Shown here: positions 1-42,694 of the stretch, piece after piece
How positions within the stretch are numbered: position 1 is the stretch's first letter
How the letters are laid out: the number at the start of each line of letters is the position of its first letter
DNA from: Alphaproteobacteria bacterium
GTDB taxonomy: Bacteria; Pseudomonadota; Alphaproteobacteria; Caulobacterales; Aquidulcibacteraceae
Assembly (NCBI GenBank): GCA_027484265.1
Contig: JAIXTH010000130.1
Span: 1-42,694, forward strand
Direction of reading: 5' to 3'
Length of the DNA stretch: 42,694 bases
The notes under the pieces: generated by a model
Database searches by the model: none
Seen by the model: the letters and a program-made list of their open reading frames with translations, nothing else
What the model was told of the DNA's origin: nothing
Program-made: the position numbers and the translations under genes

Positions 1-53
1 CGCCATCCTTGAGACCGGCCGTCCCGCCCGCATCCCCGCCGTCAGCGACGGGC
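1..53. repeat. Partial copy of a long palindromic repeat, cut by the window edge
   Basis: These bases match the reverse complement of 247-299, one arm of the palindrome at 233-387, at about 42 of 53 positions by hand count. The identical blocks include CGCCATCCTTGA at the start and CAGCGACGGGC at the end. The partner arm would lie before base 1. Two related copies within 400 bases suggest a dispersed extragenic repeat family. Confidence 0.6.
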
Positions 54-93
54 GACACCGGGGAAAAGGGTTGAAGAGGAAGGCCCAAAGAGC

Positions 94-112
94 TGTGCGC
101 CAAGGGCGCACA
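94..112. other. Perfect 8-bp hairpin with 3-base loop
   Basis: TGTGCGCC (94-101) pairs with GGCGCACA (105-112) around the loop AAG. It lies in the purine-rich stretch 54-232 between the two palindrome copies. No T-run follows, so it is not a standard terminator. I see no gene in 54-232; short reading frames there lack any recognisable product. Confidence 0.4.
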
Positions 113-232
113 AGTTCGAGGAAATGCCCCCGTCCGCTCGGGGCTCGCCAAAGAAAAGGGGGGTGGAGTGTGCGGTAAGGAGGCGCTGGGGTAAGGCCGA
201 ACCTGAGGCAACCCGCATCTCTCCCAGTCCCT

Positions 233-387
233 GTTGTCCGGCTTCGGCCCGTCGCTGGAGGCTTGGTTGCGAGCGGCACGGTTGGCGTCAAGGATGGCGA
301 AGCCACCGCTTGCGGCGCGAAGCGTCCTTGATGCCGACCGGGCCGTCTGCGACCAAAGCCGCAAGCGACGGGCCGAAGCCGGGCAAC
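233..387. repeat. Long imperfect palindrome (about 63-bp arms)
   Basis: Bases 233-295 are the near reverse complement of 325-387, about 52 of 63 positions with one single-base indel. Several mismatches are transitions that would be G-U pairs in RNA. The apex holds two small hairpins: GGC-GAA-GCC (296-304) and CGCTT/AAGCG (307-311 with 320-324). The element is non-coding in any convincing frame. It could be a cruciform-forming extragenic palindrome, a miniature mobile element or a structured RNA. I do not recognise a named family. Confidence 0.65.
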
Positions 388-500
388 AGGTCTGCGCAGC
401 ATTCTTGGCCCACCCTCGTGAGCGCAGCTGCGGGCAGCCGCGCTCCAGCGAGTCGAAGGGCCGCGTTGCGGGAATTCAACATGGCTTGGTCAGCAGTCTG

Positions 501-520
501 GCAGGGCATGGCTGCCCTGC
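501..520. other. 8-bp hairpin upstream of the PepSY operon
   Basis: GCAGGGCA (501-508) pairs with TGCCCTGC (513-520) around a four-base loop. It has no T-run and lies about 75 bases before the first gene of the operon. Its role is unknown; it may affect the leader RNA or be another extragenic repeat remnant. Apart from this and the repeat at 557-576, I see nothing in 388-596. Confidence 0.3.
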
Positions 521-556
521 GTCCGGGGCAGTTGGCGGGGGCGGCTGCACGCTCTA

Positions 557-576
557 TTCAACTATGGTTCAGTTGA
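557..576 (+). promoter_or_regulatory. Candidate response-regulator binding site
   Basis: TTCAACT (557-563) and TTCAGTT (568-574) form a direct repeat with an 11-base period. The same bases contain an inverted repeat, TCAACT (558-563) and AGTTGA (571-576). Direct repeats with about 11-base spacing are the usual target of OmpR/PhoB-type regulators, and one is encoded two genes downstream. The site ends 20 bases before the first start codon. Autoregulation is an inference. Confidence 0.35.
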
Positions 577-596
577 GACGTGCCAGAAGCGCCCCC

Positions 597-950
597 ATGA
601 GACACACAGTCCTCCCCCTCCTGGCCGTCCTCGTGGCGGCATCCGCCAGCCCGGCCGCGGCAGATCCGCTGGTACCGGGCCTGCTTCCCTGGGTCCTGCC
701 AGCCCCCGCCGACAGCGGGCGCGAGGCGGTGGTACAGGTGCGCCAGGCTCGCCAGCTGTCGCTGCGCGAGGTTGCCCAAATCATCGATGCGCGGGTGCCG
801 GGCCGCCTGTCCGATGCCCAGCTGGTCGAGCAGAATGGCCGGATGGTCTATATCATTCGCTGGGAGCCGTCGGACGAGAACGCCCGGGGCCGGATCATCA
901 TCTTCGTGGTCGACGCCGAGACCGGCGCGATCCTGTCGCGGCGAGGTTAG
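597..950 (+). CDS. Exported PepSY-domain protein
   Basis: This is a 117-residue protein with a typical Sec signal peptide: MRH, a hydrophobic stretch, and an Ala-rich cleavage region around residues 18-23. The mature part from about residue 50 resembles a PepSY domain (ARQLSLREVAQIIDARVPG, then a beta-rich segment ending in VDAETGAILS). PepSY domains occur in periplasmic sensor or inhibitor proteins. The gene is six bases ahead of a response regulator gene and so heads a three-gene operon with it and a histidine kinase. Small PepSY proteins beside such pairs are common in Proteobacteria and may modulate the kinase, which is inference here. The start at 597 is chosen because the signal peptide begins there; upstream in-frame sequence is the non-coding palindrome region. 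Confidence 0.85.
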   Translation: MRHTVLPLLAVLVAASASPAAADPLVPGLLPWVLPAPADSGREAVVQVRQARQLSLREVAQIIDARVPGRLSDAQLVEQNGRMVYIIRWEPSDENARGRIIIFVVDAETGAILSRRG

Positions 951-956
951 GGTTTC

Positions 957-1643
957 ATGCGGTGTCTTGTCGTCGAGGATGATCCAGACCTGCGGCGCCA
1001 GCTGGTGCGGGCACTGTCGGATGCCGGCTATGCGGTGGATGCGGCGGGCGATGGCGAGGAAGGCCACTTCCTCGGCGATACCGAGCCCTATGACGTGGTG
1101 GTGCTGGATCTCGGCCTGCCGGTGGTGGACGGTGTCACCATCCTCGAGCGCTGGCGCGACGAGGGCCGGGCGTTCCCCGTCCTGATCCTCACCGCCCGCG
1201 ACCGCTGGAGCGAGAAGGTGGCCGGCTTCGATGCCGGGGCCGATGACTATCTCACCAAGCCGTTCCACATGGAGGAGCTGCTGGCCCGGCTGCGCGCCCT
1301 GGTGCGGCGGGCGGCGGGCCATGCCACCCCGGCGCTGGAATGCGGTGCCCTGCGGCTGGATACACGGGCGCAGCGGGCAGCGGTGGACGGCAATCCGGTG
1401 AAGCTGACCAGCCACGAGCTGCGGCTGCTCACCTATCTGATGCACCACTCGGGCCGGGTCGTGCCGCGCGGCGAGCTGATCGAGCACATCTATGATCAGG
1501 ATTTCGACCGCGATTCCAACACCATCGAAGTGTTCATCGGCCGGCTGCGCAAGAAGATCGGCCAGGACCGGATCGTGACCGTGCGCGGCCTTGGCTACCA
1601 GCTGGTGGACCCTGACAACGGTCCGGGAACAGGCGCGGCGTGA
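957..1643 (+). CDS. OmpR/PhoP-family response regulator
   Basis: This 228-residue two-domain regulator has an N-terminal receiver domain with the acidic pair D8-D9, the phospho-acceptor D51 in VVVLDLGLP, T79 and K101 in LTKPF. A C-terminal winged helix DNA-binding domain covers about residues 125-220 (SHELRLLTYLMHHSGRVV, then a recognition region ending in VRGLGYQLV). All receiver residues needed for phosphorylation are present. It lies between a PepSY gene and a histidine kinase gene whose GTG start overlaps its TGA stop, so the two are probably translationally coupled. The layout resembles PhoP-PhoQ type systems, but the signal and target genes cannot be told from the sequence. Confidence 0.93.
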   Translation: MRCLVVEDDPDLRRQLVRALSDAGYAVDAAGDGEEGHFLGDTEPYDVVVLDLGLPVVDGVTILERWRDEGRAFPVLILTARDRWSEKVAGFDAGADDYLTKPFHMEELLARLRALVRRAAGHATPALECGALRLDTRAQRAAVDGNPVKLTSHELRLLTYLMHHSGRVVPRGELIEHIYDQDFDRDSNTIEVFIGRLRKKIGQDRIVTVRGLGYQLVDPDNGPGTGAA

Positions 1644-3034
1644 GGCTGCCAGGCTCGCTCGCCGGGCGGCTGGTCGCGGTCGCGGCGCTGTGGAGCGTGC
1701 TGGTGCTGGCCGCTGCGGGGGCCGGTCTTTCGGCGCTGTTCTCGCGGGCGGTGCTGGACGGGTTCGACCGCGAACTGGCGGCATCGGTGGACGGCCTCGC
1801 GGCCAGTGTCAGCAGCGACGGCACCGGCGCGCTGGCGATGCCGCGCCCCCTGCCCGACCCGCGTTTCTCGCGCCCCCTGTCGGGGCGCTACTGGCACGTG
1901 GCAGACCTGACGCCGGAAGGCGTGCAGCTGCCAGGCGGCGTGCGGTCGCGCTCGCTGTTCGATGAGGTACTGGAGCCGCCGGCGGGCCTCGCCACCACCG
2001 CGCTGACCCGCCCCGGCGAGACCGTGGCCTCCGATACCGTGCGTTCCGGGGAGCGGTTGCGGCTGGCGGCGCGGGTGGTGAGCCTGCCGGACCGGACCCG
2101 GCCCACCCTGCTGCTGGTGGCAGCCGACCGCAGCGAGACAGACCGGTCGGTCGGTCAGTTCAACCTGTTCCTGACCGGCACGCTGTCGGCCCTGGCGGCG
2201 GGGCTGATCGTGGCGATCTGGCTTCAGGTGCGGCTGGGCCTGGCGCCGCTGCACCGGATGGGTGGACAGCTGGCGGACATCCGGGCCGGGCGCCGCGACC
2301 GGCTGGATGGCGAAGCCCCGCGCGAGCTGGCGCCGCTGGCGCGGGAGCTGAATGCGCTGATCGACCACAATCATGCCGTGGTCGAGCGGGCCCGCACCCA
2401 TGTGGGCAACCTCGCCCATGCGCTGAAGACGCCGATCTCGGTGCTGCGCAACGAAAGCGGCGGGCGGCCCGATGACCCGCTGGCCCGGCTGGTCACCCGC
2501 CAGACCGAGACCATGACCCGCCAGGTCGAGCACTATCTCAAGCGCGCGCAGGCCGCTGCCCGTGCCGAGGCCATCGGCGCCCGGGCCGAGATCGCGCCGG
2601 TGGTGGACGATGTTGTGCGCACCCTGCAGCGGCTTTACCGCGCAGACGGCGTGCGGATCGACCTCGCGCCCCTGCCCCCGGGCATCGCCTTCCGGGGCGA
2701 GCGGGAGGACCTCGAGGATCTGGTGGGCAATCTGGCCGAGAATGCCTGCAAATATGGTGGCGGGCTGGTGGAGATCATGGTCGAGCCGCTGCCCGTTGGC
2801 GAAGCCGGTCCGGCACGGGTGCGGATCGTGATCGATGATGATGGCGAGGGCCTGTCGGATGCCGAGGCGATCACAGCTCTCAAGCGCGGTGTACGGCTGG
2901 ACGAGAGCGCGCCGGGTACCGGACTTGGCCTGTCGATCTGCGACGAGCTGGCGCGGGCCTATGGTGGCTCGCTATCGCTGGAGCGCTCGCCGCTGGGCGG
3001 GCTGCGGGCCCGGCTGGAACTGCCACTGGCCTGA
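1640..3034 (+). CDS. Membrane sensor histidine kinase (PhoQ-like)
   Basis: The protein has 464 residues. A first membrane helix lies at about 11-33, a periplasmic sensor region at about 35-170 and a second helix at about 176-197. A HAMP-like linker precedes the dimerisation helix with H260 in LAHALKTPIS. The HAxKTP form of the H-box, rather than HELRTP, is typical of PhoQ-type kinases. The ATPase domain shows the N-box NLAENACKYGG, the G1 box DDDGEGL and the G2 box GTGLGLSICDEL. It starts with GTG inside the stop of the regulator gene. It should phosphorylate that regulator. The stimulus is unknown; the periplasmic PepSY protein of the same operon is a plausible partner. Confidence 0.92.
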   Translation: MRLPGSLAGRLVAVAALWSVLVLAAAGAGLSALFSRAVLDGFDRELAASVDGLAASVSSDGTGALAMPRPLPDPRFSRPLSGRYWHVADLTPEGVQLPGGVRSRSLFDEVLEPPAGLATTALTRPGETVASDTVRSGERLRLAARVVSLPDRTRPTLLLVAADRSETDRSVGQFNLFLTGTLSALAAGLIVAIWLQVRLGLAPLHRMGGQLADIRAGRRDRLDGEAPRELAPLARELNALIDHNHAVVERARTHVGNLAHALKTPISVLRNESGGRPDDPLARLVTRQTETMTRQVEHYLKRAQAAARAEAIGARAEIAPVVDDVVRTLQRLYRADGVRIDLAPLPPGIAFRGEREDLEDLVGNLAENACKYGGGLVEIMVEPLPVGEAGPARVRIVIDDDGEGLSDAEAITALKRGVRLDESAPGTGLGLSICDELARAYGGSLSLERSPLGGLRARLELPLA

Positions 3035-3141
3035 ATGGCGGCCTCTGCCAGCGAAACGGCATTTGTGCAGTCCTGGCAAACCGGTGGTTAACCCGCGTAT
3101 GCCATGGACGTCTGGCACACTTGCGGAGCCCGCGCCCGATC

Positions 3142-4524
3142 ATGTCCCAGCTCACCCCGGAAAAGCTCGCCGAAGTGGCGGCCCTTCTGGAAAAGACCTC
3201 GCCCCAAATGGCGGCGCGGTTGGTGACGATGTTCGAACGGGTGAAGGTCAAGGGAACCCAGGCGATCCCAACAGAAGCGCTGCTGACGGCGGTGCGCGAA
3301 TCCGGTCTTGGCCTGCCCGCCCGACTGGAGCGGGTCCCGGGATTTGACCGTCTGTTCTTCGAGCCGTTCGAGCATCTGTTCGAGGTGCCCGACGCGGAAG
3401 GTGGCCCGCTGCCGGGCTACCTTCCGCGTGCGGGCCTCAAGCAGGTTTGGGAGATCATCGCAGATGAACTCGCGCCGGACCTGTATGCGCGCTACGAGCC
3501 GGTGATCAAGGCCGCTGTGCTGCGCGGGGCAATGGATAATGCCCGCAACCGCGTGGCCGAATTCCGGGATAGATTGGTTGCGATGCTCGACCAGCCCGGC
3601 GAGGCTGCGCGCTGGAGCCGGGCTTTGGCGGTCTGCCCTGAAGGCGCATTCTCGCGCCGCCTGCCAGCCCTGTTGCTGGCCGAGCATCTGGCACGCCCCG
3701 ACATCGCCAACACGCGGGCCCAGCCGCGCGACCTGCCAGACGTGGTGGTGGCCGCCCTGGCCGAGACACTACGCATCATCGAGGCGCGCAGCGCCGATGC
3801 GGCTCTCGAGCTGGTCCTGCTGGTGATGGGGCACCTGCACAAGCCGTGGCAGGCCCTGCGGATCCTGGCGGGAGCCTCCAAAGGCGTCACCGACCGCAAG
3901 CTGGCGCTGACCGAGTTCCAGACCGTCGGTGACCGGTTGATGGCCATGGCTGCCCGCGAAAAGGCATTGTTCGATGCGGCCGCGCGCGGCGGTGCATTCG
4001 GCTCGTCAGCGCTGGTCCGGGCGGTCGAGCGGTTCGGCGATCTGGTGAACGGCATGCTGCGCGAGCAGGTGCTGGATCGCGACGGGCCGTGGCGCAAGGC
4101 CCTCCAGTCCCTGCAGGCCGGTGCCGCCGCGCGCCTGGAGGCCATCTGCCAGCGCGCGGTATCCACGGCCGAACAAGGCCTGCCGGTCGACCGGATCCGC
4201 CTGAAGGGTGCCGGGCTGGTGGACCGGCCCCGCCACAAAGCGCCCTTGCGGATGGAGCGGCTGGACGCCCTGCCCGCCCATCTCACTTTCCTGCGCGACG
4301 TCCGGCTCTATGCCTCCGCCGCCGGCTTTGCCGCCGCCCGCGACCAGGCGGCCAGGGCCGTACAGCTGCACCTCGATACGGTGCGCGACGGGCTGATCGC
4401 GGTCCGGGCCGACCCCGACCGCGGTCCGCACCATGGCCAATGGGTCCAGGCAGTCAGCATCTATATCGAGGCCCTTGAGGGCGAGGACAGCGCGCGTCTG
4501 TTCGAACGGCGGGCAGCGGCCTGA
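3142..4524 (+). CDS. Uncharacterised helical protein
   Basis: I do not recognise the family. The product is 460 residues, rich in Ala, Leu and Arg, and appears mostly alpha-helical, with no signal peptide or membrane segment. It starts MSQLTPEKLAEVAALLEKT. The central part (about 200-330) has long amphipathic helices, and a region near residue 385 (MERLDALPAHLTFLRDVRLYA) looks conserved in style. It is a single long frame with strong GC bias at third positions, so it is very probably real. A TTG start at 3121 is possible, but ATG 3142 gives a more natural N-terminus. It lies between a two-component operon and the cytochrome c maturation genes without obvious links to either. It is likely cytoplasmic and could be a scaffold or regulatory protein, but no function is claimed. 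Confidence 0.75.
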   Translation: MSQLTPEKLAEVAALLEKTSPQMAARLVTMFERVKVKGTQAIPTEALLTAVRESGLGLPARLERVPGFDRLFFEPFEHLFEVPDAEGGPLPGYLPRAGLKQVWEIIADELAPDLYARYEPVIKAAVLRGAMDNARNRVAEFRDRLVAMLDQPGEAARWSRALAVCPEGAFSRRLPALLLAEHLARPDIANTRAQPRDLPDVVVAALAETLRIIEARSADAALELVLLVMGHLHKPWQALRILAGASKGVTDRKLALTEFQTVGDRLMAMAAREKALFDAAARGGAFGSSALVRAVERFGDLVNGMLREQVLDRDGPWRKALQSLQAGAAARLEAICQRAVSTAEQGLPVDRIRLKGAGLVDRPRHKAPLRMERLDALPAHLTFLRDVRLYASAAGFAAARDQAARAVQLHLDTVRDGLIAVRADPDRGPHHGQWVQAVSIYIEALEGEDSARLFERRAAA

Positions 4525-4631
4525 TACCCTCTCGACACGGACTGACGGGTTCTTGATGGTGGACCGATGGGGTCTGCGGCAGTGCGTCTACTTGATTGGC
4601 TGGAGCAGGCGCTCCATCAGCGGCACCACGC

Positions 4632-5885
4632 ATGACCGCTCTCGACCCCCTGTCTCTCATCCTGTTCCTGGTCGCCGCCCTGGTGACAATTCTGGGCGCA
4701 GCCGCCTGGCTGATGCGCGGCGCAGCCCGTGCAACGGCCCCGCCCCCGGATCAGGAGCTGGCAGTCTATCGCTCGCAGCTGGCCGAGATCGACCGCGACA
4801 TCGCGGCAGGGCGGATTGCGCCGGACGTGGCCGATGCGGCCCGGCTGGAAGTCGGGCGGCGCCTCGCCCGGACCGAAGCCCGGATGCAGGCTGCATCGGG
4901 GGCTGGCGCCACTGGAGCCGGCAGGGACGTCCGCACGGCGGTTCTGGTAGCCGCAGCCCTGATGGGGCTGGCCACCGTCGGGCTGTATCTGGTGCGCGGC
5001 ACCCTGGCCCCCGACATGCCATTCCAGGAACGCAAGGCCGAGCTGATGGCCCGTCCGCCGGAGACCCTCTCCGACGAGGAACTGCTGTCGATCCTGCAGG
5101 AGCGCGCCCGCCAGGCGCCGGAAGACCCCAACCCGCACTTCTTCATGGGACAGATCCTCGACAGCATGGGGCGCGAGCCCGACGCGATCCGCGCCTATCA
5201 GGCCGCGCTGCGCCGCGACCCGCGCTATGTGGATGCGATGGCTGAGTTGGGCGGTATCCTGGTGCGGCAGGCTGGCGGGCAGCTGGATGACCAGTCGCGC
5301 TCGGTGTTCGCCCGCGTGCTGGCGCTGGACCCACAGCACCCGCTGACCCTGTTCCACCTGGCGCATGCCAAATGGAGCAGCGGCGACCGCACGGGCGCCA
5401 TGGCCGACTGGAGCCGGGCCTGGAACGCGGTTCCGCAGGGCAACCCGCAGCGCAACGTGATCCTCGCCCGGGTGCTCGAGACCCTGTCCGAGCTGGATAT
5501 GGGGCCCACTGCCGGCGAAGGCGGTGCGGCGGGCGGTGGACCGCAGCAGGGTCCGTTCGAGGCGATGGCGGGCGCCAGCCCCGAGGACCAGGCAGCCTTC
5601 ATCCAGTCGATGGTGGCACGCCGCTCGGAGCGCCAGGCGGCCAGCCCGGATGACTTCGGCCTGCGACTCAGCCTGCTGCGGATCGTGGCGATGACCGGCG
5701 ACCGGCCCCGGGCCGAGGTGCTGGTGCGCGATGGCACAGCCCTGGCGGCGGGCGATCCCTTCCTCAGTGCCCTGATGGATGCAGCCGCTGCTTCGATCGG
5801 CCTGCCCCTGTCACCATCCGTACCGCGAACAGCGCCACCGGAGGGCCCCGCCAACACGCCTTCTCGCGACGAGGTCGCGAAATGA
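4632..5885 (+). CDS. ccmI: Cytochrome c maturation protein CcmI (TPR)
   Basis: CcmI delivers apocytochrome c to the haem ligation machinery by binding its C-terminus. This 417-residue protein has the family layout: an N-terminal membrane helix (about 5-25), a cytoplasmic loop with a coiled segment (VYRSQLAEIDRDIAAGRI, about 46-63), a second helix (about 108-126) and a periplasmic tetratricopeptide region (about 145-260: ALRRDPRYVDAMAELGGIL, VLALDPQHPLTLFHLAHAKW). The Pro/Ala-rich tail is variable in the family. The start at 4632 places the membrane helix at the N-terminus; an earlier in-frame start at 4596 would add 12 unlikely residues. It is the first gene of a ccmI-ccmE-ccmF-ccmH run on the same strand. 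Confidence 0.9.
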   Translation: MTALDPLSLILFLVAALVTILGAAAWLMRGAARATAPPPDQELAVYRSQLAEIDRDIAAGRIAPDVADAARLEVGRRLARTEARMQAASGAGATGAGRDVRTAVLVAAALMGLATVGLYLVRGTLAPDMPFQERKAELMARPPETLSDEELLSILQERARQAPEDPNPHFFMGQILDSMGREPDAIRAYQAALRRDPRYVDAMAELGGILVRQAGGQLDDQSRSVFARVLALDPQHPLTLFHLAHAKWSSGDRTGAMADWSRAWNAVPQGNPQRNVILARVLETLSELDMGPTAGEGGAAGGGPQQGPFEAMAGASPEDQAAFIQSMVARRSERQAASPDDFGLRLSLLRIVAMTGDRPRAEVLVRDGTALAAGDPFLSALMDAAAASIGLPLSPSVPRTAPPEGPANTPSRDEVAK

Positions 5886-5943
5886 TGATCGGGCGTGATC
5901 ATCTGCCCCATTCCCACGGGCGCCCGTCTGGGCCAGAGAGAGC

Positions 5944-6477
5944 ATGGGAGTAAATGACACCATGCGCCGCCGCGACCGCCGCCTCTTGCTGATCGGACTT
6001 GTTGGAACCCTGATGCTGGGTGCCACGGGCATTGCTGCCGTGGGCCTGCGCGACAAGGCAGCCTTCTTCTATGCTCCTGCCGATGTGGCCGAGCGCAAGC
6101 CCGAGGCCGGCACGGCAGCGCGGCTGGGCGGTCTGGTGGCGGCTGGCACCGTGGTGCGGTCCGAGGGCGGCAAGATCGACTTCGTCGTGACCGATGGCGC
6201 CGCCGATGTGCGGGTCAGCTATCGCGGCGTGCTGCCCGACCTGTTCCGCGAGGGCCAGGGCGTGGTGGCCGAGGGCCGCTTTGCCGAGGACGGCACCTTT
6301 GCCGCATCGACAATCCTGGCCCGCCATGATGAGAACTACATGCCCAAGGAAGTGGCCGATTCACTCAAGCGGACCGGCCAGTGGAAAGAGGCACCAGCCC
6401 CCACCGGTCAGGACGCCAGCTATGGCGTCAGCATCGGCACGGCTTCCATGCCCGCCATGGCCGGCAACGGGCGGTAG
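5944..6477 (+). CDS. ccmE: Haem chaperone CcmE
   Basis: CcmE carries haem in the periplasm, covalently attached, from CcmC to the CcmF ligase. The product has 177 residues: a short basic N-terminus (MRRRDRR), a membrane anchor at about 14-33, and an OB-fold beta barrel. The signature LARHDENYMPKE is present, with the haem-binding H128 and axial Y132 in the expected HxxxY spacing. A second start at 5962 would remove six residues and fits the usual MRRR start of the family equally well. It lies 58 bases after ccmI and 54 before ccmF. The ccmABCD genes, which load haem onto CcmE, are not in the window. Confidence 0.93.
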   Translation: MGVNDTMRRRDRRLLLIGLVGTLMLGATGIAAVGLRDKAAFFYAPADVAERKPEAGTAARLGGLVAAGTVVRSEGGKIDFVVTDGAADVRVSYRGVLPDLFREGQGVVAEGRFAEDGTFAASTILARHDENYMPKEVADSLKRTGQWKEAPAPTGQDASYGVSIGTASMPAMAGNGR

Positions 6478-6531
6478 ACACATGCGTGCGGACGGCAGGC
6501 CGGAAGTGGCCTGCCGGGTGGAGTAACGTGG

Positions 6532-8529
6532 ATGATCGCGGAATTCGGGCACTTCGCCCTGCTGCTGGCCCTGACAGCGTCGCTGGTTCAGGCTTTCGGG
6601 GGCCTTCTTGCCGGTCACCGGATGAATCCGCGCCTGGCGGGCCTGGCGGGCTCTGCCGCCGACATTGCCCTGATCGGCTGTCTGGTGGCGTTTGCCGCAC
6701 TGATGAGCGCCTATATCCGCTCGGACTTCTCGGTCGCCAACGTCGCCCAGAACTCGCATACTCTCAAGCCGATGATCTACAAGATCGCCGGCACCTGGGG
6801 GAACCATGAGGGCTCGATGGTGCTGTGGTGCCTGGTATCGGCCCTGTTCGCCTGGATGCTGGCGCGCACACCCGGCACCCTGCGCTGGAGCCTGAAGGCG
6901 CGCGCGGTGGGGGTGCAGGGCCTGGTGGGTGCCGCGACGCTCGCTTATCTGATCTTCGCGTCCAACCCGTTTGCCCGGTTGGACCCGGCCCCGCTGCAGG
7001 GCGCCGACCTCAACCCGCTGCTGCAGGACCCGGCGCTGGCCGCCCACCCGCCCTTCCTCTATCTCGGCTATGTCGGCTCGTCGGTGGTGTTCTCGCTGGC
7101 TGTGGCGGCCCTTCTGGAAGGGCGCGTGGATGCAGCCTGGGCGCGCTGGGTGCGGCCTTGGGCGCTGGCCAGCTGGATGTTCCTGACCGTGGGTATCGGC
7201 CTCGGCTCCTACTGGGCCTATTACGAGCTGGGCTGGGGTGGCTGGTGGTTCTGGGACCCGGTGGAGAACGCCAGCTTCATGCCGTGGCTGCTGGGGGCGG
7301 CACTGCTGCACTCGGCCATCGTGACCGAGAAACGCGGGGCGCTGGCGAGCTGGACCATCCTCCTGGCGATCCTGACCTTCTCGCTCGCATTGCTGGGCAC
7401 GTTCCTGGTGCGGTCCGGTGTGCTGACATCGGTGCACGCCTTCGCCCTCGACCCCGAGCGCGGGATGTGGATCCTGTTGATCCTGGCCGTGTTCACCGGT
7501 GGTGCGCTGGCGCTCTATGCCTGGCGCGGACCGTCGCTGGGCTCGGACAAGGGGCTGTTTGCACCGGTCAGCCGCGAGGGCGCGCTGGTCATCAACAACC
7601 TGTTCCTCACGGTGGCCACCGCAACCGTGCTGGTGGGCACGCTCTATCCGCTGGCGGGCGAGGCGATCTTCAAGCAGGCCCTGTCGGTGGGCCCGCCCTA
7701 CTTCAACCTGACCTTCACACCGTTGATGGCGATCGTGCTGGTGGTGTTGCCGATCGCGCCGTTCCTGGCCTGGAAGCGGGCTGACCTGATGGGGGCGATG
7801 CAGCGGCTGTGGGTGGCGGGCGCGCTGGCGGCAGCGGCCTGTGCGCTTGCCATCGCGTTTGCCGGCGGCAAGGCGCTGGCGGCCGTGGGCTTTGGCCTCG
7901 GGGTCTGGCTGGTGTGCGGCGCGATTGCCGAAGTGGCCGACCGGGTGAAGGTCGGCCAGGTTCCGGCGGCGCAGTCGCTGCGGCGGCTGGGCACCATGCC
8001 GCGCTCGGCCTGGGGCATGGCGCTGGCGCATATGGGTGTGGGGATCTTCACCCTCGGTGCCGTGGCCGAGACGCAGCTGCGGATCGAGCACACGGCGTCG
8101 GTCCCGCTGGGCGGCACCACGACCTTCGCGGGCTATACGGCCCGGCTCGAGAACCTGACCAGCATCGACGGCCCCAATTATTATGCTGACCGGGGCACAG
8201 TGGTGGTGACACGGGCCGGGAGCGACGAAGTCGTGACCTTGTATCCCGAGCGGCGCTTCTATCCGGCAGCCCGCATGCCCACCACGGAAGTGGGGCTGCG
8301 GCACGAGCTGCTGGGCGATCTCTATGTGGCGCTGGGCGATCCGGCGGAGATCGACGGGGCGATGCAGTGGACCTTGCGGCTCTACTACAATCCGCTGGTG
8401 AGCTTCATCTTCGGCGGCGTGCTGATCATGGCGATCGGCGGCCTGGTCAGCCTGACCGACCGGCGCCTGCGCATCGGTGCCCCGCAACCGGCCCGCAAGA
8501 CAGCCGGCACGGCAGCGGAGCCGGCATGA
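6532..8529 (+). CDS. ccmF: Cytochrome c haem ligase subunit CcmF
   Basis: CcmF is the integral membrane haem lyase that attaches haem to the CxxCH motif of apocytochromes. The 665-residue product is highly hydrophobic with more than a dozen predicted membrane spans. It carries the tryptophan-rich WWD motif at about residues 234-245 (GWGGWWFWDPVENASFMPW) and the conserved KPMIYKIAGTWGNHEGSM and HPPFLYLGYVG segments. A large periplasmic region follows at about 520-620 before the last helix (LVSFIFGGVLIMAIGGLVSL). The length is as usual for the family. Its TGA stop overlaps the ATG of the next gene, ccmH, in ATGA, which implies coupled translation. Confidence 0.96.
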   Translation: MIAEFGHFALLLALTASLVQAFGGLLAGHRMNPRLAGLAGSAADIALIGCLVAFAALMSAYIRSDFSVANVAQNSHTLKPMIYKIAGTWGNHEGSMVLWCLVSALFAWMLARTPGTLRWSLKARAVGVQGLVGAATLAYLIFASNPFARLDPAPLQGADLNPLLQDPALAAHPPFLYLGYVGSSVVFSLAVAALLEGRVDAAWARWVRPWALASWMFLTVGIGLGSYWAYYELGWGGWWFWDPVENASFMPWLLGAALLHSAIVTEKRGALASWTILLAILTFSLALLGTFLVRSGVLTSVHAFALDPERGMWILLILAVFTGGALALYAWRGPSLGSDKGLFAPVSREGALVINNLFLTVATATVLVGTLYPLAGEAIFKQALSVGPPYFNLTFTPLMAIVLVVLPIAPFLAWKRADLMGAMQRLWVAGALAAAACALAIAFAGGKALAAVGFGLGVWLVCGAIAEVADRVKVGQVPAAQSLRRLGTMPRSAWGMALAHMGVGIFTLGAVAETQLRIEHTASVPLGGTTTFAGYTARLENLTSIDGPNYYADRGTVVVTRAGSDEVVTLYPERRFYPAARMPTTEVGLRHELLGDLYVALGDPAEIDGAMQWTLRLYYNPLVSFIFGGVLIMAIGGLVSLTDRRLRIGAPQPARKTAGTAAEPA

Positions 8530-9077
8530 TGGGCCAGCCTGTTCTGCGGACCCTCGGCGCAGGCCTTCTGGCAGGGCTGCTGGTTGCAGCCACGCCACTG
8601 GCAGCCCAGCAGGCTGCAACACCGCCTGCACCCGTCCCTCAACAGCCCAGCCAGGACCAGCTGGTGCGGGAACAGGCGCTGCCCGACCAGACAGCCGAGT
8701 CCCGCGCCATGACCCTGGCACGCGAGATCCGCTGTGTGGTGTGCGAGAACGAGCCAGTGGCCAATTCGTCGGCCGAGATCGCGGTGGATATGCGCAATGC
8801 CATCCGCGAGAAGGTCGCCGCCGGCGCCACGGACGATGAGGTGCGGGCCTATTTCGCCTCGCGCTATGGCGAGTTCGTGCTGCTACGGCCGCGGCTGTCG
8901 ACGGCAACCCTGTTGCTGTGGGGTGCACCGTTCCTGCTGGTGCTGATCGGGGGCGCTGCGCTGCTGCTGCGTGCCCGCCAGCGCCCCGCCCCGGAAGCCG
9001 AAGCGGCAGACCCCGACCTCGACGCCGCCGCCCGCGCCGCCCTCGCCCGCGCCGAAGCAGCCCGCACGGAGGTGTGA
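8526..9077 (+). CDS. ccmH: Cytochrome c maturation protein CcmH
   Basis: CcmH is a thioredox protein that keeps the apocytochrome CxxCH cysteines reduced for haem attachment. The 183-residue product has a cleavable or anchoring N-terminal hydrophobic segment (about 7-27), the conserved redox motif IRCVVCENEPVAN with C70 and C73, and a C-terminal membrane helix (about 130-150: LLLWGAPFLLVLIGGAALLL) with a short cytoplasmic tail. Start at ATG 8526 overlaps the ccmF stop; ATG 8529 is equally possible. In most alphaproteobacterial clusters a ccmG (dsbE) thioredoxin gene lies between ccmF and ccmH; here it does not, so CcmG must be encoded elsewhere or replaced. Confidence 0.92.
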   Translation: MMGQPVLRTLGAGLLAGLLVAATPLAAQQAATPPAPVPQQPSQDQLVREQALPDQTAESRAMTLAREIRCVVCENEPVANSSAEIAVDMRNAIREKVAAGATDDEVRAYFASRYGEFVLLRPRLSTATLLLWGAPFLLVLIGGAALLLRARQRPAPEAEAADPDLDAAARAALARAEAARTEV

Positions 9078-9161
9078 CCGGGAGCCATCCAAGCGCACAG
9101 GACCCGCCAAAATGCGAAGAGCTGACTGGACAGGGGGCGGGCGGGCTTGCAGGATCGCTCA

Positions 9162-10139
9162 ATGTCGAGATCACACCCCAAGCATGCCTCTTTCACCCGC
9201 TGGAGAAGCCTTCTGGCCGCCGTGCTGGCGGCAGGCCTGATCCCCGCCACGGCAACTGGCCAGTTCGGGCGCGCGCCCAATCCCGAGGCCCAGATGCGGG
9301 CGGCTGCCGCGCGCGGCACCCATGTGCAGTCACCACTGGCACCGGCCCAGGCGCTCCGGCAGGTCAATCTGATGGCCACCGCCCTGAACAGCCTCCAGCC
9401 GCAGCGGCCCGGTGTGGTCGATGCCTATGTCATCTCGATCGGCTTCGATTCGGACGGCGTGTTCGGGCGCGAGGCGGCCGAGACCGGACGGGTGCTGTCG
9501 CGACGGTTCGATGCCGAAGGCCGCACCATCGTGCTGGCCAATGGCACCGGCGCTGGCGACACGGTGCCGATGGCCGATCCCAATGACGTGGCCGCCGCAT
9601 TGGCCCGGATCGGCCAGCTGATGGACCCTGCCGAAGACGTGCTGGTGCTCTATGTGACCACCCACGGCCACTGGGTCACCGGCCTCGCCTGGAAGGATGG
9701 CAGCCGCGGTGCCGGACATCTGGGGCCGGTCTATCTGGCGGGCCTGCTGGACGAGATCGGGGCCCGCAACCGGCTGCTGATCATCTCGGCCTGCTTCTCG
9801 GGCGTGTTCGTGCCGATCCTCGAGAACGACACCAGCTATGTCATCACAGCCGCATCCTCGGACCGCTCGTCATTCGGCTGCGATGCCCGCAATGACTGGA
9901 CCTTCTTCGGCGACGCCCTGATCAACCATGCCCTGCGCAAGCCGATCGGCACCCAGGCTGCCTTCGTGGAAGCGCGGGAGGAGATCGAGGGCTGGGAGCG
10001 CAGCTTGCGGGTGCCCCAGAGCCAGCCGCAACAGTCCAAGGGCCGGAATGTGGATCGCTGGCTGTCGGTGCTGGACCGCCGGGTGCCAGCCGAAGCCGGC
10101 ACCCCCGTCGGCCGGCCCGCCTATCAGCCGCCGGGCTGA
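9162..10139 (+). CDS. Exported C13-family (legumain-like) cysteine peptidase
   Basis: The 325-residue product has a Sec signal peptide (about 14-33: WRSLLAAVLAAGLIPATATG). The clan CD peptidase core has a first strand (VVDAYVISIGFDSDGVFGREAAET), the catalytic His in YVTTHGHW (H168) and the catalytic Cys in LIISACFSGVF (C211) followed by TAASSDRSSFGC. These are the hallmarks of peptidase family C13, a relative of caspases and legumain. It should act in the periplasm or outside the cell; its substrates are unknown. ATG 9162 is chosen over an in-frame TTG at 9147 because it is the standard codon and leaves a normal signal peptide. It follows ccmH by 84 bases, and its 3' end overlaps the convergent M15 peptidase gene by 16 bases. 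Confidence 0.85.
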   Translation: MSRSHPKHASFTRWRSLLAAVLAAGLIPATATGQFGRAPNPEAQMRAAAARGTHVQSPLAPAQALRQVNLMATALNSLQPQRPGVVDAYVISIGFDSDGVFGREAAETGRVLSRRFDAEGRTIVLANGTGAGDTVPMADPNDVAAALARIGQLMDPAEDVLVLYVTTHGHWVTGLAWKDGSRGAGHLGPVYLAGLLDEIGARNRLLIISACFSGVFVPILENDTSYVITAASSDRSSFGCDARNDWTFFGDALINHALRKPIGTQAAFVEAREEIEGWERSLRVPQSQPQQSKGRNVDRWLSVLDRRVPAEAGTPVGRPAYQPPG

Positions 10140-11287
10140 GCCGGGCTGTCAGGTCCCGGGGGCGGCGTTGCAGGCTCGCCGGCGGATGGCTCCTGCGCGG
10201 GCGCGGGCGTCTGCCCGACAGGCGCGATGATCACGCGGCGCGGCTCTGCGGCTGCATCACCGGCAGACTCCGGTGCCGCGCCGGACGCAGCAGCGGCGCG
10301 CACCCGGGCATCTTCTGCCGCGCGGGCCCGGGCCTCGTCCTCGGCCTTCTTGCGGGCGTCCTCGGCGGCCTTCTTCTGCTCCGGCGACTGGGCCGTGATG
10401 TAGCGCAGCTCGCGGCAGTGCGAGGTCCAGGCCTCATAGCTGTGACCCCAGGTGCGGCGGCCCAGGCCATCCACATGGAAGCGGCCCTCGGCGTTCATGT
10501 CCGGCGCGGTGCGGGTGTAATAGGCGCCGAGGCCAAAGCCGCGCTCGGCCGGGGTCTCGTACCAGCTGCGGCACAGGGTGGCGAACATCTCGGCCTGGGG
10601 CACCGGGTTCACCGCCTGCAGGTCGAGGGCGGCAAAGCGGGTGTGGGCCGAGCCTTCCGCGCCCTGGGCGCAGGCATTGCCTTCCGGGGTGCGATAGCCC
10701 GACAGGATCCGCACCGGCCCCACCGCTGGCACAATCCGCTCACGCACGATCTGCAGCACGGGCACGATCTGCGGCCACTGCGCATCCGGCGGAAAGGCAA
10801 ACTGTGCGATGGCGCAGCGGGTCGCCTCCGCGGTGGTCTCGACCTGCAGCAGCTGCCAGGCGGGCAGCACATCGCCGACGCCCTGTGCCGTCAGGAACGC
10901 CTTCAGCGCCTCGAACCTGGCCACACCATCGGGTGTGGCTGCCAGGAAGTCGCGGAATGCCTGGGGTGCGCCCGTCAGATGGAAATCCGCTGTGGCCGGC
11001 GCTGCTGGCGCGGCCTGCTCCACAGCGGGTGCGGCGGGCCGCGATCCCGGCAGTGACAAGGCCGTGAACGTGGCAGGCAGCTTCCAGTCGGCCGGCCAGC
11101 GCAGGAGGCCCGAGGCGAACGCCCCGCCCAGCCCTGCCACGGCAGCGACGCCCGCCAGCAGAAGGACAACGGCTGGCTCCACGCCACGCCGTCCCCGGTA
11201 CCGGCGCTGGCGCGAGAACGGCAGGAGCGGCGGCCGGCTGCGGCCGCGGTGGGCATAGGGGCGACGTCGGCGCGAGAACAGGGGCAA
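10124..11287 (-). CDS. M15-family (D-Ala-D-Ala carboxypeptidase-like) peptidase
   Basis: A zinc peptidase of the M15_3 / VanY-like type. The metal-binding motif SGYRTPEGNACAQG...SAHTRFAALD contains His and Asp, and a second His lies in GRFHVDG. With the start used here these are about H215, D222 and H271. An Arg-rich N-terminus precedes one membrane helix (VVLLLAGVAAVAGLGGAFA), so the enzyme is anchored with its domain in the periplasm, where it probably trims peptidoglycan stem peptides. The C-terminal 80 residues are low complexity: a Lys/Glu/Ala coiled segment (QKKAAEDARKKAEDEARAR) then a Pro/Ala tail. TTG 11287 is preceded by AAAGG at 8-base spacing; a GTG at 11326 is the alternative. The gene converges on and overlaps the C13 peptidase. 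Confidence 0.78.
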   Translation of the reverse strand: MPLFSRRRRPYAHRGRSRPPLLPFSRQRRYRGRRGVEPAVVLLLAGVAAVAGLGGAFASGLLRWPADWKLPATFTALSLPGSRPAAPAVEQAAPAAPATADFHLTGAPQAFRDFLAATPDGVARFEALKAFLTAQGVGDVLPAWQLLQVETTAEATRCAIAQFAFPPDAQWPQIVPVLQIVRERIVPAVGPVRILSGYRTPEGNACAQGAEGSAHTRFAALDLQAVNPVPQAEMFATLCRSWYETPAERGFGLGAYYTRTAPDMNAEGRFHVDGLGRRTWGHSYEAWTSHCRELRYITAQSPEQKKAAEDARKKAEDEARARAAEDARVRAAAASGAAPESAGDAAAEPRRVIIAPVGQTPAPAQEPSAGEPATPPPGPDSPAQPGG

Positions 11288-11404
11288 TCTGGCGACCTTT
11301 CGACAGGCAGGCACCGGCCATGGCACAAGACCGCCCCGCTTTCATCCATCCCGGCGCAGCTGAGCTGCGGATGGCCTCCGGGCCCGGCCCCGCCTGGGTG
11401 GACC

Positions 11405-12133
11405 TCAGCCCTGCCAGGTGGACTGCATCACCAGCTCGCTGGCGGCGCCCGACATCACCAGGCTTTCGTGCACGGCACGGGAAATGGCGGCGGCCGTGGC
11501 CACCGGATCGCTGCCACCGGCTGCATGCTGGCGCACCGCGTCATAGATGTTGTCGGTGATCAGCTTCATCACCTGATGGAACTCGATGTTCACGCCGCTG
11601 CCCACCTGCAGGGCGTGCAGGTTGGACTGGCGCAGGGTCTCCGGGATCAGCCACACATCGAAGCGGTCGGTCACCGGGTCGACATCATAGACCGTCAGGC
11701 TGCAGCCATTGATCGCGACAAAGCCCTGATTGACCAGATAGCGTGCCCGGCCCCGGGGCAGCTGGAACCGCACCCGCCAGGAATGACCGAAGTCGGTCAG
11801 GCCCTCGACACTGGCCACACAATCCACATGGCCCGAAACCTCGTGGCCGCCATTGCGCTGGCCGATCCTTGCGCTGCGCTCGAGATTGACGAGGTCGCCG
11901 ACGCCGCGCCCGGCGAGGGTGGTCTTCTCCAGCGTGCTGGTGACGAGGTCGAAGGTGGCCAGCGGCCCCTCGAACGCCACCAGCGTCAGGCACACCCCGT
12001 CCACGGCAAAGCTGCCCCCAATGTCGCTGGCGGCAAGGTCGCCCCAGCCGGTATCGATCCGCAGGCTGTGCACGTCCCCTGCCCGGTCGGCAGCGATGAT
12101 GGTGCCGGTGCGCTCGACGAGACCTGTGAACAT
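11405..12133 (-). CDS. ribE: Riboflavin synthase alpha chain
   Basis: It catalyses dismutation of two 6,7-dimethyl-8-ribityllumazine molecules to riboflavin. The 242-residue product has two lumazine-binding repeats. The first begins MFTGLVERTG and includes GVCLTLV, STLEKTTL, VNLERSARIGQRNGGHEVSGHVD; the second includes GFVAINGCSLTV, LIPETLRQSNL and GVNIE. The start at 12133 gives the invariant MFTGLVE N-terminus. The tail after the second barrel is somewhat longer than in the E. coli protein, with a helix and a low-complexity end. It is next to rpsU on the same strand, 107 bases downstream of it with a terminator between, so it likely has its own promoter. No ribBA, ribD or ribH gene is nearby and no FMN riboswitch is visible. 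Confidence 0.92.
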   Translation of the reverse strand: MFTGLVERTGTIIAADRAGDVHSLRIDTGWGDLAASDIGGSFAVDGVCLTLVAFEGPLATFDLVTSTLEKTTLAGRGVGDLVNLERSARIGQRNGGHEVSGHVDCVASVEGLTDFGHSWRVRFQLPRGRARYLVNQGFVAINGCSLTVYDVDPVTDRFDVWLIPETLRQSNLHALQVGSGVNIEFHQVMKLITDNIYDAVRQHAAGGSDPVATAAAISRAVHESLVMSGAASELVMQSTWQG

Positions 12134-12184
12134 GGCTGGCGATCCTGCTTCAGGAGAGGGGCGGCGGGGGATGGCGCGAAACGG

Positions 12185-12213
12185 AAAACCGCCCACCGGT
12201 ATCCGGAGGGCGG
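12185..12213 (-). terminator. Rho-independent terminator after rpsU
   Basis: On the minus strand, CCGCCC, a mismatch and CCGG pair with CCGG, a mismatch and GGGCGG around the loop ATA (12189-12213 in plus coordinates), followed by TTTT (12188-12185). It lies 28 bases beyond the rpsU stop and before the ribE start. Confidence 0.75.
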
Positions 12214-12240
12214 CCCGTCATTTTGGTGCGGCCGGGTGGC

Positions 12241-12459
12241 TCAGCGCTTGAGGACGAGGCCTTCACGCTGCGCGCGCTTGCGCTGCAGCTTGCGCATCCG
12301 GCGCACGGCTTCGGCTTCCTCGCGCGCACGCTTCTCCGAGGGCTTCTCGAAATGGTTGCGACGCTTCATTTCACGGAAAGTACCTTCCCGCTGCATCTTC
12401 TTCTTCAGCGCCTTCAACGCCTGATCGACGTTGTTCTCGCGCACCACGATCTGTACCAG
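12241..12459 (-). CDS. rpsU: 30S ribosomal protein S21, apparent CTG start
   Basis: The 72-residue basic protein reads (M)[18 protein letters not shown] at the N-terminus, then [18 protein letters not shown] and [17 protein letters not shown], a near-canonical S21, which helps start-site selection on the 30S subunit. The conserved sequence begins at a CTG codon (12457-12459), with AGGGGA six bases upstream as ribosome binding site. No ATG, GTG or TTG is at that position. The nearest standard codons are GTG 12447, which would cut conserved residues, and TTG 12495, which would add 12 unusual residues. I annotate CTG as most likely, with moderate confidence in the start and high confidence in the gene. 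A terminator follows the stop. Confidence 0.88.
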
Positions 12460-12631
12460 GGTCGTTCCCCTATTGCTGGCCCGCAGGCATGACAAAGTTG
12501 CCCGCCGGATAGATTCCGAGAGAGACGGGGCCGATACCCGAAGAGCCCCGCAGAGTCCACCCGCCCCCTCAGCATCCACTGCGCTGCACGCACCCGACCG
12601 GCAAACAGCGCAGTAGCGCCGCCGCGCGTCA

Positions 12632-12658
12632 TTGATCGCGCCGCCGCACCCTTCTAAA
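12632..12658 (+). promoter_or_regulatory. Weak candidate promoter for malic enzyme gene
   Basis: TTGATC (12632-12637) and TCTAAA (12653-12658) are spaced 15 bases apart, about 65 bases before the malic enzyme start. The spacing is short and the match modest, so this is only a candidate. The divergent rpsU promoter must lie in the same 264-base interval, but I could not pick one out. Confidence 0.2.
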
Positions 12659-12723
12659 GCCTGAGGGGCAACAGAGGCGGCCGGTGTCATCGAGCCGCCC
12701 AACCAGACTGCCGGGGGACGGGC

Positions 12724-15003
12724 ATGGATTCCGATCGCAAGACTTTCACTGACGCCGAAGCGCTGGCGTTCCACAGCGACCCGGTGCCGGGCAAGCTGTC
12801 GGTCACCCCCTCCACGCCGATGGCGACGCAGCGCGATCTGTCGCTGGCCTATTCGCCCGGCGTGGCCGTGCCGGTGGAAGCGATCGCGAAGAATCCGGAC
12901 CTTGCCTACGAATACACCTCCAAGGGCAATCTGGTGGCGGTGATCTCGAACGGCACCGCGATCCTGGGTCTGGGGGCGCTGGGGCCACTGGCGTCCAAGC
13001 CGGTGATGGAAGGCAAGAGCGTGCTGTTCAAGCGCTTTGCCGACATTGATTCCATCGACATCGAAGTCGACAGCACCGACACCGAAGAGCTGATCACCAC
13101 CATCCGCAACATCTCGGTCACCTTCGGCGGCATCAATCTGGAAGACATCAAGAGCCCCGAGTGCTTCATCATCGAGAGCCGGCTCAAGGAGCTGTGCGAC
13201 ATCCCGGTGTTCCACGATGACCAGCACGGCACCGCGATCATCGCAGCCGCCGGGATCATCAACGCCTGCCTGATCACCAACCGCGAGCTCAAGGACCTGA
13301 AGGTCGTGGTGTCGGGAGCCGGGGCGGCCGGCCTGTCCTGCGCCGGGCTGATCCGCTCGATGGGGGTGCCGGCACAGAACATCATCATGACCGACCGGGA
13401 AGGCGTCATCTATCGTGGCCGCCCCACCGGCATGGACCAGTTCAAGAGCTCGTTCGCGGTGGAAACCGATACCCGCACCCTGGCCGACGCGATGGTGGGC
13501 GCCGACTGTTTCCTCGGCCTGTCGGTGAAGGGCGCGGTCAGCAAGGAGATGGTGGCGTCGATGGCGCCCAACCCGATCATCTTCGCCATGGCCAACCCCG
13601 ACCCGGAAATCCGGCCCGAGGAGATCGCCGAAGTGCGCTCGGACGCCATCGTGGCGACCGGCCGGTCGGACTATCCGAACCAGGTCAACAATGTGCTGGG
13701 CTTCCCCTATATCTTCCGGGGTGCCCTCGATGTGCGGGCCCGCACCATCAATGAAGAGATGAAGGTGGCCGCCGCCATCGCGCTGGCGGAGCTGGCCCGC
13801 GAGGATGTGCCCGACGAAGTGATGGCCGCCTATCATGGCCGCCAGCTGAAGTTCGGCCGCGACTATGTGATCCCGACCCCGTTCGACCCGCGCCTGATCG
13901 CCACCGTGCCCCCCATCGTGGCCCAGGCGGCGATGGATTCCGGGGTGGCCCGCAAGCCGATCGCGGACATGGACGAGTATCGCGCCAGCCTCGCCCGCCG
14001 CCTCGACCCCACCGCCTCGCTGATGCAGCGCCTGCAGGAGAGCGTGCGCGGCAGCCCCAAGCGGATCGTGTTCTGCGAGGGCGAGGACCCCGGCGTGATC
14101 CGCGCCGCCTATCAGTTCGCGCAGCTCGAGATGGGCAAGGCGATCGTGATCGGCCGCGAGGAGGCCGTGCGCCGCAACATGAGCCTGGTGGGCGTTCCCG
14201 ATGACGGCTCGATCGAGATCCACAATGCGCGCCTGTCGGACCGCAATCCGGATTATCTCGAGTATCTGTACAAGCGTCTGCAGCGGCGCGGCTATCTGCG
14301 GCGCGACTGCCAGCGGATGGTGAACAACGACCGCAACGTGTTCGGCGCCTGCATGGTGGCCAATGGCGATGCCGACGGTCTGGTGACCGGCGCCACCCGC
14401 ACCGAGGACCAGGCCCTGCGCGAAGTGATGCTGGCCATCGATCCGCTGCCCCGCACCAAGCCGATTGGCCTGTCGGCCCTGCTGGCCAAGGGCCGCACGA
14501 TCTTTGTGGCCGATACCTCTGTCACCGAGATGCCGGAAGCCGAGGAACTGGCCCGGATCGCGGTGCAGGCTGCGGGCGCGGCCCGGCGCCTCGGCTTCGT
14601 GCCACGGGTGGCCTTTGTGGCCTTTTCGACATTCGGCCGCCCGATGGGCGAGCGCTCGGAGAAGTGCCGCGAGGCGGTGTCGATCCTCGACCGGATGGAA
14701 GAGGTTGATTTCGAATATGAAGGCGAGATGGCGGCTGACCTCGCGCTGTCCAACGACATGAAGCAGCTGTATCCGTTCTCGCGCCTGACCGGCCCCGCCA
14801 ATGTGCTGGTGATGCCCGCGATCCACTCGGCCCACATCTCGACCCATCTGGTGGAGGCCCTCGGCGGTGCCACGGTGCTGGGGCCGATGATGGTGGGCCT
14901 GAAGAAGCCGGTGCAGATCTGCTCGCTCGGCGCCCCGGTGTCCGAGATCGTGACGCTGGCGACCCTCGCGGCCTATGACGTGAACCCGGTGGTGGCGCGG
15001 TAG
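12724..15003 (+). CDS. maeB: NADP-dependent malic enzyme (MaeB type)
   Basis: It oxidatively decarboxylates malate to pyruvate with NADP, supplying pyruvate and NADPH. The 759-residue product has the two-part MaeB layout. Residues about 1-425 are the malic enzyme domain, with [11 protein letters not shown], the catalytic region [17 protein letters not shown], the metal-binding segment FHDDQHGTA and the Rossmann motif [13 protein letters not shown]. Residues about 440-759 form a phosphotransacetylase-like domain ([47 protein letters not shown]). In this family the second domain is regulatory, binding acetyl-CoA, rather than catalytic. The length is as expected. It converges on the amine oxidase gene with a 7-base gap. 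Confidence 0.95.
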
Positions 15004-15010
15004 GCCCTGA

Positions 15011-16366
15011 TCAAATGCTCATGATCTGCGCTGCAGCCCGCCGCCCGCTGATCAGGGCGCCGTGGACGGTGGCGTAGTAGTCGGCGCTGGTGGCTTCACC
15101 GGCGAAGAACAGGCGCCCGTCCACCGGTGTGCCGAGGGCCCGGCGGTCAGCCGGACTGCTGCCGACGGCATGGAAGGAATAGGAGCCGCGCGCGAACGGA
15201 TCGCTGCGCCAGCGGGTGATCTGCCAGGCCAGCGGATCGGGCACGCCTGCCCCCCACATCTCGCGGGCGCGCGCCATCGCAGCGGCAACAATGGCGGCAT
15301 CGTCCATCCGCTCGACCGTCTCGGCATGGTCAGCGGCGGTGAAGGCGACCAGCACCGGGGTTGCATCCACCTTGCCCAGGCTGAACCACTGGGACCAGTC
15401 GCCCTTGGTGGCCGTGAGATGCTCGTGCCAGTCGGCGTCCGCCGGCCAGAGCACCCGGTCAAACCGCAGGCAGAGCTTGTTGAGCAGGCCCATGCCGAGG
15501 CGGCTGATGGCCTGCTGCCGGGCCGCCGGCAGCGGTGGATCAAAGGCGATGGCACCGGCCTTCAGGACCCCCAGCGGCACGGTGACCACCACATGCTCCG
15601 CCTCCACCACGGCCCCGTCCGCCAGCTCGACCCGCACAGTGGACCGGCGCCAGCGGACAGCCCGGACCACCTGCCCCAACCGCACATCCAGCCCGCGGGC
15701 GAGATGGGCGGTCAGCTGACCATATCCCTGTGGAAAGAACCCGTCCTCGCCACCGAAAGCCGCGCCATCATCCAGATGCCAGGCGGACAGGGCACTGGCA
15801 GACCCGGCATACTCCTGCTCGTAGGTGCCGTTGACGTAGTGATCGAACTGGGCCTGGCGGACGGGATCCAGCGAGCCGGGGGGCGCCACCGCATCCAGCG
15901 CCGCCTGCACAGAGATATCGCCCTCCAGCTCCCGTGCCCGCTCCAGCGCCTGCTCGAACAGACGTTCGGCCCCGCCTGCGCCCGCATCGCGGGCCCCGAG
16001 CGCCGCCAGCTCCGGTGCGATGGTCAGGCGGGCACTGCCATAGCTGGAGGTGACCCAGCTGGCGCCGGCATCACGGGCGAGGGCGGTCGCCGGATTGCCC
16101 TCAAGCCCATGGATCCACGACGCCCCCAGATCCATCGGCAGGTCGGGCCAGGCGAGGCTGGTGTGGATCCGTCCACCGATCCGGTCGCGCGCCTCGAGCA
16201 CCGTCACCTGGAACCCGGCTCTGACCAGCATGTCCGCCGCAGCCAGCCCCGCGATCCCGGCCCCGATCACCACAACCCGCTCACTGCGGCGCGCCATGGC
16301 GGCAGCAGGGGCTGGCAGGGCAGAGGCTGCCACAAGGCCGGACACTGCGGAACGTCGGGTCGTCAT
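15011..16366 (-). CDS. Tat-exported flavin amine oxidase
   Basis: The 451-residue FAD enzyme resembles polyamine/monoamine oxidases. The N-terminus [24 protein letters not shown] looks like a twin-arginine signal with Ala-rich cleavage site, so the enzyme is likely folded with FAD and exported. The dinucleotide motif [17 protein letters not shown] is followed by [13 protein letters not shown] and DLGASWIHG. The C-terminal flavin-contact region [27 protein letters not shown] is also present. It would oxidise an amine to an aldehyde with release of hydrogen peroxide. The substrate cannot be told. It lies 115 bases downstream of the DUF1501 gene on the same strand, behind a stretch of GC-rich hairpins. 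Confidence 0.88.
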
Positions 16367-16401
16367 CCAGGCAGGCTAGAACGCGACCCGCAGGGCGGCA
16401 A

Positions 16402-16468
16402 GCGCACCGCTGGCGTGCGCCGCCTCAGCGGCGCCCCGCTGCGGCGCCCTGCGCGGCAGAGGCCGCGC
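16402..16468. other. Cluster of four GC-rich hairpins
   Basis: Four inverted repeats follow each other: GCGCAC/GTGCGC (16402-16420), CGCCGC/GCGGCG (16418-16433), GGCGCC/GGCGCC (16430-16448) and GCGCGGC/GCCGCGC (16451-16468). Neighbouring stems share bases, so they would form alternative structures. They fill the gap between the DUF1501 stop and the amine oxidase start. They may end or stabilise the DUF1800-DUF1501 transcript, though no T-run is present. Confidence 0.4.
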
Positions 16469-16481
16469 GCTCCGGCCCTCG

Positions 16482-18035
16482 TCACACAAACCCGACGCTG
16501 TTGCTCGGGAAGTTGCGCAGGTTCGGGAAGATGGTGCCAAGGTCGGTCTCGGATACCCCGAACCAGCGGCCGAGCGTGGCGGCGAACTGGTCGACCGACA
16601 GGCGCGGGATCATCGAGTTGCCCGACATGTCCGGATTGTTGAAGCCGGCGATGTCCACGCCCAGGGTGGGATACTGGCCATAGATGTCGCCGCCGCGCAC
16701 CGCGCCGCCCACCACGAAGTGGTGCGAGCCCCAGGCGTGGTCGGTGCCGTCGCCATTGGTGTTGAAGGTACGGCCGAAGTCCGAGGCGGTGAAGGTGGTC
16801 ACCATCGGACGGAAGTCGACCCCGCCGATGTTCGCCAGCGTGGCATCGAATGTGGCGATGGCCTGCGCCATCTTCGCCAGATTGTTCGGCTGGGCGACGT
16901 TCTGGACATCGTGGTTGTCGTGCCCGCCCATGGCCACGAAGAACACCTGGCGGCGCAGGCCCAGCGCCTGGCCCGCCGCGATCATCCGCGCCACGGTCTG
17001 CAGCTGGACCGACAGGGAGTTGGTCTCGGTCGCGCCGGTCACCGGGTTGGTGTAGGTCGGCGGGGCGCGCAGGCCCGTCACCAGCGGGGTGGCGGCGGCG
17101 GCATTGAGCGCATCGGCGCTGCCCATCGAGCGCACCACCACGGCGGCATGGTCGGCTGACATCAGATGCGCCTGGCCGGTATCCTGGATCAGCTGGCGCA
17201 TGATGGCGGGCGCGGCAGTGGACCCGAACAGGCTGTTCGCCGTGGCGCCATTGATCCGCACCGCCGGGGTTGCCCCGGTGCTGACCTGATACTGCAGCAC
17301 GCTGCGGCCCGACAGGAACACGGTGTTGCCCGAGGTCGACATGGCGGTGAAGGCGGCATTGTTGCCGTTCATCGACGCCAGCAGGTCGCCGAACTGGCCG
17401 CCCCAGCCGGTGCGCACGCCTTCGACCTGCCCGGCCTGCCACACCGACTGCTGGTCGTTGTGCGAGAACAGGTTGGCCGGGATGCGCCGGGAGCGGGCCA
17501 CATACTGGGCCTTGGTGATCGGCTCGATCAGGGTGCCGACATTGGCGATCACCGCCATCCGCCCGCTGTCGAACAGGGTCTTCATCGGCGCCATCATCGG
17601 GTGCAGGCCGAAGGTGCGGGTGGTGGCGTTGGTGCCGGCCGGGATCGGGTTGGCGGTGCGCGGTACGATCGGCAGCACGCCGCCCCAGGCTTCTGGCGAA
17701 TTCAGCCGCGCCACCCGTCCGGTGACCGGCGAGGTGGCCCCCACGGCCACCGGCGCGGTTCCCACCGGCATCAGGGCGATCGGGTCGGCCCCGGTGTTGC
17801 GCGCACTCCAGTAGCGGCCCCAGCTGTCCGTATCGGTGGCGAGCACGGTGTTGTTGCCGTCATTGCCCCCCAGCTGGAAGATGCAGATCAGCGCCTTGTA
17901 GTCGGGCGCCGTCTGGCCGGCCGACGTGCCGACCGCTGCCATCTGCAGGCCGAAGGCGGCGGCCGTCGGCGCGATGATGCCCATGGCCCCTGCGGTGCGC
18001 AGGAACTGGCGGCGGGTGTGGATGCCGTCTTTCAT
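16482..18035 (-). CDS. Tat-exported DUF1501 protein
   Basis: The 517-residue product has a twin-arginine signal (HTRRQFLRTAGAMGIIAPTAAAFG). A sulfatase-like DUF1501 domain follows, with LICIFQLGGNDGNNTV near the start and MGGHDNHDVQNV, TTFTASDFGRTFNTNGDGTDHAWG and HHFVVGGAVRGGDIYG toward the end. These metal-ligand-like clusters of Asp, His and Asn are typical. The enzymatic role of the family is not established. It starts 12 bases after the stop of the DUF1800 gene, and these two families are commonly encoded together and thought to work together outside the cytoplasm. The N-terminal QLGGNDGNNT and C-terminal motifs are intact, so it appears functional. Confidence 0.93.
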   Translation of the reverse strand: MKDGIHTRRQFLRTAGAMGIIAPTAAAFGLQMAAVGTSAGQTAPDYKALICIFQLGGNDGNNTVLATDTDSWGRYWSARNTGADPIALMPVGTAPVAVGATSPVTGRVARLNSPEAWGGVLPIVPRTANPIPAGTNATTRTFGLHPMMAPMKTLFDSGRMAVIANVGTLIEPITKAQYVARSRRIPANLFSHNDQQSVWQAGQVEGVRTGWGGQFGDLLASMNGNNAAFTAMSTSGNTVFLSGRSVLQYQVSTGATPAVRINGATANSLFGSTAAPAIMRQLIQDTGQAHLMSADHAAVVVRSMGSADALNAAAATPLVTGLRAPPTYTNPVTGATETNSLSVQLQTVARMIAAGQALGLRRQVFFVAMGGHDNHDVQNVAQPNNLAKMAQAIATFDATLANIGGVDFRPMVTTFTASDFGRTFNTNGDGTDHAWGSHHFVVGGAVRGGDIYGQYPTLGVDIAGFNNPDMSGNSMIPRLSVDQFAATLGRWFGVSETDLGTIFPNLRNFPSNSVGFV

Positions 18036-18047
18036 GTCTGCGCGCTC

Positions 18048-19778
18048 CTAGCGTTGGATCAGATATTCGGGCGAGGTCATGGTGAGGAACACCGCCAGCC
18101 GGGCCCGGTTCAGCAAGGCAGTGTCGATGGCCGCCTGGTTGGAGCCGGTGGACGCCGGCACGGTCACCGAGGTGATCGCCTCCACCAGTCGCTGGCGCAT
18201 GGTGGTGCTCATCGAGCCATACATCAGCAGGGTGTTCATCCGGTCGGCCAGGGCCGCCGGGTCATTGGCCACAGCCACTTCATTGGTCAGCGCCGAGCGC
18301 ACGTCGGAACTCGCGCCGATCCCGCTGGTGATCGCCGTCTGCATGGTGTTGATATAGCCAGCGGTGGTCACTTCATCGACAGTCTGGAACTCAGGCGCCA
18401 CCAGCCCTGCCTGCCCCATCCGGGTGCCGGGCGGCACATAGCCGGGGCGGTAGAAGTTGAACACCGACGGTGCCGCCAGCGGCGACTGGCCCAGCGAGGT
18501 GTTGGCGGTGGTGGAGTTGATCGCCCAGAAGCCCGACTGCGAGGTGGCACCGAAGGCGCGGATCCAGTTGGCGAGGCGGATGATCGGCTCGCGCAGCTTG
18601 CCGTCACTGGTGGAGGTGCCCGCGGGTGCCGTGCGGGCCTCGGGATCGAGCAGAATGGCCCGGATCACCGCTCCCATGTCGCCGCGCACACCCGAGCCGT
18701 TGTTGTTGAACACCGCTGCCACCCGCTGGACATAGGCGGGCGACGGGTTGGACGAGACCAGCCGCTGGATCAGCTGGCGCCCGATGAACGGCCCGACATT
18801 CGGGTGGTTGAAGATCAGATCGAGCGCCGTGCGCAGCTCGCCCGCCGGATTGGCAGGCGTGGCGGCCGGGATCGTGTTGCCGAGGAACGTCTTGGCCGAC
18901 ACCGAATAGTATTGCGGATAGGCGATCATCGGCCGGATGTTGGAATCAGGATCGCGGTTACGGCCAAAGAACGTGTTGTTGCTCGGTGTGGGGTGATACC
19001 AGCTGTAGCCGGTGAACACCTTGGCCAGATCGGTGATGTCAGCCTTGGTATAGGTCGGGATCGGATTGCCCGATGCATCGCGCCGGAGCGTGCCGTCCTG
19101 GTTCAGCTCGAACAGCCCGATGCTCATCAGCTGCATCACTTCGCGGGCATAGTTCTCGTCCGGCGTGCGGCCGGTGGCCGGATCTTCGCGCTGGTTGCCG
19201 AGGTGGGTGAGGTAGCGCCCCATCATCGGATGCAGGGTGACGTCTTCCAGCAGGGTGCGGAAGTTGCCGAAGGCATTGCGCCCCAGCATGTCATAGTAGG
19301 AAGCCGCGCCCCGGATCTCGACATTGGCGTCGGCCATCGAGATCACGAAGATCTGCGAATAGGCAAACCGCACCCGCTGGCGCAGCTGGTCGTCAGCCGT
19401 GGCGACTTCGCGCCAGAAATACTCGTAGAACTGGTTGGCCGACAGCGAGGCATTGGCGTTGGTGGCGCGCAGCTCGGTCAGGCGCTGGTCGACATAGGGC
19501 ACCGCCAGCGCGCCCTGCGGCAGCGCGATCTGCGCATTGATCCAGCTGCTGTAGCTGGAATCGCGCAGGGCCTCGATCTGGGTGGCGGTGGGGCCGAAGG
19601 TGGCCTGGGTGAGGAAGCGGCTGGTCTCGGCAGGGCTGAGGCGCACCACAGGCGGAGGCGGAGGGGGCGAGACGCCACTGGGCGGCGATCCGCCGCCGCC
19701 TCCACCGCCACCGCCGCAGGCGGCCAAGGCCCCGGCAACCAGTGCCAGCGCAAGAATACGAGGCTTCAGTCCGCTCAT
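18048..19778 (-). CDS. DUF1800 lipoprotein
   Basis: The 576-residue product has a lipoprotein signal peptide: KPRILALALVAGALAAC with lipobox LAAC. It is followed directly by a run of Gly and a Pro-rich linker (SPPSGVSPPPPPPVV), then the DUF1800 domain starting at LSPAETSRFLTQATFGPT. Characteristic segments are QMLSIGLFELNQDGT-like (here LMSIGLFELNQDGT), DITDLAKVFTGYSW and HPNVGPFIGRQLIQRLVSSNPSP. The function of the family is unknown. The start at 19778 follows GGGGGAG and gives the lipobox; the open frame extends much further upstream but without a credible start. It is the first gene of a two-gene unit with the DUF1501 protein. Confidence 0.92.
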   Translation of the reverse strand: MSGLKPRILALALVAGALAACGGGGGGGGGSPPSGVSPPPPPPVVRLSPAETSRFLTQATFGPTATQIEALRDSSYSSWINAQIALPQGALAVPYVDQRLTELRATNANASLSANQFYEYFWREVATADDQLRQRVRFAYSQIFVISMADANVEIRGAASYYDMLGRNAFGNFRTLLEDVTLHPMMGRYLTHLGNQREDPATGRTPDENYAREVMQLMSIGLFELNQDGTLRRDASGNPIPTYTKADITDLAKVFTGYSWYHPTPSNNTFFGRNRDPDSNIRPMIAYPQYYSVSAKTFLGNTIPAATPANPAGELRTALDLIFNHPNVGPFIGRQLIQRLVSSNPSPAYVQRVAAVFNNNGSGVRGDMGAVIRAILLDPEARTAPAGTSTSDGKLREPIIRLANWIRAFGATSQSGFWAINSTTANTSLGQSPLAAPSVFNFYRPGYVPPGTRMGQAGLVAPEFQTVDEVTTAGYINTMQTAITSGIGASSDVRSALTNEVAVANDPAALADRMNTLLMYGSMSTTMRQRLVEAITSVTVPASTGSNQAAIDTALLNRARLAVFLTMTSPEYLIQR

Positions 19779-19840
19779 CGAGCTCCCCCTGTCGCACATT
19801 CGTGCCTGACGCCGCTGAACCGGCGCACAGCCCTGGTGCG

Positions 19841-19880
19841 ACCTTATGCCACCATGTCCGCATTTCAAGCAGCCGGACAT
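19841..19880 (-). promoter_or_regulatory. Candidate promoter and operator of the DUF1800-DUF1501 unit
   Basis: On the minus strand, TTGAAA (plus 19863-19868) and TAAGGT (plus 19841-19846) are spaced 16 bases apart, about 65 bases before the start. A 7-bp inverted repeat, ATGTCCG (19854-19860) and CGGACAT (19874-19880) with 13 bases between, brackets the -35 element and could be an operator. No regulator gene is adjacent. Confidence 0.35.
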
Positions 19881-20000
19881 TGACACCACATTGATTGAAA
19901 CGGTGAACAGACTGCAAATGCAGGCTTGATCGCGACATGAACGCGGCAGGTGCCGGAAATCCGTTGCAGCCGGCTGTCCTTCAGCGCACAAGCTGCCGTG

Positions 20001-20774
20001 ATGACCCAACAGCCCGACCGTCGCCTCGTGATCTCCGCCCTGGCCGCCACTGCGGCCGGCACCCTCGTCTCCCCCGCCCGCGCGCGCAGCGATGACCAGG
20101 GCAGCGGCCAGCGCCCGGGCTATCTCCTGGTGACAGGCCGCAGCTTTGATCCCGCCCGGGTGCGCCAGTACGGGGCGGCCCTGCCGCCGGTCTATGCCAG
20201 TGCGGGCGGCTATTATCTCGGCATCGGCGGCCAAGGTCGCGGGGTGGACTGGATCGCGGGGCCGTGGCGCGACCGCTCGCTGGTGCTGGCGGTGTTTCCG
20301 GACCGGGCTGCGGTGGAGACATTCTGGTGGAGCCCGGCCTATCGGGCGGCGGTGCCGCTGCGCGACCGGGCGGGGGTGTTCACCGTCGCCGCACTGGAGG
20401 GCCAGGGGCCCGTCCCGCATCAGGGGGCCGGCAGCGCCTATCTTGTCACCCTGCTGGCCTCCGGCACCGACGCCCGCCGGGCCGAGGCCGCCGCTGCAGC
20501 CTATCGCACCGCCGTGGCGCGGTCGGGCGGCACCTTGATGACCTCCACCGATGCCGGGGCGCCCCTGCCGCTGGAGGGCGACAGCGCGTTTGACCGGGTG
20601 TGGATTGCCGGCTGGGCCGATGCGGCGGGACGCAGCGGCTTTCTGGCGTCGGCGGCGGCCCGCAGCGCGCGGCGGCTGCGCGAGGCGGCCGGCTTCTCGG
20701 TGGAGGCGACCTTGAACGGTATCGCGAGACCACCTGCCCAGACTGCCGCCCCGGGTGCCGCGACAGGCTCTTAG
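20001..20774 (+). CDS. Exported protein with two DUF1330-like domains
   Basis: The 257-residue product begins MTQQPDRRLVISALAATAAGTLVSPARARS, a likely export signal (RRLVISAL is Tat-like). Residues about 37-130 form a DUF1330 domain of the dimeric alpha/beta barrel fold (GYLLVTGRSFDPARVRQYG, then SLVLAVFPDRAAVETFW). Residues about 143-245 repeat the same pattern in degenerate form (AYLVTLLASGTDARRAEAA, then VWIAGWADAAGRSGFLAS). A tandem of two such half-barrels would form the barrel in one chain. The function is unknown. It is transcribed away from the DUF1800 gene, sharing the 222-base interval 19779-20000. I chose ATG 20001 over 19950 because the signal starts there. Confidence 0.75.
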   Translation: MTQQPDRRLVISALAATAAGTLVSPARARSDDQGSGQRPGYLLVTGRSFDPARVRQYGAALPPVYASAGGYYLGIGGQGRGVDWIAGPWRDRSLVLAVFPDRAAVETFWWSPAYRAAVPLRDRAGVFTVAALEGQGPVPHQGAGSAYLVTLLASGTDARRAEAAAAAYRTAVARSGGTLMTSTDAGAPLPLEGDSAFDRVWIAGWADAAGRSGFLASAAARSARRLREAAGFSVEATLNGIARPPAQTAAPGAATGS

Positions 20775-20811
20775 CCGGTCCCGGAGCGGCCAGGACGACG
20801 GCGTAGAATGT

Positions 20812-20825
20812 GGTAATATAATACC
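20812..20825. promoter_or_regulatory. AT-rich near-palindrome with consensus -10
   Basis: GGTAATATAATACC is nearly self-complementary and contains TATAAT (20817-20822). It is unusual in this GC-rich sequence and lies between the DUF1330 gene and rplM. No good -35 sits upstream, so an activator-dependent or extended -10 promoter is possible. Confidence 0.25.
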
Positions 20826-20868
20826 GCATCCACTAACCATTGAATTCAAACGAAAAACAGTAGACGTG

Positions 20869-20897
20869 TTGACTCCTCTGCGCGGCTTGGCCATAGG
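20869..20897 (+). promoter_or_regulatory. Candidate promoter of rplM-rpsI
   Basis: TTGACT (20869-20874) and CATAGG (20892-20897) are separated by 17 bases and lie about 60 bases before the rplM start. This is a good housekeeping-type match for a GC-rich alphaproteobacterium. Confidence 0.5.
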
Positions 20898-20911
20898 CGC
20901 GCTCCAGTTGG

Positions 20912-20933
20912 GCCGCCCGCTGTTCTGGGCGGC
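20912..20933 (+). promoter_or_regulatory. Leader hairpin before rplM
   Basis: GCCGCCC (20912-20918) pairs with GGGCGGC (20927-20933) around an 8-base loop, within the predicted 5' leader and 24 bases before the rplM start. In E. coli the rplM-rpsI operon is controlled by L13 binding its own leader. This hairpin could serve the same purpose, but no sequence match to a known leader motif is claimed. Confidence 0.4.
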
Positions 20934-20957
20934 TCCTTTCGTTCCGGAAACCGATCC

Positions 20958-21425
20958 ATGAAGACCTTCAGCGCCAAGACGGCCGAGGCGGACCGCAAAT
21001 GGATCGTGGTGGATGCCGAGGGCGCCGTTGTCGGCCGCCTCGCCACATTCATCGCGATGCGCCTGCGCGGCAAGCACCGCCCAGATTTCACCCCCCACGC
21101 CGACGTGGGCGACTTCGTTGTCGTGATCAACGCCGAGAAGGTGGCGCTGACCGGCAAGAAGCTGACCGACAAGGTCTATTACCGCCACACCGGTCACCCC
21201 GGCGGCATCAAGGAAGTCACGGCCGGCAAGCTGCTGGGCGGTCGCTTCCCCGAGCGCGTGCTGGAAAAGGCCGTGCTGCGCATGCTGCCCAAGGAAAGCC
21301 CGCTGGCCCGCGCCCAGTTCAAGAAGCTGCGCGTCTATGCCGGCGCCGAACACCCCCATGACGCGCAGACCCCCGAAGTCGTCGACTTCAAGGGCCGCAA
21401 CCGCAAGAACGTGAGGACCATCTGA
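20958..21425 (+). CDS. rplM: 50S ribosomal protein L13
   Basis: L13 is an early-assembly protein of the large subunit that binds 23S rRNA. The 155-residue product begins [20 protein letters not shown], followed by [54 protein letters not shown] and the signature near the C-terminus [14 protein letters not shown]. Length and motifs are normal. Its TGA stop overlaps the rpsI ATG by one base (TGATG), so both proteins are made from one message. The start follows a GGAAA element. Confidence 0.98.
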
Positions 21426-21913
21426 TGGCCGACGAGATCAAGAGCCTCGAAGACCTGGGTGCCGGCCTTGCCGCTGACGGGTCGCAAGTCATTGAAGTGA
21501 TCGTGCGCGAGCCGGAAGTGGATGCGCTGGGTCGCTCCTACGCCACCGGCCGCCGCAAGAACGCCATCGCCCGCGTGTGGGTGAAGCGCGGCAGCGGCAA
21601 GATCACCGTGAACGGCAAGGACCAGTCGGTCTATTTCGCCCGCCCGGTGCTGCGGATGATGATCAACCAGCCCTTCCAGGTGACCGAGCGCGGCGGCGAG
21701 TTCGACGTGTTCTGCACCGTCAAGGGTGGCGGTCTGTCGGGCCAGGCCGGTGCGCTGCGCCACGGCATCGCCACCGCCCTCACCCGCTTCGAGCCGGCCC
21801 TGCGCCCGGCGCTGAAGCCCTTCGGCTTCCTCACCCGCGACAGCCGCGTGGTGGAGCGCAAGAAGTACGGCCGCGCCAAGGCCCGCCGCAGCTTCCAGTT
21901 CTCGAAGCGCTAA
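21425..21913 (+). CDS. rpsI: 30S ribosomal protein S9
   Basis: S9 is a small-subunit protein whose C-terminal tail reaches the P-site tRNA. The 162-residue product has an acidic N-terminal extension of about 35 residues typical of alphaproteobacteria. The core follows: [42 protein letters not shown] and the basic end [17 protein letters not shown]. The usual ending SKR is present. It follows rplM with a one-base overlap and is followed by a strong terminator. Confidence 0.98.
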
Positions 21914-21941
21914 GCAAACAGGATCGCCCCGCGATCCATCA

Positions 21942-21971
21942 GGGCGGCCCCCGACGGGGGCCGCCCTTTTT
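21942..21971 (+). terminator. Rho-independent terminator of rplM-rpsI
   Basis: A perfect 11-bp stem, GGGCGGCCCCC (21942-21952) with GGGGGCCGCCC (21956-21966), around the loop GAC is followed by TTTTT (21967-21971). It begins 28 bases after the rpsI stop. Confidence 0.93.
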
Positions 21972-22061
21972 CATTTGCCAGGTAACGGCCCAAGCCCCCT
22001 TGTCCGCTCCGTCCCACAGCGCCAAGACACCGGACGCGAACTGGGTGTGGGAGCGGGTCGA

Positions 22062-23300
22062 ATGGCAGGCGTGGTGATCGTGGGGGCCGGGCAGGCTGGG
22101 GTTCAGGCGGCTGAGAGTTTGCGGCGGGGGGGATATGCCGGGGCGGTCACGCTGATTGGCGAGGAGCCGGTGGCGCCCTATCAGCGGCCGCCGCTGTCGA
22201 AGGCGTATCTGGCGGGCACGATGGACCTCGACCGGGTGATCCTCAAGCCGGAGGCCACGCTGGCGGAGGACGCCATCGCCTTTGTGCCCGCCACCCGCAT
22301 CACCGCCATCGACCGCGCCGCGCGCACCGTGACCGCCGAAGACGGCCGCAGCTGGGCCTATGAGCATCTGATCCTCGCCACCGGGTCGCGGGTGCGGCGC
22401 CTGCCGGTGGAGGGGGCGCAGCTGGCAGGCGTGCACTATCTGCGCACCACCACTGACGTGGACGGCCTGCGGGCCGAGCTGGTGGCGGGCGCGCGGCTGG
22501 CGGTGATCGGCGGCGGCTATATCGGGCTGGAAGTGGCAGCGGTGGCGCGCAAGGCCGGGCTGGCGGTCACCGTGATCGAGGCCGCCGAGCGGGTATTGGC
22601 CCGAGTGACCACGCCGGAGATCAGCGCCTTCTATCAGGACCTGCACCGCGCTGAAGGCGTCACCATACTGACCGGCACCGGCGTCACGGCCCTGGAAGCC
22701 GGTGCGGACCCGGCGCGGGTCGGGGCCGTCCGCCTGGCAGACGGCAGCACGGTGCCGGCCGACCTCGTGCTGGTGGGCATCGGCATCATCCCCAATGCCG
22801 AGCTGGCCGCGCAGGCGGGCCTCGCCACCACCAACGGCATCGACACCGATACAAATGCCTGCACCAGCGACCCCGCCATCTTCGCCATCGGCGACTGTGC
22901 CAGCCGCCCCCTTGCCCATTATGGCGACCGGCGCGGACGGCTGGAGAGCGTGCACAATGCCCTCGAGCAGGCCAAGCTGGCGGCCGCGGCGATCCTGGGT
23001 ACACCGCCGCCGCCGCTGGAGGCGCCGTGGTTCTGGTCGGACCAGTATGACGTGAAGCTGCAGATCGCGGGCCTGTCGACCGGGGCGGCCCGCACGGTGC
23101 TGCGCGGCGATCCGGCCACGCGGCGCTTTGCCGCCTTCCACCTGGCCCCCGGCAACCGACTGCTGGCAGTGGATGCGGTCAACAGCGCACCCGAGTTCAT
23201 TGTCGGCCGACAGCTGATCGCACGGCAGCAGGTAGTTGCGCCGGAAAAACTCGCTGATATGTCCATCTCGATGAAAGCCATCGCGGCGGACCCGGCCTGA
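22062..23300 (+). CDS. Ferredoxin reductase (FAD, NAD(P)H-dependent)
   Basis: The 412-residue flavoprotein belongs to the family of putidaredoxin and rhodocoxin reductases, which pass electrons from NAD(P)H to a 2Fe-2S ferredoxin. It has an FAD-binding GxGxxG motif at the N-terminus (VVIVGAGQAGVQAAESLR), the signature PYQRPPLSKAYLAG and HLILATGSRVRRLP. The NAD(P)H-binding motif is LAVIGGGYIGLEVAAVA, and the second FAD motif is AIFAIGDCASRP. The C-terminal domain contains WFWSDQYDVKLQIAGL. The start at 22062 puts the dinucleotide motif at residue 4, as normal. A 2Fe-2S ferredoxin gene follows 59 bases later and is the natural partner. Confidence 0.93.
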   Translation: MAGVVIVGAGQAGVQAAESLRRGGYAGAVTLIGEEPVAPYQRPPLSKAYLAGTMDLDRVILKPEATLAEDAIAFVPATRITAIDRAARTVTAEDGRSWAYEHLILATGSRVRRLPVEGAQLAGVHYLRTTTDVDGLRAELVAGARLAVIGGGYIGLEVAAVARKAGLAVTVIEAAERVLARVTTPEISAFYQDLHRAEGVTILTGTGVTALEAGADPARVGAVRLADGSTVPADLVLVGIGIIPNAELAAQAGLATTNGIDTDTNACTSDPAIFAIGDCASRPLAHYGDRRGRLESVHNALEQAKLAAAAILGTPPPPLEAPWFWSDQYDVKLQIAGLSTGAARTVLRGDPATRRFAAFHLAPGNRLLAVDAVNSAPEFIVGRQLIARQQVVAPEKLADMSISMKAIAADPA

Positions 23301-23329
23301 CCTCCAGACCGGCGCCGCAGGGACGCTGA

Positions 23330-23680
<351 letters not shown>

Positions 23681-23737
23681 GGCGGGGGGCGCCCCCGCCA
23701 GAAAGCGCCCTCGCCAGACAGCGACCCCTTGCCAGCG
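23681..23737 (+). repeat. Hairpin and short tandem repeat after the ferredoxin gene
   Basis: GGCGGGGG (23681-23688) pairs with CCCCCGCC (23692-23699) immediately after the ferredoxin stop; no T-run follows. Two 16-base units, CGCCCCCGCCAGAAAG (23690-23705) and CGCCCTCGCCAGACAG (23706-23721), match at 14 of 16 bases, and a weaker third unit follows. They fill the gap before the MoxR gene. Confidence 0.4.
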
Positions 23738-23819
23738 CGCCCGCGCAGGGCAACTGTGCTGCCAGAACCAAGACCAAGAACCCGGCCAGAACCCGGTTGC
23801 CCGCTCAGGAGTGCCCGCC

Positions 23820-24668
23820 ATGCGTTTTGAAGGCTCGAAGAACTATGTTGCCACCGACGATCTGCGGATCGCGGTGAATGCCGCCGTCGCGCTGGAGCGT
23901 CCGCTGCTGGTGAAGGGCGAGCCGGGCACCGGCAAGACCGTGCTGGCGATCGAAGTGGCCAAGGCGCTCGGCCTGCCGCTGATCGAATGGCACATCAAGT
24001 CCACCACCAAGGCGGTGCAGGGCCTGTACGAGTATGACGCCGTGAGCCGCCTGCGCGACAGCCAGCTGGGCGACGAGCGCGTGAAGGACGTGCGCAACTA
24101 CATCAAGAAGGGCAAGCTGTGGGAAGCCTTCGCCCATGAGGGCAAGTGCGTCCTGCTGATCGACGAGATCGACAAGGCCGACATCGAATTCCCGAACGAC
24201 CTCCTGCAGGAGCTCGACCGGATGGAGTTCTTTGTCTACGAAACCGGCGAGACGGTGAAGGCCAAGGACCGGCCGATCGTGATCATCACCTCGAACAACG
24301 AGAAGGAACTGCCCGACGCGTTCCTGCGCCGCTGCTTCTTCCACTATATCGAGTTCCCGGACGACGAGACGAGGAAGTAAATCATCGGAGTCAACTTCCC
24401 GGGGGTCAAGAAGCGGCTGGTGGCGAACGCGCTCAACACCTTCTACGACATGCGCAAGGTGCCCGGCCTGAAGAAGAAGCCCAGCACCAGCGAGCTGCTG
24501 GACTGGCTGAAGCTGCTGCTGGTGGATGACATCGACCTCGACCTGGTGCGCGAGCAGAACCCCACCAAGCTGATCCCGCCCCTCCACGGCGCCCTGCTCA
24601 AGAACGAACAGGACGTCCAGCTGTTCGAACGCCTCGCCTTCCTCGCCCGGCGCGACACCCGGGCCTGA
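23820..24668 (+). pseudogene. MoxR-family AAA+ ATPase, interrupted by an in-frame stop
   Basis: MoxR ATPases act as chaperones with VWA-domain partners. The frame encodes 282 residues, but codon 187 is TAA (24378-24380). Before it are Walker A GEPGTGKT (33-40), the TKAVQGLYEYDAVSRLRDSQ segment, Walker B CVLLIDEIDKA (110-120), sensor 1 TSNNEKELPDAFLRR with R170-R171. After the stop the same frame continues as IIGVNFPGVKKRLV, the conserved GLKKKPSTSELLDWLK lid region and LIPPLHGALLKNEQDV. No frame change is needed, so a single codon separates it from an intact gene. By family pattern a Glu is expected there, making GAA to TAA the simplest change. A VWA-partner gene is not downstream. It may be a recent pseudogene, a sequencing error, or two polypeptides. 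Confidence 0.85.
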
Positions 24669-24830
24669 GCCCTTCCCGCACCGGCTGGCCTCTCAGCCGC
24701 AGCGCTCCGACAGGACGCACCACAGCAGGCGCGTGCGCACTGTCGGCGAGGCCAGCTGCAACGCGCGGCGCGGCCTGGCCTGTCAGGGACAGGTGAGCTG
24801 CTGGACGGTTCAGGCTATAGGGCGCGTTGC

Positions 24831-26228
24831 GTGACCCCGATCCTGATCGACATCCCCTGGCATGATCCACTGGACGCTTCCCACGGCCTGCTGACGCAGC
24901 CGGAGACAGGAACGTCGTTCCGGCTTGTGCTGGTCGGGCGGGGCAGCCACCCGCTGGCACGGTGGTCGTATCTGTGCGGAGCGCCGGTTGCGGTGCGGCG
25001 CTGGCAGGCGGGCGATCCGGGCGGGCCGCTGGACGGGCTGGAGGCACGGCTCCAGGCGGCGGGGGTGCAGCTGCATCCGGACGGGCCGCCCTTTCAGGGG
25101 GGCTGGGCAGGGCTGGCATCCTATGAGCTGGGCGGCGCGTTCGAGCGACTGCCCCGGCCACCGGCAGACGTGGCATGGCACGAACTGCTGCTGGGACTGG
25201 TGGATACGGTGGCGGCCTTCGACATTGTGGAGCGGCGCGCCCTGGTGCTCTCGGTGGGGCTGGACGCGGACGGCCGCCCCGATCCCCTGCTGGCGGCGGC
25301 CCGCGCGCAGCACCTGGCGGACGCCATCGCCCGCACCCGGCCGATTGCGCGGCCCGGCCCGCCTGCCGGCGCGCGGCTCGATCCGGTGCAGGACAGCGCC
25401 AGCGTCAAGGCCGCCGTGGCCCGCACCGTGGCCTGGACCCATGCCGGCGACATCTATCAGGCCAACATCTCCCGCCGCCTGTCGGGCTGCCTGCCCGAAG
25501 GGGCAGGACCTGCGGACCTGTTCCATGCGCTGATGAGCCGCCACCCGGCGCCGTTCGGCGCCTGTCTGGTGGCGGGTGACCTGGCGCTGGTCTCCCACAC
25601 GCCCGAGCGCTTCGTCACCTGCCGGGCCGATGGCACGGTGGAGACCCGGCCGATCAAGGGCACACGCCCGCTCCAGGCCGACCCTGCCGCCGATGCCGCC
25701 GAAGCCGACCAGCTGCGCGCCAGCGTCAAGGACCGGGCCGAGAACCTGATGATTGTCGACCTGATGCGCAACGACCTCGCTCGCGTCTGCGAGCCGGGCA
25801 GTGTGAAGGTGCCGCGCCTGTTTGCTCTTGAGAGCTTCTCGACCGTCCATCACCTCGTCTCGGACATCACCGGCCGGCTGCGCCCGGAGCGCAGCGCCTT
25901 CGACCTGCTGGCGGCGACCTTTCCGCCGGGCTCGGTCACGGGGGCGCCGAAGGTGCGGGCGATGCAGATCATCGCCGAGCTGGAGCAGGAAGCGCGCGGG
26001 CCCTATTGCGGGGCCATGCTGTGGGCTGGCTGGGACGGCGCGCTCGATTCCAGCGTGCTGATCCGGACGGCAGCGCTTGTCCGCCAGGACAGCGGCAGCT
26101 GGCGGTTGGACGTGCGGGCTGGCGGCGGCATCGTGGCCGACAGCGATCCCTCAGCCGAGCACGCCGAGATGCAAGTGAAAGCCCGCGCCTTCGTCGAAAC
26201 CCTCGCCCGGATGGCGGCTGCGCCATGA
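24831..26228 (+). CDS. pabB: Aminodeoxychorismate synthase component I
   Basis: PabB converts chorismate and ammonia to 4-amino-4-deoxychorismate in folate synthesis. The 465-residue product has the chorismate-binding domain in its C-terminal half: DIYQANISRRL, the PIKGT motif (ETRPIKGTRPL), KDRAENLMIVDLMRNDL, ESFSTVHHLVSDI, FPPGSVTGAPKVRAM and RAGGGIVADSDPSAEHAEM. The Lys in PIKGT marks aminodeoxychorismate rather than anthranilate synthases. It starts at GTG 24831, with TATAGG at 24816-24821 very close upstream, so the message may have almost no leader. It overlaps pabC by ATGA. The glutamine amidotransferase subunit PabA is not encoded here. Confidence 0.94.
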   Translation: MTPILIDIPWHDPLDASHGLLTQPETGTSFRLVLVGRGSHPLARWSYLCGAPVAVRRWQAGDPGGPLDGLEARLQAAGVQLHPDGPPFQGGWAGLASYELGGAFERLPRPPADVAWHELLLGLVDTVAAFDIVERRALVLSVGLDADGRPDPLLAAARAQHLADAIARTRPIARPGPPAGARLDPVQDSASVKAAVARTVAWTHAGDIYQANISRRLSGCLPEGAGPADLFHALMSRHPAPFGACLVAGDLALVSHTPERFVTCRADGTVETRPIKGTRPLQADPAADAAEADQLRASVKDRAENLMIVDLMRNDLARVCEPGSVKVPRLFALESFSTVHHLVSDITGRLRPERSAFDLLAATFPPGSVTGAPKVRAMQIIAELEQEARGPYCGAMLWAGWDGALDSSVLIRTAALVRQDSGSWRLDVRAGGGIVADSDPSAEHAEMQVKARAFVETLARMAAAP

Positions 26229-27061
26229 GCGACGGCACGGCTCCGGCACCCCCTGTCTGGATCGACGGCACGCTGTTGGCCGCCGATGCCGCCACGCTGC
26301 CGCTGGCCGACCGGGGCTTCACCCTGGGCGACGGTGTGTTCGAGACGCTGCTGTGGCGCCACGGCGGGCCGGAACCAGGTCCGCAGCGGTTCATGGCGCA
26401 CATGGCCCGCCTCGCACATGCCGCCAGCAGCCTTGGTCTGTGCGACGGGCTCCGACCCGACTGGCTGCATGCGGGGATCGACGCCATATGCCAGGGGGCG
26501 GGGGCGGATCAGGCAGTCCGCATCACCCTCAGCCGGGGTGTGGCGCCGCGCGGTCTGCGCCTGCCCGAGAACCCTCAGCCACGCTTTGTCATCACCGCAG
26601 CACCCCACAGCCCGGTCGGTCCGGTGCGCAATCTGGTGCGCACGGGCGTTGGCCGGGCAGCGGGCGCGCCGAGTGCCCGTTTCAAGACCTTGTCCTACAT
26701 CGACAATGTCGTGGCCCTGCGCCAGGCACGTGCGGCCGGTGGCGATGACGGCCTGCTGCTTGGCAGCGACGGCCAGCCAGTGTGCGCCACTGCCGCCAAT
26801 CTGATCGTCGCGCGCGACGGCGAGGTGCTCACGCCTCTGGTGACAGACGGCGCGCTGCCCGGGATCCTGCGCGGGGCGGTTCTGTCCACCGGCCTGGTGC
26901 GCGAGGCAAGGCTGGGCTGGGACGATCTGGACGCCAGCGATGCGATCGTCACCACCAATGCCCTGACCGGCCCGAGGCCCGTGATGGCTTTTGAGGGGCG
27001 GATCCTGCCCCGGTCCGTGGACCTGGCCATGCAGCTGGCACGGGCGCTGGAGACAGGCTAG
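26225..27061 (+). CDS. pabC: Aminodeoxychorismate lyase (class IV aminotransferase fold)
   Basis: PabC splits aminodeoxychorismate into 4-aminobenzoate and pyruvate with pyridoxal phosphate. The 278-residue product shows the class IV fold: VWIDGTLLAADAATLPLADRGFTLGDGVFETL at the N-terminus (shown in part), the PLP lysine in FKTLSYIDNVVALRQA, and EDG-type recognition at the C-terminal domain (SDGQPVCATAANLIVARDG). Its ATG is inside the pabB stop, and the pair catalyses successive steps, which supports this role. Other class IV members (branched-chain or D-amino acid aminotransferases) cannot be wholly excluded by sequence. It converges on gatA with 41 bases between. Confidence 0.85.
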   Translation: MSDGTAPAPPVWIDGTLLAADAATLPLADRGFTLGDGVFETLLWRHGGPEPGPQRFMAHMARLAHAASSLGLCDGLRPDWLHAGIDAICQGAGADQAVRITLSRGVAPRGLRLPENPQPRFVITAAPHSPVGPVRNLVRTGVGRAAGAPSARFKTLSYIDNVVALRQARAAGGDDGLLLGSDGQPVCATAANLIVARDGEVLTPLVTDGALPGILRGAVLSTGLVREARLGWDDLDASDAIVTTNALTGPRPVMAFEGRILPRSVDLAMQLARALETG

Positions 27062-27102
27062 GCGGCTGGCCCCCGGACCGGTCGTCGGGCCCGGTGCCGG
27101 TC

Positions 27103-28584
27103 CTACCACCAGCGGGCGGCCCTGGCGGTGAAACCGGCCTGCGCCTCAATGGCGCCCGCCACGGCAAACACCGTCTCCTCGTCGAGCGCCCGGCCGATCA
27201 CCTGCAGGCCCAGGGGCAGGCCCTGTGAATCCAGCGCCGCCGGCACCGAGATGCCCGGCAGCCCCGCGAGGTTCGCGGTCACGGTGAAGACGTCGTTGAG
27301 GTACATCTGGATCGGGTCCGCCATCCGCTCGCCAATGGCAAAGGCAGCGGACGGGGCAGTGGGGGTCAGCAGCGCGTCGCACTGCTCCCACGCCTTGCGG
27401 AAGTCGTCCGCGATCCGGGCCCGCACCTTCTGGGCCCGCAGGTAATAGGCATCATAGTAGCCTGCCGACAGCACATAGGTGCCGATCAGGATCCGCCGCT
27501 GCACTTCCTTGCCGAAGCCCGCCGCGCGGGTGCCTTCATAAGTGCCGGTCAGGCTGTCGGCCTCGACACGGGCGCCATAGCGCATGCCGTCATAGCGGGC
27601 GAGGTTCGAGGAGGCCTCGGCGGGTGCCACGATGTAATAGGCCGGCAGGGCATATTTGGTGTGCGGCAGCGACACGTCGACGATCTGGGCGCCCGCATCC
27701 TTCAGCCAGGCAATCCCGTCGGCCCACAGCTTCTCGATCTCGGCTGGCATGTTGTCGACACGGTATTCCTGCGGCACCCCGATCCGCAGGCCCTTCACGC
27801 CCCGGCTGACCGCCGCGGCGAAGTCCGGCACCGGGATATCGAGCGAGGTGCTGTCCTTGGGATCATGCCCGCACATCGAGCCCAGCAGGATCGCGCTGTC
27901 GGTCACGGTCTTGGCGATGGGGCCGGCCTGGTCCAGCGACGAGGCGAAGGCCACGATGCCCCAGCGCGAGCATCGCCCATAGGTCGGCTTGATGCCCACC
28001 GTGGCCGTGAGGCTGGCGGGCTGGCGGATCGAGCCGCCGGTGTCGGTGGCAGTGGCACCGAGGCACAGGTCAGCGGCCACCGCCGCTGCCGAGCCACCCG
28101 ACGAGCCGCCGGGGGTGAGGGCGGCATTGTCGCCACCGCCGCGGCGCCAGGGATTGGTCACCGGACCGAAGGCGCTGGTCTCGTTGGAGGAGCCCATGGC
28201 GAACTCGTCCATGTTCAGCTTGCCCAGCATCACGGCGCCATCGCGCCACAGGTGGCTGGTGACGGTGCTCTCATAGGGCGGCTTGAACTCGCCAAGGATC
28301 GCCGAGCAGGCGGTGGTCCGCACGCCCTTGGTGCAGAACAGGTCCTTGATCCCCAGCGGGATACCTTCCAGCGGCCCGGCGGTGCCGGCCTTGCGGCGGG
28401 CGTCCGACGCGGCGGCCATCTCCAGCGCCTGGTCGGGCGTGGTGACCACATAGGCATTCAGCGACGGGTTCGCCGCCTCGATGGCCGCATTGAAGGCGCC
28501 GGTGAGTTCCACCGACGAGAAGTCACCCCTGGCCAGCCCGTCACGGGCGGCTGCGAGGGTGAGGGAGGTGAGGTCCGATGCCAT
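27103..28584 (-). CDS. gatA: Glu-tRNA(Gln) amidotransferase subunit A
   Basis: GatA is the amidase that releases ammonia from glutamine for conversion of Glu-tRNA(Gln) or Asp-tRNA(Asn) in the GatCAB complex. The 493-residue product has the amidase signature [20 protein letters not shown]...[11 protein letters not shown] with catalytic K80, S161 and S185 in the expected spacing. The tRNA amidotransferase segment [22 protein letters not shown] is also present. The start codon overlaps the gatC stop by one base (TAATG), so both are co-translated. Subunit GatB is not in the window. The length is normal. Confidence 0.97.
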
Positions 28585-28871
28585 TACTCGACCACCTTCG
28601 GCACGATGAAGAAGCCGTCCGCGCTGCGCGGGGCATTGAGGGTGATGTCCTCGGCCTTGCCGCCATCGCTGACCACGTCCGGGCGCAGGGGCAGGCGGGT
28701 TTCCACCGCGCTGGTCATCGGCTCGACGCCCTCGACATCGACCTCGTTCAGCATCTCGATCCAGGCGAGGATGCCGTTCAGCTCGCCGGCCATCGGCTCC
28801 AGGCGGTCGTCGGGGATGTGGATGCGGGCAAGGCGGGCAACCTTGCGCACGGTGGTGGCGTCAACGGCCAT
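28584..28871 (-). CDS. gatC: Glu-tRNA(Gln) amidotransferase subunit C
   Basis: GatC stabilises the GatA-GatB interface. The 95-residue product begins [19 protein letters not shown], has the internal helix [24 protein letters not shown] and ends with the family pattern [16 protein letters not shown]...[12 protein letters not shown] strong ribosome binding site (AAGGA, 8 bases before ATG) supports this start. It is the first gene of the gatC-gatA unit. Confidence 0.96.
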
Positions 28872-28899
28872 GGGGGGATGTCCTTCCAGGTCAGTCGGG

Positions 28900-28928
28900 T
28901 GGCTAGCGGCTGGCGCCGGTTCGGGCAA
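28900..28928 (-). promoter_or_regulatory. Candidate promoter of gatC-gatA
   Basis: On the minus strand TTGCCC (plus 28923-28928) and TAGCCA (plus 28900-28905) are separated by 17 bases and lie about 30 bases before the gatC start. The match is moderate and the position is good. Confidence 0.4.
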
Positions 28929-28986
28929 GGTGGCGGCGGCAGAGACGGCCGCGCGCGGGCCAGCCTGTTACCGTTTGCGGATGGTT

Positions 28987-29340
28987 TCAGCCCCGCGCCA
29001 CCAGCTTGATCAGGCGCCGCTCCAGCACCTCCAGCACCGGGCGCAGCTCGCGGCCCCGCTTGAGGATCTGGCCCGCCTGGCCCACCACGCTCCATTGCCC
29101 CTGACGGGTCTGCAGGGCGGGCTGTTTCTCGATCCGGAACATCGGCTGTTCGCTGGCGCGGCGGAAGATCGCAAAGGTCACGGTGCTGGCGTCGGAGCCG
29201 ATGGCATAGTCGCGCCACTCGCCGGCCATCAGGCCACGGCCATACAGGGCCAGGATCGTGTCGAACTCCGCCCGGTCGAAGAATATCCGCCGGGCCACGG
29301 TGCTTTTTTCGACGGGTTCAGCCTCTGCCATATGTGACAT
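28987..29340 (-). CDS. DUF2794 domain protein
   Basis: The product is about 117 residues, with the DUF2794 pattern: RRIFFDRAEFDTILALYGRGLMAGEWRDYAI, then VTFAIFRRASEQPMFRIEKQPALQTRQGQWSVVGQ (quoted in part). The family is found mainly in alphaproteobacteria and has no established function. The start may be ATG 29340 or 29331. Either one overlaps the 3' end of the upstream HxlR regulator gene (14-23 bases), so the two are likely co-transcribed. A DUF2794 gene near gat genes is common in this class. Confidence 0.85.
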   Translation of the reverse strand: MSHMAEAEPVEKSTVARRIFFDRAEFDTILALYGRGLMAGEWRDYAIGSDASTVTFAIFRRASEQPMFRIEKQPALQTRQGQWSVVGQAGQILKRGRELRPVLEVLERRLIKLVARG

Positions 29341-29806
29341 CAAGCGATGTTTCTGCCGGCTTGGCAAGGCGGGGTGCGAAGCGGGTCCGCACAGCGCCCA
29401 CGTCAACCGGTTCATGGCAGTGCGAGCAGGTGACCACCGGCTCGAACACGTGGCCGCAGCCGGTATGGACATGCTCGACGCTGCCGCCACCCGCCAGCTC
29501 CCGGCTGCCCCAGCTCGACAGCACCAGCATCAGGTCCTGCAGGCTGCGCCCCAGCCGGGTGAGGCGGTACTGATGGCGCGGCGGGCGCTCCTGATAGGCC
29601 ACCTTCTCCAGTAGGCCCTGTTCCACCAGCGTCGCCAGCCGGGCTGCCACTACTGGCCTGGAGATACGCAGGCTGGCGGCAAACTCCTCGAAGCGGCTCG
29701 CCCCGGCGAAGCAGTCGCGCAGGATCAGCAGGGTCCAGCGGTCGCCGATCACCGCCAGTGACCTGGCAATCGGGCAGGTCTCGTCAGCCAGCTGGTCCCA
29801 CTTCAT
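29318..29806 (-). CDS. HxlR-family transcriptional regulator
   Basis: The 162-residue winged-helix protein has the HxlR hallmark near its N-terminus: CPIARSLAVIGDRWTLLILRDCFAG, with the effector-sensing Cys at position 11, then FEEFAASLRISRPVVAARLATLVEQGLLEK and the wing PPRHQYRLTRLGRSL. The C-terminal 45 residues contain a second Cys/His-rich segment (VHTGCGHVFEPVVTCSHCHEPV) that could bind a metal. The gene is transcribed away from a short-chain dehydrogenase gene, and such regulators usually control the divergent neighbour. A candidate operator lies between them. Confidence 0.93.
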   Translation of the reverse strand: MKWDQLADETCPIARSLAVIGDRWTLLILRDCFAGASRFEEFAASLRISRPVVAARLATLVEQGLLEKVAYQERPPRHQYRLTRLGRSLQDLMLVLSSWGSRELAGGGSVEHVHTGCGHVFEPVVTCSHCHEPVDVGAVRTRFAPRLAKPAETSLDVTYGRG

Positions 29807-29894
29807 ACCGGCCCCCTCGAGGCTCCTGCCTGCCGCACTGCGGACCTGCCGTAGCGGCAGTGATTGACGTCCGTCCGCCGCTGCGGCACTCGTC

Positions 29895-29906
29895 AGTTCA
29901 TAAACT
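29895..29906. promoter_or_regulatory. Candidate HxlR operator
   Basis: AGTTCATAAACT is a 12-base near-palindrome (10 of 12 positions symmetric), lying 17 bases before the SDR start. It is AT-rich compared with its surroundings. HxlR proteins bind short AT-rich palindromes near their target promoters. The link to the adjacent regulator is inference. Confidence 0.35.
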
Positions 29907-29922
29907 AAACGGACATGGCTTC

Positions 29923-30654
29923 ATGGGCAACAGGGTATGTCTTGTGGTGGGGGCGGGTGACGGACTGGGCGCATCGATTGCCCGTGCGTTTGCCGCCGAA
30001 GGCCTCACGGTCTGCCTCACCCGCCGCGAACGCAACCTCGACCGGCTGGAGGCGCTGGCGGCACAGATCAGGGCTGACGGCGGCGCGGCCCATGCCTTTG
30101 GTGTCGATGCCCGCCACGAGGAGGCGATGGTTGCGCTGTTCGACCGGATCTAGGCCGAGGTCGGAGCCATCGAGGTGGTGGCGTTCAACATCGGCGCCAA
30201 TGTCCGCCACGGCATCGAACAGACCACCGGCCGGGTCTATTCCAAGGTCTGGGAGATGGCGGCCTTCGCCGGGTTCCTGGCCGGGCGCGAGGCGGCTCGG
30301 GTGATGACCCCGCGCGGGCGCGGCACCGTGATCTTCACCGGAGCCACGGCAGCGATGCGCGGCGGCGTGGGCTACAGCGCCTTTGCCGGAGCCAAGCATG
30401 CGCTGCGGGCACTGGCGCAGTCGATGGCGCGGGAGCTTGGGCCGAAGGGGATCCATGTCGCCCATGTGGTGATCGACGGCATGGTGGAGGGCGCCTTCAT
30501 CGAGGGCCTGGTGCCCGACTATGCCGAACGCCTGGAACAGCAACGGATCGTGCATGGCGCCGAGGCAGCCCGCAACTGGGTGTGGCTGTGGCAGCAGGGA
30601 CGTTCGGCCTGGACCCAGGAACTGGATCTGCGTCCCTGGTCGGAAAACTGGTGA
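29923..30654 (+). pseudogene. Short-chain dehydrogenase, interrupted by an in-frame stop
   Basis: The frame encodes 243 residues of an SDR oxidoreductase, but codon 77 is TAG (30151-30153). The upstream part has the cofactor motif VVGAGDGLGASIARAF and the dinucleotide-binding region up to FDRI. The same frame resumes at AEVGAIEVVAFNIGANV, keeps the catalytic region ATAAMRGGVGYSAFAGAKHALRALAQSMARELG with the YSAFAGAK (YxxxK-like) motif, and runs to the normal end. Only one codon blocks the gene; a Glu (GAG) would fit the position. It is divergent from the HxlR gene and 14 bases ahead of the isomerase gene. It may be a recent pseudogene, a base error, or restarted translation. Confidence 0.85.
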
Positions 30655-30668
30655 GGAGGGCCACGCCC

Positions 30669-31271
30669 ATGAGCAAGACGCTGGAATTCATCTTCGATGC
30701 CGGCAGCCCGAACGCCTATCTGGCCTGGCGGGTGCTGCCACAGATCCTGACCCGGACCGGCGCCACGCTGAAGGTCACGCCTGCGCTGCTGGGCGGGATA
30801 TTCAAGGCCACCAACAACCGTCCGCCGATGGTGGCGTTCGGCGAGGTGAAGGGCAAGATGGACTACGAGATGCTGGAGATGCGCCGCTTCATCGCCCGGC
30901 ATGGCCTGACGCAGTTCCGCATGAACCCGCACTTCCCTGTCAACACGCTGGGCGCCATGCGCGCCGTCACGGCGGCCACCACCCTCGGCCTGACCGAACC
31001 GGTGGTGGAGGCGGTGCTGGCTGCCCTGTGGGAACAGGGGCTGAAGCTGGACGAGCCGGAGGTGCTGGAGGCGGCTCTGTCGGCAGCGGGCCTCGATGCA
31101 GCCGCGATCCTGTCCGCTGCCGCCAGTCTGCCGGTCAAGCAGGCACTGATGGAGACGACCGCCGCCGTGGTGGAGCGCGGCGTGTTCGGTATCCCGTCCT
31201 TCTTTGTCGGCGACGAGATGTGGTTTGGCAAGGAACGCCTGGGCCAGGTTGAAGAGGCTTTGAACGCATGA
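30669..31271 (+). CDS. DsbA-fold isomerase (2-hydroxychromene-2-carboxylate isomerase family)
   Basis: The 200-residue protein has the thioredoxin-like fold with helical insertion of the kappa-class glutathione transferase group. The N-terminal motif FIFDAGSPNAYLAWRVLP carries Ser13 where DsbA has its first Cys. The C-terminal part ERGVFGIPSFFVGDEMWFGKERL is characteristic. Named members isomerise 2-hydroxychromene-2-carboxylate with glutathione in naphthalene breakdown, but most genomic members have other, unknown substrates. It lies 14 bases after the SDR gene, and its stop overlaps the thioesterase start (ATGA), so it belongs to the same operon. Confidence 0.9.
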   Translation: MSKTLEFIFDAGSPNAYLAWRVLPQILTRTGATLKVTPALLGGIFKATNNRPPMVAFGEVKGKMDYEMLEMRRFIARHGLTQFRMNPHFPVNTLGAMRAVTAATTLGLTEPVVEAVLAALWEQGLKLDEPEVLEAALSAAGLDAAAILSAAASLPVKQALMETTAAVVERGVFGIPSFFVGDEMWFGKERLGQVEEALNA

Positions 31272-32092
31272 GTGTCGAGGAAACGCCCGTCCGCACCCCG
31301 CTGCCACAGCTGCTGGAGGGGCTGGCGCCCCGGCAAGACAGCGGGCCGGAGGGCGCGCGCAGCGTGCATGTGCCGCCCGACTGGATGCAGGGCCGCACGC
31401 TCTATGGCGGCATCTCGGCGGCTCTGTGCCTCGCAGGCGTGCGGCTGGACTTCCCCGACCTGCCACCCCTTCGCTCGGCGCAGATCAGCTTTGTCGGCCC
31501 CGCCTCCGGTGACGTCACCGTCACCACCCGGATGCTGCGCCAGGGCAAGTCGGCCAGCTTCGTGATCGCCGATCTCACCAGCGAGGCCGGTCCCGGCACC
31601 CATGCCACCTTCTGCTTCGGCGCGGCCCGCGTCAGTGCCTATGACCTGAGCCGGTTTGCCCCGCCGGATGTGCCGGGACCCGAGAATGCCCCGAACCACT
31701 TCGCCCGGGGCGGCCCGGCCTTCAAGCAGCATTTCGATGTGCGCCTTGTGGGGGGTGCGGCACCGGTGAGCGGGGCAGCGGAGGCCGACGTGATCTTGTG
31801 GCTGCGTCCCCTCGACCTCGATGCCCGGCCGGTCGAGGCACTGCTGCTGGCCATGGCGGATGTGCCGCCGCCTGCAGCGATGTCGCTGTTTACGGCCCCC
31901 GCACCGATCAGCAGCATGAGCTGGATGGTGGATGTGATGGCGCCGGACAGGATCAGCCCAGATGGCTGGTACCTGCTGCGCTCGACTGCCGAAGTCACGC
32001 GTGACGGCTATTCGGCACAGTCGATGGCGCTGTGGAGCCGGGACGGCACGCCGCTGCTGGCCGGCCGCCAGACCGTGGCGCTGTTTGGCTGA
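31268..32092 (+). CDS. Acyl-CoA thioesterase (double hotdog, TesB-like)
   Basis: The 274-residue product has an N-terminal hotdog domain (DWMQGRTLYGGISAALCLAGVRL, then RSAQISFVGPASGDVTVTTRMLRQGKSASFVIADL, quoted in part). A C-terminal hotdog follows with VILWLRPLDLDARPVEALLLAMADVPPPAAM and a strand ending YSAQSMALWSRDGTPLLAGRQTVALF. This is the usual layout of the TesB/4HBT_3 acyl-CoA thioesterases. It probably hydrolyses a CoA ester made in the same pathway as the SDR and isomerase products. Its start overlaps the isomerase stop. Confidence 0.88.
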   Translation: MSVEETPVRTPLPQLLEGLAPRQDSGPEGARSVHVPPDWMQGRTLYGGISAALCLAGVRLDFPDLPPLRSAQISFVGPASGDVTVTTRMLRQGKSASFVIADLTSEAGPGTHATFCFGAARVSAYDLSRFAPPDVPGPENAPNHFARGGPAFKQHFDVRLVGGAAPVSGAAEADVILWLRPLDLDARPVEALLLAMADVPPPAAMSLFTAPAPISSMSWMVDVMAPDRISPDGWYLLRSTAEVTRDGYSAQSMALWSRDGTPLLAGRQTVALFG

Positions 32093-32129
32093 GTGGCGGC
32101 AGGTGCTGTCTGGCATTACCCTGCACCCG

Positions 32130-32753
32130 ATGACTGATCTGCCCCCGCTCCCCGCCGAGAACGATCCGCTGCCAGCGCCTGTCCGCAACGCCGCGGCGCT
32201 GCAGTTCCTGGCCACCCGCCGCTCGACCAAGGTGATCCATCTGACCGGACCTGGACCGGACCGGGCGGAGCTGGAGCAGCTCCTGCGCCTGGCCATGCGG
32301 GTGCCCGACCACGGCAAGATCGGCCCCTGGCGATTCATCGTGGTGGCGGGCGCGGCCCGGCACCGGATCGGGGCGCTGATGGGCGATGCGCTGGCGGCAG
32401 CCAATCCCGCCACCGATGATACCGCCCGCGCCCTCGAAGCGCAGCGCTGGCTGCGGGCGCCGGTGACGGTGGTGCTGGTGTCGGCGCCGCTGGTGCCGCA
32501 CAAGATTCCGGTTTGGGAACAGGAACTCAGTGCAGGCGCGCTGGCCCAGAACCTGCTGTCGCTGGTGCACGCAGCCGGTTACGGCGCCTGCTGGCTGACG
32601 GGCTGGAGCACTTATGATGCCGGCGCGGCCTCTGTGCTGGGCCTCGCCCCCGGCGAGCGGGTGGCTGGCTTCATCAACATCGGCACCGCCACCGAAGCCC
32701 CCACCGAGCGCGTGCGTCCGGACATGGATGCCCGGATCAGCTGGCTGGACTAG
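32130..32753 (+). CDS. Nitroreductase-family flavoprotein (YdjA-like)
   Basis: The 207-residue protein binds FMN and uses NAD(P)H. The core starts FLATRRSTKVIHLTGPGP, with LLRLAMRVPDHGKIGPWRFIVV and later LVHAAGYGACWLTGWSTYDAGAASVLGL and GFINIGTATEAPTERVRPD. These match the YdjA subgroup. The substrate is unknown; the family reduces nitro compounds or quinones or acts on unrelated metabolites. It starts 37 bases after the thioesterase on the same strand and likely ends this operon, facing the transglycosylase gene 19 bases on. Confidence 0.9.
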   Translation: MTDLPPLPAENDPLPAPVRNAAALQFLATRRSTKVIHLTGPGPDRAELEQLLRLAMRVPDHGKIGPWRFIVVAGAARHRIGALMGDALAAANPATDDTARALEAQRWLRAPVTVVLVSAPLVPHKIPVWEQELSAGALAQNLLSLVHAAGYGACWLTGWSTYDAGAASVLGLAPGERVAGFINIGTATEAPTERVRPDMDARISWLD

Positions 32754-32772
32754 GCGGGCGCTGGCCTGACCC

Positions 32773-34158
32773 TCAGTTTGAGCGCGGTGCCGTCGTCGTG
32801 GCCGGCCCGAACATCCGCACCGGTGTGGCGGGATCCTCGCCCGGCCGGCCTGTTCCCTGCGGTGCGGCAGGTGGCGGTGCGGACGGCGCAGGCGGCTGCA
32901 CCCCGACCACGCGGCGCAGGTCATCGAGCGCGGCGCGCGAGGGATAGCCGTCGGGGATCAGGCCATTGGCGCGCTGGAAGGCCTGCAGGGCCGCCCTTGT
33001 GCGGCTGCCTGCAATCCCGTCGGGGGTGCCGACATCGAAGCCCAGCGTGTTGAGCAGGGTCTGCAGCTCGCGGGCTTCGTTGCGTTGCAGGGGCGGGTTA
33101 TCCACTGGCCAGCCGGTCGGCAGCTGTCCGCGCCCGGCCACCCGGTCGCCGATCAGCGCTACCGCCAGCGCATAGGAATCGGAATTGTTGTAGTCGCGGA
33201 TCGCCAGATAGGCGCGGCCCACCAGGAACACCGGCCCGGCCGCGCCAGCCGGCACCAGCAGCCGCAGCTCCATGGCCTCATCCAGCGGCCCGAGGTCGCT
33301 CGCCACCGGCGCAAACCCGGCCGCGCGCCAAGCCGACAGCGGGCGCATCTGCCCGTCGGCCAGCGCCCAGTCGAATCCCGCCGGCAGACGGGTCTGGAAG
33401 CCCCAGATCTGACCCGCTGGCCAGCCAGCATCCTTGAGGTAGTTCATGGTGGAAGCGAGGGCGTCATCCGGATCGCTCCAGATATTGCGCACCCCGTCGC
33501 CATCACCATCCACGGCCCGCGCCAGGAAAGACGTCGGCATGAACTGGGTATGGCCCATGGCACCGGCCCAGCTGCCGATCAGCTGCGGCCGCGTGGCTTC
33601 GCCCCGGCGCAGGATCTCGAACACCGCCAGCAGCTCGCGCTCGCCCAGAGCGGTGCGCCGTCCGGTATAGGCGAGGGTCGCCAGCGAGCGCACCACATCC
33701 ATCGAGCCACGGATGGCGCCGAAATTGCTCTCCATCGCCCAGATCGAGATCGCATACTCCAGTGGCACGCCATAGCGCTCGACCATCGGCGTCATGCGGG
33801 CGCCGCGTGCAGCCAGCTCGCTGCGACCCTGGCTGATGCGGGCATCGCTGATCGCGTTGCGCAGATAGTCCCAGATCGGGCGCACCAGTTCCGGCTGGCT
33901 CTCGTTGAGACGCTTGACGGTGGGATCGGGAGCGATGCCGCTGAGGGCCGCCACCACGATCGCGGGGTCTGCCCCGTTGGTGTTCACCGCCGTGGCGGCA
34001 AACCGTGTGCGCCAGGCATCGAACTCGGCCGAGCCCGAAGTCTCGAACGCAGGCGGCACCCACGCGGGGCGCGCCGTCTGCACCACCCCTTCCTGGGCAC
34101 ACGCCATGGTGGCGACAACTGCGAAAAGGGCGGAGGCGGCAAGTGTTCGACCCATCAT
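32773..34158 (-). CDS. Lytic murein transglycosylase (MltB type) with peptidoglycan-binding domain
   Basis: It cleaves the glycan chain of peptidoglycan with formation of anhydro-muramic ends. The 461-residue product has a signal peptide (TLAASALFAVVATMACAQ), then the SLT_2/MltB domain with the catalytic Glu in ISIWAMESNFGAIRGSMDV and the conserved GAMGHTQFMPTSFLARAVDGDGDG. A C-terminal peptidoglycan-binding domain lies at about 360-420 (LQTLLNTLGFDVGTPDGIAGSRTRAALQAFQ, quoted in part), followed by a Pro-rich tail. A lipobox-like Cys occurs in MAC, but position -3 is Thr, so a soluble periplasmic enzyme is more likely. Starts at 34158 or 34155. Confidence 0.93.
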   Translation of the reverse strand: MMGRTLAASALFAVVATMACAQEGVVQTARPAWVPPAFETSGSAEFDAWRTRFAATAVNTNGADPAIVVAALSGIAPDPTVKRLNESQPELVRPIWDYLRNAISDARISQGRSELAARGARMTPMVERYGVPLEYAISIWAMESNFGAIRGSMDVVRSLATLAYTGRRTALGERELLAVFEILRRGEATRPQLIGSWAGAMGHTQFMPTSFLARAVDGDGDGVRNIWSDPDDALASTMNYLKDAGWPAGQIWGFQTRLPAGFDWALADGQMRPLSAWRAAGFAPVASDLGPLDEAMELRLLVPAGAAGPVFLVGRAYLAIRDYNNSDSYALAVALIGDRVAGRGQLPTGWPVDNPPLQRNEARELQTLLNTLGFDVGTPDGIAGSRTRAALQAFQRANGLIPDGYPSRAALDDLRRVVGVQPPAPSAPPPAAPQGTGRPGEDPATPVRMFGPATTTAPRSN

Positions 34159-34243
34159 GGTCTCAGTCTAGGGCGCTGCGGCTGGCGGGGCAATGAACGG
34201 GATGCGGCAGAACCAGGGTCGCCGTCCTCCGCGACGCAACGGC

Positions 34244-34280
34244 TAGTCATGATGCAGAAATGAAGCTATGTAGCGACATA
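34244..34280 (+). promoter_or_regulatory. Toxin-antitoxin promoter with operator over the start codon
   Basis: TAGTCA (34244-34249) and TATGTA (34267-34272) are spaced exactly 17 bases. The -10 lies in the palindrome TATGT-AGCG-ACATA (34267-34280), whose right arm ends in the A of the ATG start. Transcription would begin at or next to the start codon, giving a leaderless message, which fits the absence of a ribosome binding site. Antitoxin binding here would block its own promoter. Confidence 0.5.
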
Positions 34281-34540
34281 TGAAAACGCCCATCCAAACC
34301 GTCTTTACCGCGCGGCAGTACAATCAGGATGCCAGCGGCGTGAAGCGCGCTGCCAGTGCTGGTCCGGTTGTCATCACAGAGCGTGGCCGCCCAGCCCATG
34401 TCCTGATGTCCTGGGCCGACTTTCGCCAGTTGCTGGGGACACAGGCGGGGCCGTCGCTGGTTGATTTTCTGTCAGGCCTGGATCTGGATGGGTTGGAGCT
34501 GGAGCGTGCCCGCGACACCGGCCGCGACACGCCGTTCTGA
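34280..34540 (+). CDS. Phd/YefM-family antitoxin
   Basis: The 86-residue protein has the Phd/YefM pattern: an N-terminal DNA-binding fold (TVFTARQYNQDASGVKRAA, then GPVVITERGRPAHVLMSWADFRQLLG, quoted in part) and a flexible acidic C-terminus (LSGLDLDGLELERARDTGRD) that should fold upon toxin binding. It lies directly ahead of the PIN toxin gene, with a TGATG overlap, which couples their translation. It probably represses its own promoter, whose operator covers the start. Confidence 0.88.
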   Translation: MKTPIQTVFTARQYNQDASGVKRAASAGPVVITERGRPAHVLMSWADFRQLLGTQAGPSLVDFLSGLDLDGLELERARDTGRDTPF

Positions 34541-34968
34541 TGGGATGGCTGCTGGACACCAATGTCATTGCCTCACTGGTGGCGCCCAACGGAGCGCCGA
34601 CGGTCAAGGCTTGGGCGCGTGAACAGGATGAGGAGCGGATGTTTCTATCCGTGCTCACCCTGGCCGAATACGACAAGGGCATCGCCAAGCTGCCCGCCGA
34701 CAGCACGGACCGAGCCCGCTACCAGACGGCCCTGAATGCCCTTGAGGAGCGCTTTGCAGGACGCATTCTTCCTGTGTCCAACGCCATAGTCCGGCGCTGG
34801 GGCCTGCTGTCGGGTACGGTCCACCGTGACACAGGCGCTCCCCCGCCGGTGATCGACACGCTTCTGGCGGCAACGGCGCTCGAGCATGACCTGGTGTTCG
34901 TGACCCGCAACACGCGGGATGTGGCAGGTTCGGGCGCCCGGATCCTCAATCCCTGGCTGGCGGACTGA
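34540..34968 (+). CDS. PIN-domain toxin (VapC-like RNase)
   Basis: The 142-residue protein is a PIN nuclease. The acidic residues of the metal site are D6 in LLDTNVIASL, E43 in LTLAEYDKG and D106 in PPVIDTLLAATALEHDL, with the final VFVTRNTRDVAGSGARILNPW motif containing D127. VapC toxins cut tRNA or other RNA to stop translation. Its antitoxin is the adjoining upstream gene, overlapping by one base; pairs with Phd-type antitoxins and PIN toxins are common. All catalytic residues are intact, so the module should be active. It converges on the ABC transporter gene with a 6-base gap. Confidence 0.92.
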   Translation: MGWLLDTNVIASLVAPNGAPTVKAWAREQDEERMFLSVLTLAEYDKGIAKLPADSTDRARYQTALNALEERFAGRILPVSNAIVRRWGLLSGTVHRDTGAPPPVIDTLLAATALEHDLVFVTRNTRDVAGSGARILNPWLAD

Positions 34969-34974
34969 CTGGGG

Positions 34975-36801
34975 TCAGCCCGCCAGGTCTGGTGCCACAT
35001 CCCAACCGGCCTTGTCGCCTTGCGAGAGGGCGTGGAGCCGGGCGTAGAGGCCGCCGGCTGCCAGCAGCTCGGCGTGGGTGCCCTGTTCGGCCACAGCTCC
35101 CTTGTCGAACACCAGGATCCGGTCGGCATCGCGCACCGTCGACAGGCGGTGGGCAATGATGATGGTCGTGCGGCCCCGGGCCAGCTCCTGCATCGCCGCC
35201 TGCACTTCGCGCTCGGTCGCGTTGTCGAGGCTGGAGGTGGCCTCATCGAGGATCAACAGGCTGGCGTCGGCCAGGAAAGCCCGTGCCAATGCAACGCGCT
35301 GGCGCTCGCCGCCTGACAGCTTGACCCCCCGCTCGCCCACTTCGGTGTCGTACCCCCTGGGCAGCGCCTCGATGAAGCTGGCGGCGCGGGCACTGGCCGC
35401 CGCACGCCGGACATCATCCAGCGACGCGTCCGGCCGGGCATAGGCGATGTTCTCGCGCAGGGTTCGGTGGAACAGCGTCGGGTCCTGCGGCACCATGGCC
35501 TGGGCAGCCCGCAGGCTGGCCTGGGTCACGGTGCGCACATCCTGGCCATCGATCCGGATGACACCGCCGTCCACATCATAGAGCCGCTGCAGCAGCTTCA
35601 CGAACGTGCTCTTGCCCGAGCCGGTGGCACCCACCAGGGCCACGGTCTCGCCCGGCCGGATCGTCAGCGAGAAGTCGCGGTAGAGCAGACCGCCCTGCCC
35701 GCGATAGCCGAAGGCAACCCGGTCGAACACCACTTCGCCGCCACCCTTCACGAACGGCTGCCCGTCAGGCGGGTCCTTCACGTCGGGCTCGATCGCACGG
35801 TAGGCCACCGCATCCTCGATGTCGGCAAAGCCACGCTGCAGCGTCTGCAGCATTTCGCCCAGATTGCGCAGATAGCTGGCCATCAGGAAGAAGCAGGTGA
35901 GGGCAAAGGCGGCGTCACCCGCACTCGCCTCGCCCCGCTGCCACATCAGAAGCACGAGACCGAGCAGCCCGACCTGCAGTGTCCACAGCAGGACGTTCTG
36001 GATCAGCCAGGCATCGGAGAACCGGTTCCAGGCCCGCAATGCCAGCCCGCGCCAGTGCTCCACCACCTGCTCGAGCCGGCTTTCCTCGCGGGCCTCGGCG
36101 CCGAATGCCTTCACGGTGGCATTGGTCGACACCGAATCGGCCAGGGCCGCCCCGATACGGGTATCCGCACTGGTATAGGCGTCGAGCAGCTTGCCGATAT
36201 AGTAGCGTGCCAGCAGGACCACGGCTGCCACGAAGGCCGCCACCACCAGTCCGGTGAACAGGCCCAGCATCGGCCAGCGCAGGGCGATCACCACCACCAG
36301 GCCCACCAGCACCAGGATCGCCGGAATGATGTACCAGAGCATGATGTCCGAGATCGTGTCATAGGCATGCATGGCCCGGCTCAGACGCCGCACGGTGGCT
36401 CCGGCGAAGTTGTCGGCGTGCCACTGGCTCGAGAAGCGCTGCACATCGGCAAAGCCCTCCAGCGTGATCCGCTTCATGTTGCGGCCCGCAAACGGGTTCC
36501 ACAAGCGCGCGGTGGCATTGCGCAGCAGGTAGATGCCTGCTGCCGCAGCCGCGAACCAGCCGAACCAGTGAAACGCCATCGCGCCTGTGTCGCTGGGTGC
36601 GCCTGCCAGCTGCTCCACGATCTGACCGGACAGCCAGGGCAGCGACAGCTCCAGCGCCGCTGCCGACAGGTACAGCGCCATCATGACCGCCAGAGGCCAG
36701 GGCTGCGAGCGCCAGTGGCGCCAGAGATAGGACAGGATGGCCCCGAACCCGGCCTTTTGCTGGCGGTTGGAGTCGATATCGTCGTCAAATGCTTCGTGCA
36801 T
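34975..36801 (-). CDS. ABC exporter (fused membrane and ATPase domains)
   Basis: The 608-residue half transporter has a six-helix membrane domain (about 30-340, first span PLAVMMALYLSAAALELSLPW) and a C-terminal ATPase domain. The Walker A is GATGSGKST, the signature LSGGERQRVALARA, the Walker B LLILDEATSSLD and the H-loop IIIAHRLSTV. It should act as a homodimer that exports lipid, drug or another hydrophobic substrate. Start ATG 36801 gives a short acidic head (MHEAFDDDIDSNRQQ); no strong ribosome binding site precedes it. A longer in-frame start at 36906 is possible. The interval upstream, to 37275, holds no clear gene. Confidence 0.92.
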   Translation of the reverse strand: MHEAFDDDIDSNRQQKAGFGAILSYLWRHWRSQPWPLAVMMALYLSAAALELSLPWLSGQIVEQLAGAPSDTGAMAFHWFGWFAAAAAGIYLLRNATARLWNPFAGRNMKRITLEGFADVQRFSSQWHADNFAGATVRRLSRAMHAYDTISDIMLWYIIPAILVLVGLVVVIALRWPMLGLFTGLVVAAFVAAVVLLARYYIGKLLDAYTSADTRIGAALADSVSTNATVKAFGAEAREESRLEQVVEHWRGLALRAWNRFSDAWLIQNVLLWTLQVGLLGLVLLMWQRGEASAGDAAFALTCFFLMASYLRNLGEMLQTLQRGFADIEDAVAYRAIEPDVKDPPDGQPFVKGGGEVVFDRVAFGYRGQGGLLYRDFSLTIRPGETVALVGATGSGKSTFVKLLQRLYDVDGGVIRIDGQDVRTVTQASLRAAQAMVPQDPTLFHRTLRENIAYARPDASLDDVRRAAASARAASFIEALPRGYDTEVGERGVKLSGGERQRVALARAFLADASLLILDEATSSLDNATEREVQAAMQELARGRTTIIIAHRLSTVRDADRILVFDKGAVAEQGTHAELLAAGGLYARLHALSQGDKAGWDVAPDLAG

Positions 36802-36928
36802 GACAGGAAAGCCCGTGAAAGGCGTCTGCGCCCCGGCGCCCTGAAAGGCTGCCACGCGCAAACGCAGGAAATCGGTTGATGGATCGGAGCCAGAACCCCG
36901 CCGCACCTGCGACGGGCCTACAGCAACA

Positions 36929-36985
36929 GGAACCGCGCCTGATCGCCCGTGAAGGGCGCCTCAAGACATGCGGGGTGGCGGTTCC
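36929..36985 (-). other. Hairpin with nested stem upstream of the ABC exporter gene
   Basis: GGAACCGC (36929-36936) pairs with GCGGTTCC (36978-36985), enclosing a second stem, CGCCC (36944-36948) with GGGCG (36954-36958). On the minus strand a 9-codon open frame (37018-36989, MSTIIPTWG) with AGGAG upstream ends just before this structure. That arrangement resembles a leader peptide before a structured leader RNA, but it is weak evidence. The rest of 36802-37275 has no convincing gene; another 8-bp hairpin lies at 37203-37235. Confidence 0.25.
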
Positions 36986-37275
36986 CACTCACCCCCAGGT
37001 CGGGATGATAGTGCTCATAGCTCCGGCTCTCCTGTTCACGGCCAGACCCAGCTAGGCGGGCCACCGCGCATAGTCCAGTCACAGGCTGGCCATGGTTAAC
37101 GGGTTGGCCGTGCCCTGTTGCCGGAACGTCACAGCCACTGAAAGTGCCTGTCAGCACGCGGTCATTCACCCATGGGGCCTGGCAGCGCGGGCATGGGCAG
37201 AGGCGGGTCGGTCGAGGGAAGCCGGGGCGACCCGCATCGGGGCACGGGCGGGCCAGTGGCTGTCAGGCTGTCGCC

Positions 37276-38073
37276 CTAGCGGCGGCGGGCACCGCGGCAG
37301 GCGGGAACCGTCAGGCCGGCTGGCAGGCGGGTAGCGGTATCGCCGCAGGCTTCGTTCAGCTGGCGCTGGGTGAGGCCGCGGGCACCGGACAGATCGGCGC
37401 CGGAGAGGTTGGCGCCGGCCAGGTCGGCATTGCGGAAGTCGGCCCGGCTGGCGCGGGCACCTGACAGGTTGGCCCCGGTCAGATCGGCCTGTTCGAACGA
37501 GCTGGAATCAAGCCGGGCACGGCTCAGGTTCGAACCGGTGAATTCGGCCTGATCGAACGAGGCATTCATCGCCACCACGCCCGCCATGTTGGCCGCGCTG
37601 AACTGCCCCGCGCTGGCCCGGACCCCGGTGAGGGTTGCGCCCTGCAGGTTGGCGCCCACCATCTCGACCCGCTCGAGCGTGGCGCCGGAGAAGTCGGTGC
37701 GGGCGAGGACCGTGCCGTTCATCTCGGCTTCGCGCAGGCCGGTGCCGATGAAACTGGCACCATCGAAGTTCGAGCCGGACAGTTCGGCAAACGCCATGTC
37801 GGCGCGGTCGAAGCTGGCGCGGGCGAAGTTGCCACCGGTCATCTCCACCCGGCGCATCCGGGCACCGGCAAAGCGTGCACCGGCGAAGTTCCCGCCGGAC
37901 ATCCGCGCGCCATCGAGGTTGCGCGACGAGAGGTCGCACCCGGCGCAGGAGCCGGAGAAGCCGCGCGAGAAGGTGACGGAGGCCGGCTTGCCCTGCTCCC
38001 AGGTCCAGGCGCTGGCCTGGGCCGGCATCAGGGCAAGGGCTGCAAGGCCGAGAAGAGCTGCACGGTTGATCAC
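37276..38073 (-). CDS. Exported pentapeptide-repeat protein (longer paralogue)
   Basis: The 265-residue product has a signal peptide (NRAALLGLAALALMPAQASA) and then a region of about 35 pentapeptide repeats of the A(D/N)Lxx kind (GANLSGARASRADFRNADLAGANLS), which should build a right-handed beta helix. Shortly after the signal it has a Cys pair in SGSCAGCDLSSRNL, and the C-terminus has LTQRQLNEACGDTATRLPAGLTVPACR. The same two end motifs occur in the upstream neighbour. Start GTG 38073 fits the signal peptide. A periplasmic role is likely; the function is unknown. Confidence 0.85.
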   Translation of the reverse strand: MINRAALLGLAALALMPAQASAWTWEQGKPASVTFSRGFSGSCAGCDLSSRNLDGARMSGGNFAGARFAGARMRRVEMTGGNFARASFDRADMAFAELSGSNFDGASFIGTGLREAEMNGTVLARTDFSGATLERVEMVGANLQGATLTGVRASAGQFSAANMAGVVAMNASFDQAEFTGSNLSRARLDSSSFEQADLTGANLSGARASRADFRNADLAGANLSGADLSGARGLTQRQLNEACGDTATRLPAGLTVPACRGARRR

Positions 38074-38157
38074 GGTTCCGGGCTTAGCCGATCTGCTGTG
38101 AACACGCCATTTAAATGTCTGTAACGCGGACCTTGTCCGCCGGCCAGCAACGCAGAA

Positions 38158-38182
38158 GGGCCGGTCCATGGCGGACCGGCCC
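38158..38182 (-). terminator. Probable terminator between the pentapeptide genes
   Basis: A perfect 10-bp stem, GGGCCGGTCC (38158-38167) with GGACCGGCCC (38173-38182), around a 5-base loop lies 24 bases beyond the 38207 stop. On the minus strand only TTCTGCGTT follows, so the T-tract is weak. Confidence 0.6.
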
Positions 38183-38206
38183 GATGTCTGTGCGCGTGCC
38201 TGGACC

Positions 38207-38704
38207 TCAGCGGCAGGCGGGAACCGTGAGGCCGCGCGGCAGCTCGGTGGAGGCATCGCCGCAGGCGCTGTTCAGCTGGCGCTGGGTCAGGCCGCGGGCT
38301 CCCGCCAGCTCGGCGCCGGACAGGTTGGCACCGGTCAGATTGGCACCCGAGAAGTTGGCGCTGGAGAAATAGCCGCCCACCAGAACCGCCTGGGTCAGGT
38401 CGGCACGGGAGAAGTTGGCGCCGGTGGCCCGCACGCCATACATGTTGGCCAGCGACAGGTTGGCGCGGCTGAAGTTGGTGCGGTCGGCCGTCGCCAGCGA
38501 CATGTCCGACTGGCGCAGGCGCGCACCCGACAGGTTCAGGCCCGAGATGTTCTCGTAGTCGAGATCGGCCTGGAACAGGTTGCAGCCAGGGCAGCTGCGA
38601 CGCTCCTTCACGGATGCAATCTGCGACGCGTTCTGGGCCAGGGCCGGCTGGGCAAAGCTGGCAACGAGCCCGGCGAGGGCGGCGGCAAGGGCGGCGTGTT
38701 TCAT
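38207..38704 (-). CDS. Exported pentapeptide-repeat protein (shorter paralogue)
   Basis: The 165-residue product has a signal peptide (KHAALAAALAGLVASFAQPALA), a Cys pair soon after it (RRSCPGCNLFQADL) and about 17 pentapeptide repeats (ATGANFSRADLTQAVLV; SANFSGANLTGANLSGAELAGA). It ends GLTQRQLNSACGDASTELPRGLTVPACR (quoted in part), almost identical to the end of the longer paralogue 133 bases downstream. The two genes are therefore probably a tandem duplication whose repeat number has diverged. Both are predicted to be periplasmic. Nothing shows what they bind. Confidence 0.88.
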   Translation of the reverse strand: MKHAALAAALAGLVASFAQPALAQNASQIASVKERRSCPGCNLFQADLDYENISGLNLSGARLRQSDMSLATADRTNFSRANLSLANMYGVRATGANFSRADLTQAVLVGGYFSSANFSGANLTGANLSGAELAGARGLTQRQLNSACGDASTELPRGLTVPACR

Positions 38705-38841
38705 ATCAGGACGCTCCGCTGAAAAGCTTGAGGGTTCGGGGTGGTGGTTGCAGGTGCCATGCCGGACGGCGTGTCCCCAACTGACCCCGGTACACAGCGC
38801 CATTCTAGCAGGCCCGGCTGTCTGGCGGGTTAACGGATCGG

Positions 38842-39867
38842 TTACCCTGCCGGTTCCGGTCCGATCTGTACCAGAAGCTTGCCGTCGTGGTTGCCGGTGA
38901 ACAGGCGGCCGAGGGCATCGGGGGCGTTCTCGAGCCCGTGCTCGACATGCACCTTGTACTTGAGCTTCCCCTCCAGCAGCCAGCCCGCCAGAGCGGTGAC
39001 CGCCTCTTCCATCCGCGGGAAATAGTCGAGCACGATGAAGCCCTGCACCTTGATCCGCCGCATCAGCACCCGGTCGAAGAAGCGCGGGCCCGGCACCTCG
39101 CCCTCGGCATTGTAGGTCGAGATCATCCCGCACAGCGGCATGCGCGAGAAGTCGTTCATCCGCTCCATCACCGCATCCATGATCGGACCGCCGACATTCT
39201 CGAAGTTCACGTCGATGCCGTTGGGGCAGAGGCGGTCGAGGGCCGCACCCACATCCTCGCTTCGATAGTCGATGGCGCCGTCGAACCCGAGCTCGTCCAC
39301 CAGCCAGCGGCACTTGTCCGGCCCGCCGGCAATGCCGATCACGCGCGCACCCTTGATCTTCGCGATCTGCCCCACGATCGAGCCGACGGCGCCAGCGGCC
39401 GCCGACACCACCACCGTCTCGTTCGGCTTGGGCTGGCCGATGTCGAGCAGGCCGAAATAGGCGGTCCAGCCGGTCACTCCCAGCACGCTCATGAAGGCGG
39501 TCGGGTGAATGCCCGGAAGGGTGGGCAGCGCGCGGCACATCGCGCCCCACGCCACTTCATAGTCCTGCCACCCCGACAGGCCCGGACTGACCAGCATGCC
39601 CGGGGTGAAATTGGGATCGCGGCTCTCCTCCACCACGCCCAGCGTGCCACCGCGCATCACCGCCCCCAGCTCCACCGGCGGCAGATACTGCTCGCGGTCG
39701 CTCATCCAGATCCGGTTGGTGGGATCGAGCGAGAGCCAGATATTGCGCACCAGCACCTGCCCTTCTGCCAGCTCGGGCAGCGGCACGGTTTCCAGCGTCA
39801 GCACATCCGGCGTGATGGCCCCGACGGGGCGGTTCTTCAGGACCCAGCGGCGATTCATGCGGTTCAT
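38842..39867 (-). CDS. NADP-dependent medium-chain oxidoreductase (CurA/leukotriene-reductase type)
   Basis: The 341-residue zinc-independent reductase starts MNRMNRRWVLKNRPVGAIT, with LVRNIWLSLDPTNRIWMSD, the cofactor motif VVSAAAGAVGSIVGQIAKIKGARVIGIAGG (quoted in part), and DVNFENVGGPIMDAV. These match the NADPH-dependent curcumin / 2-alkenal reductase group, which reduces alpha,beta-unsaturated carbonyls. No zinc-binding cysteines are seen. It is the last gene of an operon with ABM, acyl-CoA dehydrogenase and membrane hydroxylase genes, 28 bases after the hydroxylase. It could act on an enone or enal made in that pathway. Confidence 0.9.
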   Translation of the reverse strand: MNRMNRRWVLKNRPVGAITPDVLTLETVPLPELAEGQVLVRNIWLSLDPTNRIWMSDREQYLPPVELGAVMRGGTLGVVEESRDPNFTPGMLVSPGLSGWQDYEVAWGAMCRALPTLPGIHPTAFMSVLGVTGWTAYFGLLDIGQPKPNETVVVSAAAGAVGSIVGQIAKIKGARVIGIAGGPDKCRWLVDELGFDGAIDYRSEDVGAALDRLCPNGIDVNFENVGGPIMDAVMERMNDFSRMPLCGMISTYNAEGEVPGPRFFDRVLMRRIKVQGFIVLDYFPRMEEAVTALAGWLLEGKLKYKVHVEHGLENAPDALGRLFTGNHDGKLLVQIGPEPAG

Positions 39868-39895
39868 GGGATGCTCCCGTGGTGAGGCAGGTGAT

Positions 39896-40729
39896 TCAGG
39901 TCTGGCCGGTGGGCCGTGTGGTGGAAGCGGACTGGAGCGGCTGTGCCAGCAGGGCCACCAGGCGCTGGTCCTCGGTGGCACGCCAGTCGTCGAGGCCGAT
40001 GCGTCCGTCAGGCGCGCCGGTCCGCAAGGTCCCCGCCAGCCGGTCCCAGACCGACAGCAGGTTGCCATAGGTGCTGTCGGTCCAGCGCGGGTCGGGGTGA
40101 TGGTGCACCAGGTGCAGGGCCGGAGTGATCACCACCGGGCGCAGGGCACGTTCCACAGGCTGGGGCAGGCGGATATTGGCATGGGTGATCAGGGCCATGG
40201 CCGCCAGCATACTCTCGAACAGCAATACCGCCGCTGGCGGCGCACCCAGCAGCACGATCACCGCACCCTTCCAGGCCAGCGACACCGCGATCTCGCCGGG
40301 ATGGAACCGCACGCCGGTGGTGAGGTCCATCACCGTGTCGGTGTGGTGCACCCGGTGCAGCCGCCACAGCCAGGGCAGCTTGTGGAACATCAGGTGCTGG
40401 AACCAGATCGCGCAGTCGAGCACCAGCCACGCCACCAGCACCACCAGCCAGCCGTCGCCAGCTCCCAGCCAGTTGAGCAGGCCAAAGCCCGCCGCCTGCG
40501 CCCACACCGCCACCGCCACCAGCCCCGCTGGCACCAGCAGGCGCGCGAGCCCCCAGCCCGCCGCACCCAGCAGCAGATTCACCCCCTGGCGGGCTGTCAC
40601 GCCCGCAGGCGCACCGCGCGCCGGCGCCAGCCGCTCGGCCACCGCCAGCCCCGCTATCAGCGCCAGCGGCACCAGGATGCGGGGGTCGGCGGCAGCCTGC
40701 AGCCAGGGCGGAAGGCCGGAGATGTCCAT
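39896..40729 (-). CDS. Membrane fatty acid / sterol hydroxylase
   Basis: The 277-residue protein has about four membrane helices and the di-iron histidine clusters of the fatty-acid-hydroxylase / sterol-desaturase superfamily: HLMFH, then HRVHHTD and later HLVHHHPD. The segment TTGVRFHPGEIAVSL between them is typical of the family. It should use oxygen and electrons to hydroxylate or desaturate a lipid; the substrate is not evident. It starts 12 bases after the acyl-CoA dehydrogenase stop and precedes the NADP-dependent reductase, which suggests a shared pathway. Electrons could come from the ferredoxin pair at 22062-23680, a speculation. Confidence 0.92.
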   Translation of the reverse strand: MDISGLPPWLQAAADPRILVPLALIAGLAVAERLAPARGAPAGVTARQGVNLLLGAAGWGLARLLVPAGLVAVAVWAQAAGFGLLNWLGAGDGWLVVLVAWLVLDCAIWFQHLMFHKLPWLWRLHRVHHTDTVMDLTTGVRFHPGEIAVSLAWKGAVIVLLGAPPAAVLLFESMLAAMALITHANIRLPQPVERALRPVVITPALHLVHHHPDPRWTDSTYGNLLSVWDRLAGTLRTGAPDGRIGLDDWRATEDQRLVALLAQPLQSASTTRPTGQT

Positions 40730-40741
40730 GGGGCCGCGAGG

Positions 40742-41974
40742 CTACAGCCCCAGCACCATCTTGGCCATGATGTTGCGCTGGATCTCGTTCGAGCCGGCAT
40801 AGATCGAGGTCTTGCGGTAATTGAGATAGGCCGGAGCGGTGGCCGCGGCATAATCCGGTACCGGGAACGGATCATTGCTGCGCCTGTCGATGATCGCCCA
40901 GCTGTCGGCCACGAACGGCACCGCACTGGCGCCTACCGCCTCCAGCGCCAGCTCCGAGATCGCCTGCTGCATCTCCGAGCCCTTGCACTTGAGCATCGAC
41001 GAGGCCGCCCCCACCGACTGGCCGGATGACAGGCCCGAGAAGATCTTCAGCTCGGTGGCATCCAGCGCCGCCACCTGGATTTCCATCTCCGCCAGCTTGC
41101 GGGCAAAGTCCGGATCCTCCACCAGCGGCGCCCCGCCAGCCATCTCCACCGCCGCGATCCGCCGCACCTTCTTGAGCGCGTTCTTCAGCCCGGGGGCATA
41201 GGCATTGCCGCGCTCGAACTCGAGCAGGTACTTGGCATAGGTCCAGCCCTTGCCCTCCTCGCCGATCAGGTTCTCGGCGGGGACGAACACGTCCTCATAG
41301 AAGACCTGGTTGATCTCCTGCTGGCCCTCCACCGGCCCGTCGAGGGTCGGCAGCGGGCGGATCGAGATGCCGGGGGTCTTCATGTCCACCAGGATGAAGC
41401 TGATGCCGTTCTGCGGCTTGGCTTCCTGGCTGGTGCGCACCAGGTTGAACATCCAGTCGGCCCACTGGGCGTGGGTGGTCCAGATCTTGGAGCCGTTCAG
41501 CACATAGCCGGGCACGCCGTCGCGCACCGTCTTCTCGGCGCGCATCTGCAGGCTGGCGAGGTCGGAGCCCGAGCCCGGCTCGGAATAGCCCTGGCACCAC
41601 CAGATGTCCGACGCCAGGATCGGCGGCAGGTGGCGGCGCTTCTGCTCGTCATTGCCGAAGGCCATGATCACGGGCGCCACCATCTTCAAGCCCATGGGCG
41701 ACACGATCGGACAGCCAGCCGCCGCCGTCTCCATCGCGAACACATAGCGCTGGGTGGGGGTCCAGCCCGGGCCGCCAAACTCCACAGGCCAGTCCGGAGC
41801 GATCCAGCCCTTCTCGTACAGCCTCTTCTGCCAGGCCACCTGGCCGTCCTTGTCGAGATAGCCGTTCTTGGACAGCGCCATCTTGGCCCGCAGCCTGGGG
41901 TCATAGGCCTGCGCGATCCACGCGCGCACCTCGTCGCGGAAGGCGAGGTCTTCCGGCTTGAATTCCAGTTCCAT
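40742..41974 (-). CDS. Acyl-CoA dehydrogenase
   Basis: The 410-residue flavoenzyme has an N-terminal helical domain (MELEFKPEDLAFRDEVRAW), a middle beta domain (CQGYSEPGSGSDLASLQ, then NGSKIWTTHAQWADW) and a C-terminal helical domain ending YAGSNEIQRNIMAKMVLGL. FAD-binding features are present. In the classical medium-chain enzymes the catalytic Glu is in YEGT; here the motif is YAGS, so the base must sit elsewhere, as in other subgroups. The subgroup is common in steroid, pimeloyl or branched acyl-CoA catabolism, and the exact substrate is uncertain. It follows the ABM gene by 18 bases. Confidence 0.9.
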   Translation of the reverse strand: MELEFKPEDLAFRDEVRAWIAQAYDPRLRAKMALSKNGYLDKDGQVAWQKRLYEKGWIAPDWPVEFGGPGWTPTQRYVFAMETAAAGCPIVSPMGLKMVAPVIMAFGNDEQKRRHLPPILASDIWWCQGYSEPGSGSDLASLQMRAEKTVRDGVPGYVLNGSKIWTTHAQWADWMFNLVRTSQEAKPQNGISFILVDMKTPGISIRPLPTLDGPVEGQQEINQVFYEDVFVPAENLIGEEGKGWTYAKYLLEFERGNAYAPGLKNALKKVRRIAAVEMAGGAPLVEDPDFARKLAEMEIQVAALDATELKIFSGLSSGQSVGAASSMLKCKGSEMQQAISELALEAVGASAVPFVADSWAIIDRRSNDPFPVPDYAAATAPAYLNYRKTSIYAGSNEIQRNIMAKMVLGL

Positions 41975-41992
41975 GTCAGTGCTCTCCGCAGA

Positions 41993-42283
41993 TCAGAATA
42001 CGGCCGGTCCCTGGGACAGCTTGGGCGCACCGCCCAGCAGCGGGCCGATCTTGCCGATCAGCTCGGCCATGTGGCCGGTCTTGCCATGGGCATCGAGCGC
42101 GGCCTGGTCGGCATAGAGCTCGAGCATGAAATAGCCGTTGGGCGTCTTCTCGTCGCGGCACAGCTGATAGACCACCGCGCCGGGCTCATTGGCCTTCACG
42201 GTGGTGACGAATTCGGCCAGCAGCTTCTCGAACTCGGCGTTCTTGCCTTCGGCGCAGACGAACTGGGCGCAGATTCCGATCAT
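41993..42283 (-). CDS. ABM-domain (putative quinol) monooxygenase
   Basis: The 96-residue protein has the dimeric alpha/beta barrel of the antibiotic biosynthesis monooxygenase (ABM) domain: MIGICAQFVCAEGKNAEFEKLLAEF (in part), EPGAVVYQLCRDE, and FMLELYADQAALDAHGKTGHM. Small ABM proteins act as cofactor-less oxygenases of quinols or have unknown roles. The start at 42283 agrees with the domain start; the longer open frame to 42457 is not supported. It is probably the first gene of the operon with acyl-CoA dehydrogenase, hydroxylase and reductase. Confidence 0.9.
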   Translation of the reverse strand: MIGICAQFVCAEGKNAEFEKLLAEFVTTVKANEPGAVVYQLCRDEKTPNGYFMLELYADQAALDAHGKTGHMAELIGKIGPLLGGAPKLSQGPAVF

Positions 42284-42337
42284 GGCGGTGTCTCCCTGAG
42301 AGTGGCCGGCCCGGCTCGCGCGGACCTTCAGCGCACT

Positions 42338-42343
42338 GTTATA
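42338..42343 (-). promoter_or_regulatory. Weak candidate -10 element for the ABM operon
   Basis: TATAAC on the minus strand (GTTATA on plus) lies about 55 bases before the ABM start. No convincing -35 is found at 17 bases upstream, so support is weak. Confidence 0.2.
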
Positions 42344-42481
42344 GGGAGCTGGCGGCTGGTGGGAAGGGGGATCGTGACGTGCACCGGCCAACAGGCCTGC
42401 AGGGCAGCAGGCGGTTGCCGGCGGATGTCGCAGCGGCACCAGCGCCTCTCCCAGCACCTGCGCCCCCGGCGTCTGCCGGGG

Positions 42482-42694
42482 TCAGGACCAGTGGGGGGCT
42501 GCGTCGGGGAGCCAGTCGGGCCAGGGGCGGTTCGGGGCGAGCAGGCGGACGCGCGGCCCGTCGCTGGCGGCCGGTGGCAGCGGGGCCAGCGGCGGCGGGC
42601 GGCTGCGGCTGCGGATGCGGATGTCGTGGGCCAGGGCGCTGAAGGTCAGGCCGGCCTCGGTGCTCCACAGCCTGCGCACGGTGCCCGGCACCCG
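42482..42694 (-). CDS. C-terminal part of an unrecognised protein, cut by the window edge
   Basis: The last 70 residues of a minus-strand gene extend beyond the right end. It reads RVPGTVRRLWSTEAGLTFSAL, then DIRIRSRSRPPPLAPLPP, and ends RPWPDWLPDAAPHWS before a TGA stop. Third codon positions are strongly GC-biased, as in the real genes here, which supports it being coding. No family is recognisable from this fragment. It is 198 bases upstream of the ABM gene on the same strand, so co-transcription is possible. Confidence 0.45.
   Translation of the reverse strand, partial: RVPGTVRRLWSTEAGLTFSALAHDIRIRSRSRPPPLAPLPPAASDGPRVRLLAPNRPWPDWLPDAAPHWS

What the first reader, a model, noticed from the sequence alone, without database searches (positions are those of the whole stretch)
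1..387. Long palindromic repeat family with two copies at the left edge
233-387 folds into a stem of about 63 bp with an apex of two small hairpins, and 1-53 repeats one arm (about 42 of 53 matches). Many arm mismatches are transitions that keep G-U pairing in RNA, hinting at selection on RNA structure. I know of no named family with this sequence. It could be a miniature mobile element, an extragenic palindrome or a structured RNA.
Basis: partly seen in the sequence, partly recalled or inferred. Interest (0 to 1): 0.6.

Follow-up and report, generated by a model that had tools for sequence, protein, structure and literature searches.

The report
Dispersed intergenic palindromes with hairpin crowns
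The left edge of this contig holds two members of a large family of non-coding inverted repeats, scattered between genes in this bacterium, whose one strand is kept able to fold into a long stem crowned by three tiny hairpins; relatives of the crown occur sporadically in other bacteria, so it is a repeat of a familiar sort with unusual features and an unknown mobiliser.

Summary
Window 230-390 (type A, + strand) is a palindrome of about 65 pairs. Window 1-70 is the arm of a second, related palindrome (type B, minus strand), cut off by the contig end. The window is a whole contig of a fragmented MAG, and such repeats mark many of its contig ends. The genome holds about 11 full and 8 truncated A copies and some 35-40 places with B or its linker, in mosaics of palindromes between genes. 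Neighbouring genes show no fixed orientation. Substitutions at paired positions favour G-U over A-C on the + strand (29 to 8), but not in unpaired or flanking sequence, so the fold of one strand is under selection. The apex is three mini-hairpins whose variants reassort between A and B; h1 and h3 carry GNA loops. The same crown on unrelated arms occurs in 35 of 299 genomes of the order and in some Actinomycetota. Orthologous loci in a related genus differ by presence of the palindrome. No Rfam match, Y1 or IS110 transposase was found in the own genome. Best reading: a non-autonomous extragenic mosaic repeat (REP/BIME/RIME-like in kind), recognised as a folded single strand, probably DNA. The mobiliser is unknown.

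The parts
1..70 (-). Type B palindrome, 5' arm plus start of apex, cut by the contig end
   Evidence: BLAST to about 35-40 type B places in the genome; R1 covariance-model match truncated at window 1-23 minus
71..121 (-). Spacer and accessory hairpin H (90-117) that precedes type B palindromes
   Evidence: same module before B in many copies
122..163 (-). Linker module (CCTTTTCTTTGGCGAGCCCCGAGCGG in B orientation)
   Evidence: shared by B composites
164..229 (+). Linker module X (GGCGCTGGGGTAAGGC ... CCCAGTCCCTGTTG) between B and A
   Evidence: same module in L005, L009, L030, L049; other copies carry an extra hairpin between repeated CCTGTTG words
230..390 (+). Type A palindrome: about 65-pair stem with a three-hairpin apex
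   Evidence: fold and shuffles; 11 full-length copies at 87-100% identity
289..331 (+). Apex core CAAGGA...TCCTTGA with hairpins h1 295-305 (loop GAA), h2 306-315 (loop TT), h3 316-324 (loop GAA)
   Evidence: h1 loops GAA/GTA in 31 of 31 copies and h3 loops GAA/GCA in 30 of 31; R1 match 277-341, 77 bits
391..400 (+). Conserved 3' tail TCTGCGCRGC of type A copies
   Evidence: shared right border of A copies

Best explanation
Shown: this is a dispersed, non-coding, intergenic mosaic repeat built of palindromic modules, and the fold of one strand is conserved across copies. Inferred: it is a non-autonomous genomic parasite of the REP/BIME/RIME kind. It spreads when its + strand, exposed as single-stranded DNA, folds into a long stem crowned by three mini-hairpins and is handled by an enzyme supplied in trans (a recombinase or the replication-repair machinery). 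h1 and h3 follow the GN(N)A rule of very stable DNA mini-hairpins. Exchange between folded copies, or template switching, would explain the reassorting hairpins. Copies inside transcripts would also make structured RNA, as a by-product.
For: Copy number and scatter. Neighbouring genes without fixed orientation (19 +, 15 -). Arms covary: 98.1% of cells paired, 122 cells changed on both sides against 42 in shuffles, score 0.280 against 0.04-0.07 for slid controls. Derived states at Watson-Crick pairs go to G-U 29 and to A-C 8 (p 0.0008), while unpaired and flanking positions show no such bias (21 to 28; Fisher p 0.002). The + strand folds better in 31 of 31 copies with RNA and with DNA energies. 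GNA loops in h1 (31 of 31) and h3 (30 of 31); GN(N)A in 62 of 84 loops of 37 apexes tallied by hand, partly favoured by the query. PMC4686876 gives GNA/GNNA as the stable DNA mini-hairpin rule. Hairpin variants largely independent of the arms and of each other. Presence/absence at orthologous sites in a related genus.
Against: No Y1 transposase (PF01797) and no IS110-family transposase (PF02371) in the own genome, which is 87% complete. No target duplication seen. h2 has non-GNA loops. Selection could equally act on RNA. Own-genome copies have no empty site available, because no close relative is held. Hairpin reassortment could be inflated by assembly of repeats at contig ends.
Confidence: 0.5

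Rival explanations
1. RNA-level element: the + strand is transcribed, and the long hairpin acts in the transcript (mRNA 3'-end protection, RNase III site, or a family of small RNAs); selection keeps the RNA fold.
For: G-U bias and covariation; in G837 a palindrome-bearing mosaic lies between a stop codon and a terminator-like hairpin, so it would be transcribed; Sinorhizobium REP elements with transcriptional activity are reported (PMC2873474).
Against: Orientation to neighbouring genes is random; h1 and h3 loops follow the DNA GN(N)A rule, and loops such as GTCA and GGCA are not all GNRA; no promoter-like or terminator-like site in window 1-1000.
Confidence: 0.3
2. Mutational upkeep without function: palindrome arms are kept alike by template switching in hairpins, and the strand bias reflects one strand being exposed more often.
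For: Block replacement of nine bases on both arms between G004 copies; easy loss of a palindrome core at one locus.
Against: Substitution bias is confined to paired positions; template switching would erase G-U mismatches rather than keep them.
Confidence: 0.12
3. Non-autonomous derivatives, targets or passengers of IS110-family insertion sequences, mobilised by a guide-RNA recombinase.
For: Crowned palindromes lie 3' of divergent IS110-family transposases in G436, G663, Skermanella, Azospirillum ISAzs32 and S. sojae; REPs are known IS110 targets (PMC1525189).
Against: No IS110 transposase found in the own genome; the module lies in opposite orientations relative to the gene in ISAzs32 and G436; palindromes without a nearby match to these transposases in L188, L196, L197.
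Confidence: 0.1
4. Assembly artefact at contig ends (false inverted joins or chimeras).
For: Most copies sit at contig ends.
Against: Copies inside contigs with both flanks (L030, L037, L045, L049), imperfect arms with biased substitutions, and similar palindromes in single-contig genomes.
Confidence: 0.03

Closest known systems
REP / BIME elements mobilised by RAYT (Y1) transposases
   Same: Abundant extragenic palindromes in mosaics of alternating orientation; a single-strand hairpin is the presumed recognised form; some enterobacterial REPs listed in PMC2817692 contain GCGNAGC
   Different: About 160 nt instead of roughly 20-40, three-hairpin crown, no GTAG head seen, no Y1 transposase found in the genome
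RIME, Sm-repeats and A/B/C palindromes of rhizobia
   Same: Alphaproteobacterial intergenic mosaics of several palindromes with conserved sequence and secondary structure and unknown function (PMC2573895)
   Different: No DNA similarity of the window element to any of 72,556 plasmids, Sinorhizobium megaplasmids included; crown architecture not known to me for RIME
IS110/IS1111-family insertion sequences and their 3' non-coding region (seekRNA/bridge RNA)
   Same: Several alphaproteobacterial IS110-family elements have a crowned palindrome 3' of the transposase gene
   Different: No transposase in the own genome; a long stem with three small hairpins was not shown to match a bridge RNA; orientation relative to the gene varies
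ERIC-type and MITE-type repeats
   Same: Non-autonomous, intergenic, long imperfect inverted repeats
   Different: No match in 5,426 E. coli genomes; no target duplication or parent transposase seen

Membership tests
REP/RAYT (REPIN) | Extragenic palindromic repeat in many copies | tested here: met
REP/RAYT (REPIN) | Cognate Y1 transposase (PF01797) in the genome | tested here: not met
   no hit in own genome while controls rang; genome 87% complete
REP/RAYT (REPIN) | Short hairpin with GTAG/GTGG head tetranucleotide | tested here: not met
   no such head seen at the borders of the copies; palindrome about 160 nt
RIME / rhizobial palindromes | Sequence similarity to rhizobial repeats | tested here: not met
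   no blastn match in plasmids including Sinorhizobium; rhizobial chromosomes not searched by DNA
RIME / rhizobial palindromes | Intergenic mosaic of several palindromic modules | tested here: met
   modules A, B, H, linker, D, E
IS110/IS1111 derivative | DEDD transposase (Transposase_20) in the element or genome | tested here: not met
   present with related palindromes elsewhere
MITE of a DDE transposon | Terminal inverted repeats with target site duplication | tested here: inconclusive
   no duplication recognised at two orthologous sites in a related genus; no empty site for the own copies
Rfam structured RNA family | Match above gathering score | tested here: not met
   none; best sub-threshold matches VA, mir-B6, CC3552

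The most novel reading that the evidence does not exclude
A class of mobile palindromes spread over Alphaproteobacteria and Actinomycetota that is recognised, as a folded single DNA strand, through a crown of GN(N)A mini-hairpins closed by CAAGG/CCTTG; the crown hairpins are exchangeable cassettes that reassort between copies, and the enzyme that reads them is undescribed.
Probability: 0.2. Interest if true: 0.75.

Novelty: new variant of a known kind. Interest (0 to 1): 0.5.

Why it matters
Extragenic palindromes are common, but how those without a RAYT partner spread is open. Here the substitution record shows that one strand's fold is what is kept; h1 and h3 loops follow the DNA rather than the RNA stability rule; and the apex behaves like a set of exchangeable hairpin cassettes shared between two element types. 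The same crown on unrelated arms across an order and in Actinomycetota gives a searchable signature (a covariance model) for finding the mobiliser.

Tried and rejected
RAYT mobilisation was tested with PF01797 in the own genome: none. IS110 mobilisation was tested with PF02371: none. Rfam gave no family at gathering threshold; VA, mir-B6 and CC3552 matches with E 0.03-3.7 are below threshold, and the two lowest E-values fit any long hairpin. Plasmids, viral contigs, phages and E. coli genomes gave no match to the window element or its apex pattern. Five of the 13 apex-pattern hits in genome contigs (L054, L055, L056, L058, L062) do not show the crowned palindrome and look like chance matches. 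A link to particular neighbouring genes was rejected: orientation is random, and Nocardia neighbours differ. rplQ as a test locus failed: its ortholog was not found in the own assembly by DNA.

Full report
Observation. The window is the complete contig C23 of a 326-contig MAG of 3.07 Mb, 87% complete. Its family includes a MAG titled Hyphomonadaceae bacterium Prado210, so the host is probably an alphaproteobacterium of that family (inference). Window 230-390 is a long imperfect palindrome (z -12.3 as RNA, -13.1 as DNA). Window 1-70 is one arm of a related palindrome on the other strand, cut by the contig end.

Copies. BLAST of 225-395 against the own genome finds 11 full-length type A copies at 87-100% identity and about eight truncated ones. 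A type B query finds roughly 35-40 further places, some of which hold only the linker and accessory hairpin. A and B arms share 62% of positions but their apex 95%. Most copies lie at contig ends, as expected for repeats that break a short-read assembly, but several lie inside contigs with both flanks. The composites combine A, B, an accessory hairpin H, linkers, and other palindromes (D, E). The window itself reads B(-), H, linker, X, A(+). Neighbouring genes have no fixed orientation (19 +, 15 -; a GC3-based gene call). The nearest gene in the window is a PepSY protein starting at 597, followed by a response regulator and a histidine kinase.

One strand's fold is kept. On 29 full copies, 98.1% of cells of the consensus structure pair, 15 of 60 pairs have changes on both sides, and the covariation score is 0.280, against 0.153 in shuffles and 0.04-0.07 when the partner is slid. 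Many of the double changes are the A-B difference, so they are few independent events. An independent test does not depend on that: at Watson-Crick pairs, derived states lead to G-U 29 times and to A-C 8 times (binomial p 0.0008, structure fixed in a strand-neutral way). Unpaired positions and flanks show 21 to 28 for the same directions of change (Fisher p 0.002). All 31 copies fold better on the + strand, with RNA and with DNA parameters.

The crown. The apex CAAGGA...TCCTTG holds three hairpins. h1 has loop GAA or GTA in 31 of 31 copies; h3 has GAA or GCA in 30 of 31, on three interchangeable stems (GC, GCCC, GCATC) found in both A and B; h2 has TT or CCC-like loops. Variants of h1, h2 and h3 combine almost freely: 24 combinations of type and hairpins in 29 copies. 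Most associations with arm similarity or with each other are weak; three reach p 0.02-0.04 (A-type h2 with arm similarity; type with h1; h2 with h3 stem), with no correction for the number of tests. Chimeric assembly could contribute.

Relatives of the crown. A scan of 84,980 genomes with the pattern CAAGGATGGCGNAGCCACCGC found it on long stems in Nocardia (four species), Actinophytocola, a Nocardioidaceae MAG, a Rhodobacteraceae MAG and Prado210. A covariance model (R1) finds at least one match in 16 of 60 family genomes (E 1e-3), 12 of 385 genomes of the class (1e-5), 6 of 399 of the phylum and 35 of 299 of the order (1e-6, 12 of 54 genera). Some weak matches did not fold as crowned palindromes. 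In many cases the arms have unrelated sequence yet pair well; in G004 nine consecutive bases are replaced on both arms between copies. Apical loops outside the own genome were printed for 44 distinct apexes. From that printout I tallied by hand the loops of 37 apexes on the better strand: 62 of 84 are GN(N)A. The pattern and model favour GNA in h1, so the nominal p value there overstates the case, but h2 and h3 were not in the pattern and mostly follow it too. GNA and GNNA loops closed by C-G are the rule for extraordinarily stable DNA mini-hairpins (PMC4686876); loops such as GTCA or GGCA are not all GNRA. Hence I lean to DNA.

Mobility. The own genome has no close relative in the held set, so no empty site could be tested. 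In a related genus (g473) copies of 130-210 nt are scattered at non-orthologous loci. At one locus G837 carries a palindrome-bearing mosaic of about 540 bp, between a stop codon and a terminator-like hairpin, where G920 has none. At another, G892 has the palindrome core and G920 only remnants of its base. No target duplication was recognised. The second case may be a deletion.

Possible mobilisers. The own genome shows no Y1 transposase and no IS110-family transposase. Elsewhere, crowned palindromes lie 3' of divergent IS110-family transposases in five settings. In G436 and G663 they lie inside the repeated IS unit; G436 and Skermanella are 87% identical across the 3' stretch that holds the palindrome but 78% across most of the rest of the IS. 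In ISAzs32 the module is in the opposite orientation, so it may be passenger, target or part.

Verdict. A dispersed extragenic mosaic repeat of a known kind, with a crown that is unusual in its GN(N)A hairpins, cassette-like variation and sporadic spread across phyla. The step from conserved single-strand fold to mobilisation as single-stranded DNA is inference.

Noticed in passing
L143:1345-2865; L181:1113-2838; L189:2501-3920; L190:2501-3869; L191:779-1960: IS110-family insertion sequences of alphaproteobacteria with a crowned palindrome 3' of the transposase gene; the 3' stretch holding it is 87% identical between G436 and Skermanella, against 78% for most of the rest of the IS.
   Followed up: partly
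L206:2766-3340 against L237:10253-10291: A palindrome-bearing mosaic of about 540 bp lies between a stop codon and a terminator-like hairpin in G837 and is absent at the orthologous site of G920.
   Followed up: partly
L051/L065, end of contig: A type B copy lies downstream of rplQ in the Prado210 MAG, 92% identical over 133 bp to this genome's B although a different genus.
   Followed up: partly
L039:2245-2524, L035, L050: Two further palindrome families (D and E) in the same genome; E has a two-hairpin apex with GNA loops and about 20 copies.
   Followed up: no
L145, L150: An extra apical hairpin CCAAAATGC...GCATTTTGG is shared by palindromes of two different genomes, suggesting hairpin modules move between elements.
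   Followed up: no
window 266-366: Sub-threshold Rfam match to the Caulobacter sRNA CC3552 (16.2 bits, gathering 50, E 3.7); possibly worth checking whether that sRNA is a crowned palindrome.
   Followed up: no
window 37276-39550, minus strand: Two adjacent pentapeptide-repeat proteins whose genes share a 150-nt stretch at 81%.
   Followed up: no
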